From contig VGFP01000002.1 in NCBI GenBank assembly GCA_016868855.1, positions 62,001 through 126,000 of the forward strand: a stretch of DNA of 64,000 bases. Reading direction: 5' to 3'. The position numbers were made by a program, and so were the translations under genes. The notes under the pieces were generated by a model that saw only the letters and a list, made by a program, of their open reading frames with translations, was not told where the DNA came from and searched no databases. The stretch comes from Bacteroidota bacterium. GTDB lineage: Bacteria; Bacteroidota; Bacteroidia; Chitinophagales; Chitinophagaceae. Numbering within the stretch: position 1 is the stretch's first letter; each line of letters opens with the position of its first letter. This document shows positions 1-64,000 of this stretch, in pieces.

Positions 1-1
1 A

Positions 2-3000
2 AAAGTTGTAGGTAGCACATCTGGTACCTCAACTGCTGCAGACGGAACTTTCTCACTTTCAGTTAGCGATCTCAACAGAACGTTGGAGATCACTTCCGTT
101 GGATTCGAGAGATTAACAGTTCGCGCTGGTTCCAACCTATCCAATCTTCAGCTTACATCTGCCACTTCTGGGTTACAAGAAGTCGTTGTAACGGCACAGG
201 GTATCCGCAGAGAGAAAAAAGCACTTGGTTATTCAGTTGCTTCTGTCGACAAAAAAGCGTTGGAACTTCGTCCTGATGGCGACGTTGTACGTTTGTTGAA
301 CGGTAAAGCTCCAGGTGTTGACATCCTGAATGCTTCAGGCATGTCTGGTTCTGGTACCAACATCATCATCCGTGGTGTAAATACCATCAGTGGTTCATCT
401 ACCCCACTTTTCGTTGTGGACGGTGTACCTTTTGATGCATCAACCAATTCTCAAGCAAGTTTCGTATATGGTAACACTACTTCAAGCCGTTTCTTGGATC
501 TCGATCCTAACAGCATTGAAAGCATCAACGTATTGAAAGGTTTGAGTGCAACCACCCTTTATGGTGAGTTGGGAAGAAATGGTGTTGTGATGGTAACAAC
601 CAAGAATGGTGCTACCAGAAAGAGCAACAAGAAAATGGAAGTTACCCTTACACAATCCGTGTTCGGTAACCAGGTTGCCAACATCCCAGAGTATCAGTAC
701 TCTTATGGTGGTGGTTTCGACCAATCTGTTGGCTTTGCCTTCTTCAGTAACTGGGGTGCAAAATTCAAGCCAGATCCAGGTCCGTATGATTCAGTAAACC
801 ATCCATACAATACTGCAGCACTTGCAGCTGCCTTCCCTCAGTTCCAAGGACAAAAGGTTGCCTTCAAGCCAACTCGTTACACTGTAAAAAACTTCTTTCG
901 CACCGGCATAATAAAAACGACATCGGTAGGTGTTTCAAGTGGTGATGCAAATGGTTCATTCAATGCAAATTATACTTACATGGATGATGAGGGGTTTACC
1001 CCTGGAAACCGTCTTCAAAAGAATACTTTTGGTTTGGGTGGAAATACAAAACTTAGTAACAACCTTACCATCAACGGTACGTTCAACTATGCGATTACAG
1101 ATTTCAAAGCACCTCCAACCGCTACCGGTTTTGGTTCTAACCCATCTGCATCTTCTGTTTACGGTAACTTATTGTATACTCCGATTGCGGTTGATATGTT
1201 GGGATTGCCTTACCAGAATCCTTTGGATGGTTCTTCAATCTATTACCGCCCATCGAACGATATCCAACACCCACTTTGGACAGTTAACAACTCATTCACT
1301 GGTCAAAAAGTAAATCGCATCTTCGGTAATTTGTCAGCACGTTATGATCTCGGTAAGAAAATGAATTTGACTTATCGCGTAGGATATGACAACTACAGTG
1401 ATTATAACTTCTATTCTCAGAACAAAGGTGGTACTGTAGGTGGAAACGATTTCCAGCTCGGATTTCACAGAACTTCCAATGGTTACAATTCCATCTGGGA
1501 CCATTCATTGTTGTATAACTACCAGACTGATTTGAACAGCGACTGGTCAGTGAACATTGACGCAGGTGTCAACTCACAGGACAGAAGATATGAGCAAAAC
1601 GGTCAGCAAAGCACACAACAGCTGGTATTTGGATTGTTCGATCACGATAACTTTATCGTCCATGACAACACTGCAGAAGGTGGTGGTCAATTGGACTTTA
1701 GATCAAGATTCCTTTCACTTGGTGCATTTGCACAGGGTGTATTCAGCTACAAAGATTACTTTTTTGCAACTGTTGGTGGAAGAAACAGCTGGTCTTCCAA
1801 TTTGGAAAAAGAAAACCGTTCTATTTTTTACCCATCAGCAGCCTTGTCTTTCCTTCCAACTTCAGCCATTGAAAGTTTGAAGAACAACAAGTATATCAAC
1901 TACCTCAAAATGCGCGCTGGTTACTCAACAAGTGCAAACTTTGGTTCTCCTTATCAGACCCGTCCAATATTGGCGATTGGAACCAATACATTCGTTGACC
2001 GCGCTTCAAACATCTACAACCAAAACAGCATCTCCAACCGTTTGCCAAACCCAAACCTGAGACCTGAGTTGTTGCAAGAAATTGAAGTTGGATTTGAAGG
2101 TAAATTCATCAACAACAGAGTAAATGTTGACTTCACTTACTATAACAGAAACTCAAAAGATCAGATCCTTTCACGTGATTTGGATCCTTCAACTGGATTT
2201 ACAGTAACCTCTATAAACGCAGGCTCCGTTCGCAACAAAGGTATCGAATTGCAATTGGGTTATACTGTTGTAAGAAGCAAAGATTGGAACTGGGAATTGA
2301 CAGCGAACTACTTCCAGAATAGAAGTAAGGTTAGCTTGCCAACTGATATCAAGCAGATCGTGATCGACGGTTTCTCTAATGAAGGTCTTTTTGCCATCAA
2401 CGGTCAGCCTCTCGGTATTATCCAGGGTAGCTATGCCTTGAGGGACACTGGTTCAACTGCAGTAAGCGCCAAGCCAACCGGTCAGCGCATCGTTGATGCC
2501 AATGGTAACTATATTTCTTCCAACCAACTCGGTATCGTCGGAGATCCTACGCCTGATTTCAAATTGACTGGTATTAGTACATTGAGCTTCAAGGGTATCA
2601 CATTCCGCATGCAGTGGGATTATACCCAGGGTGGCGATATGTTGGCGTATACTCCTGGTACAGTGGTTGGTCGTGGTTTGACTGCGGATACTGATTTTGA
2701 TCGTAAGAAGCCATTGATCCTTCCTGGTGTTGGAAGGGATGGTAATCCAAACACTGTTCAGATCAGCGCCAGCCAGGCTTATTTCAATAACCTGAGTGGA
2801 TTCTTTGGTACTGCTGATATAATCACTTTTGATGCTACATGCATTCGCTTGAGAGAAACTTCTCTCTCTTATTCACTGCCTACAAGCATGTTGAGCAAGA
2901 CGCCATTTGGTTCATTGTCTTTGACATTCTCTGGACAAAACCTATTCTACAACGCACCTAACTTCCCTAAGTATGTAAGATTCGATCCAGAAACTTCTTC

Positions 3001-3088
3001 TTTGGGTGTTAGCAATGTACGCGGACTCGAATACTTATCAGGTCCTACTTCGAAGCGTTTTGGAGCAAGCATAAGGGTTACTTTCTAA
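2..3088 (+). CDS. SusC/RagA-family TonB-linked outer-membrane protein (5' truncated)
   Basis: Outer-membrane, TonB-dependent transporter that with its SusD partner imports oligosaccharides or other large nutrients. The frame is open to the window edge, so the start, signal peptide and most of the N-terminal carboxypeptidase-regulatory-like domain lie outside. What remains begins with that domain's tail, then the typical linker (LQEVVVTAQG), a TonB plug with the motif PLFVVDGVPFD, and a long beta-barrel rich in Asn, Tyr and Gly that ends in an aromatic residue (GASIRVTF). About 1,028 codons are visible, close to the whole family length. An internal TTG near base 83 is not a credible start. The susD-like gene follows after 18 bases, so the two form an operon. 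The substrate cannot be told, as no glycosidase or peptidase gene is linked on the visible side. Confidence 0.95.
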   Translation, partial: KVVGSTSGTSTAADGTFSLSVSDLNRTLEITSVGFERLTVRAGSNLSNLQLTSATSGLQEVVVTAQGIRREKKALGYSVASVDKKALELRPDGDVVRLLNGKAPGVDILNASGMSGSGTNIIIRGVNTISGSSTPLFVVDGVPFDASTNSQASFVYGNTTSSRFLDLDPNSIESINVLKGLSATTLYGELGRNGVVMVTTKNGATRKSNKKMEVTLTQSVFGNQVANIPEYQYSYGGGFDQSVGFAFFSNWGAKFKPDPGPYDSVNHPYNTAALAAAFPQFQGQKVAFKPTRYTVKNFFRTGIIKTTSVGVSSGDANGSFNANYTYMDDEGFTPGNRLQKNTFGLGGNTKLSNNLTINGTFNYAITDFKAPPTATGFGSNPSASSVYGNLLYTPIAVDMLGLPYQNPLDGSSIYYRPSNDIQHPLWTVNNSFTGQKVNRIFGNLSARYDLGKKMNLTYRVGYDNYSDYNFYSQNKGGTVGGNDFQLGFHRTSNGYNSIWDHSLLYNYQTDLNSDWSVNIDAGVNSQDRRYEQNGQQSTQQLVFGLFDHDNFIVHDNTAEGGGQLDFRSRFLSLGAFAQGVFSYKDYFFATVGGRNSWSSNLEKENRSIFYPSAALSFLPTSAIESLKNNKYINYLKMRAGYSTSANFGSPYQTRPILAIGTNTFVDRASNIYNQNSISNRLPNPNLRPELLQEIEVGFEGKFINNRVNVDFTYYNRNSKDQILSRDLDPSTGFTVTSINAGSVRNKGIELQLGYTVVRSKDWNWELTANYFQNRSKVSLPTDIKQIVIDGFSNEGLFAINGQPLGIIQGSYALRDTGSTAVSAKPTGQRIVDANGNYISSNQLGIVGDPTPDFKLTGISTLSFKGITFRMQWDYTQGGDMLAYTPGTVVGRGLTADTDFDRKKPLILPGVGRDGNPNTVQISASQAYFNNLSGFFGTADIITFDATCIRLRETSLSYSLPTSMLSKTPFGSLSLTFSGQNLFYNAPNFPKYVRFDPETSSLGVSNVRGLEYLSGPTSKRFGASIRVTF

Positions 3089-3106
3089 TCTTAAAAACAG
3101 AAGACT

Positions 3107-4831
3107 ATGACACTTAAGAAAATATCACTTATCGTACTCACCGTCGCTTCGCTGATGGGATGTACCAAAACACTAGATGAGTTGTTGGTCAATCCTAACG
3201 GACCAACTCCAGCTAGTGCCAACTCGGATCTCTACCTCCCAGTGGTCCAAAACAGTTTTGTGGGAGTTTTCAATACTGCTTCTTCCTACGGAATGTCACT
3301 TACACGTATGGTAGTATGGTACGGGCCAACATATAACCAAGCCTACTCACCTCAGGATTTTGATGGTGTTTGGAGCACTGCTTACACAGGTCTTTTCAAA
3401 CACGCCAATACATTGATACCTGTTGCTCAGAAAGAGAAAAAATGGGTTCAAGTGGGTATGGCGAAATTGATGAAGGCTTATGCTATGATGACCTTGGTTG
3501 ACATGTTCGGAGATGTACCTTATACCGAGGCCAACCTTGGTTTGGATCAAACAAATCCGGCACTCAGCAAAGGATCTGATGTATATGCAGCTGCCATCAA
3601 GTTGTTGCAAGAGGTCAGCGATACGCTCGACCTGGTTGCAACTGGAAGATTGGCCCATGGACCATATCCTGGTTTTTATGACAACTTCTACGGTGCATCC
3701 AATGCCACAGGTGCTGGTCGCTGGGCAACTGCAGCCAAGTTGATGTTGATCAGAGCATACATGACTACTCGCAGGGTTGACAACGGTGCAAAAGCAAAAA
3801 TTGAAACACTTTTGGCAAACGCCAACGTAATTGCATCTCTTTCTGGAACTGCAGCTGACTTTGAATTCAAATATTCAAAAAACCAGGCAAACCCGAACAG
3901 CCGTCACCCACGTTACAATGGTAACTACAACGGTAATGGTACTACTACAGGTAGTGCCGGTGATTATATTGGAACTCATTGGTTGTATGCATTAGCTTCA
4001 GAAAAAGGCAACTTCAGCAATACATTTGCCAATGATAAGTCCGATCCCAGAACACGCTTTTATCTTTACCGACAGCAAACTAATCAGGCCAATGTAACTT
4101 CTCAATCTGTATCGTGTATAGTATCGGCAGCTCCTGGCCATTATACTGCATCAATGCCATACTGTTTGTTAGGTTTTGCCGGTTTCTGGGGAAGAGATCA
4201 TGGAGACAACTCCGGTATTCCTCCAGACGGTAACCTCAGAACTACATGGGGTATCTATCCTGCCGGTGGTGAAATGGATCTTTCACAAGGTAGCAGGGTA
4301 TCTCTGAACCGCGGTGGTCTGGGTGCCGGTATCCAACCCATTTGGCAGTCTTCATTCACAGAATTCCTCAGAGCAGAAGCGGTACTCACGTTAGGAGTTG
4401 CAGGAAGCGCAAGGTCATTCTTGGAGGCTGGTGTAAGAAAATCAATCGCGAAAGTAATTGGATTTCCTGCATCCATTGGTTACTCAAATGCTGGTTTGGC
4501 TGCTGTAACACCAACAACAGCAATGATCGATGGATATGTTAAAAAGGTACTGGACGCTTACGATGCAGCTGCAACTGACAACGAAAGGCTGAACATCGTA
4601 ATGAAAGAATGGTATATTGCTCTTTGGGGTAATGGTGCTGATGCACACAACAACTACCGTCGTACTGGAATGCCAAACAATCTTCAGTTCCCTAAGTTGT
4701 TGGCGAGTGGTCCTTATAACAGATCATTCTATTATCCTTCTGTTTATATCAACTTAAACAAAAACGCGGCAGCTCAGAACGCAATCGACAAGAAAGTATT
4801 CTGGGATACCAATCCAGCCGTTTTAAGATAA
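3107..4831 (+). CDS. SusD/RagB-family nutrient-binding lipoprotein
   Basis: Surface lipoprotein that caps the SusC barrel and captures substrate. The protein has 574 residues. Its N-terminus is a lipoprotein signal with lipobox SLMGC (Cys at about residue 19) followed by TKTLDELLVNPNGPT, typical of the SusD-like branch often annotated 'SusD/RagB family nutrient-binding outer membrane lipoprotein'. The helical TPR-like N-terminal half includes the usual KLMKAYAMMTLVDMFGDVPY region. It lies 18 bases after the SusC-like gene and 19 before a third lipoprotein gene, so all three are probably co-transcribed. No regulator (anti-sigma factor or hybrid sensor) is visible nearby. Family call is secure; ligand unknown. 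Confidence 0.93.
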   Translation: MTLKKISLIVLTVASLMGCTKTLDELLVNPNGPTPASANSDLYLPVVQNSFVGVFNTASSYGMSLTRMVVWYGPTYNQAYSPQDFDGVWSTAYTGLFKHANTLIPVAQKEKKWVQVGMAKLMKAYAMMTLVDMFGDVPYTEANLGLDQTNPALSKGSDVYAAAIKLLQEVSDTLDLVATGRLAHGPYPGFYDNFYGASNATGAGRWATAAKLMLIRAYMTTRRVDNGAKAKIETLLANANVIASLSGTAADFEFKYSKNQANPNSRHPRYNGNYNGNGTTTGSAGDYIGTHWLYALASEKGNFSNTFANDKSDPRTRFYLYRQQTNQANVTSQSVSCIVSAAPGHYTASMPYCLLGFAGFWGRDHGDNSGIPPDGNLRTTWGIYPAGGEMDLSQGSRVSLNRGGLGAGIQPIWQSSFTEFLRAEAVLTLGVAGSARSFLEAGVRKSIAKVIGFPASIGYSNAGLAAVTPTTAMIDGYVKKVLDAYDAAATDNERLNIVMKEWYIALWGNGADAHNNYRRTGMPNNLQFPKLLASGPYNRSFYYPSVYINLNKNAAAQNAIDKKVFWDTNPAVLR

Positions 4832-4850
4832 CCTCATAAACTATTAAGAC

Positions 4851-5708
4851 ATGCGAAAAATATTATCAACACTAACTTTGATGCTCGCCTTGGTGGTTGC
4901 AATGAGTTCTTGCCAGAAGGGTGAGGTTGTACAAGATGTCAACTCACTTGGTACAGGTTCTTATGTAACCCTCACTAAAGCCGGCAACTTAAACGTGGAT
5001 GCAACCAATTTGGCTGCTACGGTTTCAATCGAGGTAGCAGAGTATGGTTCTTCCCAAGATAAAATAATCTTGTACGTTACAAAGGGAAATACCTCTCTAA
5101 ATCGCGCTACTTGGAAAAAAATCAAGGAAGTGCCTATCAACGGTGGCAACTACACCTTGGTAGTATCTGGAAATGAAATTAAAACTGCAATTGGTGCCAA
5201 TCCGGCTCCTGGCGATCAGTTCACAATCTACAACCAGATTGTTACCAAAGACGGCAGAACATTTGACGTGGCAAATACTGGTTCTGATTTTGCAGGTTTG
5301 CCTGCATATAACATGGCATTGACCTGGAAAGCAACCGTAGTTTGTCCATTTGTTCCAGCAGCAGCTGCCGGTACATATGAAATCACTGCAGATAACTGGG
5401 ATGGTGCTGTTGGTGAAGTGGTTGATGTTACTGCAACATCTAACTCAGCTAAACTTACCTATGCATTTCCATATGCTGAGCCTCCTGGAGTTAATCCATT
5501 GGTTTTAACCATTACTCCAACATCTGGTGCAACAGTTGTTGCAAAGCAAACCTATGGTAGCTATGGACCAGGTTTCCAAAACTTTACAGCAGAAGGATCT
5601 GGTTTCTTCTTTTCTTGTACTGGTCAGATTACTTTGACTCTGACACACCTCTCTGGAACTGGTACCAACTACGGCACATATCCACTGAGACTCAAGAAGA
5701 TTTCTTAG
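4851..5708 (+). CDS. Hypothetical lipoprotein of the SusCD locus
   Basis: Protein of 285 residues that I cannot assign to a named family. The N-terminus (MRKILSTLTLMLALVVAMSSC) is a lipoprotein signal peptide with Cys at residue 21. The mature part is Thr-, Gly- and Ala-rich and looks like all-beta sandwich domains; it contains two cysteines (in VVCPF and FSCTG) that could pair. It follows the SusD-like gene by 19 bases and precedes a strong hairpin, so it is the last gene of the SusC-SusD operon. By position it may be an accessory surface glycan- or peptide-binding lipoprotein, as SusE-like proteins are in other loci; this is inference from position only. Confidence 0.85.
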   Translation: MRKILSTLTLMLALVVAMSSCQKGEVVQDVNSLGTGSYVTLTKAGNLNVDATNLAATVSIEVAEYGSSQDKIILYVTKGNTSLNRATWKKIKEVPINGGNYTLVVSGNEIKTAIGANPAPGDQFTIYNQIVTKDGRTFDVANTGSDFAGLPAYNMALTWKATVVCPFVPAAAAGTYEITADNWDGAVGEVVDVTATSNSAKLTYAFPYAEPPGVNPLVLTITPTSGATVVAKQTYGSYGPGFQNFTAEGSGFFFSCTGQITLTLTHLSGTGTNYGTYPLRLKKIS

Positions 5709-5727
5709 TCGAAAGATTCATATAGTG

Positions 5728-5757
5728 AAGAAGGCCATCAAATTTGATGGCCTTCTT
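5728..5757. terminator. Perfect 15-bp palindromic hairpin between convergent genes
   Basis: Bases 5728-5742 are the exact reverse complement of 5743-5757 (AAGAAGGCCATCAAA and its complement). The stem has a GGCC core. It sits 20 bases after the stop of the SusCD-locus lipoprotein gene and about 70 bases past the stop of the minus-strand RNase G gene. Its symmetry and the T/A tracts at its edges suit a terminator for both transcripts. Confidence 0.75.
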
Positions 5758-5827
5758 TGTTTATAACAAATGATTCTAAAATTATTTATCCGGAAGTCGA
5801 AGTATCTCTATGTTGGTATAATGGAAG

Positions 5828-7375
5828 CTACAAACGGATTTCTTCTCCATTTGCATCGAAGAAATGAAACTCAGTGAGATGATAGGTGGTATCTTCCACG
5901 ATATGGAGTTTTATCTTATATCTCCAATACCATCTGCGTTTGATGGAGATGAACCCCTTGGTTAAATAAGCATACAGAATTGGATGCACCATTACCTGGA
6001 GCGACTTGTGCTTTTGCTCGCAGAGGTAACTGATGTTCTTTTCGATTTCATCTTCCAATACGAGTGTTGAAGAGATTTTACCGGTTCCCTGACAAGACGG
6101 GCATTGCTCCTGTGTATTGATGCTCATTTCCGGTTTCATGCGCTGACGGGTCAACTGCATGAGTCCAAATTTTGAAATGGCCAGCACCGCATGCTTTGCC
6201 CTGTCTGTCTTCATCAACTGCTCCATGGCTTCATGCAGCTTCTTCTTGTTCTCCGGCAGCCTCATGTCAATAAAATCAACTACAATGATGCCTCCAATAT
6301 CTCTGAGTCGCAATTGCCTTGCAATCTCCTCTGCAGCCTCCAGGTTGGTTTGCAGGGCATTCTCTTCCTGGTTATTGCTGACGCTCTTGTAACCACTGTT
6401 GACGTCGATTACATGCAAGGCTTCGGTATGCTCGATGATCAGGTATGCCCCACTGGGAAGGTTGACGGTTTTTCCGAATCCACCTTTGACTTGCTTCGTT
6501 ACACCTGTATGGTCAAATACCGATCCGCTTCCATTGTAGAAACTGACAATATTGACTTTATCCTGGGCAATTTTCTGTATGTATGATTTTATTTCTGCAA
6601 ACAATTGTTTATCATCCACTACAATTTTGTTGAAATCTGCATTCAACAGATCACGCAAAATGCTGGTAGCCTTGGTTTGTTCACTTAGTATTTTTTGTGG
6701 AGCTACTGCAGCACTTAAATTTTGCTGGATCGCTTTCCATTTTGCGAAAAGCATGTTGAGATCCTCGTGCAATTCAGCGGTATTTTTTCCTTCAGCAGCA
6801 GTCCTTACGATGACACCAAAATTTTTGGGTTTGATGGCTTCGATGATTTTTTGGAGTCTTTTTCTTTCCTCACCAGAATGTATCTTCCTTGAAATGGCAA
6901 TGACATCATTGAAGGGAGTGATGACCACAAATCTTCCAGGCAGCGATATTTCACAGCTCAGCCTTGGACCCTTTGCAGCAATGGGTTCTTTCAGGATCTG
7001 AACTAGGACGTTCGGTTTTTGTCCGAGGACTTCGTTGATCTTTCCTGTTTTTACAATTTCAGGTTCTACATTAAATGTTGAGAAGTCCTGCTGACTCTGT
7101 ATGGGTGTATTGATGGAAAGTTGTGTGAATTTCAGCAATGATTTGGCATAGGGACTCAAATCGGTATAATGCAAAAAGGCATCTTTTTCAAATCCAACAT
7201 CTACAAATGCTGCATTGAGTCCGGGTATCAGCTTCTTTACTTTACCCAAATACAAATCCCCTAAAGCAAAACTGGCGTCTGCTTTTTCCTGATGCAGTTC
7301 AACCAGCTTTCTGTCTTCCAACAAGGCTATTTCTACACCTTGTGCAGATGTATGTATGACGAGTTCCTTATTCAA
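5828..7375 (-). CDS. rng: Ribonuclease G/E family endoribonuclease
   Basis: Cytoplasmic single-strand-specific endoribonuclease for rRNA 5'-end maturation and mRNA decay. It has 515 residues, near RNase G length and without the long C-terminal scaffold of RNase E. An S1 RNA-binding domain lies near residues 35-130 (GDLYLGKVKKLIPGLNAAFV). The catalytic DNase I-like region includes HVIDVNSG and IGGIIVVDFIDM with acidic metal ligands, and the zinc-link cysteines are in CPSCQGTG. It is the last gene of a minus-strand run HU - TPR - small basic protein - rng; HU and rng are often neighbours in Bacteroidota. No Shine-Dalgarno is visible. Confidence 0.96.
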   Translation of the reverse strand: MNKELVIHTSAQGVEIALLEDRKLVELHQEKADASFALGDLYLGKVKKLIPGLNAAFVDVGFEKDAFLHYTDLSPYAKSLLKFTQLSINTPIQSQQDFSTFNVEPEIVKTGKINEVLGQKPNVLVQILKEPIAAKGPRLSCEISLPGRFVVITPFNDVIAISRKIHSGEERKRLQKIIEAIKPKNFGVIVRTAAEGKNTAELHEDLNMLFAKWKAIQQNLSAAVAPQKILSEQTKATSILRDLLNADFNKIVVDDKQLFAEIKSYIQKIAQDKVNIVSFYNGSGSVFDHTGVTKQVKGGFGKTVNLPSGAYLIIEHTEALHVIDVNSGYKSVSNNQEENALQTNLEAAEEIARQLRLRDIGGIIVVDFIDMRLPENKKKLHEAMEQLMKTDRAKHAVLAISKFGLMQLTRQRMKPEMSINTQEQCPSCQGTGKISSTLVLEDEIEKNISYLCEQKHKSLQVMVHPILYAYLTKGFISIKRRWYWRYKIKLHIVEDTTYHLTEFHFFDANGEEIRL

Positions 7376-7462
7376 TGGTGAATAAAATAAAATTTGTCAC
7401 GGATATCAACATTTGAAGCAGTTTGCTTCTGAGCCGATAGAATGAAAAATAAAGGTGGGGGA

Positions 7463-7558
7463 TTATTTCTTACCCTTCTTGTGACGGTTTTTTCTCAACC
7501 TCTTTTTGCGTTTGTGGGTTGCGATCTTATGACGTTTTCTTTTTTTACCGCAAGGCAT
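7463..7558 (-). CDS. Small basic AURKAIP1/COX24-type ribosomal protein (31 aa)
   Basis: A 31-codon gene. The product begins MPCGKKRKRHKIATHKRKKR, continues with mostly Lys, Arg and His and ends GKK. This matches my memory of the tiny AURKAIP1/COX24-domain proteins conserved in Bacteroidota and related to mitoribosomal mS38; I recall a Flavobacterium ribosome structure in which such a protein was seen as a ribosomal subunit component, but I cannot check this. It lies between the TPR gene (stop 26 bases upstream) and rng (start about 87 bases downstream), in a run of nucleic-acid-related genes. Confidence 0.82.
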   Translation of the reverse strand: MPCGKKRKRHKIATHKRKKRLRKNRHKKGKK

Positions 7559-7583
7559 GTTCAATAAGTTTAATTGTTATTAA

Positions 7584-8432
7584 TTATTTTAATGAGTTTA
7601 TTTTTTCTTCCAATGCTTTCACCAAGTCCGGATTCCTCACTTTTGTCAGTCCCCTTTCATACCAAGTCCTCGCCTCTTTTTTCTTTCCGTCCCGCTCATA
7701 CACTTCGGCAAGCAAAAAGATCGATTCGGTATTTTCGGGATCCAGTGCAATCACTTGCTTGAAACGTTCGATGGCTTTGTCGTTCTGGCCGGAGATCATT
7801 CCACCGTATCCCAACATGAATTGGGCGAATACGTTGTTAGGATCTTTTTCAACCACTTTTCTGATGTTCATGATGCCTTCCATGGGGGCACCCTCTGCAC
7901 CAAAAAAGAAAGTACTTCCTTGTCCCACGACGGTCGAATCATTGTTTGGATTCAGTTCGAGTGACTTTTTAAAGAGCTGGTTTGCCTGATTGGCCATCCA
8001 AGATTTGAGTGCAGGATCTGGAATACCCCTGAGCTCCTCCAACATTGAATGGGCGGCAAAGTTCAGGCTTTTTTCAGAATTCTCCAATTTAGCTTTCTCT
8101 CCCAGGTAATAGATATAGGGAGTAAATGCACGGGCACTGTCCCGCCAAAAATCAGAAAGCGCCTGAAAATTTTGTTGTTTTTGGGTAAGAAGATCGCCTC
8201 TGCTGATTGCATCTTCCAGGGAGGTGAGGTAAGCGGATTGGCTGGGAGTCAACTCTTTTTTGAGGGTTGACATGTATGCGTTGAAATCAAAGTTGGCATT
8301 GGTAGCAGGTTTAGATGCTTCAGCAGCTGCATGATCATGGTCATGAGAAGGAGTGAACCTGCCGAACACGAACAATGAAAACAATAAAACCGATCCTGCG
8401 GCAACGAGATACCATTGCTGTTTTCTGAGCAT
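7584..8432 (-). CDS. Membrane-anchored tetratricopeptide-repeat protein
   Basis: Protein of 282 residues with one N-terminal membrane segment (residues 7-25, WYLVAAGSVLLFSLFVFGRF). A His/Asp-rich patch (HDHDHAAAE) follows, then a mostly helical region, then TPR-like repeats from about residue 165 to the C-terminus (for example NVFAQFMLGYGGMISGQNDK and TESIFLLAEVYERDGKKKEA). Such proteins usually scaffold protein contacts at the membrane; no specific role is shown. It sits between the HU gene and the small ribosomal-type gene. A TAnnTTTG box on the minus strand (8449-8456) lies 16 bases before the start, so it may have its own promoter besides read-through from HU. Confidence 0.85.
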   Translation of the reverse strand: MLRKQQWYLVAAGSVLLFSLFVFGRFTPSHDHDHAAAEASKPATNANFDFNAYMSTLKKELTPSQSAYLTSLEDAISRGDLLTQKQQNFQALSDFWRDSARAFTPYIYYLGEKAKLENSEKSLNFAAHSMLEELRGIPDPALKSWMANQANQLFKKSLELNPNNDSTVVGQGSTFFFGAEGAPMEGIMNIRKVVEKDPNNVFAQFMLGYGGMISGQNDKAIERFKQVIALDPENTESIFLLAEVYERDGKKKEARTWYERGLTKVRNPDLVKALEEKINSLK

Positions 8433-8448
8433 TCAATAAAATTTTGTG

Positions 8449-8456
8449 CAAAGGTA
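8449..8456 (-). promoter_or_regulatory. TAnnTTTG -7 box (TACCTTTG) before the TPR gene
   Basis: Exact match to the Bacteroidota -7 consensus TAnnTTTG, 16 bases before the ATG of the TPR gene and in the short gap after the HU stop. I found no matching TTG at the usual 17-23 base spacing, so this rests on one box. Confidence 0.5.
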
Positions 8457-8460
8457 GGTG

Positions 8461-8784
8461 CTAGTTCATTTCATCTGAACCTTCATCCTTGATTACAGTG
8501 TCGATTCCGAGTTTTTTAACTTCTTGCATGAACTCCTTGGCTGGCTTGAAGGCCGGGATAAAATGTTCAGGAATCTGCACTGCTGTATTGCGTTTGATGT
8601 TTCTGCCGATTTTAGCAGCACGCTTTTTGGTAATGAAGGATCCGAATCCCCTTACATAAATGTTTTCACCTTTTGCAAGAGAAGCTTTGATTTCCTTAAA
8701 CATGGTTTCAAGTGTAACCAATACGTCCACCTTGGGTATATTGGTCTTCTCGGATATCTTGTTAATTAGATCAGCTTTTCTCAT
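8461..8784 (-). CDS. HU/IHF-family DNA-binding protein
   Basis: Nucleoid-associated DNA-bending protein, 107 residues. It starts MRKADLINKISEKTNIPK and contains the family signature GFGSFITKKRAAKIGRNI (about residues 46-63) and the beta-arm region with IPEHFIPAFKPAK. The C-terminal 15 or so residues are an acidic tail (VIKDEGSDEMN) beyond the core fold. It is first in the minus-strand run leading to rng and is divergent from mutY across a 145-base A/T-rich gap, where I see no exact TAnnTTTG box for it. Confidence 0.95.
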   Translation of the reverse strand: MRKADLINKISEKTNIPKVDVLVTLETMFKEIKASLAKGENIYVRGFGSFITKKRAAKIGRNIKRNTAVQIPEHFIPAFKPAKEFMQEVKKLGIDTVIKDEGSDEMN

Positions 8785-8929
8785 AATCTAAATTAGTTTT
8801 GGCTTGGTTGAATTAATTTTGGTTGGCAGTTCAAAACCCATTCATTATCAACTCATAACGATGCATCTTGCTATCTGCTTCTTAAAGTTGGGTATTTTTT
8901 TTCTTTTTACCAAAAAAATTGACATATAA

Positions 8930-9991
8930 GTGATTGAAAAACAGTTCAAAACGTGGTTTCGGAGGTCATTATTGGACTGGAACAGAAACAAAAATGACCG
9001 AAAAATGCCTTGGAAGGGTATCAAAGACCCTTACAAGATCTGGCTCAGTGAAATCATGCTCCAACAGACCAGGGTAGAGCAGGGAATGGGTTACTATAAC
9101 AGGTTTATCAAGGCGTTTCCTACCGTCAGGAATTTAGCACAAGCTTATGAAAATGAAGTGTTTAAGCTTTGGGAGGGACTCGGATATTATTCCCGTTGCC
9201 GTAATTTGATCGCAACAGCTCAGAGAGTCAGTTTTGAGCTAAATGAGAGGTTTCCTGAGACCCGCGAGGGACTATTATCCCTCAAAGGAGTAGGTCCCTA
9301 TACAGCCGCTGCCATTGGGTCATTCGCTTTTGGACTCCCCCTGGCTGTGGTGGATGGAAATGTGATGCGGGTGCTGAGCAGGGTACTGGGTATCAAGGAG
9401 CCGATCGACCTGCCTATTGTCAGGAAAAAAATGGAAATGCTTGCGGGCGAACTGCTGGACAATAAGAATCCTGCTGTCTACAACCAAGCCATCATGGATT
9501 TTGGCGCAGTTGTTTGTAAACCCCAACAACCTGATTGCGGCCAATGCCCATTTCACCGAAAATGTTTCGCATACCAACATGAACTACAAGCATCACTTCC
9601 TGCAAATTCAAAAAAAGTTAAAAGCCGGGAGCGGTTTATGTATTATTTGATATTGGAGCATGGGGGAAAACAATTGCTGAGAAAAAGAATGGGAAATGAT
9701 ATTTGGAAGGGATTATACGAATTTGTGCTGATGGAAAAGGACGAGCCGCAGGAGTTGAAAATGTTGAAGAGACTTTCCAGCTGGGGAATTCCCTCTTCGG
9801 GTATCCAACAGCAGGTCGTGGAGATTTCAGAGGAAATTGTGCACCAGCTTACCCATCAAAAAATCAGGTGCCAATTGATACATATCAAAATTGATCAAGC
9901 GATTAGCCTGGATGGTTATGCATGGCATAAAAAAAATGCCATCCGTCAATTTCCTTTTCCAAGATTGCTTACCAGATATCTTGGTTGGTAA
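8930..9991 (+). CDS. mutY: A/G-specific adenine DNA glycosylase
   Basis: Removes adenine mispaired with 8-oxoguanine or guanine, part of the GO repair system. The product has 353 residues from a GTG start at 8930. The N-terminal catalytic domain shows IWLSEIMLQQTRV (catalytic Glu) and the helix-hairpin-helix/GPD part LKGVGPYTAAAIGSF...VVDGNVMRVLSR (catalytic Asp). The 4Fe-4S ligands are Cys196, Cys203, Cys206 and Cys212 with the expected C-x6-C-x2-C-x5-C spacing. A NUDIX-like 8-oxoG recognition domain follows from about residue 235. It is divergent from HU and upstream of gldE. Confidence 0.96.
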   Translation: MIEKQFKTWFRRSLLDWNRNKNDRKMPWKGIKDPYKIWLSEIMLQQTRVEQGMGYYNRFIKAFPTVRNLAQAYENEVFKLWEGLGYYSRCRNLIATAQRVSFELNERFPETREGLLSLKGVGPYTAAAIGSFAFGLPLAVVDGNVMRVLSRVLGIKEPIDLPIVRKKMEMLAGELLDNKNPAVYNQAIMDFGAVVCKPQQPDCGQCPFHRKCFAYQHELQASLPANSKKVKSRERFMYYLILEHGGKQLLRKRMGNDIWKGLYEFVLMEKDEPQELKMLKRLSSWGIPSSGIQQQVVEISEEIVHQLTHQKIRCQLIHIKIDQAISLDGYAWHKKNAIRQFPFPRLLTRYLGW

Positions 9992-10020
9992 ATCAACGGA
10001 TCCATCATTTTCCTTTTATG

Positions 10021-10028
10021 TATTTTTG
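10021..10028 (+). promoter_or_regulatory. TAnnTTTG box (TATTTTTG) at the gldE start
   Basis: Exact -7 consensus ending five bases before the ATG at 10034. Initiation at the usual distance would place the mRNA start at or next to the start codon, which suggests a leaderless gldE transcript. No TTG is found at the standard spacing. Confidence 0.45.
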
Positions 10029-10033
10029 ATGTG

Positions 10034-11299
10034 ATGATCATCCTTACCATTCTGCTCCTGGCTTCTGTCTTGATGCTTTTCATGAATGCCGGTGCTGAAA
10101 TTGCATTTTTCTCACTTGGATACAAAGACCTTGGTAACTTGAAGTCCAAGCAATACCCTGCCGCAGAGCGGATTGTTCAGTTGCTGCGAGAGCCCCGCCT
10201 ATTGCTTTCTTCCTTGTTGGTTGGAAATATTGTTTTCAGGTTGCTCATCATCCTGCTTTGTAATTATCTCATCACCGAGCAATCCTTTCCCGGATTTTCG
10301 GAATCGATCCTGTTTGTTTTCAGGTTGGTCTCAGCCATTGTAGTGCTGATACTCTTTGGTGAACTGCTGCCCAAAGTTTGGGCATCCAACAACAATGTTC
10401 GCTTTGCATTCTATTCCTCCTTTTTTGTTTGGATGAATTTTTTGATGTTCAGAAGAATCGGCAAGTGGATGGATGGAATTTCAGAGAGAGTTGAAAATGC
10501 TTTGGGGAAGCATGATGATATGCAATCCAGACTGGAACAGATCGATCAGGTAATCAGCCACGGTACCGAAGAAGGAACTTCTGAAGAAGAAAAAAACCTG
10601 CTCAAGGGGATTGCCCAATTTGGAAATGTTACTGTGCGAAGGGCAATGAAAAGCCGATTGGATGTACAAGGAATAGAAGAGGGGACAAGCTTTACTGAAC
10701 TCAAGCGCAAAGTTGAAGAGCAACAGTATTCAAGATTTCCTGTTTACAAAGAGAGTCTGGATCAGATATCGGGCATCATCCATTCGAAAGATTTGTTGCC
10801 CCATCTTGACAAAGGAAATGAATTTGATTGGAAATCATTGATGAGATCTGCCTTTTTCATACATGAACAAATGTTGGTGGAAGACCTCTTAAGAGCATTT
10901 CAGTCAAAGCGAACCCATATTGCCATTGTGGTGGATGAATTTGGAGGAACAGATGGCATCATCACATTAGAAGATATCTTAGAAGAAATTGTAGGTGAAA
11001 TCAGAGATGAATACGATGACGAAGAATCAGTCAATATCCGTGTTGATGAGTTCAACTATATATTCGAAGGCAAAATCATGATCAATGAAGCATGCAAGAT
11101 CATGCAGCTGCCCAACAGGGTATTTGATCCCATCAGAGGGGAGAGTGAAACCATCGCTGGACTGGTACTTGAATTGGCGGGTGAGATTCCCAAAGTCAAC
11201 CAAGTGTTGGTGGCACATGATTTTACATTCACTGTGTTGGAAGTTGCGATGAACCGCATACAAAAAGTAAAGATCACCATCTCCATCCAGCCAAATTGA
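10034..11299 (+). CDS. gldE: Gliding motility protein GldE (HlyC/CorC-type, DUF21-CBS)
   Basis: Inner-membrane protein of the CNNM/CorC fold, about 421 residues. The N-terminal DUF21 region has several hydrophobic segments (residues 1-150), then two CBS domains (about 190-310, with TVRRAMKSR, GIIHSKDLLPHLD and HIAIVVDEFGGTDGIITLED), then a C-terminal CorC/HlyC domain. In gliding Bacteroidota gldE lies next to gldD, and gldD follows here after 3 bases, which supports the specific name over generic hemolysin/CorC. ATG at 10034 is preferred; a GTG lies one codon upstream. F. johnsoniae genetics place it as an accessory of GldD (established knowledge). Confidence 0.9.
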   Translation: MIILTILLLASVLMLFMNAGAEIAFFSLGYKDLGNLKSKQYPAAERIVQLLREPRLLLSSLLVGNIVFRLLIILLCNYLITEQSFPGFSESILFVFRLVSAIVVLILFGELLPKVWASNNNVRFAFYSSFFVWMNFLMFRRIGKWMDGISERVENALGKHDDMQSRLEQIDQVISHGTEEGTSEEEKNLLKGIAQFGNVTVRRAMKSRLDVQGIEEGTSFTELKRKVEEQQYSRFPVYKESLDQISGIIHSKDLLPHLDKGNEFDWKSLMRSAFFIHEQMLVEDLLRAFQSKRTHIAIVVDEFGGTDGIITLEDILEEIVGEIRDEYDDEESVNIRVDEFNYIFEGKIMINEACKIMQLPNRVFDPIRGESETIAGLVLELAGEIPKVNQVLVAHDFTFTVLEVAMNRIQKVKITISIQPN

Positions 11300-11302
11300 G
11301 GC

Positions 11303-11932
11303 ATGCGAATCAACATCATTTATATCTTATTTATTTTTCTGTTGGCTGTTTCCTGCAACAGTGCATTTACGCCCAAGCCGAAGGGGTATTTTAAGATTGA
11401 CTTTCCTCAGAGAGGGTATCAAACCTTCAGTGAACCTGGATTCCCTTACAGTTTTGAGTATCCTGTATATGCAACGGTAACCAAGGAGATAGATTCAAGC
11501 GGACAACAGCCTTATTGGCTGAATATTGAATTCAAAGATTTTGCTGGAAGAATTTACCTGAGTTATAAATCCATCAACGGATATTCCGTATACAAAGTCA
11601 AATCTGGCGATGTTTGCCGGGATTCTTTGGCGAAGAACAGTTTTGAGAGATTGCGGGATGAGGCATTCAGCCTCACATACAAACATACCATCAAGGCTTC
11701 TGGAATCGTTGATTCATTTTTCAATCCCGCGAAAGGATATGCTGGCATGTATTTTTATGTGGAGGGCAATGCAGCAACCTCCAAACAGTTTTTTATCACA
11801 GATTCAGTAAAACATTTTCTGCGGGGAGCGCTTTATTTTGACGCTACTCCTAATCAGGACTCTCTAGGTGTGGTCAGTGAATTTCTGGATGCAGATGTCA
11901 AACACCTGATCAATACGCTCAAATGGAAATAG
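11303..11932 (+). CDS. gldD: Gliding motility lipoprotein GldD
   Basis: Lipoprotein of 209 residues needed for gliding in Flavobacterium. The N-terminus (MRINIIYILFIFLLAVSC) is a lipoprotein signal with Cys at residue 18. The mature protein has the family landmarks PKPKGYFKIDFPQRGY, FEYPVYATV and WLNIEFKDFAGRIYLSYK near residues 25-95. It starts 3 bases after the gldE stop, so the two are co-transcribed. Its 3' end overlaps the convergent argH gene by 14 bases. Cellular role is known only from gliding mutants; the biochemical activity is not established. Confidence 0.93.
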   Translation: MRINIIYILFIFLLAVSCNSAFTPKPKGYFKIDFPQRGYQTFSEPGFPYSFEYPVYATVTKEIDSSGQQPYWLNIEFKDFAGRIYLSYKSINGYSVYKVKSGDVCRDSLAKNSFERLRDEAFSLTYKHTIKASGIVDSFFNPAKGYAGMYFYVEGNAATSKQFFITDSVKHFLRGALYFDATPNQDSLGVVSEFLDADVKHLINTLKWK

Positions 11933-13223
11933 TGGCGGATACGCTTCTCATTTCCCTGATGATTTCATCATTGCAAAGATTTCCGATGCTCCCTTCGTGA
12001 GTGTGTTTCAGTTCTTTTTCCTGGTCAAATTGAAAACTTCCTTCATTTATCATGTTTCCAACTTTCACATAGGCATCGCGGAAGGAGAGTCCCGCGTTTA
12101 CCAGCTCGTTGACCTTTTCAACACTAAAGAGGTATGCGTATTTTTTATCCTTTAAAATATCTTGATTTACGGAGATCTCTTTCAGCATCAGCTGCATCAT
12201 TTGCAAACAGCTTTTGAGCGTTTCAATGGCTGGGAAAATAATTTCCTTGGTCAACTGCATTTCTCTGTGGTAACCCGATGGCAAATTATTGATGAGCAGT
12301 GTCAATTCATTTGGAGTAGACTGTATACGATTACATTTCCCTCTGATCAGTTCAAAAACATCTGGATTCTTTTTGTGCGGCATGATGCTGCTTCCTGTTG
12401 TCAGTTCATCTGGAAAAGAGATGAAGCCGAAATTTTGGTTGACATACAAGCAGCAGTCCATCGCAAGTTTGCCAAGGGTGGATGCCACAGACGATATCGC
12501 ATAAGCAGTGAGCTTCTCTGTTTTCCCTCTGCTCATTTGTGCATATACTGAATTATAATTGAGTGTCTTGAAATGTAAAAGTTCTGTAGTTCTTTTTCTG
12601 TTCAAAGGGAAAGACGAGCCATAGCCGGCGCCACTGCCCAAGGGATTCTTATTGGCAACTTGAAATGCAGCAGATAAAAATTCCATATCATCCACCAGGC
12701 TCTCAGCATATGCAGCCAGCCATAATCCTACTGAAGAGGGCATGGCAATTTGAAGATGTGTATATCCTGGAATCAGATCATTTTTATGTTGATTGCTTTT
12801 TTCAATCAGGAGATCAAAAAGTTTGATGACCTCTTCTTTGATTTCCACGATGGATGAACGCAGGTATAATTTGATATCAAGAGCAACCTGGTCATTTCTG
12901 CTCCTGCCGGTATGGATCATTTTACCAGCTTCTCCTATTTTTTCTGTGAGCATCCATTCAATTTGAGAGTGGATGTCTTCCATGTTCTCTGCAATACTGA
13001 AATCCCCGCTTTTTATTTTTTCATGGATCGATTGAAGTTCCCTGACAGCCTTGTTCACATCTTCCGCTTTCATCAATCCTTGTTCACCCAACATGGTGAC
13101 ATGTGCTATAGAACCCTCCACATCGAATCTTGCAAGCAGGAGATCGAAGTCCCTGTCATTCCCCACAGTAAATCTTTCAATTAGTTCTGATGTGGTAGTA
13201 TTGTCTTTTTTCCAGAGTTTCAT
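11919..13223 (-). CDS. argH: Argininosuccinate lyase
   Basis: Last step of arginine synthesis: splits argininosuccinate into arginine and fumarate. It has 434 residues. The fumarase/aspartase superfamily signature GSSIMPHKKNPDVFE (about residues 275-289) is intact, as are HTGRSRNDQVALDIKLYLR and GYTHLQIAMPSS. It is the final gene of the minus-strand arginine operon, 9 bases after argE, and its 3' end overlaps gldD by 14 bases on the opposite strand. Confidence 0.96.
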   Translation of the reverse strand: MKLWKKDNTTTSELIERFTVGNDRDFDLLLARFDVEGSIAHVTMLGEQGLMKAEDVNKAVRELQSIHEKIKSGDFSIAENMEDIHSQIEWMLTEKIGEAGKMIHTGRSRNDQVALDIKLYLRSSIVEIKEEVIKLFDLLIEKSNQHKNDLIPGYTHLQIAMPSSVGLWLAAYAESLVDDMEFLSAAFQVANKNPLGSGAGYGSSFPLNRKRTTELLHFKTLNYNSVYAQMSRGKTEKLTAYAISSVASTLGKLAMDCCLYVNQNFGFISFPDELTTGSSIMPHKKNPDVFELIRGKCNRIQSTPNELTLLINNLPSGYHREMQLTKEIIFPAIETLKSCLQMMQLMLKEISVNQDILKDKKYAYLFSVEKVNELVNAGLSFRDAYVKVGNMINEGSFQFDQEKELKHTHEGSIGNLCNDEIIREMRSVSATISI

Positions 13224-13232
13224 ATTAGTTGA

Positions 13233-14345
13233 TTATGGGAGATTGAAATGAGCTGCTGTTCTTTCGATCAGTTTGATCAGCAGGTCAATGCCTTGTTCAA
13301 TTTCATATATATAAATATACTCATCTGCAGTGTGACTTCTAGCGGAATCACCCGGACCGATTTTCAGCGCCGGGAAATGCATCAGCGCTTTGTCGCTTGT
13401 AGTCGGAGATCCGTAGTGGTCCAGTCCAAGTTCCTTTCCTGCCAATACAATCGGATGATCCAAGGGGATCAAGGTTGACCTCAATCTGAAACTGCGCGGA
13501 CTGAGTTCGCTGGTTACAATCGATTGCAATTCTTGCATTACCTCATCAAAGGTATACAGCTCATTTACACGGACGTCTACTACAAATCTGCATTGTGCGG
13601 GAATCACATTGTGGGCCTTGTTGTCTGTTTCTATGACGGTGACTTTTGCTGTGGTTTTTCCGGTGAGCTCAGAAAGTTTTTCAAAAAAATGTTGTTGTAT
13701 GGCTTGTATATCTTTCAATGCAATTCCAATCGCATTGGTGCCTTCCTCTCTCGCTGCATGTCCGGCAATTCCCCTTGCCACTCCATCCAATACCAGCAAT
13801 CCTCTTTCTGCAACTGCCATTTGCATCTTGGTGGGTTCGCCGACAAGTGCACCGATGATTGGACTATCTTTTAAATTTGCTTTGAATGTTTGATCGTTGA
13901 GTAACAGTTCAACACCATGCTTTCCAGATATTTCCTCTTCTGCAGTTGCTGCTATGATCAAATTAAACGGCAGATTTTCTGCATCGTAAAAATGTAAAAA
14001 TGTGGCGATCAGTGCGACCAGCGGTCCGCCTGCATCATTGCTGCCGAGTCCGATTATTTTTCCATCCTGCTCAACAGCTGTAAAAGGATCGCTTGTATAA
14101 TCCTTTGCAGGTTTCACCGTATCATGATGTGAATTCAGGAGAATAGATGGTTTGGAAGGATCAAAATATTTGTTCAATGCATACACATTGTGCAAGAGTC
14201 TGTTTACGGGGATCTTTTGTTGGTTGAATGTATTCTCAATCAGATCGGCGACTTCTTTCTCCTCCTTGCTGAAGGAAGGAATAGCTATCATTTTTTTGAG
14301 CAATGTGATCGCGTTCTCTTTGATATGTTGTTCAATTGACATCAT
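13233..14345 (-). CDS. argE: M20-family N-acyl-ornithine/citrulline deacylase (ArgE-like)
   Basis: Zinc amidohydrolase of 370 residues that should remove the acyl group in arginine synthesis. Metal-site motifs are visible: LLNSHHDTVKP, GLGSNDAGGPLVAL and AATAEEEISG, with the dimerisation domain in the middle and a late His in DSARSHTADEY. In this type of pathway the transcarbamylase acts on acylated ornithine, so the enzyme probably hydrolyses N-succinyl- or N-acetyl-citrulline rather than acylornithine. That substrate is inferred from the neighbouring argF'. The gene lies 5 bases after argB and 9 before argH. Confidence 0.9.
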   Translation of the reverse strand: MMSIEQHIKENAITLLKKMIAIPSFSKEEKEVADLIENTFNQQKIPVNRLLHNVYALNKYFDPSKPSILLNSHHDTVKPAKDYTSDPFTAVEQDGKIIGLGSNDAGGPLVALIATFLHFYDAENLPFNLIIAATAEEEISGKHGVELLLNDQTFKANLKDSPIIGALVGEPTKMQMAVAERGLLVLDGVARGIAGHAAREEGTNAIGIALKDIQAIQQHFFEKLSELTGKTTAKVTVIETDNKAHNVIPAQCRFVVDVRVNELYTFDEVMQELQSIVTSELSPRSFRLRSTLIPLDHPIVLAGKELGLDHYGSPTTSDKALMHFPALKIGPGDSARSHTADEYIYIYEIEQGIDLLIKLIERTAAHFNLP

Positions 14346-14350
14346 ACATG

Positions 14351-15130
14351 TTATCTGATGGTTGTTCCGCTCTTGCCTTCAATCAGATTGGCAAGCTCCA
14401 ATGCATCGCCGATGATGACTTTGGAAACGCCTGCTTCTATGGCTGCAAAGGCATTCTCCAGCTTGGGAATCATACCAGCAAAAATAGATTGATCTTCTTT
14501 CATCTGCTTGAACATGGAGGCATCCATTTGGGCAATCACCGAACCCTCGTCGCTCACATCTCTCATGACACCCTTTTTTTCGAATGAATAAATAAGGGAG
14601 GTTGAATAATGGAGAGACATGGCTTTCGCAAGTTCCTGTGCAATGGTATCTGCATTCGTATTCAATAATTGTCCACCTGGATCCTGTGTAATAGGTGCCA
14701 CCACTATACTGATCCCTTGGTAAAGCAAGGCCATCAGTGCTCCGGTATTGACCTGATCTATGTCGCCCACAAATCCAAAATCAACATCAGCGTGTTTTCT
14801 TTTGTGTGCGAGAATGGTTTGCGCATCTGCGCCACTCATTCCCATGGAGATGCAACCTCTGGCATTGAGTTTGGCTACAATATCTTTGTTGATCCATCCA
14901 GCATATACCATGGTTACAATCTTCAAAGTTTCTGCATCCGTAACCCTGCGTCCATCGATCATATGTTGGGGAATCGATAGGGAGGAAGCCAGTTTGGTTG
15001 CCAGTTTCCCTCCACCGTGCACAAGTATTTTTTTTCCTTGTATGCTTGAAAATGCATAGAGGAAGTTGCTTAATTTCTCTGCGTCATCTATGATATTGCC
15101 ACCAACCTTAACAATGTAGAGTGTTTCCAT
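14351..15130 (-). CDS. argB: N-acetyl(succinyl)glutamate kinase
   Basis: Phosphorylates the gamma-carboxyl of N-acylglutamate. It has 259 residues of the amino-acid kinase fold. Visible motifs are VKVGGNIIDD at the N-terminus, LVHGGGKLATKL (nucleotide and substrate loop, about residues 37-48), DGRRVTDAETLKIV, and the C-terminal NTNADTIAQELAKAM. It is 3 bases after argF' and 5 before argE. In Bacteroidota using the succinyl route the same enzyme would take N-succinylglutamate; sequence alone does not settle this. Confidence 0.94.
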   Translation of the reverse strand: METLYIVKVGGNIIDDAEKLSNFLYAFSSIQGKKILVHGGGKLATKLASSLSIPQHMIDGRRVTDAETLKIVTMVYAGWINKDIVAKLNARGCISMGMSGADAQTILAHKRKHADVDFGFVGDIDQVNTGALMALLYQGISIVVAPITQDPGGQLLNTNADTIAQELAKAMSLHYSTSLIYSFEKKGVMRDVSDEGSVIAQMDASMFKQMKEDQSIFAGMIPKLENAFAAIEAGVSKVIIGDALELANLIEGKSGTTIR

Positions 15131-15133
15131 AAG

Positions 15134-16102
15134 TTATGTATTAGTGGCTTTGAGCATTGAGGCGATCACCGACTGTGCCGCCCAAACTCTGTTTGCAGCC
15201 TGTTTGATGACAAGACTGTTTGTGCTGTCCAAAATCTCATCAGAAAGTTCAACATTTCTTCTCACAGGAAGGCAATGCATTGCCTTTGCCTGATTGGTCA
15301 GCTGCATTTTTTTATTGTTAAGCATCCATTCTCCGTCATAGGCAGGCATGGTTCCGTAATCCTGATAGGCACTCCAGTTTTTGATGTATATGAAATCAGC
15401 ATCCTTGATGGCCGCATCCTGATCATGCATGATGGTTGCCCCTTGGGTGAAAGATGGATCCAGTTCATACCCTTTTGGATGGGCAATAACAAAGTCAGCT
15501 GCTCCCCATGCATTGACCCATTGTGCAAAACTGTTCGCTACGCATTGAGGCAGGGGCTTTACATGTGGAGCCCAACTCAGAACTATTTTAGGTTTTGAAG
15601 CTACAGGCTTTTGTGGCATGTTTTCTTGAATGGTGATCAAATCTGCAAGGCTCTGCAATGGATGCAGTGTGGCGCTTTCCAAGCTGATTACAGGAATTCC
15701 TGCATATTTAATAAACTGATGCATGATATGCTCACTGTAATCTGCTTCACGGTCTTTGAGTCCGGGGAAAGTTCTCACTGCAAGCAGGTCAAAATAATTC
15801 CCCATGATAGGAGCGGCATCTTTTACATGTTCAACTGTAGTGCCATTCATGATCGCTCCATCTGCAAATTCAAGTGCCCAACCTTCATTGCCAACATTGA
15901 AAACAACTGTTTCCATTCCCAATTGTTGTGCAGCAACCTGTGTGCTCAAACGTGTCCGCATGCTCGGATTCATGAACAGACAGCCCAGTTTCTTGTGCTT
16001 GCCCAATGTTTCATCTTTCCAGGGACTCGCTTTGTAGTCCAATGCTGATTGTATCAGTGATGGAATGTCTTGAACATCTTGTGCATAAAAGAATTGTTTC
16101 AT
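15134..16102 (-). CDS. argF': N-succinyl/N-acetyl-L-ornithine carbamoyltransferase
   Basis: Transfers a carbamoyl group to an N-acylated ornithine, in place of the usual OTCase. It has 322 residues. The carbamoyl-phosphate loop is SMRTR (residues 47-51), followed by HPLQSLADL and HCLPVRRN, as in the AOTCase/SOTCase branch; FPGLKDREADY also belongs to that branch. Residue 90 (within GTTVEH) is Val. By alignment from memory this is the position that is Pro90 in Bacteroides fragilis SOTCase and Glu92 in Xanthomonas AOTCase, where it decides succinyl against acetyl preference; a non-Glu residue favours the succinyl substrate. It lies 6 bases after argD. Confidence 0.93.
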   Translation of the reverse strand: MKQFFYAQDVQDIPSLIQSALDYKASPWKDETLGKHKKLGCLFMNPSMRTRLSTQVAAQQLGMETVVFNVGNEGWALEFADGAIMNGTTVEHVKDAAPIMGNYFDLLAVRTFPGLKDREADYSEHIMHQFIKYAGIPVISLESATLHPLQSLADLITIQENMPQKPVASKPKIVLSWAPHVKPLPQCVANSFAQWVNAWGAADFVIAHPKGYELDPSFTQGATIMHDQDAAIKDADFIYIKNWSAYQDYGTMPAYDGEWMLNNKKMQLTNQAKAMHCLPVRRNVELSDEILDSTNSLVIKQAANRVWAAQSVIASMLKATNT

Positions 16103-16108
16103 GATGAT

Positions 16109-17251
16109 TTAATCTTGATAATGTTCAATGGCATTTTTCAATTGATGTATAAAGTATGCTGCGTCTTCCATGGTGATTGCCAGTGATGGCAAAAGGCGAA
16201 TCACGTTTGGTTTTGCTTCTCCCGTAAATATTTTGTGTTTGAATAGCATGTGTTTTTTGAGATTTTTCAGGTGTTCGGGTACATCAAAACCAATCATGAG
16301 TCCCCTTCCTCTTACTCCACTGATTGCTTCGATGGATGTTAAAGATGCAGTTAAAAATTCACCCACTTCGCTGGCATGATGAATGAGGTTTTCTTTCTCA
16401 ATGACTTCCAATACGGCAAGGGCTGCAGCACATGCCAGATGGTTGCCGCCGAAGGTAGTTCCCAGCATCCCGTGTTTTGCTTTGAGCTTTGGCGAGATGA
16501 TGATGCCTCCTAAAGGAAATCCATTTCCCATTCCTTTTGCCATGGAGTAGATATCGGCTTCAACGCCTGCAAAATCATGACTGAAAAATTTCCCCGATCT
16601 GCCATAACCACATTGTACGCTGTCTGCGATATAAACGGCTCCATACTGATCGCAGTTTTTTCTGATGGATAACAGAAAATCATTGCTGGCTACATGGATA
16701 CCGCCCACTCCTTGTATACCTTCAACAATTACTGCTGCAATTTCATTTCCATATTGTTTAAATGCATCTTCTAATGCCTGGATATCATTGAAGGGAAGGA
16801 ACATTGCATGTTCGGTTTGGTTGACAGGCGCAACGATGGAAGGGTTATCGGTTACTGCTACTGCCAAAGAAGTTCTTCCGTGAAAAGCCTTGCTGAAGGA
16901 GATGATTTTTTTTCTGCCAGTATGAAAGGATGCCAACTTGAGTGCATTCTCATTGGCTTCAGCGCCTGAGTTGCATAAAAACAGTTGGTAATCTTTTTTT
17001 CCCGAGATCTCACCCAGCTTCTGTGCAAGTTCTTCCTGAATGGGGATTTTGATGGAGTTGGAGTAGAAGGCGATCTTTTTAAGTTGACTTTCAATGCGCT
17101 CTACCCAATACGGGTGGGTATGTCCGATGCTGATGACTGCATGGCCACCGTATAGATCCAAATATTCGTTTTGTTTTTCATCCCATACCCTAGATCCTTT
17201 TGCATGGGTGATTTGAATGTCATTGATTGGATATACGTCGAATAGTTTCAT
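16109..17251 (-). CDS. argD: Acetylornithine/succinylornithine aminotransferase
   Basis: PLP-dependent class III aminotransferase of 380 residues that makes N-acylornithine from the semialdehyde and glutamate. The PLP lysine is in SMAKGMGNGFPLGG, preceded by the cofactor region VQCGYGRSGKFFSHDFAG; LFLCNSGAEANENALKLA binds the cofactor phosphate. It sits 9 bases after argC and 6 before argF' in the arginine operon, which decides the role among class III transaminases. Confidence 0.94.
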   Translation of the reverse strand: MKLFDVYPINDIQITHAKGSRVWDEKQNEYLDLYGGHAVISIGHTHPYWVERIESQLKKIAFYSNSIKIPIQEELAQKLGEISGKKDYQLFLCNSGAEANENALKLASFHTGRKKIISFSKAFHGRTSLAVAVTDNPSIVAPVNQTEHAMFLPFNDIQALEDAFKQYGNEIAAVIVEGIQGVGGIHVASNDFLLSIRKNCDQYGAVYIADSVQCGYGRSGKFFSHDFAGVEADIYSMAKGMGNGFPLGGIIISPKLKAKHGMLGTTFGGNHLACAAALAVLEVIEKENLIHHASEVGEFLTASLTSIEAISGVRGRGLMIGFDVPEHLKNLKKHMLFKHKIFTGEAKPNVIRLLPSLAITMEDAAYFIHQLKNAIEHYQD

Positions 17252-17260
17252 TGCAGTGGA

Positions 17261-18241
17261 TTAAAAAGCGATTGATTTGAGATGAAGGCCAGTTGTCTGA
17301 TCCAATCCAAATACAATATTCATGTTTTGAACAGCTTGTCCGCTTGCACCTTTCAAGAGATTATCAATAGCACTGTGCACGACGAGTTTGTCTCCTTGTT
17401 TTTCAAGAAATATCAGTGCCTTGTTGGTATTCACCACTTGTTTCAGTGAGATCTGTTTATCAGAAACAATGGTAAAGGGATGTTGCTGATAGTATGATTC
17501 ATAAATGGAGTTGGCCTCTTTCACATTCAGTTTGCATGCAAGGGTGGATGAAACGAAGATGCCCCTTGTAAAATCTCCCCGCCATGGCACAAAATTGACT
17601 GATGCCTTTGATGCATTCAGTTGATGCAGCGATTGGTGGATCTCACCCAGGTGTTGATGGATAAGGGTTTTGTAAGCCTGAATATTGTTGGCTCTCCAAG
17701 AAAAATGAGAAGTAGCAGAGAGTGATTGTCCTGCTCCTGTAGATCCGGTGATGCCGGTTGTATAAACTTCCTGTAGCAATCCCTTTTCTGCCAACGGCAA
17801 GAGTCCCAGTTGAATAGCTGTTGCGAAGCAGCCCGGATTGGCAATGTTTTCGGCTGATTGAATTTGTTCAACATTCAATTCAGGGAGTCCATATACAAAT
17901 GTTCTTGTTCCTTGTATTGCATATTCTTTCAGCCTGAAATCATTTGTGAGATCAATGATGTTGATTTGTTTGGGGATATTGTTTTCCTGAAGAAATTTCA
18001 TGGACTCACCATGTCCAAGGCAGAGAAACAGCACATCGATGTCCTGGTTCCATTTATCCGTAAAGCACAATTCAGTAGCGCCTATCAAATCTTCATGAAC
18101 ATGGTATAGTTTATTGCCTGCATTGCTTTTACTGTGTACAAAAGAAATCTCAGCACAAGGATGTCCCATCAAGAGACGTATCAGTTCACCGCCAGTATAA
18201 CCAGCTCCGCCAATGATGCCTGTCCTGATGGTTTTTTTCAT
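17261..18241 (-). CDS. argC: N-acetyl(succinyl)-gamma-glutamyl-phosphate reductase
   Basis: NADPH-dependent reduction of N-acyl-glutamyl phosphate to the semialdehyde. From the preferred ATG at 18241 the protein has 326 residues and starts MKKTIRTGIIGGAGYTGGEL, with the dinucleotide-binding loop at the very N-terminus. The catalytic Cys is in ENIANPGCFATA. The open frame runs 13 codons further upstream, but the preferred ATG overlaps the argG stop as ATGA, a common coupling arrangement. It lies 9 bases before argD. Confidence 0.94.
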   Translation of the reverse strand: MKKTIRTGIIGGAGYTGGELIRLLMGHPCAEISFVHSKSNAGNKLYHVHEDLIGATELCFTDKWNQDIDVLFLCLGHGESMKFLQENNIPKQINIIDLTNDFRLKEYAIQGTRTFVYGLPELNVEQIQSAENIANPGCFATAIQLGLLPLAEKGLLQEVYTTGITGSTGAGQSLSATSHFSWRANNIQAYKTLIHQHLGEIHQSLHQLNASKASVNFVPWRGDFTRGIFVSSTLACKLNVKEANSIYESYYQQHPFTIVSDKQISLKQVVNTNKALIFLEKQGDKLVVHSAIDNLLKGASGQAVQNMNIVFGLDQTTGLHLKSIAF

Positions 18242-19446
18242 GATGACTGTTTTTTGTTTTCCTGTTGAATGGCATTCCAAATGATTGTTTGGTTGCCGAA
18301 TATTTTGCTGAAACCTCTTACATCCTCGCCTTTAAATCCAGCGTTCATTTCACCATATTTTCCAAACTTGCTGTTCATCAAATCATACGGCGATGCTATG
18401 CCGCTGATGTGAAATCTGTAGGGCATTAACTGTACAAATACTTTTCCAGAAACATTTTCTTGTGAATGTTGTAAGAAGGATTCAATGTCGCGCATGACCG
18501 GATCAAGGATTTGACCTTCGTGCAGCCAGTTTCCATAGAACTGTGACAAAGTATCTTTCCATTGCAACTGCCATTTGGTGAGCACATGTTTTTCAAGTGC
18601 ATGGTGTGCTTTCAAAATCACCATTGGTGCTGCCGCTTCAAAACCAACCCTGCCTTTGATTCCAATGATGGTATCTCCAACATGGATATCTCTTCCGATG
18701 GCAAATGGACCAGCAATCTTCTGCAGATATTGGATAGCAGCGGAGGGATGTTGAAATTGTTCAGCGTTGACTGCCATCAATTCACCTTTTTCAAATGTCA
18801 GCACAACTTCTTCTGCATCATGATTTGTGAGCTGGGTCGGCCAAGCAGATTCAGGCAACATTCCTTTTGATGAGAGTGTTTCCTTTCCTCCAACACTTGT
18901 CCCCCAGAGTCCCTTGTTGATAGAGTACATGGTTTTTTCTGTGTTCATCTCAACTCCTTTTTTCTGTAGGTAGTTGATTTCTTCTTCACGGCTTAGTTTC
19001 AAGTCACGTATCGGTGTGATGATTTCAACGCCTGGTATCATGATATGAAAAACCATGTCGAATCGAACTTGATCATTCCCCGCACCGGTACTGCCGTGTG
19101 CCACGGCATTTGCTTCTAATTTTTGAACATGCTCTGCAATGTGAATGGCCTGACTGAGTCTTTCTGCGCTCACACTCAGGGGATAGGTATTGTTTTTCAA
19201 TACATTTCCGAAAATCAAATATTTGATGATGCGGTCATAGTACGATTCAACAGCATTGACTGTGGTATGGGTAGCTACTCCCAGATGATATGCGTGTGCT
19301 TCAATGTTTTTCAGTTCTTCCTCACTGAATCCGCCGGTATTCACAATGATGCTGTGTACCTCATATCCTTTTTCTTCAGAAAGGTATTTTACACAAAATG
19401 TTGTGTCCAACCCTCCGCTGAATCCAAGTACAATTTTCTTTGACAT
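18238..19446 (-). CDS. argG: Argininosuccinate synthase
   Basis: ATP-dependent joining of citrulline and aspartate. The protein has 402 residues. The PP-loop SGGLDT is at residues 10-15; AHGSTGAGNDQVRFD and MYSINKGLWG are the citrulline/aspartate-binding parts. It is the second gene of the arginine operon, 10 bases after the GNAT gene, and its stop overlaps the argC ATG (ATGA), so translation is probably coupled. Confidence 0.96.
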   Translation of the reverse strand: MSKKIVLGFSGGLDTTFCVKYLSEEKGYEVHSIIVNTGGFSEEELKNIEAHAYHLGVATHTTVNAVESYYDRIIKYLIFGNVLKNNTYPLSVSAERLSQAIHIAEHVQKLEANAVAHGSTGAGNDQVRFDMVFHIMIPGVEIITPIRDLKLSREEEINYLQKKGVEMNTEKTMYSINKGLWGTSVGGKETLSSKGMLPESAWPTQLTNHDAEEVVLTFEKGELMAVNAEQFQHPSAAIQYLQKIAGPFAIGRDIHVGDTIIGIKGRVGFEAAAPMVILKAHHALEKHVLTKWQLQWKDTLSQFYGNWLHEGQILDPVMRDIESFLQHSQENVSGKVFVQLMPYRFHISGIASPYDLMNSKFGKYGEMNAGFKGEDVRGFSKIFGNQTIIWNAIQQENKKQSS

Positions 19447-19456
19447 GGTCTTTTGA

Positions 19457-20158
19457 TTATAAGTTCAGTAATGAGAGCAGTACACCTACAATTGATTTGC
19501 TGTTGCTGTCTTTTTTGGTGAATGCTCTCAGAAAATTCAATTGTTTGAAGCTGAACAACCTCTCAAATCCTTTTTTATTCTCTTCGAAATATTTGGTTGT
19601 TTCCTCCGTCGTATAATGATCTTTTGGATCATATAGCATGGCAGTGCACATGCAATTTTTTCTTTCCTTGCTCATCAGGATTTCATAGTTGACACAACTT
19701 TTGCATCCAGCCCAAAAATCTTCATCCTGTGTGAGTTCTGAATAAGTGACTGGTTCGTAACCCAGTTCAGAATTGATTTTCATTACAGCCAGCCCCGTAG
19801 TGAGTCCGAATATTTTCGCATGCGGGTAAGTTGTTCTGCTCAGTTCAAAAATTTTCTTTTTGATCAACTTGGCGAGTCCTCCTTTTCTAAAATCGGGATG
19901 AACTATCAACCCTGAATTTGCAACATATTCTCCGTGGCTCCAGGTTTCAATATAACAGAAGCCAGCCCATATTCCCTCTGCGGTGGTAGCAATCACTGCT
20001 TTGCCCTCGCTCATTTTTTTCATCACGTATTCGGGACTCCTTTTGGCGATGCCTGTTCCGCGGGCTTTTGCAGATTCCGCCATTTCTTTGCAGATGGCAT
20101 CTGCAAATTTGAAATCTGTTTCACTCGCGATGTATATATTGAAAGATGTTGGTTCCAT
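19457..20158 (-). CDS. GNAT-family N-acyltransferase, first gene of the arginine operon
   Basis: Protein of 233 residues with a GNAT domain at about residues 10-165; the acyl-CoA-binding motif is VHPDFRKGGLAKLIKKK (about residues 87-103). A C-terminal extension holds two cysteine pairs, CKSC and CMC. The operon otherwise has every enzyme from N-acylglutamate to arginine but no recognisable ArgA or ArgJ, so this is the best local candidate for the acyl-CoA:glutamate N-acyltransferase. That role is inference from position. The fold is clear; the acyl donor and acceptor are not. It starts 97 bases after a putative leader peptide. Confidence 0.85.
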   Translation of the reverse strand: MEPTSFNIYIASETDFKFADAICKEMAESAKARGTGIAKRSPEYVMKKMSEGKAVIATTAEGIWAGFCYIETWSHGEYVANSGLIVHPDFRKGGLAKLIKKKIFELSRTTYPHAKIFGLTTGLAVMKINSELGYEPVTYSELTQDEDFWAGCKSCVNYEILMSKERKNCMCTAMLYDPKDHYTTEETTKYFEENKKGFERLFSFKQLNFLRAFTKKDSNSKSIVGVLLSLLNL

Positions 20159-20255
20159 TTTGAAAGGGTGTATTGAAATGAATGAATCTTGTATCCAGAT
20201 CTTGTTGATCTTGGATGCAGCTTATCGAATCAATCGGTGCTGAAAGTGGTGAGTA

Positions 20256-20384
20256 TCAACGTCGTACCAAAAATGGAATTGGTCGGCGTAAAAAAACTGT
20301 TGCGCAAGGCACAGTAAAAACCCAACGCGTGGAAGCGGTGTGAGCCGTTTCTGCTATTGTTGAAAGGGTTAGGTTTTTTTTCAT
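20256..20384 (-). CDS. Putative arginine-operon leader peptide (42 aa)
   Basis: A 42-codon frame between the candidate promoter and the first arginine-operon gene. It starts MKKNLTLSTIAETAHTASTR and ends LRRPIPFLVRR, so four of its last ten codons are Arg (CGC CGA ... CGA CGT). Five Arg codons in total and a position 97 bases before the operon suggest a leader peptide that senses Arg-tRNA. The upstream region is A-rich without a Shine-Dalgarno, as usual in this phylum. A hairpin plus T-tract lies inside the frame. The region also has an open frame on the other strand, so chance cannot be excluded. Confidence 0.4.
   Translation of the reverse strand: MKKNLTLSTIAETAHTASTRWVFTVPCATVFLRRPIPFLVRR
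20290..20315 (-). terminator. Terminator-like hairpin in the arginine-operon leader
   Basis: Read on the minus strand, ACTGTGC and GCAACAGT pair (one bulged A) around a short loop at 20296-20315 and are followed directly by seven T (20290-20296, sharing one stem base). This is the shape of an intrinsic terminator. It lies within the putative leader ORF, just before its first Arg-Arg pair, and upstream of the GNAT start. It could be an attenuator. The other strand has no T-tract, so any termination would be for the arginine operon only. Confidence 0.45.
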
Positions 20385-20422
20385 TTTTCTTTGTCTGATT
20401 TTTCGGCAAAAATTGTTCAATG

Positions 20423-20456
20423 CAAATAAACAGATTTTTCCTGAAAATGCCCTCAA
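20423..20456 (-). promoter_or_regulatory. Candidate arginine-operon promoter
   Basis: On the minus strand TTG (20456-20454), 23 bases of spacer, then TTTATTTG (20430-20423), which fits TAnnTTTG with one mismatch. The predicted start would fall about 35-40 bases before the leader-peptide ATG. Weak to moderate on its own. Confidence 0.35.
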
Positions 20457-20478
20457 TATGTCTGAATACTTTCTGTGA

Positions 20479-21243
20479 TCAGTGAGGATTTGCGAGGGTT
20501 GAACCGGAGTGAACTGCTTCAGCCATTTCTCGGATAAGGCGGGCATCTTTTTCAATGGCATTTCCAACCACAATGATGTCGGCACCTGCTTTGCAGTTTT
20601 TGTAAGCTTTTTCAGGATCTGTGATACCACCTCCAATAATCAGAGGAATGTTGATATGGGAGGATACAGCTTGTATCATGGATTCTTTGATGGCAACTTT
20701 TGCTCCACTACCTGCATCCATGTATAGCAGTTTGAGTCCCAGCATCTCACCAGCGAGTGCCGTGCAGAGAGCAATTTCATTTTTGTCACTTGGTATCGGA
20801 CTGGCATTGCTGATATAAGAGACAGTGGTGGGTGCACCACCATCGATCAACATGTAACCTGTGGGGATCACTTCGAGTCCGCTTTTTCTGACAGCAGGTG
20901 CAGATATCACATGTTGTCCGATGAGCAGTTCTGGATTTCTGCCTGATATCAAAGAGAGGTAAAGTAGTGCATCTGCATAAGGTGTGATTTGCGAGGGACT
21001 GCCGGGAAACAGCAGCACCGGAATATCACATGAAGATTTGATGTGTTGCACAAGATCTTCAAGATGGTCACTGACCACCAGGCTTCCCCCAACGAATATA
21101 AAATCAACATGTGCCTTGGTGCAAAGAGAGATCAGTTCATCTGCTTTTTTCAAAGATGTTTTATCTGGATCAACAAGAACTGTGAATGCTTTCTTGTTGT
21201 TGCGCTTCAGATCAATCATTTTATCATAGGTCAGTCTTGGCAT
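20479..21243 (-). CDS. Geranylgeranylglyceryl phosphate synthase-family protein
   Basis: TIM-barrel prenyltransferase family (GGGPS/PcrB) that joins a polyprenyl diphosphate to glycerol-1-phosphate, the first ether-lipid step. It has 254 residues. Visible motifs are FTVLVDPDKT (strand 1, about residues 20-29), FIFVGGSLV, LLFPGSPSQI, EVIPTGYMLIDGG, LLYMDAGSGA and the phosphate-binding end LIIGGGI...GADIIVVGNAIE. Group II bacterial members are known from Bacteroidota, including Chitinophaga. Chain length of the prenyl donor cannot be read here. It is transcribed in the same direction as the arginine operon but is separated from it by 320 bases. Confidence 0.92.
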   Translation of the reverse strand: MPRLTYDKMIDLKRNNKKAFTVLVDPDKTSLKKADELISLCTKAHVDFIFVGGSLVVSDHLEDLVQHIKSSCDIPVLLFPGSPSQITPYADALLYLSLISGRNPELLIGQHVISAPAVRKSGLEVIPTGYMLIDGGAPTTVSYISNASPIPSDKNEIALCTALAGEMLGLKLLYMDAGSGAKVAIKESMIQAVSSHINIPLIIGGGITDPEKAYKNCKAGADIIVVGNAIEKDARLIREMAEAVHSGSTLANPH

Positions 21244-21481
21244 GCAGTATGCACTTCTATTGCAAATGTGCGAAAAAGTTTCCTTGAAACATCAAACAAG
21301 TTGGGAATATTGGAATTAAATCATGTTGGTCATTTTGCCAAGCTTTCCCCCATCATTTTCTGGTCTATTTATTTTTCCTTATTTGGCCAAAAAATTTTTT
21401 ACCAAAAAAGTGAAAAAAATAGGAAAATCAATCCCCTTGCGGGTTGTTGCAGTTATCAACAGGGTGTTGATATTTAGACGT

Positions 21482-21511
21482 TTGAAAAGCGAGGCAGCAG
21501 GGATATTTTCG
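21482..21511 (+). promoter_or_regulatory. Candidate nrdJ promoter
   Basis: TTTG (21481-21484), 19 bases of spacer, then TATTTTCG (21504-21511), one mismatch from TAnnTTTG. This ends 48 bases before the nrdJ ATG. The rest of the 316-base gap after the GGGPS start is A/T-rich; I see no cobalamin-riboswitch B12 box or other element in it. Confidence 0.45.
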
Positions 21512-21559
21512 TAAACTCACTAAACTGAACAATTTTTAAAAAATTACATATCCATCAAC

Positions 21560-24500
21560 ATGCCCAACAAGACCAAAACTAAAAACCCAGGACTGGCCTT
21601 TGAGAGACAATTCACCAGCGACAAGGTCAACGTATTTGAAATGTTTGAATATGATTACAGAACATCGGTAATCAGAAATCCAAGTGGTGAAGTAGTTTTT
21701 GAAATGACCAATGTGGAGGTTCCCAAACAGTGGAGCCAAATTGCAACTGATATTCTTGCTCAAAAATATTTTCGCAAAGCAGGTGTTCCGCAGGCGGATG
21801 GCACCTTGGGTAGAGAGACATCTGCCAAACAGGTGGCACATAGAATGGCCAATTGCTGGAGAGTATGGGGCGAGCGTTATGGCTATTTTGCTTCCACCGA
21901 AGATGCACAGGTGTTTTATGAAGAGTTGGTGTATTGTATTTTGAATCAGGCATGTGTTCCTAATTCACCACAATGGTTCAATACTGGTTTGCATGAGAGC
22001 TATGGCATCAAAGGAAAACCACAGGGCCATTATTATGTTGATCAGAACGATGGACAATTAAAAAAATCTACTTCTGCATATGAGCGTCCACAGCCACACG
22101 CATGTTTCATCCTCAGTGTGGATGATGATTTGGTGAATGAGGGTGGCATCATGGATTTATGGGTACGTGAAGCAAGAATTTTCAAATATGGATCTGGTGT
22201 TGGAACCAATTTTTCCAACCTCCGCGGTGAAGGCGAAAAATTGAGTGGTGGCGGTACATCATCTGGATTGATGAGCTTCCTGAAAATCGGTGACCGTGCA
22301 GCGGGTGCCATCAAGAGCGGTGGTACAACCCGTCGTGCTGCCAAGATGGTTTGTCTCGATTTGGATCATCCCGAAATTGAAACTTTCATCGATTGGAAAG
22401 TAGAAGAGGAAAAGAAAGTGGCCGCATTGATTGCAGCCGGATATGCAAGCGACTACGAGGGAGAAGCTTACCGCACCGTGAGTGGACAAAACTCCAACAA
22501 CTCTGTTCGTATACCCAATGAGTTTTTTGAAAAACTTGCAAAGGGTGAGGATTGGGAGCTGACTGGAAGAATGTATGGAAAGGTGATGAAAAAAGTTTCT
22601 GCCAAGGCATTGTGGGATAAAATTTCTTATGCAGCATGGCGTTGCGCAGATCCTGGAACACAATACGACACTACCATCAACGAATGGCATACTTGTCCGA
22701 AGGGTGGTAGAATCAGGGCCTCCAATCCATGCAGTGAATACATGTTCCTCGACAATACTGCGTGTAATCTCGCGTCAGCCAACCTCAGAAAATTCTTCAA
22801 TGAAAGCGATAACAGCTTTGATGTAAAAGGATTTGAATATACTGTCAGACTTTGGACAACTGTATTGGAGATTTCTGTGTTGATGGCACAGTTTCCGAGC
22901 AAAGAAGTTGCACAGCTCAGTTACGATTACCGCACACTCGGACTCGGTTATGCCAATCTGGGAAGTATGTTGATGGTGAGTGGTATTCCTTATGACAGTG
23001 ACGAAGCAAGGGGAATTGCAGGTGCCATCACAGCGATCATGACCGGTATTTCATACAAGACATCTGCAGAGATCGCAGGTATCTTGGGTGCTTTCCCTCG
23101 TTACGAGGAAAACCGCGAAGACATGATGCGCGTAATGAGAAATCACCGTGCGGCTGCATATGATGCTGAACAGGCCTATGTTGGATTGAGCATCAAGCCA
23201 CAAGGCATCATGGCAAAAGATTGTCCGGATTATTTGTTGAACGCAGCATGCAAAGCCTGGGATGATGCAGTAGAGTATGGAGAGAAGTATGGATACAGAA
23301 ACGCACAGACAACCGTCATTGCACCCACCGGAACCATTGGATTGGTAATGGATTGTGATACTACAGGTGTTGAACCAGATTTCGCGTTGGTGAAATTCAA
23401 AAAACTTTCCGGTGGAGGATATTTCAAGATCATCAATCAGTCTGTTCCACAGGCATTGGCCAACTTGAAATATTCAGAGGCGGAACAGGATTCCATCATC
23501 AAGTATGCGGTGGGTGCCGCAAGCTTTGCAGGCGCACCTTTTATCAATCACCAGACATTGAGTGAAAAAGGATTTATTGCAGAAGAGATCAAGAAGTTGG
23601 ACGATGCGGTGATGTCGGCATTTGAAGTTGGTTTTGTATTCAATGTGTATACACTTGGAGAAGAATGTCTGCAGCGTCTGGGTTTCAAACCAGAGCAGTA
23701 TTTCAACTTTGACTGGAGCTTGTTGAAGGCACTAGGATTCACAGGAGCAGAGATCGATGCAGCGAATGATTATGTATGTGGAACCATGACCATTGAGGGT
23801 GCACCGCATTTGAAAGAAGAGCATTATCCAGTGTTTGATTGTGCTAATAAGTGTGGCAAGAAGGGAGAGCGTTATATTCATCCGCATGGCCATATCCGCA
23901 TGATGGCAGCTACACAGCCTTTCATCAGTGGAGCGATTTCAAAAACCATCAATCTTCCGAACGAAGCCAATATCAATGAGATTGCAGATTGTTATCATTT
24001 GAGTTGGGAACTTGGATTGAAAGCGTGTGCATTGTACCGTGATGGATCTAAACTCAGTCAGCCGCTCAGCAACAAAAGCGACAGCAAGGCTGATGAAGAT
24101 GCCAGTGCAGAATCAACCGACAGTCAGTTTATTGATGTAGGAAAGCTTACAGTGGATGAGTTGTTGGATGAATTGCAAAAAAGAATGCAGGCTTCACCAG
24201 ATACAAAATTGAAGCGCCAGCTTTCAAGAATTGTTGAACGCAAATCACTTCCAACAAAGAGAAGAGGCTTTACCCAAAAAGCAAGAATCAACGGACAAAC
24301 CATTTTCTTGCGCACAGGAGAATACAGCGACAATACCCTCGGTGAAATCTTCATTGACCTCGCCAAAGAAGGGTCAACCTTGCGCAGTTTGATGAACTGT
24401 TTTGCGATTTCAGTATCAGTTGGTTTGCAATACGGCGTTCCTTTGGAGGAATTTGTGGAGAAGTTCGTTTTCACCAAGTTCGAACCAGCAGGAATGGTGG

Positions 24501-24880
24501 ATCATCCAAATATCAAATCCACCACCTCTATCGTAGACTTTGTATTCCGTTGCCTGGCCTACGAATACCTCGACAGAACAGATCTCGTGCATGTATTGGA
24601 CAGACCAGAAGTCATGAATACCGGAAATGATGATTGGGATGAGCCATCTGCAGAGAGCAAACCAGAATTATCTGATGTAAGGGTCATTGCATCTTCTGCT
24701 GTGCCTGCACCCAAAGCACAGAAAGCACAGGTGGCGGTGAAGTCAGAAAACAGCACGCAAGAATACATGAAGAGCATGCAAAGCGATGCGCCTGCATGCA
24801 ATACATGCGGACACATAACAGTAAGAAGCGGCACTTGTTACAAATGTCTGAACTGCGGAAACAGCATGGGATGTAGTTAA
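21560..24880 (+). CDS. nrdJ: Adenosylcobalamin-dependent (class II) ribonucleotide reductase
   Basis: Reduces ribonucleotides to deoxyribonucleotides with coenzyme B12, independent of oxygen. The protein has 1,106 residues. The barrel carries VPNSPQWFNTG, the active-site Cys in PHACFILSVDD, NPCSEYMFLDNTACNLAS (the NPCSE radical/substrate motif) and APTGTIGLVMDCDTTG. A TSCPD-type region follows near residues 905-1010. The C-terminus has a redox/zinc-like cysteine cluster: CNTCGH, CYKCLNCG and MGCS. It stands alone except for a small membrane protein gene 9 bases downstream. It implies B12 uptake or synthesis in the organism. Confidence 0.96.
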   Translation: MPNKTKTKNPGLAFERQFTSDKVNVFEMFEYDYRTSVIRNPSGEVVFEMTNVEVPKQWSQIATDILAQKYFRKAGVPQADGTLGRETSAKQVAHRMANCWRVWGERYGYFASTEDAQVFYEELVYCILNQACVPNSPQWFNTGLHESYGIKGKPQGHYYVDQNDGQLKKSTSAYERPQPHACFILSVDDDLVNEGGIMDLWVREARIFKYGSGVGTNFSNLRGEGEKLSGGGTSSGLMSFLKIGDRAAGAIKSGGTTRRAAKMVCLDLDHPEIETFIDWKVEEEKKVAALIAAGYASDYEGEAYRTVSGQNSNNSVRIPNEFFEKLAKGEDWELTGRMYGKVMKKVSAKALWDKISYAAWRCADPGTQYDTTINEWHTCPKGGRIRASNPCSEYMFLDNTACNLASANLRKFFNESDNSFDVKGFEYTVRLWTTVLEISVLMAQFPSKEVAQLSYDYRTLGLGYANLGSMLMVSGIPYDSDEARGIAGAITAIMTGISYKTSAEIAGILGAFPRYEENREDMMRVMRNHRAAAYDAEQAYVGLSIKPQGIMAKDCPDYLLNAACKAWDDAVEYGEKYGYRNAQTTVIAPTGTIGLVMDCDTTGVEPDFALVKFKKLSGGGYFKIINQSVPQALANLKYSEAEQDSIIKYAVGAASFAGAPFINHQTLSEKGFIAEEIKKLDDAVMSAFEVGFVFNVYTLGEECLQRLGFKPEQYFNFDWSLLKALGFTGAEIDAANDYVCGTMTIEGAPHLKEEHYPVFDCANKCGKKGERYIHPHGHIRMMAATQPFISGAISKTINLPNEANINEIADCYHLSWELGLKACALYRDGSKLSQPLSNKSDSKADEDASAESTDSQFIDVGKLTVDELLDELQKRMQASPDTKLKRQLSRIVERKSLPTKRRGFTQKARINGQTIFLRTGEYSDNTLGEIFIDLAKEGSTLRSLMNCFAISVSVGLQYGVPLEEFVEKFVFTKFEPAGMVDHPNIKSTTSIVDFVFRCLAYEYLDRTDLVHVLDRPEVMNTGNDDWDEPSAESKPELSDVRVIASSAVPAPKAQKAQVAVKSENSTQEYMKSMQSDAPACNTCGHITVRSGTCYKCLNCGNSMGCS

Positions 24881-24889
24881 TTCTTATCT

Positions 24890-25369
24890 GTGAAACTTAC
24901 CATAAGCTATCAAAAAAGAAAGGTACTGCAGGCTCTGCGGTACCATTTCATTTCTATGAGGGAGATCAAAATCATGATCATCCTGGTGAATGTTTTCGCA
25001 CTGTTTGCAGCAGTGATGTTTTCCATGAAGCTTATTTCTCCCCTGCCATTTTTGATGAGCTCAGTACTTTGGATTTCAATGATGGTTGCATTTTGGATTT
25101 GGCTACCTGCCTTGATTTACAGGAAGAGCAAAACATTTCAGGATCGTTTTGACATTCAAATTGAAGAGCAACATTTTTTTATTGAATCATCTGGAACCAA
25201 AAGATCTTGGGCATGGCGTGAATTCAATCGCTATTATGAAACACCTGGATTTTTTCATCTGTACTTCGATGCCAAGAGTTTCTTCCTGATTCCCAAGGAT
25301 GCATTCAAGATGCAAGAGGATTTAGACAGGGCAAGAGCCATCTTCAGAGCGCAGATCAAAAAATCTTAG
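24890..25369 (+). CDS. YcxB-like small membrane protein
   Basis: Protein of 159 residues from a GTG start, 9 bases after nrdJ. Two hydrophobic segments lie at about residues 29-46 and 52-75, followed by a soluble C-terminal domain with FIESSGTKRSWAWREFNRYYE and FLIPKDAF. This layout, two helices then a PH-like half with a Trp-rich turn and an IPK-aF motif, is that of YcxB-like proteins, whose function is unknown. Its stop overlaps the convergent GNAT gene by 4 bases. Confidence 0.75.
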   Translation: MKLTISYQKRKVLQALRYHFISMREIKIMIILVNVFALFAAVMFSMKLISPLPFLMSSVLWISMMVAFWIWLPALIYRKSKTFQDRFDIQIEEQHFFIESSGTKRSWAWREFNRYYETPGFFHLYFDAKSFFLIPKDAFKMQEDLDRARAIFRAQIKKS

Positions 25370-25797
25370 ATCAACTTTTTTCTCATTTCAATGTGGGGGA
25401 TGGTGACCTCAATGAATTCATCTCCGTAAGGAGCATATCCCATCTTTTCGTAAAAAGGTTCCGCAGTTTTCCTGGCATGCATGGTCATGGTTTTGAATCC
25501 GGCGTCTCTGGCAACATTTTCTGCAAACTGCATGATGGCATGACCAATGCCGTTTCTTTGCATTTTCTGATGCACTGCCATCTGTCGCAACTTGCACAAA
25601 TCAGGTGCTGCCTTTGTCAGGATACAACAGGCAACCATGTCATCGTCTTCAAAAGCTCCTATCAGGATATCTTCCTTTTCTTTTTCAAGATCGGCTTCGG
25701 TAAAATGCAAACCAAGGGGGTTCCTGAGGATCTCCATCCTTAGGTCAATCATCTGCTGATATTGAGCAGAACCGTGATCAATTATCTTGATTGGCAT
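25366..25797 (-). CDS. GNAT-family N-acetyltransferase
   Basis: About 143 residues from the preferred ATG at 25797 (MPIKIIDHGSAQYQQMIDLR); an in-frame extension of 22 codons upstream looks unlike the family. The acetyl-CoA loop is LRQMAVHQKMQRNGIGHAIM and the C-terminal half has FYEKMGYAPYGDEF. This is the ElaA/PhnO-like type of small acetyltransferase whose substrates are mostly unknown. It is monocistronic, convergent with the YcxB-like gene. Confidence 0.85.
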   Translation of the reverse strand: MPIKIIDHGSAQYQQMIDLRMEILRNPLGLHFTEADLEKEKEDILIGAFEDDDMVACCILTKAAPDLCKLRQMAVHQKMQRNGIGHAIMQFAENVARDAGFKTMTMHARKTAEPFYEKMGYAPYGDEFIEVTIPHIEMRKKLI

Positions 25798-25964
25798 CTT
25801 ACAAATTAAAATAATTATTGCTCCAAACCGGCAATTCAATTTGTTTTTAATCTTTTTTAGCAAATAAATTAAATAGCGACTAATTAGAATGTGTTAGTAA
25901 TTGATAATCATTGATTTATACTGTTTTATTTTGATCAATACTTTTTCACAAAACTTCAACAAAT

Positions 25965-25994
25965 TATGTTTTTATCTCAAAAGGATTATTTTTG
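25965..25994 (+). promoter_or_regulatory. acpP promoter (TATG ... TATTTTTG)
   Basis: Exact -7 box TATTTTTG at 25987-25994, with a TATG at 25965-25968 (one off TTTG) 18 bases upstream. The box ends 25 bases before the acpP ATG; the leader is C/A-rich with no Shine-Dalgarno, normal for this phylum. Confidence 0.6.
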
Positions 25995-26019
25995 CAACCA
26001 CAAACCAAAAAACAAAACC

Positions 26020-26256
26020 ATGTCAGACATTGCAACAAGAGTCAAGAAAATTATTGTTGACAAATTAGGAGTTGATGAAAATGAGGTGACTTCTGCAGCA
26101 TCTTTCACCAATGATCTCGGAGCAGATTCATTGGATACAGTTGAATTGATCATGGAATTTGAAAAAGAATTCAATATTTCAATCCCAGATGAGCAGGCTG
26201 AGACCATTACAACGGTTGGACAAGCCATCACTTATCTGGAGGAGCATTCTAAGTAA
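26020..26256 (+). CDS. acpP: Acyl carrier protein
   Basis: Carries growing acyl chains on a phosphopantetheine arm. From ATG 26020 it has 78 residues, the usual ACP size; the frame extends 18 codons upstream, but across the promoter box. The modified Ser is in [12 protein letters not shown] (about residue 38) and the protein is acidic and helical. It is followed by fabF after 29 bases, the common acpP-fabF-rnc order. Confidence 0.97.
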
Positions 26257-26285
26257 AGAGCGATCCTCTTTTCTTACGATTTCAT

Positions 26286-27536
26286 ATGGAACTTAAACGA
26301 GTTGTAGTCACCGGAATGGGTGCCATCACGCCTATCGGCAATACCGCACAAGCATATTGGGAGGGGTTGTTGAATGGTGTATCAGGTGCAGATAAGATCA
26401 CACTCTTCGATGCAACTAAATTCAAAACACAGTTTGCGTGTGAAGTAAAGGGGTTTGATCCTGTAGCCTATCTTGACAAAAAAGAAGCACGCAAAGTAGA
26501 TCGATTTACCCAGCTTGCACTTGTTTCAAGTGATGAAGCCGTCAACGATGCGGGTATCAACAAAGAAAATGTCAATCCCGATCGCATCGGCGTAATTTTT
26601 TCAAGCGGTATTGGCGGACTCTTGACATTCCAGGAAGAGGTCATGGCCTATGCAAAAGGCGATGGTACACCTCGTTTCAACCCATTCTTCATTCCCAAAA
26701 TGATACTGGACATTGCAGCTGGACATATTTCCATGCGGCATGGTTTCCGTGGACCCAATTTCGCGGTGGTCAGTGCATGCGCGTCATCAACCCATGGTAT
26801 TCTCGAAGCATTCAACTATATCCGATTGGGCAAAGCAGATGCAATTGTAGCAGGCGGAAGTGAAGCGGTGGTATGCGATGCAGGTGTTGCAGGTTTCAAT
26901 GCCATGAAAGCACTGAGTGAACGCAACGACGCTCCCAAAACTGCCTCAAGACCCTTTGATAAAGAAAGAGATGGTTTTGTGATGGGAGAGGGAAGTGGAG
27001 CAGTTGTGTTGGAAGAATTGGAGCATGCCCAAAAACGCGGAGCAAAAATTTATGCGGAAATAGTTGGAGGTGGTGCAACTGCAGATGCTTATCATATCAC
27101 AGCACCCCACCCGGAAGGTTTGGGTGCATTGAATGTAATGAGAGTAGCACTTGAGGAAGCAGGGATGCAACCAACCGACATTGACTATATCAATGTACAT
27201 GGTACATCTACACCCCTGGGTGATATTGCAGAAACAAAGGCGATCCTCAATGTATTTGGTGATCATGCATACAAGTTGAATATCAGTTCTACAAAATCCA
27301 TGACTGGTCATTTGCTGGGTGCTGCAGGAGCCATTGAAACCATTGCCTGCATCCATGCGGTTGTACATGATTGTGTTCCACCAACCATCAACCATTTTAC
27401 AGATGACGATCAATTGGATACTCAACTGAATCTGACCTTCTGGAAGCCGCAGAAAAGAACTGTTAGGGCTGCCCTTAACAATACATTCGGATTCGGCGGA
27501 CACAACGCATCAATCATCATAAAGAAGTACCTTTAA
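26286..27536 (+). CDS. fabF: 3-oxoacyl-[acyl-carrier-protein] synthase II
   Basis: Condensing enzyme that extends acyl-ACP with malonyl-ACP. It has 416 residues. The catalytic Cys is residue 165 (VVSACASSTH); the two active-site His are in NVHGTSTPLGD and TKSMTGHLLGAAGA, and the C-terminal loop is NNTFGFGGHNAS. It is between acpP and rnc in one transcription unit. Confidence 0.97.
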   Translation: MELKRVVVTGMGAITPIGNTAQAYWEGLLNGVSGADKITLFDATKFKTQFACEVKGFDPVAYLDKKEARKVDRFTQLALVSSDEAVNDAGINKENVNPDRIGVIFSSGIGGLLTFQEEVMAYAKGDGTPRFNPFFIPKMILDIAAGHISMRHGFRGPNFAVVSACASSTHGILEAFNYIRLGKADAIVAGGSEAVVCDAGVAGFNAMKALSERNDAPKTASRPFDKERDGFVMGEGSGAVVLEELEHAQKRGAKIYAEIVGGGATADAYHITAPHPEGLGALNVMRVALEEAGMQPTDIDYINVHGTSTPLGDIAETKAILNVFGDHAYKLNISSTKSMTGHLLGAAGAIETIACIHAVVHDCVPPTINHFTDDDQLDTQLNLTFWKPQKRTVRAALNNTFGFGGHNASIIIKKYL

Positions 27537-27582
27537 GAGAACTGCTCATCAGGCAACCGTTTAAAGTAAAAACATTCGTTGA

Positions 27583-28293
27583 GTGCTTTACAGACTCTAT
27601 TATATTTTCAGCAACAGTCATCGCAAAGAATTTTTAAGACATCTTGTCAATTTGCTTGGGTTCAGACCGGGAAAAATGAGTCTATACGTTGCAGCACTTT
27701 CTCACCGATCTATCAAAGAAAAAGCAACTGATAACAACGAACGCTTGGAGTACTTGGGAGATGCTATACTTGGGGGCATCATTGCAGACTATCTCTTCAT
27801 GAAATATCCCTACAAGGGAGAAGGATTCCTAACTGAAATGCGCAGCAAAATGGTGAATCGTCAGATGCTGAATGACATCGCCATCAGAATGGGACTCAAA
27901 AAAATCACTTCCTACAACAGGCAGGACGGCTCATTGAAGTCGAGTCAAATTTTTGGCAACGCCTTGGAAGCGCTTGTAGGAGCAATATATATTGATAAAG
28001 GGTACAAGGCAACCAAAAAATGGGTATTTAAAAAAATAATCATTCCTCATTTGTTTGCAGAAGATTTAGAGCAGGTTGAAATCAACCAGAAAAACAAATT
28101 GTACAGCTGGGCCAATAAATCAGGTAAACTCCTCGAATTTGAAACCATCGACGAGAAAATGGAAAATGGCAGAAGGTTGTTTACAGTTGGTGCCATTGTT
28201 GACGGAGAAGTCATGGCCGAAGGAAAGGCATTCAATAAAAAAGACGCTGGACAAATCGCGGCACAAAATGCAGTAGAGAAATTGAATCTCTGA
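27583..28293 (+). CDS. rnc: Ribonuclease III
   Basis: Double-strand-specific endoribonuclease for rRNA and mRNA processing. The product has 236 residues from a GTG that directly follows an in-frame stop; an ATG 31 codons later would remove conserved N-terminal helices. The signature NERLEYLGDAIL is intact, the second acidic cluster is in IFGNALEALVGAIYID, and a double-strand RNA-binding domain covers about residues 163-235, ending DAGQIAAQNAVEKL. It follows fabF by 46 bases. Confidence 0.95.
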   Translation: MLYRLYYIFSNSHRKEFLRHLVNLLGFRPGKMSLYVAALSHRSIKEKATDNNERLEYLGDAILGGIIADYLFMKYPYKGEGFLTEMRSKMVNRQMLNDIAIRMGLKKITSYNRQDGSLKSSQIFGNALEALVGAIYIDKGYKATKKWVFKKIIIPHLFAEDLEQVEINQKNKLYSWANKSGKLLEFETIDEKMENGRRLFTVGAIVDGEVMAEGKAFNKKDAGQIAAQNAVEKLNL

Positions 28294-28301
28294 ATCGATC
28301 T

Positions 28302-28703
28302 CTATTCTATTTCCTGGCACAACTCTATCAGCACTCCATTGGTGCACTTTGGATGAAGGAATACAATCAGTTTGTTGTCTGCCCCTTTTTTGGGTATCTC
28401 ACTGATGAATTCAAATCCTTCTTTTTTCAATTCATCAATTTTTTTCATGATATCATGTACCCCAAACGCGATATGATGCATTCCCTCTCCTTTTTTCTCA
28501 ATGAATTTTGCAATCACACCTTCAGGATCCATTCCTTCCAGCAATTCAACCTTGCTTTCACCTGTTTGGAAAAATGCGGTTTTTACCCTTTCAGATGGAA
28601 CCTCCTCGATTTTATAACAGGGATTCCCAAGTATTTTTTCGAATAGCGGAATACTTGTTGAAAGTGACTTCACTGCAATGGCAATATGTTCAATTTTATG
28701 CAT
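28302..28703 (-). CDS. mce: Methylmalonyl-CoA epimerase
   Basis: Interconverts (R)- and (S)-methylmalonyl-CoA for the B12-dependent mutase. It has 133 residues of the glyoxalase/VOC fold. Metal ligands are seen in HKIEHIAIAV at the N-terminus, in MHHIAFGVHD and in the final GVLIELCQ; ESKVELLEGMDPEG is family-typical. It is monocistronic, convergent with rnc (8 bases apart) and divergent from the IscA-type gene. No mutase gene is in the window. Confidence 0.94.
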   Translation of the reverse strand: MHKIEHIAIAVKSLSTSIPLFEKILGNPCYKIEEVPSERVKTAFFQTGESKVELLEGMDPEGVIAKFIEKKGEGMHHIAFGVHDIMKKIDELKKEGFEFISEIPKKGADNKLIVFLHPKCTNGVLIELCQEIE

Positions 28704-28745
28704 TGTTTAATAAAAGTACTATTCATTTCTTAATCCAGTATGTGC

Positions 28746-28753
28746 TAAATTTG
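28746..28753 (+). promoter_or_regulatory. TAnnTTTG box (TAAATTTG) before the IscA-type gene
   Basis: Exact -7 consensus ending 17 bases before the ATG at 28771. No convincing TTG at the usual upstream spacing. Confidence 0.5.
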
Positions 28754-28770
28754 CAATATAATATCTACCT

Positions 28771-29121
28771 ATGGTTGAATCCAGTATGATGACTGGCATT
28801 TTTATCAGTGACAAAGCAAAAGAGAGGGTCTCCAAACTGCTTGCAGATGAGGGCAGGGGAGAAGATTATTTTGTAAGGGTCAGTGTTGTAAGTGGCGGAT
28901 GCTCAGGACTCACCTATAAGATGGATTTTGACAATGAGATCAAGCAGGGAGATCAGATTTTTGAAGACAAGGGCTTGAAGTTGGTCACTGACAGAAAAAG
29001 TATTTTATATCTTTTCAATACCACCCTTGATTTTTCTGATGGATTGAACGGTAAAGGTTTTCATTTCATCAATCCAAATGCCAACCGAACATGTGCTTGC
29101 GGAGAAAGTTTCTCGGTTTAG
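28771..29121 (+). CDS. HesB/IscA/SufA-family iron-sulfur assembly protein
   Basis: A-type carrier or scaffold that delivers Fe-S clusters. It has 116 residues, or about 110 if one of the Met at residues 6-7 is the start. The three conserved Cys are present: one in VSGGCSGLTYKM and two in the C-terminal CACGESF. Alone among its neighbours in this pathway; no isc or suf operon is in the window. Its stop overlaps the end of the frameshifted T9SS cargo gene on the other strand. Confidence 0.93.
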   Translation: MVESSMMTGIFISDKAKERVSKLLADEGRGEDYFVRVSVVSGGCSGLTYKMDFDNEIKQGDQIFEDKGLKLVTDRKSILYLFNTTLDFSDGLNGKGFHFINPNANRTCACGESFSV

Positions 29122-29252
29122 AGTTTCACAAAAGGTATTTGCCTGAGCACACCCTTTGAAACCATTTGCAAAGAATACATTCCTGTTGAAAGCATTGAAA
29201 CATCCATCCTGATGGTTTTACCCAATTTGGTATAATTCAGTTTGATTTTTTT
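29118..29252 (-). pseudogene. Out-of-frame remainder of a T9SS C-terminal sorting domain
   Basis: On the minus strand, past an A7 tract (T7 at 29246-29252), the -1 frame stays open for 42 codons: IKLNYTKLGKTIRMDVSM, then LSTGMYSLQMVSKGVLRQIP, then FVKL and stop. This is the second half of a type A T9SS sorting domain. Joined to the upstream frame, which ends its homologous part at HMMAKK, it rebuilds the common ...M-M-G-K-K-I pattern. One extra A in the tract would restore a 756-residue protein. Either the base is missing in the sequence, or the gene is mutated, or slippage makes the full form. Confidence 0.85.
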
Positions 29253-31387
29253 GCCATCATATGCAGCGGCCCAAACCGGTGCTGGATCTCTTCTGCAGAC
29301 TCCAAAAACAACTGATGTAGAAATGGATTGGGGTAGAGGGATTGATTCAACTTTTCATGCTCTAGTAAAAGAATATTTGAAAAGCGATGTGTATTGTTTT
29401 TGTGTACAGCAATCACTCTGAAAAAGGCCATGTTTGCATAATGCCTTTTCAATACATAATGATACGTATGAGAGATAACTGGTAAGGCCTTCAATGAATC
29501 AACGGGATGAAAAAGATATCCATCTGAAGAGCATTCTACGATATATTGATGTACTTGTTCATTGCTGTCGTATTTCCATGAAAGTGCCATCTCTCCATTC
29601 TTTTTGTAATTGGACAATTGAAATCGATTGCTCGACAATGCGACCTGTTGAATCGATCCAGTTGTATAGGTGGATGTTTTTAAATTGGTTCTTGTTTCAA
29701 TGGAATAAGGAATGGGATTGTTGCTGATCAGTGGCAGCATTTCCCATTTCATGTCTCCATTTATTCTTACAACATAAGTATTGCTGAGTAAAATTTTCTG
29801 TGTGGTAAAAAATACCATCCTTCTGAATGCATGAATCGATTCAATATTGCTGCATTTCAGTTTCCAGTATTCTGAACCATTGATGCTTTTGACCGGAAAC
29901 TCCATAGCTGTTTCCTTTGTTTGATAGCCAGTATCCATGTATTCAGCTTTGATGGTTTCATTTTTACGAACATCAAGAAGAATAGGAGCATATTTCATTT
30001 TCTTACCAATTGGGATCATCATCTGTCCGCTGTCTGTCGCTACAAAAGAAAGGGGCCCATCTATAAAGGCATACTCATTGCCTCTGATGAATTTGCCCTT
30101 GAATACGGGCAAACGTATCGAATCAGTATTGCATATGCCTTGTTGCAGATACAATGAATCATTTATTTCAATGGAACCTGATAAGAACAGGGTCCCTTTT
30201 TTATTGACGGAAAGTGAAGCAATGGAACTTGGAATACCCGAGCCGGTTGCTTGATCTCTGTCTCCATTATACAGCAATCTTAACGAATCACCCATTATCA
30301 ATAGGGGAGCTCTTAGTCCACCTTTGCTTGTATCTTTTGAAATACCCTCCGGATGTGCTGTTGATAATGATGCACTGTTGTGAATCTTGATGCCTACAGA
30401 TGATTTCACATAGCATGTATCCAGTATCAGTGAGGTTCGGGTATTTTGGATGATCCAGCCATTTTCGATGTGTAGATTGGATAACAGGATATTGTTTTTG
30501 GAACCCATGATCCATTGGTTGAAATGACTTCCAGTCAATACTTTTCCATTTATGACAATCCTGCTTTCTTCTCCACTCAATTGAAAAGATCTCCCCACGC
30601 TGTCTGGAGAAGCAGGATTCAATGACAACTGACCATCCACCAGTACATCCCCTTTTATATCAATATTTTTAACCAGCGAGGAGGTAAGTGCAGCATTCTT
30701 TCCAACAATCAAGTCACCTTGAATGCTTAGAGAATTCGAACCACTTCCGCTGTATGATTTTTTCAACGATTCATTTGCACTCAATTGAAGTGTACCAAAT
30801 TTCCTGCCCGACAAGGAAAGGGTATATCCGCTGTTTCCGGGTACATCAAATTCTACTATTCCTTTGTTACTGGCTGAGTCAATCTCGAGTTTTGAAATCA
30901 AATAAGAATTTCCCCGGACGGTTTTGTGTACATATCTTCCTCCATTTTTGATATAGACTTTGCCATTCAAAGAGAAAATATTCCCACTGCTTGCACCTGA
31001 GTGGTTGATCAGCGTTGCGTTCTTCTCCAGTATGATATTTTTTTCTGTTGAGAGGGTGAAAAGGGCTATTGGTAGATTACTGGATGGGGAAATTTCCAGC
31101 ACAATCGCATTGGTATCATTGGGGCGAATGGTGAGTGATTGAATGACAATGCTGTCTGGACCATTGATCCTTATTGTATAGGAACCATTTCTTTTGCTGT
31201 TGCCCAGTAAAACATGTTCTGCATCAGAGGGAACACAATCCGGAAACCAGTTTTTGGGATTCTGCCAGAGACTGTCGCCCGCCTCACCATCCCATGTTTT
31301 TTGTGCATGTATTTCTGCAAATACACATATGTTCACACAGATCATTATCCACCTCAGCATTCCCATTCCCACTGTTTTCAAGAGCAA
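29237..31387 (-). CDS. Secreted T9SS cargo-type protein (C-terminus frameshifted)
   Basis: As it stands the frame encodes 716 residues. A signal peptide covers about residues 1-29 (ending AEIHAQ). The mature part starts KTWDGEAGDSLWQNPKNWFP, common in Bacteroidota surface proteins, and continues as repetitive beta structure up to about residue 480 (a likely beta-helix with NG, LSL and I-x-G patterns). A fibronectin-like stretch follows at about 605-675 (LSWKYDSNEQVHQYIVECSSDG). The T9SS sorting domain begins LYPNPF near residue 684 but is cut short by a frameshift at an A7 tract. Function unknown; if the sorting domain is really lost, export through the outer membrane should fail. Monocistronic, divergent from gldF. 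Confidence 0.85.
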   Translation of the reverse strand: MLLKTVGMGMLRWIMICVNICVFAEIHAQKTWDGEAGDSLWQNPKNWFPDCVPSDAEHVLLGNSKRNGSYTIRINGPDSIVIQSLTIRPNDTNAIVLEISPSSNLPIALFTLSTEKNIILEKNATLINHSGASSGNIFSLNGKVYIKNGGRYVHKTVRGNSYLISKLEIDSASNKGIVEFDVPGNSGYTLSLSGRKFGTLQLSANESLKKSYSGSGSNSLSIQGDLIVGKNAALTSSLVKNIDIKGDVLVDGQLSLNPASPDSVGRSFQLSGEESRIVINGKVLTGSHFNQWIMGSKNNILLSNLHIENGWIIQNTRTSLILDTCYVKSSVGIKIHNSASLSTAHPEGISKDTSKGGLRAPLLIMGDSLRLLYNGDRDQATGSGIPSSIASLSVNKKGTLFLSGSIEINDSLYLQQGICNTDSIRLPVFKGKFIRGNEYAFIDGPLSFVATDSGQMMIPIGKKMKYAPILLDVRKNETIKAEYMDTGYQTKETAMEFPVKSINGSEYWKLKCSNIESIHAFRRMVFFTTQKILLSNTYVVRINGDMKWEMLPLISNNPIPYSIETRTNLKTSTYTTGSIQQVALSSNRFQLSNYKKNGEMALSWKYDSNEQVHQYIVECSSDGYLFHPVDSLKALPVISHTYHYVLKRHYANMAFFRVIAVHKNNTHRFSNILLLEHEKLNQSLYPNPFLHQLFLESAEEIQHRFGPLHMMAKKSN

Positions 31388-31430
31388 GTTAATCGTCCGA
31401 TTAAAAAAATATTGTGTTTTATCACTTCAT

Positions 31431-31464
31431 TTGGATGTAATTTTCTCCAGTTCCCGTAATCTTG
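31431..31464 (+). promoter_or_regulatory. Candidate gldFG promoter
   Basis: TTG at 31431-31433, 23 bases of spacer, then TAATCTTG at 31457-31464 (one mismatch from TAnnTTTG), ending 9 bases before the gldF ATG. Confidence 0.4.
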
Positions 31465-31473
31465 CAATCAATT

Positions 31474-32199
31474 ATGCGGACCATCATAGGCAAGGAATGG
31501 ATTCAATTTTTTTCTGGGTGGATGGGATTCATCACCATTGCTGTTTACCTGCTTGCTTCCGGCATGCTCCTGTTTTTTTATCCAGAACAAAACCTCTTTG
31601 ATGCAGGCTATGCGAGCCTGGATTCCTTTTTTGATTTCTCTCCACTGCTTTTGCTGATTCTTGTACCTGCCGTAACCATGAGAAGCTTCAGTGATGAGTA
31701 CAGAATGGGAACATTTGAGCTCCTGCAATCGCTTCCCATTCGATACACCTCGCTTGTAATGGGAAAGTTTATTTCTGTCGCATGTATTTGCCTGATCGCG
31801 CTGCTGGGGACTTTGGTATACGTATGGACGCTCCAGTATTTTTCATTGAATGGCATAGATCTAGGGGGAATAGCAGGGTCTTACGTGGGACTCCTTCTGT
31901 TGATACTAGGTTATGCTTCGATAGGGATATATATCAGTAGTTTGCTCAGCAATGCATTGACAAGTTTTATGCTTACGGTCTTCTCTTGTTTTGTTTTCTA
32001 TTATTTCTTTTATTTTTTCCCAGACTTTTATGTTGCCGGCCAAAATATAGGTTATTATATTTCTTTGATTGGCATGAAATATCATTTTGAAAATATCAGC
32101 AAAGGATATGTTTCAATAAGTGACCTCGTTTATTTCTTATCCGTAACAGGATTTTTCATTTATCAAACCATTGTGCATCTCAGTATACGCAACAAATGA
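31474..32199 (+). CDS. gldF: Gliding-associated ABC transporter permease GldF
   Basis: Integral membrane permease of an ABC-2-type transporter linked to gliding. From ATG 31474 it has 241 residues (an in-frame TTG four codons upstream is inside the promoter box). Six hydrophobic segments are seen, the first at residues 12-32. The motif VPAVTMRSFSDEYRMGTFELL near residues 63-83 is typical of GldF/NosY-like permeases. Its stop overlaps the gldG ATG (ATGA). The ATPase GldA is not in the window. Role in gliding is established for Flavobacterium only; gldF is not essential for gliding in all species. Confidence 0.92.
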   Translation: MRTIIGKEWIQFFSGWMGFITIAVYLLASGMLLFFYPEQNLFDAGYASLDSFFDFSPLLLLILVPAVTMRSFSDEYRMGTFELLQSLPIRYTSLVMGKFISVACICLIALLGTLVYVWTLQYFSLNGIDLGGIAGSYVGLLLLILGYASIGIYISSLLSNALTSFMLTVFSCFVFYYFFYFFPDFYVAGQNIGYYISLIGMKYHFENISKGYVSISDLVYFLSVTGFFIYQTIVHLSIRNK

Positions 32200-33920
32200 G
32201 AAAAAGCCGACCATATTATTTCCATTGGGCAGGAGGCATGCTGATCATACTTGTCATGAATTACATTTTTTCTTTCTGGACATCAGGACTTGATTTGACG
32301 GCAGATAAAAGATATACCATCTCCGAAGCCTCAATAGCTTTTGTACGAGATCTGAATGAGCCAATGGAGCTTACCGTATATCTAGATGGCGACATACCTC
32401 TTGGTTTCAGGCGTCTTGCTGCCTCTGCAGCCTACGTTGCCAATCATTACCACAGCGTCACAAAGGGAAAGTTTTCCATCAAATTTGAAGTGCCTGGTGA
32501 GGGACTAGCAGACAGCACAAAAGCAGTTTTATTTGATTCATTGCAGCAGATGGGAATTCATCCCACCAATGTGACTTCACAAAAACAAGATCAGTCACAA
32601 CGAAAAGAGACACTTGTTTTTCCAGGTGCCATCCTTTCATCTGCCAATGGGCAGGTTGGGATCGATTTTTTAGAGGGACAAAATAAGCTCGCAGGACAGG
32701 ATGCGCTTGTCAATGCAGAGGCACAGATGGAATACAAAATTACACGTGCTATTAAAATCTTGCAAAGAACTGAGCCGCCTGTTGTGGGATATTTATTGGG
32801 AAATGGAGAAACATTGGATTTAAGGGTCTATGATCTGATTGAAAATGTATTGAAGAAGGAATATGGATTTGGTTTAATCAATATCGACAGTATTCCTTAC
32901 GTACCTGAAGATTTCGATATCCTGCTTGTCAATCGACCTGCAATCCCTTTCAATGAAACCCAGAAACTAAAGCTGGATCAGTATATCATGCATGGCGGAA
33001 AAATGATTTGGGCCCTGGACAATGTTTATGCCAGTTTGGACAGCTTGCAGAAAAGCAAAGGATCTTTTGTTGCATTTGATATGGGTTTGAATTTGGATGA
33101 TCTGCTTTTTAAATACGGAGTAAGAGTCAACCGTGATTTGGTTCAGGACCTGGAATCAGACCAGGTTCCATCTATTGTTGGCAATATGGGCAATCAACCT
33201 CAAATACAATTGCTGCCATGGCCTTATGCACCACTGGCAGGTGATCCTGGCTATCATCCGATTTCAAGAAATCTGGACAAGGTACTTACTGCCTTTCCCC
33301 AATCCATCGATACAGTTAGTGCCAATGGTATTTCAAAAAGTATTTTACTTTCCAGTTCCATTTACAGCAGAAAGGTTTCTACACCTGCTTTGGTAGAATG
33401 GAAGCCTGTTAAATCAGAGGATGACTTAAAAAAATTCAGCGAAAAAAATATTCCAATTGCGGTACTCCTGGAGGGTACATTCAGTTCCGCTTTTAAAAAC
33501 AGAATTGCTGCAACTGAACAAAAGGAGCTGGAGAAGCTCAGCGGCTATCGATTTTTGAATGCAGCCATGCAGTCTGGCCAGATGATTGTAGTTGCAGACG
33601 GAGATATTTTTTCCAATCCCATCAGCGAAACAGATGGGCCGCTTGACATGGGAAGCAATCGCTATACCCGCATCCAATACGGCAATAAGGAGTTCTTGAA
33701 AAATATCCTTTTTTATCTATCAGACGGGAAGGGTTTGCTCACGTCCAGAGCCAAAAATTTTCAATTGCGTTTGCTCGACAAAGAGAAACTTGAGAATGAA
33801 CAAGCTTTTTGGAAATTTTTTAATCTCCTGGCTCCCATCTTTCTTCCATTTTTTTGTTTGATCTTGGTTCGGTTCATTAGAAAGCGCAAGTATTCTTTAT
33901 CTACTGTACAACAAGCTTGA
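32196..33920 (+). CDS. gldG: Gliding-associated ABC transporter substrate-binding subunit GldG
   Basis: Protein of 574 residues with a membrane segment near each end (residues 12-30, and the last about 25, LLAPIFLPFFCLILVRFI). Between them is the large periplasmic DUF4350/GldG domain: DLTADKRYTISEASIAF, AQMEYKITRAIKILQRT and VGYLLGNGE are family-typical. It overlaps gldF by 4 bases, so the two are translated together and are likely to form one complex. Confidence 0.93.
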   Translation: MRKSRPYYFHWAGGMLIILVMNYIFSFWTSGLDLTADKRYTISEASIAFVRDLNEPMELTVYLDGDIPLGFRRLAASAAYVANHYHSVTKGKFSIKFEVPGEGLADSTKAVLFDSLQQMGIHPTNVTSQKQDQSQRKETLVFPGAILSSANGQVGIDFLEGQNKLAGQDALVNAEAQMEYKITRAIKILQRTEPPVVGYLLGNGETLDLRVYDLIENVLKKEYGFGLINIDSIPYVPEDFDILLVNRPAIPFNETQKLKLDQYIMHGGKMIWALDNVYASLDSLQKSKGSFVAFDMGLNLDDLLFKYGVRVNRDLVQDLESDQVPSIVGNMGNQPQIQLLPWPYAPLAGDPGYHPISRNLDKVLTAFPQSIDTVSANGISKSILLSSSIYSRKVSTPALVEWKPVKSEDDLKKFSEKNIPIAVLLEGTFSSAFKNRIAATEQKELEKLSGYRFLNAAMQSGQMIVVADGDIFSNPISETDGPLDMGSNRYTRIQYGNKEFLKNILFYLSDGKGLLTSRAKNFQLRLLDKEKLENEQAFWKFFNLLAPIFLPFFCLILVRFIRKRKYSLSTVQQA

Positions 33921-33929
33921 TAGATTGAC

Positions 33930-33937
33930 TATCTTTG
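33930..33937 (+). promoter_or_regulatory. TAnnTTTG box (TATCTTTG) before terC
   Basis: Exact -7 consensus ending 17 bases before the preferred terC ATG at 33955. Its presence argues against the in-frame TTG at 33925 as the start. Confidence 0.5.
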
Positions 33938-33954
33938 CTGCATTAATTTCAAAT

Positions 33955-34929
33955 ATGAGTGTTGATCAGATCACCTATCTAACGTTTGGTATTGTATTGG
34001 TTTTTGCACTGGTACTTGACCTGGGATTGATGAGTAAAAAAAATTCCAGTATCAGCATCAAAAAAGCATTGTTTCAGACTATTTTTTGGGTAGGATTGTC
34101 CATCGCATTCGCTGTTTTTTTGTGGTTTGAAAAAACACCGCTCACAGCAACCAAATACTTCACTGCTTATTTAATGGAATGGTCACTTAGCATTGATAAT
34201 ATTTTCGTTTTTATTCTGATTTTTACATTTTTCAAAGTTGAAGAAGGCGATGCGGGAAGAGCATTGTTGGTTGGTATACTCCTGGCGATTGTTTTCAGGA
34301 TTATTTTCATCGCCATCGGTATTGAGTTGATTGATCGTTTTCATTGGATTTTGTACATATTTGGGTTCTTCTTGCTGTATACAGGCTATAAGCTTTTTCT
34401 TAAAAAGGATGAAGCCGAATTCGATCCTGCCAACACAAAGATTTATCAATGGATCAATCAATTTTTCCGTGTAAGTCTCATGGAACCCAAAGGGAGGTAT
34501 TTTGTCAAGTTGCATGGCAAGGTTTATTTTACGACACTTACTGTTGTAGTGATCATCCTCGCTTCTGTCGATGTTGCCTTTGCGCTGGACTCTATTCCAA
34601 CCGTTGTTTCATTGGTACGTCAAAATCCGAAAATCCCTTTTTCCAGCGATGACATCATGGTTATTTATTCCTCTAATATTTTTGCCATACTGGGACTTCG
34701 TTCACTTTTCTTTCTTTTGAAAGGTGCGGCAGATAAGTTTGATTATTTGCAACAGGGTATAGCGGTGGTTTTGATTTTTATCGGAATAAAAATGCTCATT
34801 GAGTACTTCCATATTCACATTGATATTCTTGTCTCTTTGGGTGTGATTGTGGTTTGCTTGGTTTCATCCATTTTATATTCACAGTATCATAACAGACGAA
34901 AGGCAAAGGCTGACTTGAATGCTTCATGA
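33955..34929 (+). CDS. TerC/Alx-family membrane protein
   Basis: Integral membrane protein of 324 residues from ATG 33955 with about nine hydrophobic segments. The family signature is clear: EWSLSIDNIFVFILIF (two acidic residues in a membrane helix) and ASVDVAFALDSIPTVVSL. TerC/Alx proteins are linked to metal (Mn2+, tellurite) homeostasis and, in some bacteria, to metalation of exported proteins. Its 3' end overlaps the murF-alr ATG (ATGA), suggesting coupled translation. Confidence 0.9.
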   Translation: MSVDQITYLTFGIVLVFALVLDLGLMSKKNSSISIKKALFQTIFWVGLSIAFAVFLWFEKTPLTATKYFTAYLMEWSLSIDNIFVFILIFTFFKVEEGDAGRALLVGILLAIVFRIIFIAIGIELIDRFHWILYIFGFFLLYTGYKLFLKKDEAEFDPANTKIYQWINQFFRVSLMEPKGRYFVKLHGKVYFTTLTVVVIILASVDVAFALDSIPTVVSLVRQNPKIPFSSDDIMVIYSSNIFAILGLRSLFFLLKGAADKFDYLQQGIAVVLIFIGIKMLIEYFHIHIDILVSLGVIVVCLVSSILYSQYHNRRKAKADLNAS

Positions 34930-37406
34930 AAAAATGTTCAGCACACGATATTGCAACCATTCAAGGTGTCAAGAGATCTGGTGCTGTCAACAATCAGGTC
35001 ATCCGGCATTTATTGATCGACAGCCGCAAGCTGTTAACTGCTGCTGATTCCCTTTTTTTCGCAATCAAGACACACTCCAATGATGGACATTTATACATTG
35101 AAGAATTGTATGCAAAAGGGGTAAGGTTGTTTGTTGTTTCTGAGCTTCCAGAAATCAATCATTATCCTGATGCAACATTTTTTTTGACGGATGATGTTGT
35201 TGGTGTCCTACAATCCATCGCTGCTTCTCATAGACAATTGTTTACTTTTCCGGTTATTGCCATCACTGGAAGCAATGGCAAGACAATTGTAAAAGAGTGG
35301 CTGTATCATTTGTTGCAGCCTGTTGTTGAGATCACAAGGAGTCCAAGAAGTTTCAACTCTCAACTTGGTGTCCCATTGAGTATTTGGCAGTTCGGTTCCC
35401 AACATCAAATGGCTATCATAGAAGCTGGCATTTCAAAAAAAGGTGAAATGTCAAAACTTTTCAATGTGATTCATCCAACCATTGGACTCATTACCAATCT
35501 GGGTGCTGCACATGCTGAGGGTTTTACAACGGAAGAGGAAAAGTTGCAGGAAAAATTAATCCTTTTCAAAGAGGTGGAAACCCTTGTTTACTGCAAAGAC
35601 CACTTACTGATCAGTAAGTATATAGGGAAAAGTGATGTATTGAAATCCGGCAAGCGATTGATCAGTTGGGGAATGGATCCCACCTCAGATATTGTGCTGA
35701 AAAAAGTTCAGCAATTCCCCCACAGCACCATGCTGCAGATTGAGTACGGCAGGAAATCAGTCGAATTTGAGATACCTTTTGTTGACCGCATTGCAATCGA
35801 AAATACCATGCATTGTTTTGCATTGGCAGTTGCTTTGGACTTGGACGAGAATGTTGTAGACAGAATGAAAACATTGCCATCATTGTCCATGCGGCTTGAA
35901 ATGAAAGAGGGGCAGCATCATAGCATCTTAATCAATGACAGTTACAACGCAGATCTAACGGGTGTTATGAGTGCATTGGAATTTCTATCTGAACAAAACC
36001 CTGGTTTGGCAAAAACAGCAGTCCTTTCTGATATTTCCGGCATTTCAAGTCAGCCTGAAAAGGTTTATGCTGAACTTGCAGGATTTATGAAAGCCAAAAA
36101 AATCAATTCATTGTACGCTGTTGGTCCGGTTTTTGAAAAATATGCCTCATATTTCAGAGAAGAAAAAATCCAGTTCACTTCTTTTGCATCAACAGATGCA
36201 TTGATTGCTCATATACATCCTATTTTTTTCAAAGAACGAACAGTGCTCATAAAGGGTGCCAGAAACTTTCAATTTGAGCGGGTCAGTCAGTTGCTGGAAA
36301 GAAAAATCCATAAAACAAGGCTGGAGGTCAATCTTTCTATTGTTCAACAAAATTTTAAACTCCATCAATCACTGCTGAAGCCTTCCACCAAAATAATGGC
36401 AATGGTGAAGGCATTTTCATATGGTGCCGGTAGTTATGAAATAGCCAACCTGCTTCAGCAAAATGGTGTCGATTATATTGCAGTAGCATATGTTGATGAG
36501 GGGGTTGAATTGAGAAAGGCAGGCATCCATCTTCCTATTATGATTATGAATGCAGAAACAGATGGATTTGCATCACTTGTTGAATACGATTTGGAGCCGG
36601 AAGTATTTTCTTTGGAGCACGCCAGGTGCCTGGATGCATTTTTGAACAGTGAAGGTATTCAGCATTTCCCCATTCATCTTAAAATTGATTCAGGTATGCA
36701 TCGCTTGGGACTCGATGAGGATCAAGTAAATCAATACCTGATCGAATTTAAAAGCAGCAGGTTCATCATCCAATCGGTTTTTACACATTTGGTAGCTTCC
36801 GGAGATCCGCGAAATGATGATTTTACAGCAAATCAATTGAATATTTTTGAAAAATTGGCTTCAACCATTCAGTCGGTAGTTGGCTATCCAATCAATCGTC
36901 ATGCCTCCAATACCGCAGCTATCCACCGTCATCCGCAAGCGTCATACGAGATGGTGCGTCTGGGAATTGGATTGTATGGTGTCAGTGCTGCAGCTGGGAA
37001 GTCACTCCCTTTAAAAGAGGCAGTTGAATTAAAAACTACCATTGCACAAATAAGAAGAGTGAAAAAAAGAGAATCTGTCGGGTATGGAAGAGCCTATCTT
37101 TTACAAAAAGATACCACCATTGCGACGATACGGATTGGATATGCAGATGGTTTTCCAAGATCCTTGGGCAATGGCAGGGGGTCTGTTCTTGTCCGTGGAC
37201 AAGCATACCCAACCATTGGAAATGTTTGCATGGATATGACCATGATAGATCTGGGCGATAATGATCAAATTCAAGTTGATGAAGATGTTTTGGTATTTGG
37301 ACGTGAACATTCCATTGCTGCAATTGCCCAACAGGCTGGCTCAATTCCCTATGAAATCATGACCGGTATTTCTGCCCGGGTACCGAGGATTTATCTGAGC
37401 GAATAA
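34926..37406 (+). CDS. Bifunctional MurF-like ligase / alanine racemase
   Basis: Fusion of 826 residues. Residues 1 to about 450 are a Mur ligase: ATP loop ITGSNGKTIVKEW, TNLGAAHAEGF, and NDSYNADLTG in the C-terminal domain. Residues from about 465 are alanine racemase: PLP Lys in MAMVKAFSYGAG, then HLKIDSGMHRLG, SVGYGRAY with the region of the catalytic Tyr, and GNVCMDMTMIDL. The racemase supplies D-Ala, and MurF adds D-Ala-D-Ala to the UDP-MurNAc tripeptide, so the fusion links precursor supply and use. This fusion is known in Bacteroidota. A free MurF gene is also present (49524-50804), so the ligase half may be a structural or regulatory domain. Confidence 0.93.
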   Translation: MKKCSAHDIATIQGVKRSGAVNNQVIRHLLIDSRKLLTAADSLFFAIKTHSNDGHLYIEELYAKGVRLFVVSELPEINHYPDATFFLTDDVVGVLQSIAASHRQLFTFPVIAITGSNGKTIVKEWLYHLLQPVVEITRSPRSFNSQLGVPLSIWQFGSQHQMAIIEAGISKKGEMSKLFNVIHPTIGLITNLGAAHAEGFTTEEEKLQEKLILFKEVETLVYCKDHLLISKYIGKSDVLKSGKRLISWGMDPTSDIVLKKVQQFPHSTMLQIEYGRKSVEFEIPFVDRIAIENTMHCFALAVALDLDENVVDRMKTLPSLSMRLEMKEGQHHSILINDSYNADLTGVMSALEFLSEQNPGLAKTAVLSDISGISSQPEKVYAELAGFMKAKKINSLYAVGPVFEKYASYFREEKIQFTSFASTDALIAHIHPIFFKERTVLIKGARNFQFERVSQLLERKIHKTRLEVNLSIVQQNFKLHQSLLKPSTKIMAMVKAFSYGAGSYEIANLLQQNGVDYIAVAYVDEGVELRKAGIHLPIMIMNAETDGFASLVEYDLEPEVFSLEHARCLDAFLNSEGIQHFPIHLKIDSGMHRLGLDEDQVNQYLIEFKSSRFIIQSVFTHLVASGDPRNDDFTANQLNIFEKLASTIQSVVGYPINRHASNTAAIHRHPQASYEMVRLGIGLYGVSAAAGKSLPLKEAVELKTTIAQIRRVKKRESVGYGRAYLLQKDTTIATIRIGYADGFPRSLGNGRGSVLVRGQAYPTIGNVCMDMTMIDLGDNDQIQVDEDVLVFGREHSIAAIAQQAGSIPYEIMTGISARVPRIYLSE

Positions 37407-37432
37407 GTTCAATTTGCCTCAATTCCTCCACG

Positions 37433-37440
37433 TATATTTG
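37433..37440 (+). promoter_or_regulatory. TAnnTTTG box (TATATTTG) before lspA
   Basis: Exact -7 consensus ending 13 bases before the lspA GTG. A TTTG lies at 37413-37416, 16 bases upstream, just under the usual spacing. Confidence 0.55.
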
Positions 37441-37453
37441 CAAAAAGAATGCT

Positions 37454-38125
37454 GTGAAATTTCGCCACGCCATCGTACTAACTCTGCTGCTGCTGATCAC
37501 GGATCAATTGATCAAAATATATGTGAAAACCCATTTTTACATGGGCGAAGAATATATTCCATTTACCTCCATCCCTTGGTTAAGGTTTCATTTCATTGAA
37601 AATGAGGGCATGGCATATGGGTGGAAATTGGCGGGTTCATGGGGCAAAATTGCACTGACTTCCTTCCGACTCGTTGCAGTAGCATTTGGAACATATTATA
37701 TTTTAAGTATCATCAAGAAAAAGTATCATTCAGGCTATGTTTTTTGTGTTACACTGATTTATGCAGGTGCGATTGGGAACTTGATCGATAGTCTTTTTTA
37801 CGGCATGGTATTTGAATTCAGCGATGCCTATTCGCAAAACCTGGCAAAAGGTTTTTGGCAAGATGGATTCATGGGGGGATACGAATCCATTTTGCATGGA
37901 CGGGTGGTGGATATGTTCTATTTCCCCATCATTCAAGATGTAACTCTCCCAACATGGCTGCCAATATGGGGCGGTGAGCCTTTTGAGTTCTTCAGACCTG
38001 TATTTAACCTGGCAGATGCTTCCATATCAGCCGGACTGATCGCTATATTGGTTTTTCAATCTAAATTTTTCAGCAATACTACTGGTGCAACAGCTGACTT
38101 ATCTGCAGGCAATCAGGCTGATTAA
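37454..38125 (+). CDS. lspA: Lipoprotein signal peptidase (signal peptidase II)
   Basis: Inner-membrane aspartyl protease that cuts signal peptides of lipoproteins such as GldD and GldJ. It has 223 residues from a GTG start, longer than the usual 160-170, mainly from an insert between the third and fourth membrane helices (about residues 118-165), as is common in Bacteroidota. Family motifs are LLLITDQLIKI at the N-terminus, GAIGNLIDSLFYG, GRVVDMFYFP with one catalytic Asp, and FNLADASISAG with the other. Confidence 0.93.
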   Translation: MKFRHAIVLTLLLLITDQLIKIYVKTHFYMGEEYIPFTSIPWLRFHFIENEGMAYGWKLAGSWGKIALTSFRLVAVAFGTYYILSIIKKKYHSGYVFCVTLIYAGAIGNLIDSLFYGMVFEFSDAYSQNLAKGFWQDGFMGGYESILHGRVVDMFYFPIIQDVTLPTWLPIWGGEPFEFFRPVFNLADASISAGLIAILVFQSKFFSNTTGATADLSAGNQAD

Positions 38126-39668
38126 CCTCCCCATCCCTCTCGATCAAGGTTTCTGAAGTGAATGGCTTCTGCCACATGGGAACTGAGTATCTCCTCTGAT
38201 GTTTCCAGGTCGGCAATGGTTCGGGATACTTTCAATATACGATCATAGGCCCTCGCGGAAAGATTCAATTGTTCCATTGTTTTTTTTATCAATGTCTGAC
38301 TCTCATTGTTCAAGCTGCAAATTTTTTTAAGATCCGCACTTTCCATTTGCGCATTCGAGTAAATACCTTTTTTATGTTTGAATCTCAGATCCTGAAGATT
38401 TCTTGCCTGTACAACCCTTTTTCTGATCTCAAAGGAACCCTCTTGAATGTGGGTGGAGGTTAGATGGGAAAATGCTACAGGAGTAACTTCAACATGCAAG
38501 TCAATTCGATCCAGCAGCGGACCGGAAATCTTGTTGAGATATTTGGTTACTGAACCCGGAGGGCAACTGCAATTTTTTTCAGGATGGTTATAGAATCTAC
38601 ATGGATATGGATTCATGGATGCTATCAACATAAAAGATGCAGGAAAATCAATGGCCAATTTGGTTCTGGAAATACTCACTTTTATTTCTTCCATCGGTTG
38701 ACGCATCACTTCCAGAACCGTTCGCTTGAATTCTGGCAGTTCATCAAGAAATAAACCCCGTTGTGAGCCAATGAAATCTCTCCCGGTTGTGGTGTAGAGC
38801 CTCCTCCAACAAGGGCTGCGTCTGAAATTGTATGGTGCGGACTCCTGAAGGGGCGTTTGGTGATCAGTATTGTTTCTTCCGAAAGTTTTCCTGCAACACT
38901 GTGAATTTTGGTGCTTTCCAATGCTTCTTCCAATGTCAACGGTGGGAGGATGGATGGAAGTCTTTTTGCCAACATGGTTTTTCCAGCACCTGGTGGACCA
39001 ATTAAAATTACGTTGTGGCCACCTGCAGCAGCGATCTCAAGTGCACGTTTGATATTTTCTTGTCCCCTGACTTCTGCAAAATCATTTTCAACAGCAACCT
39101 GCTGCTGCAGAAATATGTCTTTCATATCAATCCGCGCAGGCGAAGCACTGTTTCCCTCCGATCTGAAAAAATTTACCACATCCTTGAGTGTACGCATGCC
39201 ATACACATCAACCTGATCAACCATGGCTGCTTCTTTTTCATTCGAGGAAGGCAATATCAGTCCTTTGAATCCATCCCGTTTTGTTTGTATGGCAATGGGC
39301 AATGCACCTCTGATATGTCTCAATTCGCCATCAAGGCTTAATTCACCCATGATGATAAATTCATTGAGCAACGCTGTACTGTGAAGTTGTTCTGATGCAA
39401 CGAGTATTCCAATGGCAATTGGCAAATCGAATGCGGTACCACTTTTTTTTATATCAGCAGGTGCCAGGTTGATTACAATCCTGGTTCTGGGCATTTCAAA
39501 CTTATTGGCCTTCAATGCACTTTCAACCCTGCGAATACTCTCTTTGACTGCTGCATCGGGCAGTCCCACGATACAGTATTCTTTTCCTTGTGCAGTCCAG
39601 TTGACCTCAACAGTGATCGGAATGGCATCTACCCCGTGTACTGAACTTCCATGTATTTTGATAAACAT
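38122..39668 (-). pseudogene. comM: ComM/YifB-family Mg-chelatase-like ATPase, frameshifted
   Basis: AAA+ helicase-like protein (ComM promotes branch migration in natural transformation). The gene is in two frames. The first (39668 to 38706) covers the N-terminal LonC-like domain and Walker A GPPGAGKTMLAKRLP and ends ...LAHNGVYFL then off-frame. The second (38709 to 38122) resumes with MRQPMEEIKVSIS, then CSCPPGS, GPLLDRIDLHVEV and the C-terminal domain. At 38749-38751 the minus strand reads TTTC; one extra T gives NGVYFLDELPEFKRTV, the expected Walker B region, and a 515-residue protein of normal length. So a single base is missing in a T run, either by mutation or by sequencing error. Confidence 0.9.
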
Positions 39669-39749
39669 GGGATGAAAATAATTGTTTGGAAAATAAGGCG
39701 ATCGGTATGAAGCTCAGTGGATGAGGAGAATAATCTGTGAGTAAGAAAG

Positions 39750-41069
39750 CTATTTTCCCAGGTTTTTCAGCAATGCAGTAACTCCTTCTTTTTGTAGAAT
39801 CAAGTATCCCATTCGGTCTTGGCTGATTCCATTTTTCAATTGATAACTGAATTGAAGTTCATTGTCTTTCAGACTGGTTTCAAAGTATTTAAAATCAATT
39901 GTAGGTAGATCTTTTAATTCTTCACCTATTTCATATAGATGTGTGGAAAGTATGAATAAACAGTTTTGCATGGTGATGAGTCCGCGTATGACTGTTGTTG
40001 AACATTTCATGGCATCCTGGATATTCGTTCCTTTGAAAAGTTCATCGATGAGCACCAACCAATTTCTGCCATCGTCAATTTTTTCTATTGTTTGTTTGAT
40101 TCTTTTTACTTCGTTGAAAAAATAACTCTCTCCTTTGGTGATATTGTCAGCGATATTGATGTTGCTGAGAATTCCTTCAAATACAGAAAGTTTCATTGAA
40201 AGGGCTGGTACACCCATTCCCAGATGAGCCATGTATAAGGCGAGACCCAATGCTTTGATGAGCGTACTTTTCCCGGCCATATTGGCCCCTGTTAGAAATA
40301 CGAAATTACTTTCTTTGCTCATCGAGATATCATAGCTTACAGGGTTGTCCAGCAGCACATGTCGGAGCTTGCTGGATGCAATAAGGGTTGTTTCTTCTGT
40401 GAATGCTGGGTTGTTCAGTTGCAGTTGGATGTTTGCTTTTGCCATGGCATGCCATGCATCCAGTTTCCCATACAATTTGATCAAACTTCTTATCTCAGCA
40501 ACCAAGTCAATGTGAAAGATTCTGCCGAAAAACAGTATTTCTCTGGGAGTGAGCTCTTGAAAAGTATTCTTTTGTGTCAACTCAATAAGATGCCGATTGG
40601 CCAATATAATTTTACTTTGATCGAGTATTTCTTGAAGGGGAAATGGAATCTTCGTAAGACTGAAAAATGCATGTATTTTTTCATAACCCTTGATCAGTTG
40701 AAACAATTGTTTCATCGAAAAAAGAATCAAGGCGTAGTCTCTGGGATGAATCCATTTGTAGAATACTGCTTGAAGCTTGCTTATATTTTCTGGTATCGGA
40801 TCCGGATTGTCGTCATAGAACTTTTCAATAACCATCAAAGTGCCATTCGTGATTTCAGTTGGCCATTGATCAATCTTGGTGGAGATAATCTGAAGTATAT
40901 CTTGGATAGCAAGAATTTCTTTTTTTTGTGTAAGAGGGTTGTGCAGGATACGGATCAATTCAGATTTTCCCTCTGCCGTTTCAGTAAAATCAATCAAATA
41001 GAATAAGGATGGGTTGTCAGGTTGACTAAATACGGATAAATCGTTCAGCGTGGTTTTGTCAATAAACAT
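39750..41069 (-). CDS. MutS-like ATPase without mismatch-recognition domain
   Basis: Protein of 439 residues from ATG 41069. The C-terminal half is a MutS ATPase: Walker A LTGANMAGKSTLIKALG (about residues 257-273), Walker B LVLIDELFKGTN and the dimer-interface loop ILSTHLYE. The N-terminal half corresponds to the helical lever/clamp region (MutS domain III). The N-terminal mismatch-binding domain of MutS is absent, as is the Smr nuclease of MutS2. Such MutS-related proteins are common in Bacteroidota and their role is unknown. It begins 2 bases after the pyrC stop and ends the run ubiE-porT-pyrC-mutS-like. Confidence 0.88.
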   Translation of the reverse strand: MFIDKTTLNDLSVFSQPDNPSLFYLIDFTETAEGKSELIRILHNPLTQKKEILAIQDILQIISTKIDQWPTEITNGTLMVIEKFYDDNPDPIPENISKLQAVFYKWIHPRDYALILFSMKQLFQLIKGYEKIHAFFSLTKIPFPLQEILDQSKIILANRHLIELTQKNTFQELTPREILFFGRIFHIDLVAEIRSLIKLYGKLDAWHAMAKANIQLQLNNPAFTEETTLIASSKLRHVLLDNPVSYDISMSKESNFVFLTGANMAGKSTLIKALGLALYMAHLGMGVPALSMKLSVFEGILSNINIADNITKGESYFFNEVKRIKQTIEKIDDGRNWLVLIDELFKGTNIQDAMKCSTTVIRGLITMQNCLFILSTHLYEIGEELKDLPTIDFKYFETSLKDNELQFSYQLKNGISQDRMGYLILQKEGVTALLKNLGK

Positions 41070-41071
41070 GA

Positions 41072-42412
41072 TCAATTTCTGTTGAACAGCAATCTCATCC
41101 CTCTTTTATCCGTGTAAACTTTTTTATTTTCATATACAATTTCCCCATTCACTATCGTCTTGCAAATGCTGGCGGGCATTGAGAATCCCTCTAGCGGACT
41201 CCATCCGCATTTGTACAAGATATTTTCTTTGGAAACAGTATGGGCGTCATTCATGTTCACCATCACCAAATCTGCATAATAATTTTCACGGATGAATCCT
41301 CTCTCTGCAATTTGAAAGCATACAGCAGGAGCATGCGACATTTTTTCAACTACTTTTTCAATGCTGATTTTCCCTTGTTGTACATAGTGCAACATCAATT
41401 GCAGGCTGTGCTGAACAAGAGGTAGTCCGGCATGAGCTTGTTCATAATTTTCCCCTTTTTCTTCGAGGGTATGCGGTGCATGGTCTGTAGCGATGATATC
41501 CAGACGATCATCTAACAGGGCTTCCCAGAGGGCAGCTTTGTTGCCGGGTGATTTAATGGCAGGATTGCATTTGATTTTATTGCCCATTCTGCCATAATCA
41601 TCGGCAGTAAAATGAAGGTGGTGTACGCAGACTTCAGATGTAATTCTTTTTTCTTCTAATGGCAACATGTTTGAAAAAAGCTGTAATTCCTTTGATGTTG
41701 AAATATGAAGGATATGCAATCTTGTATTGTATTTTTTTGCTAGTTGAATTGCTAAAAAAGATGATTCAAAACATGCTTCTGTATTGCGTATAACAGGATG
41801 ATCTGATGCGGTCAGTGCATGTTGACTTGCTTTTATTTTTTCCAGATTAGATTTTATGATGCGTTCGTCTTCGCAATGAGTTGCGATCAGCAATGCCGAC
41901 TCTTTGAAAACCCTGTCCAAGGTTAATACATTGTCAACCAACATATTTCCGGTCGAGGATCCCATGAAAATCTTGATTCCACAGATGCGATCGCGCATTT
42001 CATTCGTTCTTAAAACCTCCTCTGTATTTTCATTGGAAGTACCCATGAAAAAGGAATAGTTGGCAGGAGAGGAATGAGCAGCCAATTGGTATTTTTCTTC
42101 CAGCAATGCATGGGTAAGTGCTGCTGGTTTGGTGTTGGGCATTTCCATGAAACTTGTTGTGCCTCCCGCTACAGCCGCGCAAGATTCAGTATGTATATTG
42201 GCCTTGTGAGTGAGTCCAGGTTCCCTGAAATGAACCTGGTCGTCGATGACCCCGGGTAATACAAGTTTATTTTCTGCATTGATTTCTTTGGCATTGCTGA
42301 CTTCAATAATGCCACCAATTTTTTCAATACGCTGATTTTTGATGAGTAAATCACCTGCTATGATTTTCCCTTCGTTGACGATGCTGGCATTCTTGATAAT
42401 GGTGGTTGACAT
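41072..42412 (-). CDS. pyrC: Dihydroorotase
   Basis: Third step of pyrimidine synthesis, cyclising carbamoyl-aspartate. It has 446 residues from ATG 42412 (MSTTIIKNASIVNEG); a longer frame upstream runs into porT. The metal-site motif reads DDQVHFREPGLTHK, with Gln where many family members have the first His of H-x-H; I recall the same change in the Porphyromonas enzyme, so it is a lineage trait. The bridging-Lys region is GIKIFMGSSTGNML and later ligands are in ATHCEDE, LHILHIST and IIATDHAPHT. It lies 7 bases after porT. Confidence 0.94.
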   Translation of the reverse strand: MSTTIIKNASIVNEGKIIAGDLLIKNQRIEKIGGIIEVSNAKEINAENKLVLPGVIDDQVHFREPGLTHKANIHTESCAAVAGGTTSFMEMPNTKPAALTHALLEEKYQLAAHSSPANYSFFMGTSNENTEEVLRTNEMRDRICGIKIFMGSSTGNMLVDNVLTLDRVFKESALLIATHCEDERIIKSNLEKIKASQHALTASDHPVIRNTEACFESSFLAIQLAKKYNTRLHILHISTSKELQLFSNMLPLEEKRITSEVCVHHLHFTADDYGRMGNKIKCNPAIKSPGNKAALWEALLDDRLDIIATDHAPHTLEEKGENYEQAHAGLPLVQHSLQLMLHYVQQGKISIEKVVEKMSHAPAVCFQIAERGFIRENYYADLVMVNMNDAHTVSKENILYKCGWSPLEGFSMPASICKTIVNGEIVYENKKVYTDKRGMRLLFNRN

Positions 42413-42419
42413 ATAGATA

Positions 42420-43136
42420 TTATTTTCCCAATCCGCCACCTTCAAAGTGAAGGGTGAACATGATCAATCTGGAATTCATGACATTCATCAATTTTGAAAA
42501 AGAAACTTCCGGATCACGGGCATGAACGTTAGAGAGTCCGTAACTGATTTTAATTTCCGGCGATAGAATAAAGTAAGGAAAGAAAAACTGGAATCCAATG
42601 CCACCTTCAATACCGTAATCATTTCTTTTGACTTTGAGTACTTCGCTGGTTGACTTGGCATTACTTGCAAGATCAAATTCATATTTGCCTCCCATCAGGG
42701 TATATACCCGCATGTTGTTGATTCTGTCACTTTTTAATCGTACCTGTAAAGGGAAGGTCATTGTGATGGATGGAGTTGTTTCTTCTGTTTCAGGTTCATT
42801 TCTTTTGTAAAACTTGATGATTTTATCGCTAAATACAAGATTCAATGGCGAAAAACGCAGATCAAATCTTTTTGACAATTGATAATTCGCAAGTATGCCC
42901 AGGTGAACCCTTCCTGTATTGATCGATTCAATTCCTGTAATCAGGTTGTTGTTGATGAAAGAAGAATCGTGTGAGATATTATAATTTGAACTGTTGTATC
43001 CAAGTGAAATTCCAAAATAATAGCGCTTGTTATCATGATCTGGCAAATTCAATTCTACTGCATGCTGTGAACTAGCAGCAAGATTGATTAACAGTGTACA
43101 AAACAGTATTATTTTTCTCCAATGTAAATGGTGCAT
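42420..43136 (-). CDS. porT: T9SS outer-membrane protein PorT
   Basis: Outer-membrane beta-barrel of about 238 residues needed for type IX secretion. It has an N-terminal signal peptide (KIILFCTLLINLAASSQ) and alternating barrel strands, for example KRYYFGISLGYNSSNYN and RVHLGILANYQLSKRFDLRFSP. The C-terminus has SRLIMFTLHFEGG. Placement directly after ubiE is typical of porT/sprT in Bacteroidota and supports the name. The start overlaps the end of ubiE by 28 bases, so translation is probably coupled. It precedes pyrC by 7 bases. Confidence 0.85.
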   Translation of the reverse strand: MHHLHWRKIILFCTLLINLAASSQHAVELNLPDHDNKRYYFGISLGYNSSNYNISHDSSFINNNLITGIESINTGRVHLGILANYQLSKRFDLRFSPLNLVFSDKIIKFYKRNEPETEETTPSITMTFPLQVRLKSDRINNMRVYTLMGGKYEFDLASNAKSTSEVLKVKRNDYGIEGGIGFQFFFPYFILSPEIKISYGLSNVHARDPEVSFSKLMNVMNSRLIMFTLHFEGGGLGK

Positions 43137-43852
43137 ATACCGAATGTCAATCGTTTATAGAATGTTTGCTTGTATCCAACTTTTTCCATTACAGCCATCA
43201 GGTCTTTTCCCTCAGGGAACTGTCGCACAGAGTCATTCAAATACTGATATGCTTTTTTGCTTTTTGAAAAGAGTCCACCTACTCCTGGCGTAATGAAGTT
43301 CATATACAGCTGATAGCACTGTTTGATTACAGGCAATGTAGGTCTTGAAAATTCCAGGATCATCAATTGCCCTTTTGGTTTTAAGACACGTAAAATCTCC
43401 GAGAGTCCCTTTTCCAATTGCTGAAAATTACGCACACCGAAGGAAACTGTTACAGCATCGAACGTATGGTCATTGAATTGAAGTGCTTCGCTGTCACCTA
43501 ATTGAAGCTGGATGCAATCTTGCAATCCAAGTTTTGAAATTTTTTTCTTTCCAATATCCAACATGCCGGATGATATGTCTATGCCGATGATTTGTTGAGG
43601 CGATAGGAGCTTGGCAGACATGATGGCAAGATCTGCTGTTCCGGTGGCAACATCCAGTATATGTTGAGGTTGGTTTTTTTTGAGCAGATTCAATGCTTTC
43701 TTTCTCCAGCTGATGTCTATACCCGCGGATAAAAATCTGTTCAGGAAATCGTATTTGTGTGCGATTTCATTGAACATGTGAGCCACCTGTTCTTTTTTCG
43801 GTAAATTTGAATCCAGATCTGGTACAATCCTGTCGTGAGCGTAGTTTCCCAT
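43109..43852 (-). CDS. ubiE: Demethylmenaquinone methyltransferase
   Basis: SAM-dependent C-methyltransferase of 247 residues that makes menaquinone (UbiE/MenG). The SAM-binding loop is ILDVATGTADLAIMSA near residues 64-79, followed by IIGIDISSGMLDIGKKK, FDAVTVSFGVRNFQ and GQLMILEFSRP. It opens the minus-strand run with porT, pyrC and the MutS-like gene. A TAnnTTTG box ends only five bases before its ATG. Confidence 0.95.
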   Translation of the reverse strand: MGNYAHDRIVPDLDSNLPKKEQVAHMFNEIAHKYDFLNRFLSAGIDISWRKKALNLLKKNQPQHILDVATGTADLAIMSAKLLSPQQIIGIDISSGMLDIGKKKISKLGLQDCIQLQLGDSEALQFNDHTFDAVTVSFGVRNFQQLEKGLSEILRVLKPKGQLMILEFSRPTLPVIKQCYQLYMNFITPGVGGLFSKSKKAYQYLNDSVRQFPEGKDLMAVMEKVGYKQTFYKRLTFGICTIYIGEK

Positions 43853-43857
43853 CCCGA

Positions 43858-43865
43858 CAAAAGTA
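43858..43865 (-). promoter_or_regulatory. TAnnTTTG box (TACTTTTG) at the ubiE start
   Basis: Exact minus-strand -7 consensus, five bases before the ubiE ATG (43852-43850). This spacing would place transcription start at the start codon, hence a leaderless mRNA. No TTG at standard spacing. Confidence 0.5.
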
Positions 43866-43915
43866 CTTAAAAACGATTCAAGCGCTCTTAATAGAATGGT
43901 AAATATCCTTCAAAA

Positions 43916-44566
43916 ATGATCATCCATAAAGCAGCATATGTCATCAGCAGTCCAAAGCTAGAAGATTGTCCCAAAGCAGATCGTCCTGAATACGCTTTTA
44001 TTGGACGAAGCAATGTAGGAAAATCTTCTTTGATCAACTTGCTGACAGGCATGAAGCAATTGGCTAAAATATCTGCCACTCCCGGTAAGACGCAGTTGAT
44101 CAATCATTTTGATATTCAGAGCAAAGCCAGTTTAAATGGGAAAATGGATCAATGGTATTTGGTCGATTTGCCTGGATATGGATTTGCCAAAGTTTCAGCA
44201 TCGCAGCGTAAAAATTGGGAGAAAATGATTGAAGGGTATATACGGGGCAGGGATTCACTCTTGAATCTTTTTGTACTGGTGGATGCACGGCATACGCCCC
44301 AGGAAATAGATTTGAAGTTCGTCAACCGACTGGGGGAGTGGAATATTCCCTTTGCAATTGTTTTTACAAAGTCGGACAAGGAGACCCAAAAAGTGGTGAG
44401 TGCCAATGTGAAAGCTTTTGGTGACGCATTGAAAAAGTGGTGGGTAGAATTGCCGCCCATTTTTGTAACCAGTGCACAAAAACGAACTGGTGGAAAATAT
44501 ATTTTGGATATGATTCAGGAGATGAATAAATCCTACAATGACGCTCATTCAAAAGCACAAGCATGA
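43916..44566 (+). CDS. engB: Ribosome-biogenesis GTPase EngB/YsxC
   Basis: Small GTPase (216 residues) for 50S subunit assembly. G1 is GRSNVGKSS (residues 30-38), G3 is DLPGYGFAK, G4 is TKSD and G5 is VTSAQKRTG. It is preceded by the divergent ubiE and overlaps the downstream deacetylase gene by 4 bases (ATGA). Confidence 0.96.
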   Translation: MIIHKAAYVISSPKLEDCPKADRPEYAFIGRSNVGKSSLINLLTGMKQLAKISATPGKTQLINHFDIQSKASLNGKMDQWYLVDLPGYGFAKVSASQRKNWEKMIEGYIRGRDSLLNLFVLVDARHTPQEIDLKFVNRLGEWNIPFAIVFTKSDKETQKVVSANVKAFGDALKKWWVELPPIFVTSAQKRTGGKYILDMIQEMNKSYNDAHSKAQA

Positions 44567-45198
44567 ATTTGCCTGCAAGGGTTCCTCAATGGCTGAAAAT
44601 GTTATATCCCAAAAGGATTTGGCAGATGGATGTGCATGAAAAAACACTTTTCATCAGTTTTGATGATGGTCCGCATGAAATCATTACACCTCAGGCATTG
44701 GATATATTGGCGAAGAATCGCGCGAAGGCCACATTTTTTTGTCTTGGTAAAAATGTTTTGCAACATCCTTCCATTTTTGAAAGAATCATTGCAGAGGGAC
44801 ATGCAGTAGGCAATCACAGTCATCACCATCTGAATGGATGGAAATCGACTGATGAAGAATATATGGATGATGTTGTTGCTGCCAGTAGATGGATTCCCTC
44901 AAATTTATTTCGTCCGCCCTATGGGCGTTTGAAATCCAGTCAGGCTCGGCGTTTGCAAGCTGCAGGTTTCAAGGTTGTCATGTGGGGTGTGCTCAGTGCA
45001 GATTACAACAAAAAAATATCAAAGGAAAAATGTGCAGTGCGTGTATCGAAGCATATTGAACCTGGTGCTATTGTATTGTTTCATGATTCAGAAAAAGCAG
45101 CAAATAATATGTTGCATGCATTGGAGATGTTGCTTAAAAATGCTACTGAACAAGGGTTTCGGTTTGAGGCCATGCCATATAAAAAAGGGTCTGCGTAA
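44563..45198 (+). CDS. Polysaccharide deacetylase (NodB-type, CE4)
   Basis: Zinc-dependent deacetylase of 211 residues. CE4 motifs are FISFDDGPHE (motif 1 with catalytic Asp and ligand Asp), NHSHHHLNG (motif 2, H-x3-H), FRPPYGRLKS (motif 3) and IVLFHDSE at the end. No signal peptide is evident, so it may act inside the cell or be exported another way. The substrate could be peptidoglycan or another N-acetylated glycan; sequence does not decide. It overlaps engB by 4 bases and is followed by a hairpin. Confidence 0.9.
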   Translation: MNLPARVPQWLKMLYPKRIWQMDVHEKTLFISFDDGPHEIITPQALDILAKNRAKATFFCLGKNVLQHPSIFERIIAEGHAVGNHSHHHLNGWKSTDEEYMDDVVAASRWIPSNLFRPPYGRLKSSQARRLQAAGFKVVMWGVLSADYNKKISKEKCAVRVSKHIEPGAIVLFHDSEKAANNMLHALEMLLKNATEQGFRFEAMPYKKGSA

Positions 45199-45210
45199 AA
45201 ACGCTGACCC
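45187..45210 (+). terminator. Hairpin at the end of the deacetylase gene
   Basis: GGGTCTGCGT (45187-45196) pairs with ACGCTGACCC (45201-45210) with one T-T mismatch and an AAAA loop. It overlaps the stop codon. Only a weak T-tract (GTTTAAT) follows, so termination may be partial. The following 80 bases before tatD are A-rich. Confidence 0.45.
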
Positions 45211-45293
45211 GTTTAATCCGTACCCTATGAAAACAGTTTGAAAGTTATGTACATTTTTAAAAAACAACCCAAAAAAACTTTTTAAAAAATTTT

Positions 45294-46055
45294 ATGATCG
45301 ATTCCCATTGTCACCTTTATGCACTTGAATTTGAAGCAGATAGGCAGGCCGTTTTGGATTCTGCAAAGCAGGAGGGGATTGAGCAAATATTCCTTCCTGC
45401 AATTGATGGAAGTACCCACCACATGATGATGCAGTTTGCAAAACAGACAAGTGGTTATTGTTTGCCCATGATGGGATTGCATCCATGTTCTGTGGATGCA
45501 GGTTTTGAAGAAGAATTGGATCAAGTCGAGACATGGTTGCAACGGGAAAAGTTTTACGCCATTGGTGAAATTGGTTTAGATTTTTATCATTCTACTGAGT
45601 GGAAGGTTCAGCAGTTGGAGGCTTTTTCTTTTCAGATACAGCTTGCCAAGAAATATTCCTTACCCATTGTGATTCATTCGAGGAGTTCGATGGACGAATG
45701 TATACTTGCAATAGAACAACAAAATGATACTGCCGTAAAAGGTATTTTTCATTGTTTTGGTGGTGATGAGCGCCAGGCCAGAAAGATCATCGACATGGGG
45801 TGGATGTTGGGAATAGGAGGAGTGGTTACATACAAAAACGCGGGATTGGCAAAATTGATGGAGGTTTTGCCTTTGGAGAATATTGTTTTGGAAACCGATG
45901 CCCCCTATTTATCCCCCGTTCCATTTCGTGGCAAACGAAATGAACCTTCCTATATAAAGTATGTTGTTCAAAAAATTGCTGAGATTAAAAAAATCACTAC
46001 CCAGGAAGTAGTTGCTGTAACCACAGCCAATGCGAAAAAAATATTCAGCTTCTGA
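45294..46055 (+). CDS. tatD: TatD-family metal-dependent hydrolase
   Basis: TIM-barrel DNase/amidohydrolase-type enzyme of 253 residues. Metal-site motifs are DSHCHLYALEF at the N-terminus, GLHPCSV, AIGEIGLDFYHS, IVIHSRSS, GIFHCFGGD and ETDAPYLSPVP. The family acts on DNA 3' ends or D-aminoacyl-type substrates in different bacteria; the role here is not set. It stands alone, just upstream of tRNA-Ser. Confidence 0.93.
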   Translation: MIDSHCHLYALEFEADRQAVLDSAKQEGIEQIFLPAIDGSTHHMMMQFAKQTSGYCLPMMGLHPCSVDAGFEEELDQVETWLQREKFYAIGEIGLDFYHSTEWKVQQLEAFSFQIQLAKKYSLPIVIHSRSSMDECILAIEQQNDTAVKGIFHCFGGDERQARKIIDMGWMLGIGGVVTYKNAGLAKLMEVLPLENIVLETDAPYLSPVPFRGKRNEPSYIKYVVQKIAEIKKITTQEVVAVTTANAKKIFSF

Positions 46056-46065
46056 TGGAAAGAGG

Positions 46066-46073
46066 TATTTTTG
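46066..46073 (+). promoter_or_regulatory. TAnnTTTG box (TATTTTTG) before tRNA-Ser
   Basis: Exact -7 consensus, 12 bases before the tRNA 5' end. It supports independent transcription of the tRNA. Confidence 0.55.
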
Positions 46074-46085
46074 CCATCCTTCTCA

Positions 46086-46173
46086 GGAGACTTGTCCGAG
46101 TGGTTGAAGGAGCACGCCTGGAAAGTGTGTATACCTCTAAAGGGTATCGAGGGTTCGAATCCCTCAGTCTCCG
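46086..46173 (+). tRNA. tRNA-Ser (anticodon GGA)
   Basis: An 88-base class II tRNA. The acceptor stem is GGAGACT paired with AGTCTCC (46166-46172), discriminator G. The anticodon loop CTGGAAA gives anticodon GGA, which reads serine codons UCC and UCU. A long variable arm (TATACC/GGGTAT type) follows, and the T-loop is GGTTCGAATCC. The 3' end is followed by CA in the DNA. Confidence 0.97.
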
Positions 46174-46179
46174 CATCTT

Positions 46180-46187
46180 TATCTTTG
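46180..46187 (+). promoter_or_regulatory. TAnnTTTG box (TATCTTTG) between tRNA-Ser and uxaA
   Basis: Exact -7 consensus 6 bases after the tRNA and 6 bases before the uxaA ATG. Any -33 element would have to lie inside the tRNA gene. Predicts a leaderless or nearly leaderless uxaA transcript. Confidence 0.45.
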
Positions 46188-46193
46188 CTCGCC

Positions 46194-47882
46194 ATGAAAC
46201 ATGCTGTCCTTAAAATTCATCCGAAAGACAATGTTGTTGTAGCATTGCGTGATCTTAAGAAAGGTGAAATCATTTCATGCGATGGAGAGGATTATGAAAT
46301 GCTAGAGGATATCCCCGCAAAACATAAATTTTTTACTGGTGATGTCAGTGTTTCTGGAGAGATTATTATGTATGGTGTACTGGTAGGGAGAGCAACACAG
46401 GATCTAAAACGCGGGGGTCTCATGACTACGCAAAACATTCATCATGCTGCCGAGCCCTACAAATACAGAGGTTCAGTTTATCAGTGGACTCCCCCTGATG
46501 TATCAAAATGGAAGTCAAAAACCTTTATGGGGTATCACAGGAGTGATGGAAGGGTTGGAACGGCTAACTATTGGTTGTTCATCCCGACTGTATTCTGTGA
46601 AAACAGAAACTTGGATGTAATCCGTGAGGCCATGCAAAATGAATTGGGATATGGTGTTACGGATAAATATGTTTCGTTTACGAGGGAGTTGGTTGGTCAA
46701 TACAAGGGACAAGTGACGAGGGACGAGGGAAGAGAAAATACAGTTGACAGTTTACAGTTGACAGATAACCGCCAACCGTCAACCGTTAAACGTCAACAGT
46801 CAACCGCCAACCGGCTTTTTAAAAACGTCGATGGTATTAAATTTCTCAACCATCAAGGCGGATGTGGCGGCACTAGACAGGACTCTGAAATTTTACAAAA
46901 TCTCCTGGCAGCTTATGCAGATCATCCAAATGTCGGGGGCGTCACCATATTGAGCCTGGGGTGTCAGCATCTCCAATCCAACGATTTTGTGGCAGCCATC
47001 AAAAAAAGGAATCCCTCATTCGATAAGCCACTTTATCTATTTGAGCAACAGGGAGGCATGACAGAAGAGGAGTTGATCAAACATGCCATTGCATCAACAT
47101 TCGAGGGACTCGTTGAGATCAATCGACAAGAGAGAAAACCCACAGGATTGGATAAACTGACTGTCGGCGTAAAATGTGGAGGCAGTGACGGATTCAGTGG
47201 CATATCAGCCAATCCTGCTGTGGGATATTTCTCTGATTTGTTGGTAGCACTCAATGGAAAAATCCTGCTCGCTGAATTTCCTGAGCTTTGTGGTGCTGAG
47301 CAGGAGCTGATCGATCGATCCGTCAATCAATCCACTGCAGAAAAATTCATTCGTTTGATGGATGCATACAGTGCACAAGCAGAAAAGGTGGGATCGGGTT
47401 TTCACGCGAATCCTTCTCCCGGAAATATAAGAGACGGATTGATTACAGATGCTATCAAAAGTGCTGGAGCATGTAAAAAGGGGGGAAGCTCCCCAGTGAT
47501 CGATGTACTTGATTATACAGAACCCGCTACCAAAGCTGGACTCAATCTGGTTTGCACTCCTGGAAATGATGTAGAAGCCACAACCGGTAAGGCTGCATCG
47601 GGTGCTGCGTTGATTTTGTTTACAACCGGACTCGGAACACCGACCGGAAATCCGGTTTGCCCAACAATCAAACTATCCACCAATACCAAGCTTGCTCATA
47701 AAATGCCGGATATTATTGACATTGACTGCGGTCCAATTGTAGATGGTTCTGCATCTATTCAAGAGATTGGAGAGCAGATTCTGGAATATTGTATCAAAGC
47801 TGCCAGCGGCGAAATCACTCCCAAGTCAGTTCTATTGAATCAGGATGATTTTATTCCTTGGAAGAGGGGGGTGTCTTTATGA
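46194..47882 (+). CDS. uxaA: UxaA-family altronate dehydratase
   Basis: Converts D-altronate to 2-keto-3-deoxygluconate in galacturonate breakdown. From ATG 46194 it has 562 residues; the open frame continues upstream but only through the tRNA. The N-terminal SAF domain starts AVLKIHPKDNVVVAL. The main domain has HRSDGRVGTANYWLFIPTVF, HQGGCGGTRQDSE, SLGCQ, LTVGVKCGGSDGFSG and CTPGNDVEATT. Between them, at about residues 172-213, the linker is encoded by an in-frame array of 7-base repeats. No other hexuronate genes are nearby, so a related sugar-acid substrate is possible. Confidence 0.92.
   Translation: MKHAVLKIHPKDNVVVALRDLKKGEIISCDGEDYEMLEDIPAKHKFFTGDVSVSGEIIMYGVLVGRATQDLKRGGLMTTQNIHHAAEPYKYRGSVYQWTPPDVSKWKSKTFMGYHRSDGRVGTANYWLFIPTVFCENRNLDVIREAMQNELGYGVTDKYVSFTRELVGQYKGQVTRDEGRENTVDSLQLTDNRQPSTVKRQQSTANRLFKNVDGIKFLNHQGGCGGTRQDSEILQNLLAAYADHPNVGGVTILSLGCQHLQSNDFVAAIKKRNPSFDKPLYLFEQQGGMTEEELIKHAIASTFEGLVEINRQERKPTGLDKLTVGVKCGGSDGFSGISANPAVGYFSDLLVALNGKILLAEFPELCGAEQELIDRSVNQSTAEKFIRLMDAYSAQAEKVGSGFHANPSPGNIRDGLITDAIKSAGACKKGGSSPVIDVLDYTEPATKAGLNLVCTPGNDVEATTGKAASGAALILFTTGLGTPTGNPVCPTIKLSTNTKLAHKMPDIIDIDCGPIVDGSASIQEIGEQILEYCIKAASGEITPKSVLLNQDDFIPWKRGVSL
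46741..46817 (+). repeat. In-frame array of about eleven 7-bp repeats inside uxaA
   Basis: The 77 bases split cleanly into heptamers: CAGTTGA, CAGTTTA, CAGTTGA, CAGATAA, CCGCCAA, CCGTCAA, CCGTTAA, ACGTCAA, CAGTCAA, CCGCCAA, CCGGCTT. The first units are roughly complementary to the later ones, so the array can also fold back. It encodes a polar linker (VDSLQLTDNRQPS...). The preceding 20 bases (GACGAGG GACGAGG) also show 7-base periodicity. A related array lies just past the gene at 47881-47916. Confidence 0.8.
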
Positions 47883-47916
47883 GTTGACAGTTAACGGTTA
47901 GCAGTCAACCGTTAAC
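47881..47916. repeat. Second copy of the 7-bp repeat with perfect hairpin
   Basis: Units GAGTTGA, CAGTTAA, CGGTTAG, CAGTCAA, CCGTTAA follow the uxaA stop. GTTAACGGTT (47890-47899) and AACCGTTAAC (47907-47916) are exact complements with a 7-base loop. It lies between the convergent uxaA and fbaA stops and may serve as a terminator for both, although no strong T-tract follows. Confidence 0.7.
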
Positions 47917-48983
47917 TATGAATTTCTATTGATACAATTCAAATCCTCAAAAGCAGTTTTGAGTCGTGCGATGAATGTTTCCTGACCTTTTCTCAGCCAT
48001 ACCCTCGGGTCGTAATGCTTCTTGTTTGGTTTGTCTGCTCCTTCAGGATTTCCCAACTGGCCTTGCAGGTATGCTTCGTTTTTCTTGTAGTTTTTCAAAA
48101 CACCTTCCCAGTAAGCCCATTGCAAATCTGTATCGATGTTCATCTTGATGGCACCGTAACCGATGGCTTTTCTGATTTGATGTTGTGGAGATCCACTTCC
48201 ACCATGGAATACAAAGAATACAGGTTTTTCAGCGGTCTTGAATTCTTTTTGGATATAGTCTTGCGAATTTTTTAAAATCTCGGGACGAAGTTGAACATTG
48301 CCTGGACTGTAAACGCCATGGACATTTCCAAATGCTGCAGCAACAGTGAAGAGTTCACCAACTTTGCCCAAGTGTTCATATGCATAGGCAACATGTTGAG
48401 GTTGTGTGTACAACTTGTCATTTTCAACATCAGAATTATCTACTCCATCTTCTTCACCACCGGTTACACCCAATTCGATTTCAATACCCATACCCAATGG
48501 AGCCATGCGCTTGTAAAACTGAACCGAGGTTTCAATATTTTCTTCTATGGGTTCTTCACTCAAGTCAAGCATATGTGAACTGAAAAGTGGCTGACCTTTC
48601 TCTTTTTTGTATTGTTCTCCTGCATCAATCAATGCACTGATCCAAGGCAACCATTTTTTGGCAGCATGGTCTGTATGGAGTATTACCGGGACACCATAAT
48701 ATTTGGCAACATTGTGAATATGCAATGCACCAGAAATGGCACCAGCAATATTGGCTTGCAATTGATCATTGGGCATTCCCTTTCCAGCTATAAACTGTGC
48801 ACCGCCATTGGAGAATTGTACAATTACTGGAGAATTCACAGCAGCAGCTGCTTCAAGGGTTGCATTGATGGTGTCTGTTCCTGTTGTATTAACAGCTGGT
48901 AATGCGAACTGGTGTTGTTTGGCATCTTGATAAAGTGCTTTTAATTCCTCACCGTAGAGTACACCTGCGCTGTATTTGCCCAT
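47916..48983 (-). CDS. fbaA: Class II fructose-bisphosphate aldolase
   Basis: Zinc-dependent aldolase of glycolysis and gluconeogenesis, 355 residues, the size of the E. coli type IIA enzyme. Motifs: VILHTDHAAKKWLPW with zinc His and catalytic Asp, GIEIELGVTGGEEDGVDN, FVFHGGSGSPQHQI, and NIDTDLQWAYW. It is monocistronic. Its stop abuts the heptamer hairpin. Confidence 0.96.
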   Translation of the reverse strand: MGKYSAGVLYGEELKALYQDAKQHQFALPAVNTTGTDTINATLEAAAAVNSPVIVQFSNGGAQFIAGKGMPNDQLQANIAGAISGALHIHNVAKYYGVPVILHTDHAAKKWLPWISALIDAGEQYKKEKGQPLFSSHMLDLSEEPIEENIETSVQFYKRMAPLGMGIEIELGVTGGEEDGVDNSDVENDKLYTQPQHVAYAYEHLGKVGELFTVAAAFGNVHGVYSPGNVQLRPEILKNSQDYIQKEFKTAEKPVFFVFHGGSGSPQHQIRKAIGYGAIKMNIDTDLQWAYWEGVLKNYKKNEAYLQGQLGNPEGADKPNKKHYDPRVWLRKGQETFIARLKTAFEDLNCINRNS

Positions 48984-49026
48984 AAATCATTGTTTAAGAG
49001 CTGCAAATATCGGACTTTTTAGCGTC

Positions 49027-49461
49027 TTATCCTTCTTGATTGGGTACGATCCTTTCAAATGATTCCAATGGATGTTTTTCCCAATCTTTATCATATTTAA
49101 CAAACCAGGAAAGCCATATACTGCGGGAGAGGCGCATGAAGAGAGGTTGTAAAACGATCATGGCGACAGCATTTGTACCCATCCACCAAAAAAATCTGGT
49201 ATCATCCAGAGAAAATCCAATCAACACCCACCATGCAAAAAAAGTAGCAACGCTGAATGCAACGGAGAGTGCATAGCTTACATAACCTGTGCCATAATAG
49301 AAACCAACTTCAATTTCAGTTGGTTGTCCACAAACATCACATTGTTCTTTCATTTTGGTTGTATTGCTCAATTTGTAAGCATTGCTGGAAATAAAGATAT
49401 TCCCCTTTCTGCACCTGGGGCATCTGTTGTTCAATACGCTGTAAAAATAAGTATGCTTCAT
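49027..49461 (-). CDS. DUF983 membrane protein with zinc ribbon
   Basis: Protein of 144 residues from ATG 49461 (MKHTYFYSVLNNRCPRCRKG). Two CxxC pairs (CPRC and CDVC) form a probable zinc ribbon within residues 14-45, followed by two membrane helices (about 59-80 and 88-110, with FFAWWVLIGFSL). This is the DUF983 layout common in Bacteroidota; function unknown. An alternative start lies 7 codons upstream. Confidence 0.85.
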   Translation of the reverse strand: MKHTYFYSVLNNRCPRCRKGNIFISSNAYKLSNTTKMKEQCDVCGQPTEIEVGFYYGTGYVSYALSVAFSVATFFAWWVLIGFSLDDTRFFWWMGTNAVAMIVLQPLFMRLSRSIWLSWFVKYDKDWEKHPLESFERIVPNQEG

Positions 49462-49523
49462 TTTTTTGCTTATCGGCTGCAAGCTATATGATCAAGATGA
49501 ATATGTGTGTGATAATTGTCTCG

Positions 49524-50804
49524 TTAAAGCACATCCAATAATTTTTCCATTTTTGTACTTCTGGATCCTTTGATCAAAATATTGGCATCAGCGGGCTTGT
49601 TGGATTTTACCCAGCCGCATGCTTCATCAACGTTTTTAAAAAATAAAAAAGGATGTTGAACCTGTTCAAAATCACCTCCCACCAAGATCACTTTTGAAAA
49701 ATGCATCTTTTTGATGAGGTCAACAACCAGCTGATGTTCCTTGGGTGCTTCTTGACCCAATTCCATCATGGTACCCAACATCACCATTTTATTGGGAAGC
49801 TCTTGCTTGGCAAAATTTTCCAAAGCTGCCTGCATGCTGTTGGGATTTGCATTGTAAGCATCCAGGATAATTTTATTAGAGCCCTTCTCGATCAACTGCG
49901 ACCGGGCATTGTTGGGTATATATGATTCAATGGCATTCCTGATGGTATCAAATGGAATCTTAAAGTAGTCACCCAGGCAAATGGCAGCTTCTACATTGGG
50001 CTTGTTGTAACCACCAACAAGTTTCGTAAAAATTCTTTGTTGACGAGCGATGGGATGATGGACTTCCAATACAAGGAATGGATCATTTTGAAAAATGCTT
50101 GTTTTGACATTTCCCATCTGATTGCCATAAAAAATTTTATGCTCAATCTTTTCTCCCATTTTTATCAGATAGTCAAGGTCGCTGTTGATGAATGCCGTTC
50201 CTTGTCCCTTTGCAAGAAAGTCATATAACTCACCCTTCCCTTTTCTTACTCCTTCTATGCCTCCGAAGCCTTCCAAATGTGCTTTGCCGCAATTGTTGAT
50301 GATACCATGAGTAGGAAGCACATAAGTGCAATATGATTCAATTTCTTTTTGGTGATTGGCGCCCATTTCAACAATAGCGATGTCTGCATCTTTTTGAATG
50401 GATAGCAAAGTGAGCGGAATGCCGATGTGATTGTTCAGGTTCCCCTTGGTTGTATAAGTCTTGAAAGTGGTTGATAAAACCGCATGCAACAGTTCCTTGG
50501 TCGTCGTCTTTCCATTGCTGCCGGTGATGGCAATGAAAGGAATTTTGAATTGTTTTCTATGGTGCAATGCAAGTTGTTGCAAAGTTGCAAGAACATCATC
50601 AACCAGAAAAATATGGTCACCCGCTAAGCCAATAGGTTCATCTATCACTACACCTGCAGCGCCATCCTCCAATGCTTTTCTGGCATATGAATTGCCGTTG
50701 AAATGGGGACCCTTCAATGCAAAAAATATTTCCCCTTTTTTTAAAGCACGTGTATCTGTTTGAACATGTGGATGCTCTAGAAAAAATGAATACAGTTTTT
50801 CCAT
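49524..50804 (-). CDS. murF: UDP-N-acetylmuramoyl-tripeptide--D-alanyl-D-alanine ligase
   Basis: Adds D-Ala-D-Ala to the peptidoglycan precursor. It has 426 residues in the standard three-domain form: N-terminal substrate domain (VQTDTRALKKGEIFFALKGP), ATP loop ITGSNGKTTTKELLHAVL, INNCGKAHLEGFGG, then ILDAYNANPNSMQAALENF in the C-terminal domain. All expected motifs are intact, so this is probably the working MurF, next to the second MurF domain fused to alanine racemase at 34926. It lies 1 base after a tiny membrane-protein frame. Confidence 0.94.
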   Translation of the reverse strand: MEKLYSFFLEHPHVQTDTRALKKGEIFFALKGPHFNGNSYARKALEDGAAGVVIDEPIGLAGDHIFLVDDVLATLQQLALHHRKQFKIPFIAITGSNGKTTTKELLHAVLSTTFKTYTTKGNLNNHIGIPLTLLSIQKDADIAIVEMGANHQKEIESYCTYVLPTHGIINNCGKAHLEGFGGIEGVRKGKGELYDFLAKGQGTAFINSDLDYLIKMGEKIEHKIFYGNQMGNVKTSIFQNDPFLVLEVHHPIARQQRIFTKLVGGYNKPNVEAAICLGDYFKIPFDTIRNAIESYIPNNARSQLIEKGSNKIILDAYNANPNSMQAALENFAKQELPNKMVMLGTMMELGQEAPKEHQLVVDLIKKMHFSKVILVGGDFEQVQHPFLFFKNVDEACGWVKSNKPADANILIKGSRSTKMEKLLDVL

Positions 50805-50805
50805 T

Positions 50806-50895
50806 TTATTCCTCTCTGTTGTTCCTTGCTCTGTAATGTCTCCTTGTAATAATGATGATCACAGCAAGGATGCCAAATATAATGGGGAATGTCAT
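50806..50895 (-). CDS. Possible 29-aa single-pass membrane protein before murF
   Basis: Short frame MTFPIIFGILAVIIIITRRH and nine more residues (YRARNNREE). It has one hydrophobic segment then a basic tail, a typical small single-pass protein with the tail in the cytoplasm. It ends 1 base before the murF ATG and follows the gldJ terminator by about 25 bases, so it would share the murF transcript. No database support could be checked; it may be spurious. Confidence 0.4.
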   Translation of the reverse strand: MTFPIIFGILAVIIIITRRHYRARNNREE

Positions 50896-50919
50896 TTACA
50901 GGGTTTTATTAAAGGTAAC

Positions 50920-50942
50920 AAAAAAGCCCCATGAAGGGGCTT
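50920..50942 (-). terminator. Intrinsic terminator of gldJ
   Basis: On the minus strand AAGCCCC and GGGGCTT (50924-50942) form a perfect 7-bp stem with a 5-base loop, followed by TTTTTTG (50925-50919). It lies 15 bases after the gldJ stop. Confidence 0.85.
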
Positions 50943-50956
50943 GGGTGAATTTGTTG

Positions 50957-52504
50957 TTATCTTTTCCTTGAATTCTGTCTGGTATTGCTGAAGTGCATTC
51001 CATTTTTGAATCCATTGCCTTCCTGGCTTCCAAACCTATCCATCGCACATCTGAAACCGATGGTTGAGCTGGAAAGATCTTCATCAAGATATCTTCTTGA
51101 ACCAGGACTCAGCCAATAGGCTCTGTCATCCCAGCTGCCGCCTTTGTACACCCTAGATTTATTACTGATGAGTGTATTGAAGCCTGTATTGTATGTAGCC
51201 ATGGAAAGTGAATCTCCATCATTGTAATTCAACAGATTATTCCGTTGGTAGTTTCTTCTGTTTTTAGTCTCTTCATCCGGCACAATGGTTTTTTTCACAT
51301 TCCCCAAACTGTCTCTCTGGTATTCATTGTTTTCGTCTTTGATGAATTTGCTGAATACATTTCCTCTGAATGGATTGAAATCATCCACGTCTTTGCTGTT
51401 GAGGGGTCTGTATACATCCGCAACCCATTCATTTACATTTCCTGCCATGTTGTACAAGCCAAAACCATTCGGAAAGAATGAGGTGATGGGACCAGGAATA
51501 GAAGAATTGTCATTGAGACCGCCTGCTACACCCATGTAATCGCCTGTACCTCTCTTGAAATTGGCCATGTACTTACCTTGCCAGCTTCCCATGCGGCTGT
51601 CTCTCAATCCATTTACATTGCGAGACCAGGTATATACCTGCCTGTTCATGTAAAGTTCCTCGCCTCTTTTACCTTCTTTATTTTTTGCATTTGGATTCTG
51701 ATTGATGTATCCCAAAGCTGCATATTCCCATTCAGCTTCAGTGGGAAGTCTGTATTCGGGAAGCAGAATGCCGTCTTCCATCGTAGCATAATTACGGGGT
51801 CTGCCATTTTCATCGAGCAACTCTGGTTTTTTCTTTGGCTTGGCAGGTTGCGGAGAATAAATTCCAAGCAGGTAAGACTTGGTGGTAAAATTTTCTTCTG
51901 CTTGTCCCTGAAATGTTTTGAGTTGATTGGGATTGACCAATCCTTTTTGTACAAGGATCAATTCATTTACACGGTTGCTTCTCCATATACAAAAGTCATT
52001 TGCCTGTCTCCAGCTTACCCCAACTACAGGATAGTCATTGTAGGAAGGATGACGGAAGTAGCTTTCCACAAGTGGTTCGTTGGCTGACAGTGCTTTTCTC
52101 CAAACCAATGTGTCGGGCTTTGCAGCATTGATTACATTCTCATACATTGGGTCATCGAACGTTTTTTCAATCCAGCGCAGGTACTCCCTGTAATGGATGT
52201 TAGCAACCTCGGTTTTATCAATGTAAAATGACGATACAGTTACGCGCCTGGGAACATTGTTCCAATCACCCATTACATCCTCTTCGGTTGCACCCATGGT
52301 AAATGTTCCACCTTGAACAAATTGCAATCCGGGTCCGGTGCCTTGTTCGATGATTTTGGATTTCTGAAATCCGCCCATTGACTTGTCGTTGTAATTCCAA
52401 CCGGTCACGGATGATTTTTGAAATTTATTTTTTGAAAACAGACCACCGCCTTTACAAGCTGTAAACAGCAAGGCAATGGCAGATAAATACAAAAAATTCC
52501 TCAT
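50957..52504 (-). CDS. gldJ: Gliding motility lipoprotein GldJ
   Basis: FGE-sulfatase-fold lipoprotein of 515 residues needed for gliding and stability of T9SS parts. The signal peptide MRNFLYLSAIALLFTAC has Cys at residue 17. The fold's landmarks are FVQGGTFTMGATEED, VTVSSFYIDKTEVANIHYREYL, RLPTEAEWEYAALG, NMAGNVNEWVADVYRP and YKGGSWDDRAYW...IGFRCAMD. The residues used by true formylglycine-generating enzymes are not evident, as expected. GldK is related, but the location back to back with porU and porV matches the gldJ-porU-porV order of Flavobacterium, so GldJ is preferred. Confidence 0.9.
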   Translation of the reverse strand: MRNFLYLSAIALLFTACKGGGLFSKNKFQKSSVTGWNYNDKSMGGFQKSKIIEQGTGPGLQFVQGGTFTMGATEEDVMGDWNNVPRRVTVSSFYIDKTEVANIHYREYLRWIEKTFDDPMYENVINAAKPDTLVWRKALSANEPLVESYFRHPSYNDYPVVGVSWRQANDFCIWRSNRVNELILVQKGLVNPNQLKTFQGQAEENFTTKSYLLGIYSPQPAKPKKKPELLDENGRPRNYATMEDGILLPEYRLPTEAEWEYAALGYINQNPNAKNKEGKRGEELYMNRQVYTWSRNVNGLRDSRMGSWQGKYMANFKRGTGDYMGVAGGLNDNSSIPGPITSFFPNGFGLYNMAGNVNEWVADVYRPLNSKDVDDFNPFRGNVFSKFIKDENNEYQRDSLGNVKKTIVPDEETKNRRNYQRNNLLNYNDGDSLSMATYNTGFNTLISNKSRVYKGGSWDDRAYWLSPGSRRYLDEDLSSSTIGFRCAMDRFGSQEGNGFKNGMHFSNTRQNSRKR

Positions 52505-52553
52505 ACGATCTTTTTAAGGTGTCCAAGGACATTTACGGGTCCAAGGTAGTGAA

Positions 52554-52584
52554 CAAATTTAAGTGTTAAATAAAATCAAATCAA
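52554..52584 (-). promoter_or_regulatory. gldJ promoter (TTG-N20-TAAATTTG)
   Basis: On the minus strand TTG (52584-52582), 20 bases, then an exact TAAATTTG (52561-52554). Both elements and the spacing fit the Bacteroidota consensus. The box ends about 50 bases before the gldJ ATG. Confidence 0.7.
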
Positions 52585-52617
52585 TGAATTGTGAGAAATA
52601 TTATGTTTAGTAAATGC

Positions 52618-52625
52618 TAAATTTG
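52618..52625 (+). promoter_or_regulatory. TAnnTTTG box (TAAATTTG) before porU
   Basis: Exact -7 consensus ending 13 bases before the porU ATG. The nearest TTG is 26 bases upstream, longer than usual. With the gldJ promoter it makes a short divergent control region (52505-52638). Confidence 0.5.
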
Positions 52626-52638
52626 TTAACACCCCTTT

Positions 52639-55600
52639 ATGAAAAAATGCCTGATTTTTCTAACCCTCACGGGGTTGTTCTTTGTTGCAAGTGGGCAGAG
52701 AAAATACGCAAGCAATTCTGTATTGGCTACTGGTAAGTGGCTAAAAATTGCTGTGCAGCAGGCAGGTGTCTACAGGATCAGCGGGAATGATATCAGGTCA
52801 GCCGGACTTTCAGGCAATATTGCATCTGCTCAAATCAGGCTGTTTGGGAATGGTGGAGCAGTCTTGCCAGAGGGAAATGCAGCTGACATACAGGATGACC
52901 TGAAAGAGGTTGCCATTGAGATGGTGGATGGCGCCGATGGCAGTTTTGATGCAGGTGATTTTTTTCTTTTTTATGCTCCCGGTCCTCATCAATGGTCAAG
53001 CGACACCAGTTCACCGGGATTTACTTACTTGAAAAATTTCTACAGCGATCATTCGTATTATTTCATCCAACTGGGATCTGTCAGTGGCAAAAGAATACTT
53101 TCAAAAAAAGCATATGCAGGCAGCGGAAAGCCCGTGGATGCATTTGATGAACATGTGCATCATGAATTGGATAGTATCAATTTTTTGAAAAGTGGAAAGG
53201 AGTGGTATGGTGAACATTTCAGCAACCAACCAGGAAGAACAGCTGTTCGGTATTTCAATTTGAACTTGCAAACGGCAGTGACGGGTGAGCCGTTTGCGTT
53301 GAGCAGCGAGGTGATTGGAACCAGCGCAAACCAGCAAAACAAAGTCACTGTTTCTGTCAATGGAAAAAAAATATTTGAACATCTCATCAATCCTATACAG
53401 GGAAGTTTGATATCTCCAGTTGCAAACTCCAGTGAGATGTTTGCGCAAGATATCCTAAATGGGAATAGCATTACCATTTCATATCAACACACCGGTGGAA
53501 GTCTTAATGCGGCTTCTTTGTTGAACTGGTTCAGTATTGTATTCAAAAGGAAGCTTGATGTGCAAGGACTGTCGCAGCTGCCCTTTAGGTTAAAAAAGAT
53601 CCCAGATCAGCCTGTCAATTTTATTGTTTCAAATGCGGGTTCCAATTTTTCATTATGGGATGTTTCAGATCAACATGCTCCCCAAAAAATCAGAACATCT
53701 TTGAATGGAAACAACTTGAGTTTTGTGGACAGTATTGTTCAAAAAAATGAGTACATCGTATTTGATCCTGTAAAAGCCATCACCCCGCAGGTGGTTGGAA
53801 AAATATCGAATCAGAATTTGCATCAGATGGGTTCTACTGATTTGATCATCATCACTGAGAAAACATTGATGGAGCAGGCGAATCGTTTGCGTGATTTTCA
53901 CAATGCAGCTGATTGGATTTCAGGAATGGTAGTAGATGTGCAGGAAATTTACAATGAGTTTTCATCGGGCACACCAGACCCTTCCGCCATTCGAAATTTT
54001 TTGAAAATGTTGGTCGACCGTTCACGCAGCAGTGGTATTAAACCCTCTTATGTGTTGCTTTTTGGAAGTGCATCCTATCGCATCAAGGAGAAATCAACTC
54101 AGTGGAACAGCAAGGTCCCATCTTATCAAACCCTCGAATCGCTCGATCCACTGCTGAGTTATGTTACAGATGATTATTTTGGTTTCATGGATGATGAAGA
54201 TGATATCAACAACAGTAAAAAAATTGCATTGTTGGATTTGGGCATAGGACGTTTGCCAGTAAGAAATGCAGATCAGGCCAAGAAAACTGTCGATAAAATC
54301 ATTCGATACAAAAACAGTCTTTCTCTGGGTGAGTGGAGAAATAATTTTACACTTGTTGCAGATGATGAAGATTATAACCTGCATGTTGAAGATGCCGAAT
54401 TGCATGCCTCACTATTGGATCGGGTTGCCCCACAATTGAATACGAACAAAATTTATTTGGATGCTTATAAACAGGAAAGCAATGCCGGAGGAAGCCGTTA
54501 TCCCGATGTGAACCGTGAGGTATTGCAAGACATTAACAATGGTACGTTGGTTTGGAACTACAGTGGACACGGTAACAGCACCAGGTTGGCGTATGAGGTA
54601 TTATTGGACAAGGATCTTCTAGCTGAATGGAAAAATGAAAACAAACTTCCTTTTTTCATAACTGCAACTTGTGATTTTGCACCATTTGATGATCAGTCGC
54701 AATTTTCATTGGGGGAGGACTTGTTGATTGGAAGAAATACCGGTGCCATTGGGATGGTAACCACTACCCGTTTGGTTTTTGCATCCAGTAACAGGGAGAT
54801 GAACAATAATTTTCTTTCATTTTTAACCAAACGCAACGAGAACAATACTTTTTCTAGGTTGGGTAATACCTTGAAAGATGCGAAGAACTATACCTACCAA
54901 AACAGCACTGATTACATCAACGCAAGAAAATTCACTCTATTGGGAGATCCTGCCATGCAGCTCGCCATGCCTGAACATATTGTGGCTACAACTTTCATCA
55001 AAGAAGAAGGATCTTCTCTTGCTGCAGACACATTGAGGGCGCTAAAAACATATAATGTTACAGGGGAAATAAAAAATGCAAATGGAAGCTTATTTTCATC
55101 ATTCAACGGCAATCTCTATCCAATATTATTTGACAAGCCGAAAACCACACAGACTTTGGCCAATGATCCGGAAAGCAAGTCCATGCCTTTTTCTTCTTAT
55201 TCCAACATTCTGTACAGGGGAAAAGTAAAAGTTGAAAATGGAAAATTCAATTTTGCGTTTACTGTGCCAAAGGACATTGATTATACATACGGCAAAGGGA
55301 AGCTGGTTTATTATGCTGAAAATGGAATAACAGATGCAAGCGGTTTCTACCAGGATTTTGTGATAGGCGGATCAGGTAATATTTCAATTAATGATCTAAA
55401 GGGTCCTGATTTGAAACTCTACCTTGACACCCTGTCATTTAAATCTGGCGATGCAGTAGGATCCAGTCCCATCATGTATTTGCAATTATCAGATGTATCA
55501 GGACTCAATCTGTCTGGTGCCGGAATTGGACATCAAATCACAGCAGTCATTGACGAGCGATTTTCCGAGCCGATTGTGCTCAATGAATATTTCAAACCGA

Positions 55601-56046
55601 CAGGCAACAGTGCTGGCATGGTGGTTTATCCATTGACTGGACTAGCTGCAGGAAAACATCGGATCGATGTCAAAGCATGGGACGTTTATAACAATTCATC
55701 TTCGGCGTCGGTTGAGTTCTTCGTGCAGTCCACCAATCCAGAAATCATCAAGCGATTCATTTCATATCCCAATCCATTCGCAGAAAAAGTACAAATTTCA
55801 GTTGATCTTGATCTGCCAGAACTGGGTTATACATCATCACTGGATGTTTATACCATGGAAGGAAGATGGATCAAACATCAGGAACTGAGCTTGAATCAAA
55901 AGGGACCTTTCAGCCTGGGATTTGAATGGGATGGGAAAAATATGCAAGGAGCTGCAGTGCAAAAAGGCATCTATCTGGTAAAACTGACAATCATTTCAAA
56001 ACAAGGAAAAAACACTTCAAAACTGCTAAAGCTCATAAAGCTTTAA
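52639..56046 (+). CDS. porU: T9SS sortase/C-terminal signal peptidase PorU
   Basis: Surface cysteine peptidase of the gingipain (C25) family that removes the sorting domain from T9SS cargo and attaches it to the surface. It has 1,135 residues with an N-terminal signal peptide ending near VASGQRKYA. The catalytic dyad is visible: His644 in NYSGHGNSTRL and Cys678 in ITATCDFAPFDD. Its own T9SS C-terminal domain starts SYPNPFAEKVQ near residue 1053 and ends LLKLIKL; in PorU this domain is retained. porV follows after 96 bases, and gldJ is divergent. Confidence 0.95.
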   Translation: MKKCLIFLTLTGLFFVASGQRKYASNSVLATGKWLKIAVQQAGVYRISGNDIRSAGLSGNIASAQIRLFGNGGAVLPEGNAADIQDDLKEVAIEMVDGADGSFDAGDFFLFYAPGPHQWSSDTSSPGFTYLKNFYSDHSYYFIQLGSVSGKRILSKKAYAGSGKPVDAFDEHVHHELDSINFLKSGKEWYGEHFSNQPGRTAVRYFNLNLQTAVTGEPFALSSEVIGTSANQQNKVTVSVNGKKIFEHLINPIQGSLISPVANSSEMFAQDILNGNSITISYQHTGGSLNAASLLNWFSIVFKRKLDVQGLSQLPFRLKKIPDQPVNFIVSNAGSNFSLWDVSDQHAPQKIRTSLNGNNLSFVDSIVQKNEYIVFDPVKAITPQVVGKISNQNLHQMGSTDLIIITEKTLMEQANRLRDFHNAADWISGMVVDVQEIYNEFSSGTPDPSAIRNFLKMLVDRSRSSGIKPSYVLLFGSASYRIKEKSTQWNSKVPSYQTLESLDPLLSYVTDDYFGFMDDEDDINNSKKIALLDLGIGRLPVRNADQAKKTVDKIIRYKNSLSLGEWRNNFTLVADDEDYNLHVEDAELHASLLDRVAPQLNTNKIYLDAYKQESNAGGSRYPDVNREVLQDINNGTLVWNYSGHGNSTRLAYEVLLDKDLLAEWKNENKLPFFITATCDFAPFDDQSQFSLGEDLLIGRNTGAIGMVTTTRLVFASSNREMNNNFLSFLTKRNENNTFSRLGNTLKDAKNYTYQNSTDYINARKFTLLGDPAMQLAMPEHIVATTFIKEEGSSLAADTLRALKTYNVTGEIKNANGSLFSSFNGNLYPILFDKPKTTQTLANDPESKSMPFSSYSNILYRGKVKVENGKFNFAFTVPKDIDYTYGKGKLVYYAENGITDASGFYQDFVIGGSGNISINDLKGPDLKLYLDTLSFKSGDAVGSSPIMYLQLSDVSGLNLSGAGIGHQITAVIDERFSEPIVLNEYFKPTGNSAGMVVYPLTGLAAGKHRIDVKAWDVYNNSSSASVEFFVQSTNPEIIKRFISYPNPFAEKVQISVDLDLPELGYTSSLDVYTMEGRWIKHQELSLNQKGPFSLGFEWDGKNMQGAAVQKGIYLVKLTIISKQGKNTSKLLKLIKL

Positions 56047-56142
56047 TGAGGAATGCTTATTTTTACCAATATAAACCACCGATTATCGTCACATTTTTAC
56101 CCGACCTGACATCTTAATATTTATTGATCAATTCATTTAACC

Positions 56143-57279
56143 ATGAGAAATGTACTCAAGGTATTTTTTGGCGGTTTATTATTGACCCTGGCACAGGATA
56201 TTCAGGCACAGAACACCATCAATGTTGTGACAAGTGCTGTTCCGTTTCTGAGAATTTCACCCGATGCGAGAGCTGGTGGAATGGGTGATTTGGGTGTTGC
56301 CACCATGCCAGATGCAAATGCTCAATTTTACAATCTTGCCAAATATCCATTTGCTAAAAACAATTCCGGCATCGGACTTACCTATACCCCCTGGTTGAAA
56401 GACTTGGGATTGAACGATGTTTTTCTGGCATCCTTGGCCGGTTACAAGAAAATAGATGAAACGCAATCTATTTCAGGTTCATTGAGATATTTCAACCTGG
56501 GGAACATAGAGTTTACCGATAATTTTGGAAACTCACTTGGAACAGGAAGACCACGGGAACTTGGACTGGATTTTGGTTATTCCAGAAAGCTTTCAGACAA
56601 CCTGAGTCTGGGAGTTGGGCTTAGATACATCAATTCTGCATTGGCCAATGCCCAAATTGGAGGCGTTGCATACAAGCCAGGTAATGCAGTGGCAGGGGAT
56701 TTGGGTATTTATTATGTCTCCAATCCGGAAGATTTGACCGGATTGTCCCTTGGACTTGCCATGACAAACATGGGTTCTAAGATCAGTTATACAGGAGATG
56801 CTGCCCAGAAAGACTTCATTCCTGCCAACATGACTCTTGGTGCCATGTATACTGTAATCAGCAATGAAGTAAATCGCCTCTCTTTGGGTATGGATATTCA
56901 CAAATTGATGGTGCCTACACCTCCATTGCTTGGTGACAGTGCAGCAATGACCGATTACCGTTCTAAAAGTGTGGTAGGGAGCTGGTTTTCCTCATTCGGC
57001 GATGCCCCTGGAGGTTTTTCAGAGGAGTTCAAAGAGTTTGCATTTTCCTTGGGCGGTGAATTTATTTACAACGAACAATTTGCAGTACGTGCCGGTTATT
57101 TTTATGAAAACAAAAACAAAGGCAACCGTCAATATTTTTCAATGGGCGCAGGTTTCAGGTACAACAACCTCGACATCAATCTTTCGTATTTGATTCCCTC
57201 CGGGACGGGTGTAAACAGGAACCCACTCTCCAATACCATTCGTTTCAGTTTGCTTTTCAATTTGGGTCCCGCTGAATAG
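56143..57279 (+). CDS. porV: T9SS outer-membrane shuttle protein PorV
   Basis: FadL-like outer-membrane barrel (PorV/LptO) that collects cargo from the SprA translocon and takes it to the PorU sortase. It has 378 residues with a signal peptide to about residue 23 (DIQAQ). Family landmarks are FLRISPDARAGGMGDLGVAT, YSRKLSDNLSLGVGLRY and a C-terminus of barrel strands ending NTIRFSLLFNLG. It follows porU and is probably in the same operon. Confidence 0.95.
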   Translation: MRNVLKVFFGGLLLTLAQDIQAQNTINVVTSAVPFLRISPDARAGGMGDLGVATMPDANAQFYNLAKYPFAKNNSGIGLTYTPWLKDLGLNDVFLASLAGYKKIDETQSISGSLRYFNLGNIEFTDNFGNSLGTGRPRELGLDFGYSRKLSDNLSLGVGLRYINSALANAQIGGVAYKPGNAVAGDLGIYYVSNPEDLTGLSLGLAMTNMGSKISYTGDAAQKDFIPANMTLGAMYTVISNEVNRLSLGMDIHKLMVPTPPLLGDSAAMTDYRSKSVVGSWFSSFGDAPGGFSEEFKEFAFSLGGEFIYNEQFAVRAGYFYENKNKGNRQYFSMGAGFRYNNLDINLSYLIPSGTGVNRNPLSNTIRFSLLFNLGPAE

Positions 57280-57326
57280 TAGTCATCCCACAAATTTGTT
57301 TTCACTATTTTTATGAAAAATAGTTG

Positions 57327-57809
57327 ATGTCATACAGAATTGGTTTTGGCATAGATTTTCATCAGTTGGTGGAAGGAAGAGATTTGTGGTTAGGAGGCGT
57401 GAAAATTCCTCATCACTTGGGTGCGAAAGGGCACAGCGATGCAGATGTGCTCTTGCATGCAATTTGCGATGCTATGTTGGGAGCGCTGTCGCTTGGAGAC
57501 ATTGGAGTCCATTTCCCTGATACAGATCAAGCGTACAAGAATATTGACAGCAAAATTTTGTTGACAAAAACGTACGAACTTATCTCTTCAAAAGCATACA
57601 CTGTTGTAAATGTTGATAGTTCACTCTGTTTGGAGGCTCCTAAAATAAAGCCATTCGTATCATCCATGCAAAGTTGCATTGCTTCTATCTTACAGATAAC
57701 TACAGAGGACATTTCAATCAAAGCAACTACCACTGAAAAAATGGGATTTGTAGGCAGAGAAGAAGGTTTGGTGGCATATGCGACTGTATTGTTGCAGAAA
57801 AAAAATTAA
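57327..57809 (+). CDS. ispF: 2-C-methyl-D-erythritol 2,4-cyclodiphosphate synthase
   Basis: Fifth step of the MEP isoprenoid pathway. It has 160 residues from ATG 57327 (a TTG lies one codon upstream). Zinc ligands are Asp10 and His12 in GIDFHQL, and a third His is in KGHSDADVLLHA. The C-terminal part has ISIKATTTEKMGFVGREEGL, the nucleotide-binding motif of the family. It may also feed the prenyl donor of the GGGPS-type enzyme at 20.5 kb. Confidence 0.96.
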   Translation: MSYRIGFGIDFHQLVEGRDLWLGGVKIPHHLGAKGHSDADVLLHAICDAMLGALSLGDIGVHFPDTDQAYKNIDSKILLTKTYELISSKAYTVVNVDSSLCLEAPKIKPFVSSMQSCIASILQITTEDISIKATTTEKMGFVGREEGLVAYATVLLQKKN

Positions 57810-57842
57810 CCAAAGAGAGAGGTAAATTATCACCTTCGCTGG

Positions 57843-57871
57843 TTTGCTTCGCATGGATATTTGTAGATTTG
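57843..57871 (+). promoter_or_regulatory. dut promoter (TTTG-N17-TAGATTTG)
   Basis: TTTG at 57843-57846, 17 bases of spacer, and an exact TAnnTTTG at 57864-57871, ending 13 bases before the TTG start of dut. One of the best promoter matches in the window. Confidence 0.7.
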
Positions 57872-57884
57872 CAAAAAAGTATTT

Positions 57885-58319
57885 TTGAAGGTTCAGATCG
57901 TCAATAAATCAACACATGCTTTGCCTGTTTATGCAACAGCCGGTTCATCAGGCACGGATATCCGAGCCTTTATCCCACATACAATCACGCTTGCTCCAAT
58001 GGAACGCAGTTTGGTTCCCACTGGATTGTATCTTGAAATTCCTGCAGGATACGAGGCGCAGGTCAGGCCCCGCAGCGGACTCGCCATCAAACAAGGAATT
58101 ACTTGTTTGAATACACCTGGTACAATTGATGCAGATTACAGAGGAGAAATCAAAGTCATATTGATCAATCTTTCCAACGAGCAACAGGTTATAGAAAATG
58201 GGGATCGGATTGCTCAACTGGTTTTTCAAAAAATTCAAAAGATTGAGTGGGAGGAAACCAGTCAGTTGGGAGAGACAGTAAGAAGCGACGGAGGATTTGG
58301 GCATACTGGAAAAAAATAA
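57885..58319 (+). CDS. dut: dUTP diphosphatase
   Basis: Hydrolyses dUTP to dUMP, keeping uracil out of DNA. It has 144 residues, the normal trimeric dUTPase size. The five motifs are present: [37 protein letters not shown] and [10 protein letters not shown]. The start is a TTG; no ATG or GTG fits without losing the first strand, and the promoter box lies just upstream. The DUF4292 lipoprotein gene follows after 5 bases. Confidence 0.95.
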
Positions 58320-58324
58320 ACAAC

Positions 58325-59134
58325 ATGAAATCATTTGCTATCATCATATTCAGTTTGATTTTGCTCGCTTCATGCAGATCAACCAGAAAGCTTACCAATG
58401 TGATTGCTGCAAAAGACAGTGTTGTCACCGTGGTGAATCCACATGAATCTGACTCTGCAAAGTTTGTCAGAGCTACCATGCAGAAGATCAAAGATCGTCA
58501 GATACATTTCAAGACTTTTTCTTCAAAAATCAAAGTGGATTACAACGATGATAAGAACCGAAAATTTGACTTCAATGCTTTTTTCAGGATGCAGAAAGAC
58601 AGTGCCATGTGGATCTCCATTGTTGCAGCATTGAATATTGAAGCCTTTCGTGTGCTGATCAGACCAGACAGCATCATTATACTTGATAAATTGGATAAAA
58701 CTGTGCAACGCAAGCCTTTTTCCTATTTGCAGGTCATCACAAAAGTCCCCTTCGATTATCAAACACTCGAGAAGTTGATTTTGGGAAATCCTATTTATCT
58801 CGATAAGGAAGTCATGGCATTTTCTGAAAAGACAGAGACACTCTCTTTTTCCACTGTTGGAGATGCCTTTAAACATTTTATGACAGTGGGTAAAAATGAT
58901 TTGAATGTATTGTTCAGTAAACTGGATGATATTGATATATCGAGAAGCAGAACAGCCAATCTTGCTTACGCAGGCTATATTCCAATAGGGGAGCGCATTT
59001 TTGCTGAGGAGCGGAAAATTGATTTGGCTGAAAAAACACAGATTCAAATTGCCTTGAATTTCAAGCAGGTTGAATTTGACAAGCCCATTAGCTTCCCTTT
59101 CAGCATACCAAAGAATTATAAAACCATCAATTAA
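58325..59134 (+). CDS. DUF4292 lipoprotein
   Basis: Lipoprotein of 269 residues from ATG 58325 (MKSFAIIIFSLILLASC, Cys at residue 17). The family landmarks are FKTFSSKIKVDYNDDKNR, MWISIVAALNIEAFRVLIRPD and KPFSYLQVITKVPFDYQTLE. This is the DUF4292 family of Bacteroidota, with a LolA/LolB-like beta fold, so a part in lipoprotein or lipid handling is a guess only. It is between dut and the EnvC-like gene, the usual order in this phylum as I recall it. Confidence 0.88.
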   Translation: MKSFAIIIFSLILLASCRSTRKLTNVIAAKDSVVTVVNPHESDSAKFVRATMQKIKDRQIHFKTFSSKIKVDYNDDKNRKFDFNAFFRMQKDSAMWISIVAALNIEAFRVLIRPDSIIILDKLDKTVQRKPFSYLQVITKVPFDYQTLEKLILGNPIYLDKEVMAFSEKTETLSFSTVGDAFKHFMTVGKNDLNVLFSKLDDIDISRSRTANLAYAGYIPIGERIFAEERKIDLAEKTQIQIALNFKQVEFDKPISFPFSIPKNYKTIN

Positions 59135-59185
59135 CTTAATTTTTAAATGGAATTTGACAACTTCAGGTAGTCATTTCAATCAACA

Positions 59186-60475
59186 ATGAAATCTATAAAG
59201 TCCATTATATTATTCTCGATATGTATTTCATCAGCTTTGTTTTCAATCTCTCAAACACGTGAGGAGCTTGAAAAACGGAGAAAAGAAATACAGCAGGAGA
59301 TTCAGGATCTTCAGCGTGCCCAATCGGAAATTTCAAAAGACAAAAAAGCGGGACTCTCACAATTGAAATTGATTGAAAGAAAATTACGCAGTCGCTATGC
59401 TGTAATTGAGAATCTCAATGATGAGGTGAAGATGATTGATAATACAATTTTTAATGACAACAGGGAGATCTATCGTTTGCAGAGAGAGCTTGATACGCTT
59501 AAAAAACAATATGCAAGAACCATTGAATATGCATACAAGAACAGAAGCAGTTATGATATGATGAATTTTATCTTTTCTGCGACCAGCTTCAATGATGCTG
59601 TCAGAAGAGTCAGTTACCTAAAGACATACCGACAATACCGGGATGAACAAGTTGGAAATATCAATAGAACACAGAAAGAGCTGTCGGTTAAAATCAATAC
59701 GCTTACACAAGATAAGAAAGAGAAAGGTCAGGTATTGTTAGAGCAGAATAAACAAAAAGAGTTGCTTGAGTCAGAAAAAAAGGAGAAAAATCAATTTTTT
59801 ACCAAGTTGAAATCGCGTGAAAAGGAAATCGAAAAAGAAATGGCTGCCAAACGTAAAATCGAGCGCAGTCTGCAAACCTCTATTGCTGCAATTGTAAAAA
59901 GAGAAATTGAAGCTGCAAGAAAAAAGGCAGAGGAAGATGAAAAAAAAGCTGCAGCTGCTCTTGCATCAAAACCTGCTGAGCTCAAGCCAGCAACTACTTT
60001 GTCCGCAGCTCCTGTAACCACACGCAAGGTGAATGTACTTGAAAATACTCCAGAGGTTACAAAAGTTTCTGTTGGATTCGAGAACAACAGAGGCAACCTC
60101 CCTTGGCCGGTTGACAAGGCAACTGTTACAGCGGGATTTGGCAGACAAAAAATTGAAGGCACATCTATTATTGAAGATAATATTGGTTTGACGATTCAAA
60201 CAGTCGCCGGATCCAATGTAAAAGCGGTATTTGATGGTACGGTAGCTACTGTGTATGATGTTGCGGGAAGTCAGACAATCACCATCAAGCATGGTAAATA
60301 TTTCACGACCTATTACAATCTTTCAAGTGTAAATGTATCCAAAGGTGCATCGGTAAAAATGGGTCAATCCATCGGAAAGGCAGCACAAAATGATGACGGT
60401 GATGGTGAAATTATTTTTGTGGTGAATGTTGAATCGAAGTTTGTTGATCCTGAGGACTGGTTAAAGAACCGATAG
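59186..60475 (+). CDS. EnvC-like murein hydrolase activator (degenerate LytM)
   Basis: Protein of 429 residues: a signal peptide (to about residue 22), two long coiled-coil stretches (about 23-110 and 150-260), an Ala/Lys/Pro-rich linker, and a LytM/M23 domain from about residue 310 to the end (LPWPVDKATVTAGFGRQ). The zinc ligands of active M23 peptidases are missing: the H-x3-D site reads NIGLT and the H-x-H site reads EIIFVV. This is the EnvC pattern, where the protein activates amidases at division instead of cutting murein itself. It is convergent with bshA, 2 bases apart. Confidence 0.88.
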   Translation: MKSIKSIILFSICISSALFSISQTREELEKRRKEIQQEIQDLQRAQSEISKDKKAGLSQLKLIERKLRSRYAVIENLNDEVKMIDNTIFNDNREIYRLQRELDTLKKQYARTIEYAYKNRSSYDMMNFIFSATSFNDAVRRVSYLKTYRQYRDEQVGNINRTQKELSVKINTLTQDKKEKGQVLLEQNKQKELLESEKKEKNQFFTKLKSREKEIEKEMAAKRKIERSLQTSIAAIVKREIEAARKKAEEDEKKAAAALASKPAELKPATTLSAAPVTTRKVNVLENTPEVTKVSVGFENNRGNLPWPVDKATVTAGFGRQKIEGTSIIEDNIGLTIQTVAGSNVKAVFDGTVATVYDVAGSQTITIKHGKYFTTYYNLSSVNVSKGASVKMGQSIGKAAQNDDGDGEIIFVVNVESKFVDPEDWLKNR

Positions 60476-60477
60476 TA

Positions 60478-61602
60478 TCATTTTTTCAACAATCGCTGAT
60501 AGAGATCTTCGTATTTGGGTACGATCTTGTGTATGTCAAAGCTTTCTGCCTGCTTTCTTGCCTCTTCGCTGAATCTATTCAATACTTGATCATTGCTAAG
60601 AATTGAAATGGCCTGATGGCTCATTTGCTCAACATCTCCAATCCCACTCAAGTAACCATTTTTACCATGGGTAATGATTTCAGGTATACCACCTGTATTG
60701 GTGGCAACCACAGGTGTTCCTGCTGCCATGGCCTCCAAAGCTGCTAGTCCAAAACTTTCATATTCAGATGGGAGTAAAAACAGATCTGCGATGGCATAAA
60801 TATCTTCCATGTCTTGCTGTTTCCCCAAGAACCTTGTTTCTTCAATTATTCCCAATTCCCTGCACAGATCCTCTGCCATATGTCTTTCTGGCCCGTCGCC
60901 TACCAGCAACAATTTTGAGGGGATTGACTTTTTGATTTTATTAAAAGTATAAATGACATCTACAATCCTCTTTACTTTTCTGAAATTAGATGCATGCAGG
61001 ATGATTTTTTCTCCATTGGGTGCGATGGCTTTTTTGAATGCATCCATTGGTTTGACAGAAAATCTGGTGATATCGACAAAATTATGGATGACCGAAATCT
61101 CTTTCTTGATCTCAAAATTTTCCAACGTTTCCTTTCTGAGATTATCAGATACTGCTGTGATGGCATCACTCTGATTAATCGAAAATGTAACGACTGGTGT
61201 ATAGGTTTTATCTCTACCCACCAGTGTGATATCGGTGCCGTGCAAAGTGGTGATGAATGGCACCTTGATATTTTCTTCTGCTAAAATTTGTTTGGCCATG
61301 AAGGCGGCAGAAGCATGTGGAATAGCATAGTGCACATGAAGCAAGTCAACATTGTTGTTTTTGACTACATCCACCATGGTACTTGCCAATGCAGTTTCAT
61401 ATGGGGGAAAATCAAACAAAGGATAAGAGGGTACCCTCACCTCATGAAAGAAAATATTTGCACTGAATCCGGTGAGTCTTACTGGCTGTTGATACGTAAT
61501 GAAATGAATTCCATATCCCTTGTCTGCCAGTGCCTTGCCAAGTTCAGTCGCCAGCACCCCACTGCCTCCGAATGTTGGATAACATACAATGCCAATATTC
61601 AT
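60478..61602 (-). CDS. bshA: N-acetyl-alpha-D-glucosaminyl L-malate synthase
   Basis: GT4 glycosyltransferase that joins GlcNAc and L-malate, the first step to bacillithiol. It has 374 residues from ATG 61602 (MNIGIVCYPTFGGSGVLATE). BshA features are FPPYETALAS, LLHVHYAIPHASAA, FITTLHGTDITLVG and the donor-site region PSEYESFGLAALEAMAAGTP with the E-x7-E motif. bshB and bshC are not in the window. Monocistronic. Confidence 0.94.
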   Translation of the reverse strand: MNIGIVCYPTFGGSGVLATELGKALADKGYGIHFITYQQPVRLTGFSANIFFHEVRVPSYPLFDFPPYETALASTMVDVVKNNNVDLLHVHYAIPHASAAFMAKQILAEENIKVPFITTLHGTDITLVGRDKTYTPVVTFSINQSDAITAVSDNLRKETLENFEIKKEISVIHNFVDITRFSVKPMDAFKKAIAPNGEKIILHASNFRKVKRIVDVIYTFNKIKKSIPSKLLLVGDGPERHMAEDLCRELGIIEETRFLGKQQDMEDIYAIADLFLLPSEYESFGLAALEAMAAGTPVVATNTGGIPEIITHGKNGYLSGIGDVEQMSHQAISILSNDQVLNRFSEEARKQAESFDIHKIVPKYEDLYQRLLKK

Positions 61603-61704
61603 GTGATACAAATCTGATATGAAGGTACCATTAATGCAGTAGATTCAAATCCGTTGTCAGCAATAATATAAAAATTGGTTAGCTTAGATCATAAATTTTC
61701 CTGT

Positions 61705-63078
61705 ATGAAACAGCTCATATTCTTTGCAGCCATGTTAAGTGTTTGTTGGACAATGGCGCAGCCTGCATCAGATGATTCTTCTGCCATCAAAAAAATTTCT
61801 GATGAAATTTTCATGAATGGAACCGCATATAGCAATTTAAAATACCTGTGTAAAAAAGTGGGTCCCAGGCTTTCAGGTTCACCAGGGGCTGCATTGGCTG
61901 TTGAACAAACTGCAAGGATGCTGAGAGAAGCAGGTGCCGATACTGTATACCTGCAACCATGCATGGTTCCAAGATGGGTAAGAGGAGCCAAGGAAGTGGG
62001 AACTGCCGAGTTGATTGATGGAAAGAAAATCAAATTAAATATCGTTGCCTTGGGCAATGCGGTAGGAACACCAGCTGCTGGAATCAATGCGGAGATCGTA
62101 GAAGTGAAAAATTTCAAGGAGCTGGAAATGCTGGGAGCAGAGGGTGTAAAAGGTAAAATCGTTTTTTACAATTACAGAATGGATCCAAGGTACATCAATA
62201 CATTTCAGGCATATGGAGAAGCCGGCGCTTACCGCAGTCAGGGACCCTCACGAGCAGCAGCCCTGGGCGCTGTTGGGGTAATTGTAAGGACACTTTCTCC
62301 TGTTTTGGATGACAATCCACATACCGGTGCAACCAGGTATGATGAGGGAAAACCAAAGATTCCAGCCGTTGCAATCAGCACCAATGGTGCAGTTGAATTG
62401 AGTAAATTGATTGCAGCAAAAAAAGTACGATCCGTATTTATCAAAACCAACTGCCAGATACTGGAAGATGTACCCTCTTACAATGTAGTTGGTGAATTAA
62501 GAGGCAGTGAATTTTCCGATGAAATCATCACTGTTGGCGGACACCTGGATAGTTGGGATCTGGCGGAGGGTGCACATGATGATGGTGCAGGATGTGTGCA
62601 AAGCATAGAAGTGATACGCGCATTAAAGGCGTTGGGTATAAGACCCAAGAGAACAATTCGGGCGGTGATGTTTATGAATGAGGAGAACGGGCTGAGAGGA
62701 GGAACCAAGTATGCTGAAATTGCAAAAGAGGAAGGAAAAAAATTCATCATGGCACTCGAAAGTGATGCCGGGGGATTCACCCCAAGGGGATTTGGTTACA
62801 GTGCCAATGCTACACAAAGCAATAAGATAGAAAAATGGCAATCTCTTTTTGTGCCTTATGGAGCGGCTGAATTCAAGCGTGGCGGCGGCGGTGCAGATAT
62901 CGGTCCCCTGCGAACACTGGGAACGGCATTGATTGGATTGAATCCTGATTCACAGCGTTACATGGACTTGCATCATGCCAAGACTGATGTGTTTGAGGCT
63001 GTCAGCGAACGCGAATTGAATCTGGGTGCTGTTGTGATGACAGCAATGGTTTATCTGGTGGCGCAATACGGACTATAA
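61705..63078 (+). CDS. Secreted M28-family metallopeptidase with PA domain
   Basis: Protein of 457 residues from ATG 61705 with a signal peptide (MKQLIFFAAMLSVCWTMAQ). A PA domain insert is at about residues 110-245. The two-zinc site is complete: VGGHLDSWDLAEGAHDDGAG (His, bridging Asp), MFMNEENGLRG (catalytic and ligand Glu), ALESDAGGF and DLHHAKTDVFE (last His). It resembles plasma glutamate carboxypeptidase-like aminopeptidases. Monocistronic, probably periplasmic or surface peptide degradation. Confidence 0.92.
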   Translation: MKQLIFFAAMLSVCWTMAQPASDDSSAIKKISDEIFMNGTAYSNLKYLCKKVGPRLSGSPGAALAVEQTARMLREAGADTVYLQPCMVPRWVRGAKEVGTAELIDGKKIKLNIVALGNAVGTPAAGINAEIVEVKNFKELEMLGAEGVKGKIVFYNYRMDPRYINTFQAYGEAGAYRSQGPSRAAALGAVGVIVRTLSPVLDDNPHTGATRYDEGKPKIPAVAISTNGAVELSKLIAAKKVRSVFIKTNCQILEDVPSYNVVGELRGSEFSDEIITVGGHLDSWDLAEGAHDDGAGCVQSIEVIRALKALGIRPKRTIRAVMFMNEENGLRGGTKYAEIAKEEGKKFIMALESDAGGFTPRGFGYSANATQSNKIEKWQSLFVPYGAAEFKRGGGGADIGPLRTLGTALIGLNPDSQRYMDLHHAKTDVFEAVSERELNLGAVVMTAMVYLVAQYGL

Positions 63079-63777
63079 TTTTCCGATTGCAAACAGAGTG
63101 GGCTGTTTGGGTATTTCCAGTGTTGATTTTTTCCAGTCCATTACTGTTTTTGTTTTGATCCATTCTTCTTTTGATGTGATATGGTATCCAATGCATATGG
63201 CCGTACTGTCATGCAAGTGTTTCAGCAAAGATTGAAACAGTTGATTGTTTCTGTATGGTGTTTCAATGAAAAGTTGGGTTGCATGTTCTTTGATTGACCT
63301 GGCCTCTAATAATTTGATTTGTTTTGCTCGTTCCGGTTCCTGGATGGGAAGGTAACCATGAAAAGCAAATGACTGTCCATCGAAGCCGCTGGCCATCAAC
63401 GTCAGCAAAATGCTGCTTGGCCCAACAAGAGGTTTTACAGCAATATTATGTTTTTGTGCAACGGATACTAGCACCTGTCCGGGATCTGCAATACCCGGAC
63501 AACCAGATTCACTTGCTATACCGATGGTTTTACCTTCTTGAAGTGCTTTTGTGAAAACAGAAATCAGTGCATCCTCTTTTTTCTCCATTTCATGCCATTC
63601 TTTTGCATCAATATCAAATTGCTTATCTACTTGTTTGAATGCCCTTCTCGCTGTTCTAATATTTTCTACAAAAAAAACTTCACATGCATTGATATGCGCT
63701 GAAACATAAGCTGGCAGGGCGTCGTAACCGTCCTCTGCAATGTTGATGGGAATCAGTATAACCTTTGCCTTGTTCAT
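63073..63777 (-). CDS. RsmI-like SAM-dependent methyltransferase
   Basis: Tetrapyrrole-methylase fold, 234 residues. Motifs include GIASESGCPGIADPGQ (RsmI has a similar SDAGTPLINDPG), PLVGPSSILLTLMASGF and FIETPYRNNQLFQSLL. It lacks the RsmI C-terminal extension and starts VILIPINIAEDGYDALP, not the RsmI VPTPIGNL, so it is a distinct Bacteroidota branch; an RNA or other substrate is possible. Its 5' end overlaps the upstream EI24-like gene by 4 bases (ATGA), and its 3' end overlaps the M28 peptidase end by 6 bases. Confidence 0.88.
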   Translation of the reverse strand: MNKAKVILIPINIAEDGYDALPAYVSAHINACEVFFVENIRTARRAFKQVDKQFDIDAKEWHEMEKKEDALISVFTKALQEGKTIGIASESGCPGIADPGQVLVSVAQKHNIAVKPLVGPSSILLTLMASGFDGQSFAFHGYLPIQEPERAKQIKLLEARSIKEHATQLFIETPYRNNQLFQSLLKHLHDSTAICIGYHITSKEEWIKTKTVMDWKKSTLEIPKQPTLFAIGKL

Positions 63778-64000
63778 GTCCGTTTTGTTTTTACTTCATG
63801 CATGGTAATGGTTGCAGCAATGACTGCATAAGAAGGGGCAAAAATCCATCCAACAAATATGAAGCAATGCATCAGGTAAAATACCATTCCATTACTAATG
63901 GCGAGTCCCCTGTGCCGATTGATAAATGTGGAGCTGTTAAAATTGCTTGTATTGAATTTATCAAAAGAATAATTCAACATGGAGAATCCGTAAAAATAGC
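63774..64000 (-). CDS. EI24/CysZ-like membrane protein (5' truncated)
   Basis: Only the C-terminal 74 codons are in the window; the frame is open to the edge, so the ATG at 63980 is internal. The visible part reads YFYGFSMLNYSFDKFN, then NRHRGLAISNGMVFYLMH, a hydrophobic stretch, then GWIFAPSYAVIAATITMHE. The short-helix pattern and the GL-x-I-x-NG and APSYAV-x-AAT features match my memory of EI24/CysZ-type proteins of Bacteroidota. In this copy polar residues (NTSNFNSSTF) replace the charged ones usually seen. It overlaps the RsmI-like gene by 4 bases. Confidence 0.7.
   Translation of the reverse strand, partial: YFYGFSMLNYSFDKFNTSNFNSSTFINRHRGLAISNGMVFYLMHCFIFVGWIFAPSYAVIAATITMHEVKTKRT

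Follow-up and report, generated by a model that had tools for sequence, protein, structure and literature searches.

A leader frame ending in arginine codons precedes the arginine operon of ArgR-less Chitinophagaceae and probably acts as an arginine sensor

The window, as we call the whole 64,000-nucleotide stretch of DNA analyzed here, carries an arginine operon of eight genes on the minus strand, extending from 20158 down to 11919 (Table 1). Several of the gene names are taken from best matches that fell below curated cut-offs. The first gene encodes a GNAT-like protein, which may be the N-acyl-glutamate synthase of the arginine pathway. It is preceded by a 320-base gap, upstream of which lies a GGGP synthase gene ending at 20479. 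The gap houses a 42-codon frame with the translation MKKNLTLSTIAETAHTASTRWVFTVPCATVFLRRPIPFLVRR, and its stop codon is separated from the GNAT start by 97 bases. An earlier note on this DNA had described such a frame with four Arg among its last ten codons ahead of the arginine operon, and both the frame and the Arg count were confirmed.

Table 1. Positions of the leader, its associated elements and the arginine operon in the window
Feature	Position	Strand	Remarks
Candidate -7 element TTTATTTG of the leader promoter	20423..20430	minus	about 40 bases before the ATG; retained in close relatives L231-L234
Leader ORF, 42 codons	20384..20256	minus	ATG at 20384, stop 20258-20256; ends in FLRRPIPFLVRR and the stop
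Hairpin inside leader ORF, CTGT-GCCTTGCGCA-ACAG	20314-20297	minus	putative terminator or RNA polymerase pause hairpin
T7 run after the ORF hairpin	20296-20290	minus	directly before CGC CGA (20288-20283)
Upstream Arg pair CGC CGA of the RRPIP motif	20283..20288	minus	conserved less than the terminal pair
Terminal Arg pair CGA CGT, proposed sensor codons	20259..20264	minus	CGA first in 28/29 class A pairs, background 7%
97-base spacer, more C than G	20159..20255	minus	possible Rho loading region
Spacer hairpin GCATCCAAGATC/GATCTGGATAC	20191..20218	minus	no T-run; similar stem in L231-L234
GNAT-like gene, first gene of the operon	19457..20158	minus	Pfam acetyltransferase matches under cut-off; no NCBIfam family
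argG	18238..19446	minus	best matches argininosuccinate synthase models, under their curated cut-offs
argC	17261..18235	minus	over cut-off
argD	16109..17251	minus	best match acetylornithine/succinylornithine transaminase family, under cut-off
N-acylornithine carbamoyltransferase	15134..16102	minus	N-acetylornithine carbamoyltransferase model, score at its cut-off
argB	14351..15130	minus	over cut-off
argE-like deacylase	13233..14345	minus	ArgE/DapE family, under cut-off
argH	11919..13223	minus	over cut-off

A hairpin followed by seven T, which the earlier note had placed inside the frame just before the first Arg-Arg pair, is present at 20314-20290. The hairpin itself, without the T-run, stops 38 bases short of the stop codon and lies upstream of the terminal Arg pair. 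Upstream of the ATG, the candidate -7 element can be set beside the TAnnTTTG element of Bacteroidota promoters (PMC9723704). The pattern GTRCGACGTTGATA, with one mismatch allowed, has a single occurrence in the window's own genome. The leader matched no Pfam family at E values up to 0.01, a weak test for so short a peptide, and membership in the orf34/SpeFL family PF10940 was not found. An Rfam scan of positions 19000-22000 of the window returned only three matches, all far below gathering scores, with no T-box among them.

We compared the upstream regions of relatives, a check proposed in the earlier note, and found the start, the frame, the Arg codons and the hairpin conserved. The GNAT protein was searched in 147 genomes of the family and matched in 123. 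Upstream regions were examined at 110 loci (30 given and 80 fetched); the matches in the remaining 13 genomes were weaker, truncated or at an edge and stayed outside the count. To pass the strict test, a stop-to-stop frame had to span 18 codons or more, contain three or more Arg among its last 12 residues and an Arg-Arg among its last six, and end 55-170 bases before GNAT. Such a frame was found in 88 of the 110 regions in the sense direction, as opposed to 1 of 110 in antisense and a mean of 1.9 (maximum 6) in shuffled sequences. Thus, the leader frame is not a product of chance.

By a looser motif rule, which had no control of its own, 103 of the 110 loci fell into three classes. Class A, to which the window belongs, comprises 29 loci with endings like RPIPxxVRR; class B comprises 39 loci ending like RPRRGC or RPRRRPEC; and class C comprises 35 loci, mostly ending in RRPRI. 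All three have Arg at or near the C-terminus. Three further loci (L022, L027 and L040) were placed in class B by visual inspection, and L096 is similar to L097 of class A; no leader was seen at L030, L066 and L073. In a set of 80 loci taken from genome contigs, a rule asking for Arg-Arg among the last seven residues picked 75, including a few doubtful ones (L294, L297, L298 and L308 look spurious by eye), and the pair began with CGA in 72 of these 75. Four loci (L257, L260, L305 and L309) gave no Arg-Arg pick.

Nearly the same leader is found in the four closest relatives, whose GNAT proteins are 86-90% identical to that of the window. These are metagenome genomes labeled Bacteroidota bacterium, Parafilimonas sp., Chitinophagaceae bacterium and Chitinophagales bacterium. 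Relatives keep the start, the stop and the Arg pair of the leader, and the gaps in the class A alignment of the ORF are multiples of three. The window frame stays open further upstream, from a TTG, and the conserved start in class A is the ATG. The alignments took in 24 of the 29 class A, 36 of the 39 class B (34 for the model) and 28 of the 35 class C loci. On the strength of these comparisons we firmly claim the leader as the rule in this family. The earlier note called arginine attenuation by a leader peptide unusual, which may be true of arginine generally but is not true of this family. By eye, the leader at L281 is lengthened by repeats of a YGRPAPxANDF-like unit ahead of the terminal Arg pair, and L259 and L282 carry related extensions.

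ArgR is the protein repressor of arg genes. A search for its domain (PF01316) was negative in all 147 family genomes and in the window's own genome (0/1; 87% complete), and the same search was positive in 9 of 14 control genomes. Together with the 88 strict frames, this supports the proposal of an Arg-codon leader ahead of an arginine operon in a lineage with no ArgR found. In the class as a whole, PF01316 matched 14 of 247 genomes, 11 of them over the cut-off. Six class genomes have a strong ArgR match together with a GNAT match, and in each the ArgR match lies, by position, directly upstream of GNAT. At these six loci a frame of 160-202 codons, the size of argR, occupies the leader's place, and a strict Arg leader was found in 0 of 6. 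Another genome (G308), with a marginal ArgR match that reached the cut-off only with its neighbors and lay on a contig other than that of GNAT, was counted as ArgR-less. Leader and repressor belong to the same pathway, with argR standing at the leader's place in these six genomes and ArgR not found in the family. The leader ending in Arg codons is probably the arginine sensor of the ArgR-less relatives.

The first codon of the Arg pair is almost always CGA: in 28 of 29 pairs in class A, 32 of 35 in class B and 35 of 35 in class C, or 95 of 99 in total. In class C the second codon of the pair is CGA as well (35 of 35). As background, CGA makes up 6.1% of 570 Arg codons in the stretches adjoining GNAT and 5.7% of 141 in ten window genes. 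The tRNA-Arg genes found in the window's own genome (87% complete) have the anticodons ACG, CCG and TCT, of which ACG and CCG read CGN codons. In a model of E. coli, decoding of CGA by the ACG anticodon is about two orders of magnitude slower than the next rate (PMC3783181). Codon rarity need not matter, however, since the Arg pair in the leader of Salmonella speF was recoded to frequent codons and arginine control was retained (PMC6386406).

The ORF hairpin of the window is weak when folded alone (-5.7 kcal/mol, z -0.23), and 73 of 200 shuffles fold as well. Single-sequence hairpins at L019 (z -0.04) and L362 (z -0.77) were likewise not stabler than shuffles. Given this weak stability, the window hairpin is credible by virtue of its conservation in class A. 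In the 24 aligned class A loci, 93% of cells are paired, with 14 double-change cells as opposed to 4.5 in shuffles, a value reached in 0 of 500; the number of pairs with double changes (3) was equaled by 37 of 500 shuffles. T-runs are present in the class A alignment. A terminator-like match occurs in the ORF end at 24 of 29 class A, 6 of 39 class B and 9 of 35 class C loci (4.2, 1.7 and 2.5, respectively, in shuffles).

Class B has a different hairpin. Its stem, CUGAYAGG...CCURUCAG, spans the leader stop codon in 36 of 36 sequences used and is accompanied by an inner stem. Of its cells, 98% are paired, with 32 double-change cells as opposed to 11.8 in shuffles; seven of the eight outer pairs are invariant, and pairs with double changes are no more numerous than in shuffles (3 vs 2.9). 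No consensus structure was found in class C. After the class A stop there was no convincing one, and a CATAG/CTATG stem was seen by eye in part of the class only.

One mark of ribosome-mediated attenuation is present: the control codons specify the amino acid of the pathway, with an Arg pair before the arginine operon and Pro codons before proC (described below). Another, a set of alternative RNA structures in which an intrinsic terminator follows those codons, was not found, and the conserved terminator-like hairpin of class A precedes the Arg pair. Intrinsic terminators after the Arg codons were not conserved, occurring in a minority of loci, although above shuffles, in all classes (7 of 29 in A, 2 of 39 in B and 8 of 35 in C; shuffles 1.9, 0.8 and 1.7). 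The spacer between the leader stop and GNAT has a mean C-G of 0.080 in class A, 0.095 in class B and 0.067 in class C, as opposed to 0.016 in 24 other upstream regions, all of them from the window. In the closest relatives, CGATTGATTCGATA and the spacer hairpin are conserved after the leader stop (window 20191-20245). In many class B spacers, e.g., that of L019, a second motif like GGAYUGGUNAUCC is found about 25-45 bases before the GNAT start.

We evaluated selection on the peptide in codons -28 to -9 of all 103 leaders, using pairs with at least 60% DNA identity and the two wrong frames as controls; the pairs are not independent. In class B, pN was 0.126 and pS 0.755, with pN below pS in 86 of 87 pairs as opposed to 3 of 84 and 4 of 67 in the wrong frames. 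In class C, pN was 0.274 and pS 0.474, with pN below pS in 62 of 70 pairs (22 of 58 and 25 of 80 in the wrong frames), and the N-terminal half of these leaders is variable. Class A displayed no frame-specific selection in the middle of the ORF (pN/pS 0.279/0.357 in frame vs 0.283/0.350 and 0.292/0.337 out of frame), in a stretch that is also constrained by the RNA hairpin. By this measure, translation and a role for the peptide appear well supported in class B and moderately supported in class C. For class A, translation is argued from an ATG that is conserved, a frame that stays open because its gaps are multiples of three, and an Arg pair and stop codon that are fixed. A previous version of the test covered 27 of 29 class A, 13 of 39 class B (through the choice of an N-terminal motif) and 33 of 35 class C leaders and admitted only pairs with pN below 0.35. 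It gave pN/pS of 0.252/0.394, 0.126/0.672 and 0.276/0.533, respectively, and was dropped as biased; the claim of peptide-level selection in class A was withdrawn after the all-leader test with wrong-frame controls.

Models of the class A leader (R1) and the class B leader (R2) matched 26 and 43 of the 147 family genomes, respectively, each time as a single copy at GNAT, apart from one exception. Both models derive from these same loci and strict filters were applied, so that the informative part of the result is the absence of further copies. The exception is an extra copy in one genome (G134) before proC (TIGR00112, over cut-off), with the leader at L311:1509-1607. This leader ends in CPPPGC, encoded by CCG CCA CCC GGG TGC TGA, where an arginine example reads CCG CGA CGT GGA TGC TGA. 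Among 20 genomes of that genus, four (G134, G392, G395 and G399; the further loci are L346, L348 and L364) carry a Pro-coded leader with the same stop-codon hairpin ahead of proC. Three of the four leaders end in CPPPGC and one in SPAPGC, and the downstream proteins in G392, G395 and G399 are ProC-like by their first 60 residues. The Pro-coded version retains the hairpin and the G-C-stop and little of the remaining peptide. Since the hairpin is kept while the codons change with the pathway, the codons appear to do the sensing and the hairpin to belong to the actuator, and we regard this as the best evidence available. Three other extra pattern matches were dropped for want of a leader frame: a palindromic one in G029 (L338) and third-type matches in G395 and G399 (L352 and L363).

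The leader before the arginine operon is, in our judgment, quite likely a ribosome-mediated attenuator sensing charged arginyl-tRNA. The leader frame, its codons, its placement and the codon swap rest on comparison of sequences; translation, stalling and the direction of control are what we infer. The operon transcript would start with the short ORF, whose slow CGA-CGN Arg pair is found near its stop. A shortage of charged tRNA-Arg would make the ribosome halt on the Arg pair, and the operon would stay on. With ample charged tRNA-Arg, the ribosome would finish and leave at the stop, and the operon would be shut off downstream. For the final step, the possibility that we favor, suggested by base composition, is advanced only tentatively and is somewhat more apt to fail than to hold: the released ribosome would expose the C-rich, G-poor spacer of about 100 bases to Rho, with termination before GNAT. 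A stalled ribosome would shield the spacer from Rho and, in class B, would also prevent the stop-codon hairpin. The ORF hairpin and T-run of class A would act earlier, either by pausing RNA polymerase until the ribosome has caught up or by terminating transcripts whose leader is not translated.

The earlier note had assigned control differently, with stalling at the terminal Arg codons deciding the T7 hairpin. This part was not supported, as the hairpin and T-run are transcribed before those codons; judging from this order, a ribosome at CGC CGA or CGA CGT would come too late for the T7 terminator. The only Arg codon that could act on the T7 hairpin is the CGT at codon 20, ahead of it, and several class A leaders lack this codon. 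Classical attenuation, with the T7 hairpin as a regulated terminator whose formation is decided by Arg codons, could draw on the terminator-like hairpin, which covaries and is found at the ORF end in 24 of 29 class A loci, and on the Arg codon ahead of it in most leaders of the class. Yet the conserved Arg pair lies downstream of the hairpin, the upstream Arg is absent from several leaders (e.g., L043, L051, L071 and L099), and terminator-like matches in the ORF are fewer in classes B and C, which makes this reading quite improbable to us.

We also consider it unlikely that the leader is an arrest peptide, i.e., that free arginine, rather than a lack of charged tRNA, is sensed by the nascent chain within the ribosome tunnel, bringing translation to a halt near the stop codon. 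TnaC, SpeFL and the fungal AAP are arrest peptides of comparable manner. The strong frame-specific constraint on the class B peptide upstream of the Arg region and the position of Arg at or near the C-terminus in all classes would agree with such a device. However, class A has no frame-specific constraint, class C is variable in its N-terminal half, and the little that the proC version keeps of the peptide beyond the G-C-stop fits codon sensing. The peptide-level selection in classes B and C could also reflect a functional small protein, and the plus strand has a 42-codon frame at 20215 that might be an antisense gene, in either case with no relation to arginine control. The modeled leaders are single copy before GNAT, the proC case apart, and the plus-strand frame was provisionally set aside as a candidate gene because only one antisense region in 110 passed the strict Arg test; we hold this reading to be very improbable.

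Attenuation of amino acid operons, trp and others, by leader peptides has been modeled previously (PMC1183508). Like the trp-type attenuators treated there, the present leader is a short ORF that lies between the promoter and the first gene, carries codons for the operon's own amino acid product and has a codon choice suggesting selection for sensitivity. Unlike them, it precedes an arginine pathway, its control codons lie at the stop or a few codons before it, no conserved intrinsic terminator follows, and in class A a leader hairpin with a T-run comes ahead of the control codons. In Salmonella, two consecutive Arg codons in the short leader ORF orf34 (SpeFL) of speF likewise serve as an arginine sensor, and Rho and a hairpin downstream of the orf34 stop take part in control (PMC6386406). 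The target of orf34 is an ornithine decarboxylase, its Arg codons come early (codons 12 and 13), and it differs in these respects from the window leader, which has no Pfam match. Thus, speF provides a working precedent, although for another gene, for the combination of Arg codons, Rho and a post-stop hairpin. The leader peptide rbfL of Staphylococcus aureus also senses arginine limitation through rare Arg codons at its end, but it has eight residues and blocks the ribosome binding site of a biofilm regulator, which is lowered under starvation (PMC13009471).

Within the same phylum, "strong clues" of leader-peptide attenuation before amino acid biosynthesis operons were reported for Flavobacterium psychrophilum in PMC9723704, where we noted no arginine leader, and leader-peptide attenuation in Bacteroidota also appears in PMC7366714. 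Our search of the open-licence literature, supplements aside, turned up no Bacteroidota arginine operon described as having an arginine leader peptide. Leader-peptide attenuation itself is already known. A broader proposal, to which we give slightly less than an even chance, is that in ArgR-less Bacteroidia a leader peptide takes the arginine repressor's place. Class B would be a portable stop-codon-hairpin cassette that owes its amino acid specificity to a handful of codons just ahead of the stop, which one genus has recoded from Arg (GNAT-argG) to Pro (proC), and its actuator would be unlike the trp type, with no conserved intrinsic terminator after the control codons. The leader offers an answer to how arginine synthesis may be controlled in a large bacterial group mostly without a detected ArgR, and it puts arginine forward as an amino acid that its own biosynthetic operon would sense through a leader peptide. 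The natural swap of Arg for Pro codons makes the sensing codons directly testable, and the near-fixed CGA ties the system to theories of isoacceptor charging and of slow inosine-A decoding.

Beyond the family, the leader is likely, though not proven, to occur in much of the class. Among class loci outside the family, 35 of 72 passed the strict rule, in 18 families, as opposed to 2 in antisense and a shuffled mean of 2.2; the rule applied here allows Arg-Arg within the last nine residues, as opposed to six in the family test. A loose class-level rule was rejected: it scored 49 of 72 loci, 24 of 72 in antisense and a mean of 16 in shuffles, and 3 of the 6 ArgR loci scored as well. A class-wide search with R1 gave no clear match beyond the family; a single match in one other genome (E 0.055) was taken as chance. 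Arg codons other than CGA, AGG among them, are frequent outside the family. By eye, leaders missed by R1 in other families (L117, L131 and L175) carry a hairpin, e.g., CTATTCC..GGAATAG, followed by T5 at the class A position.
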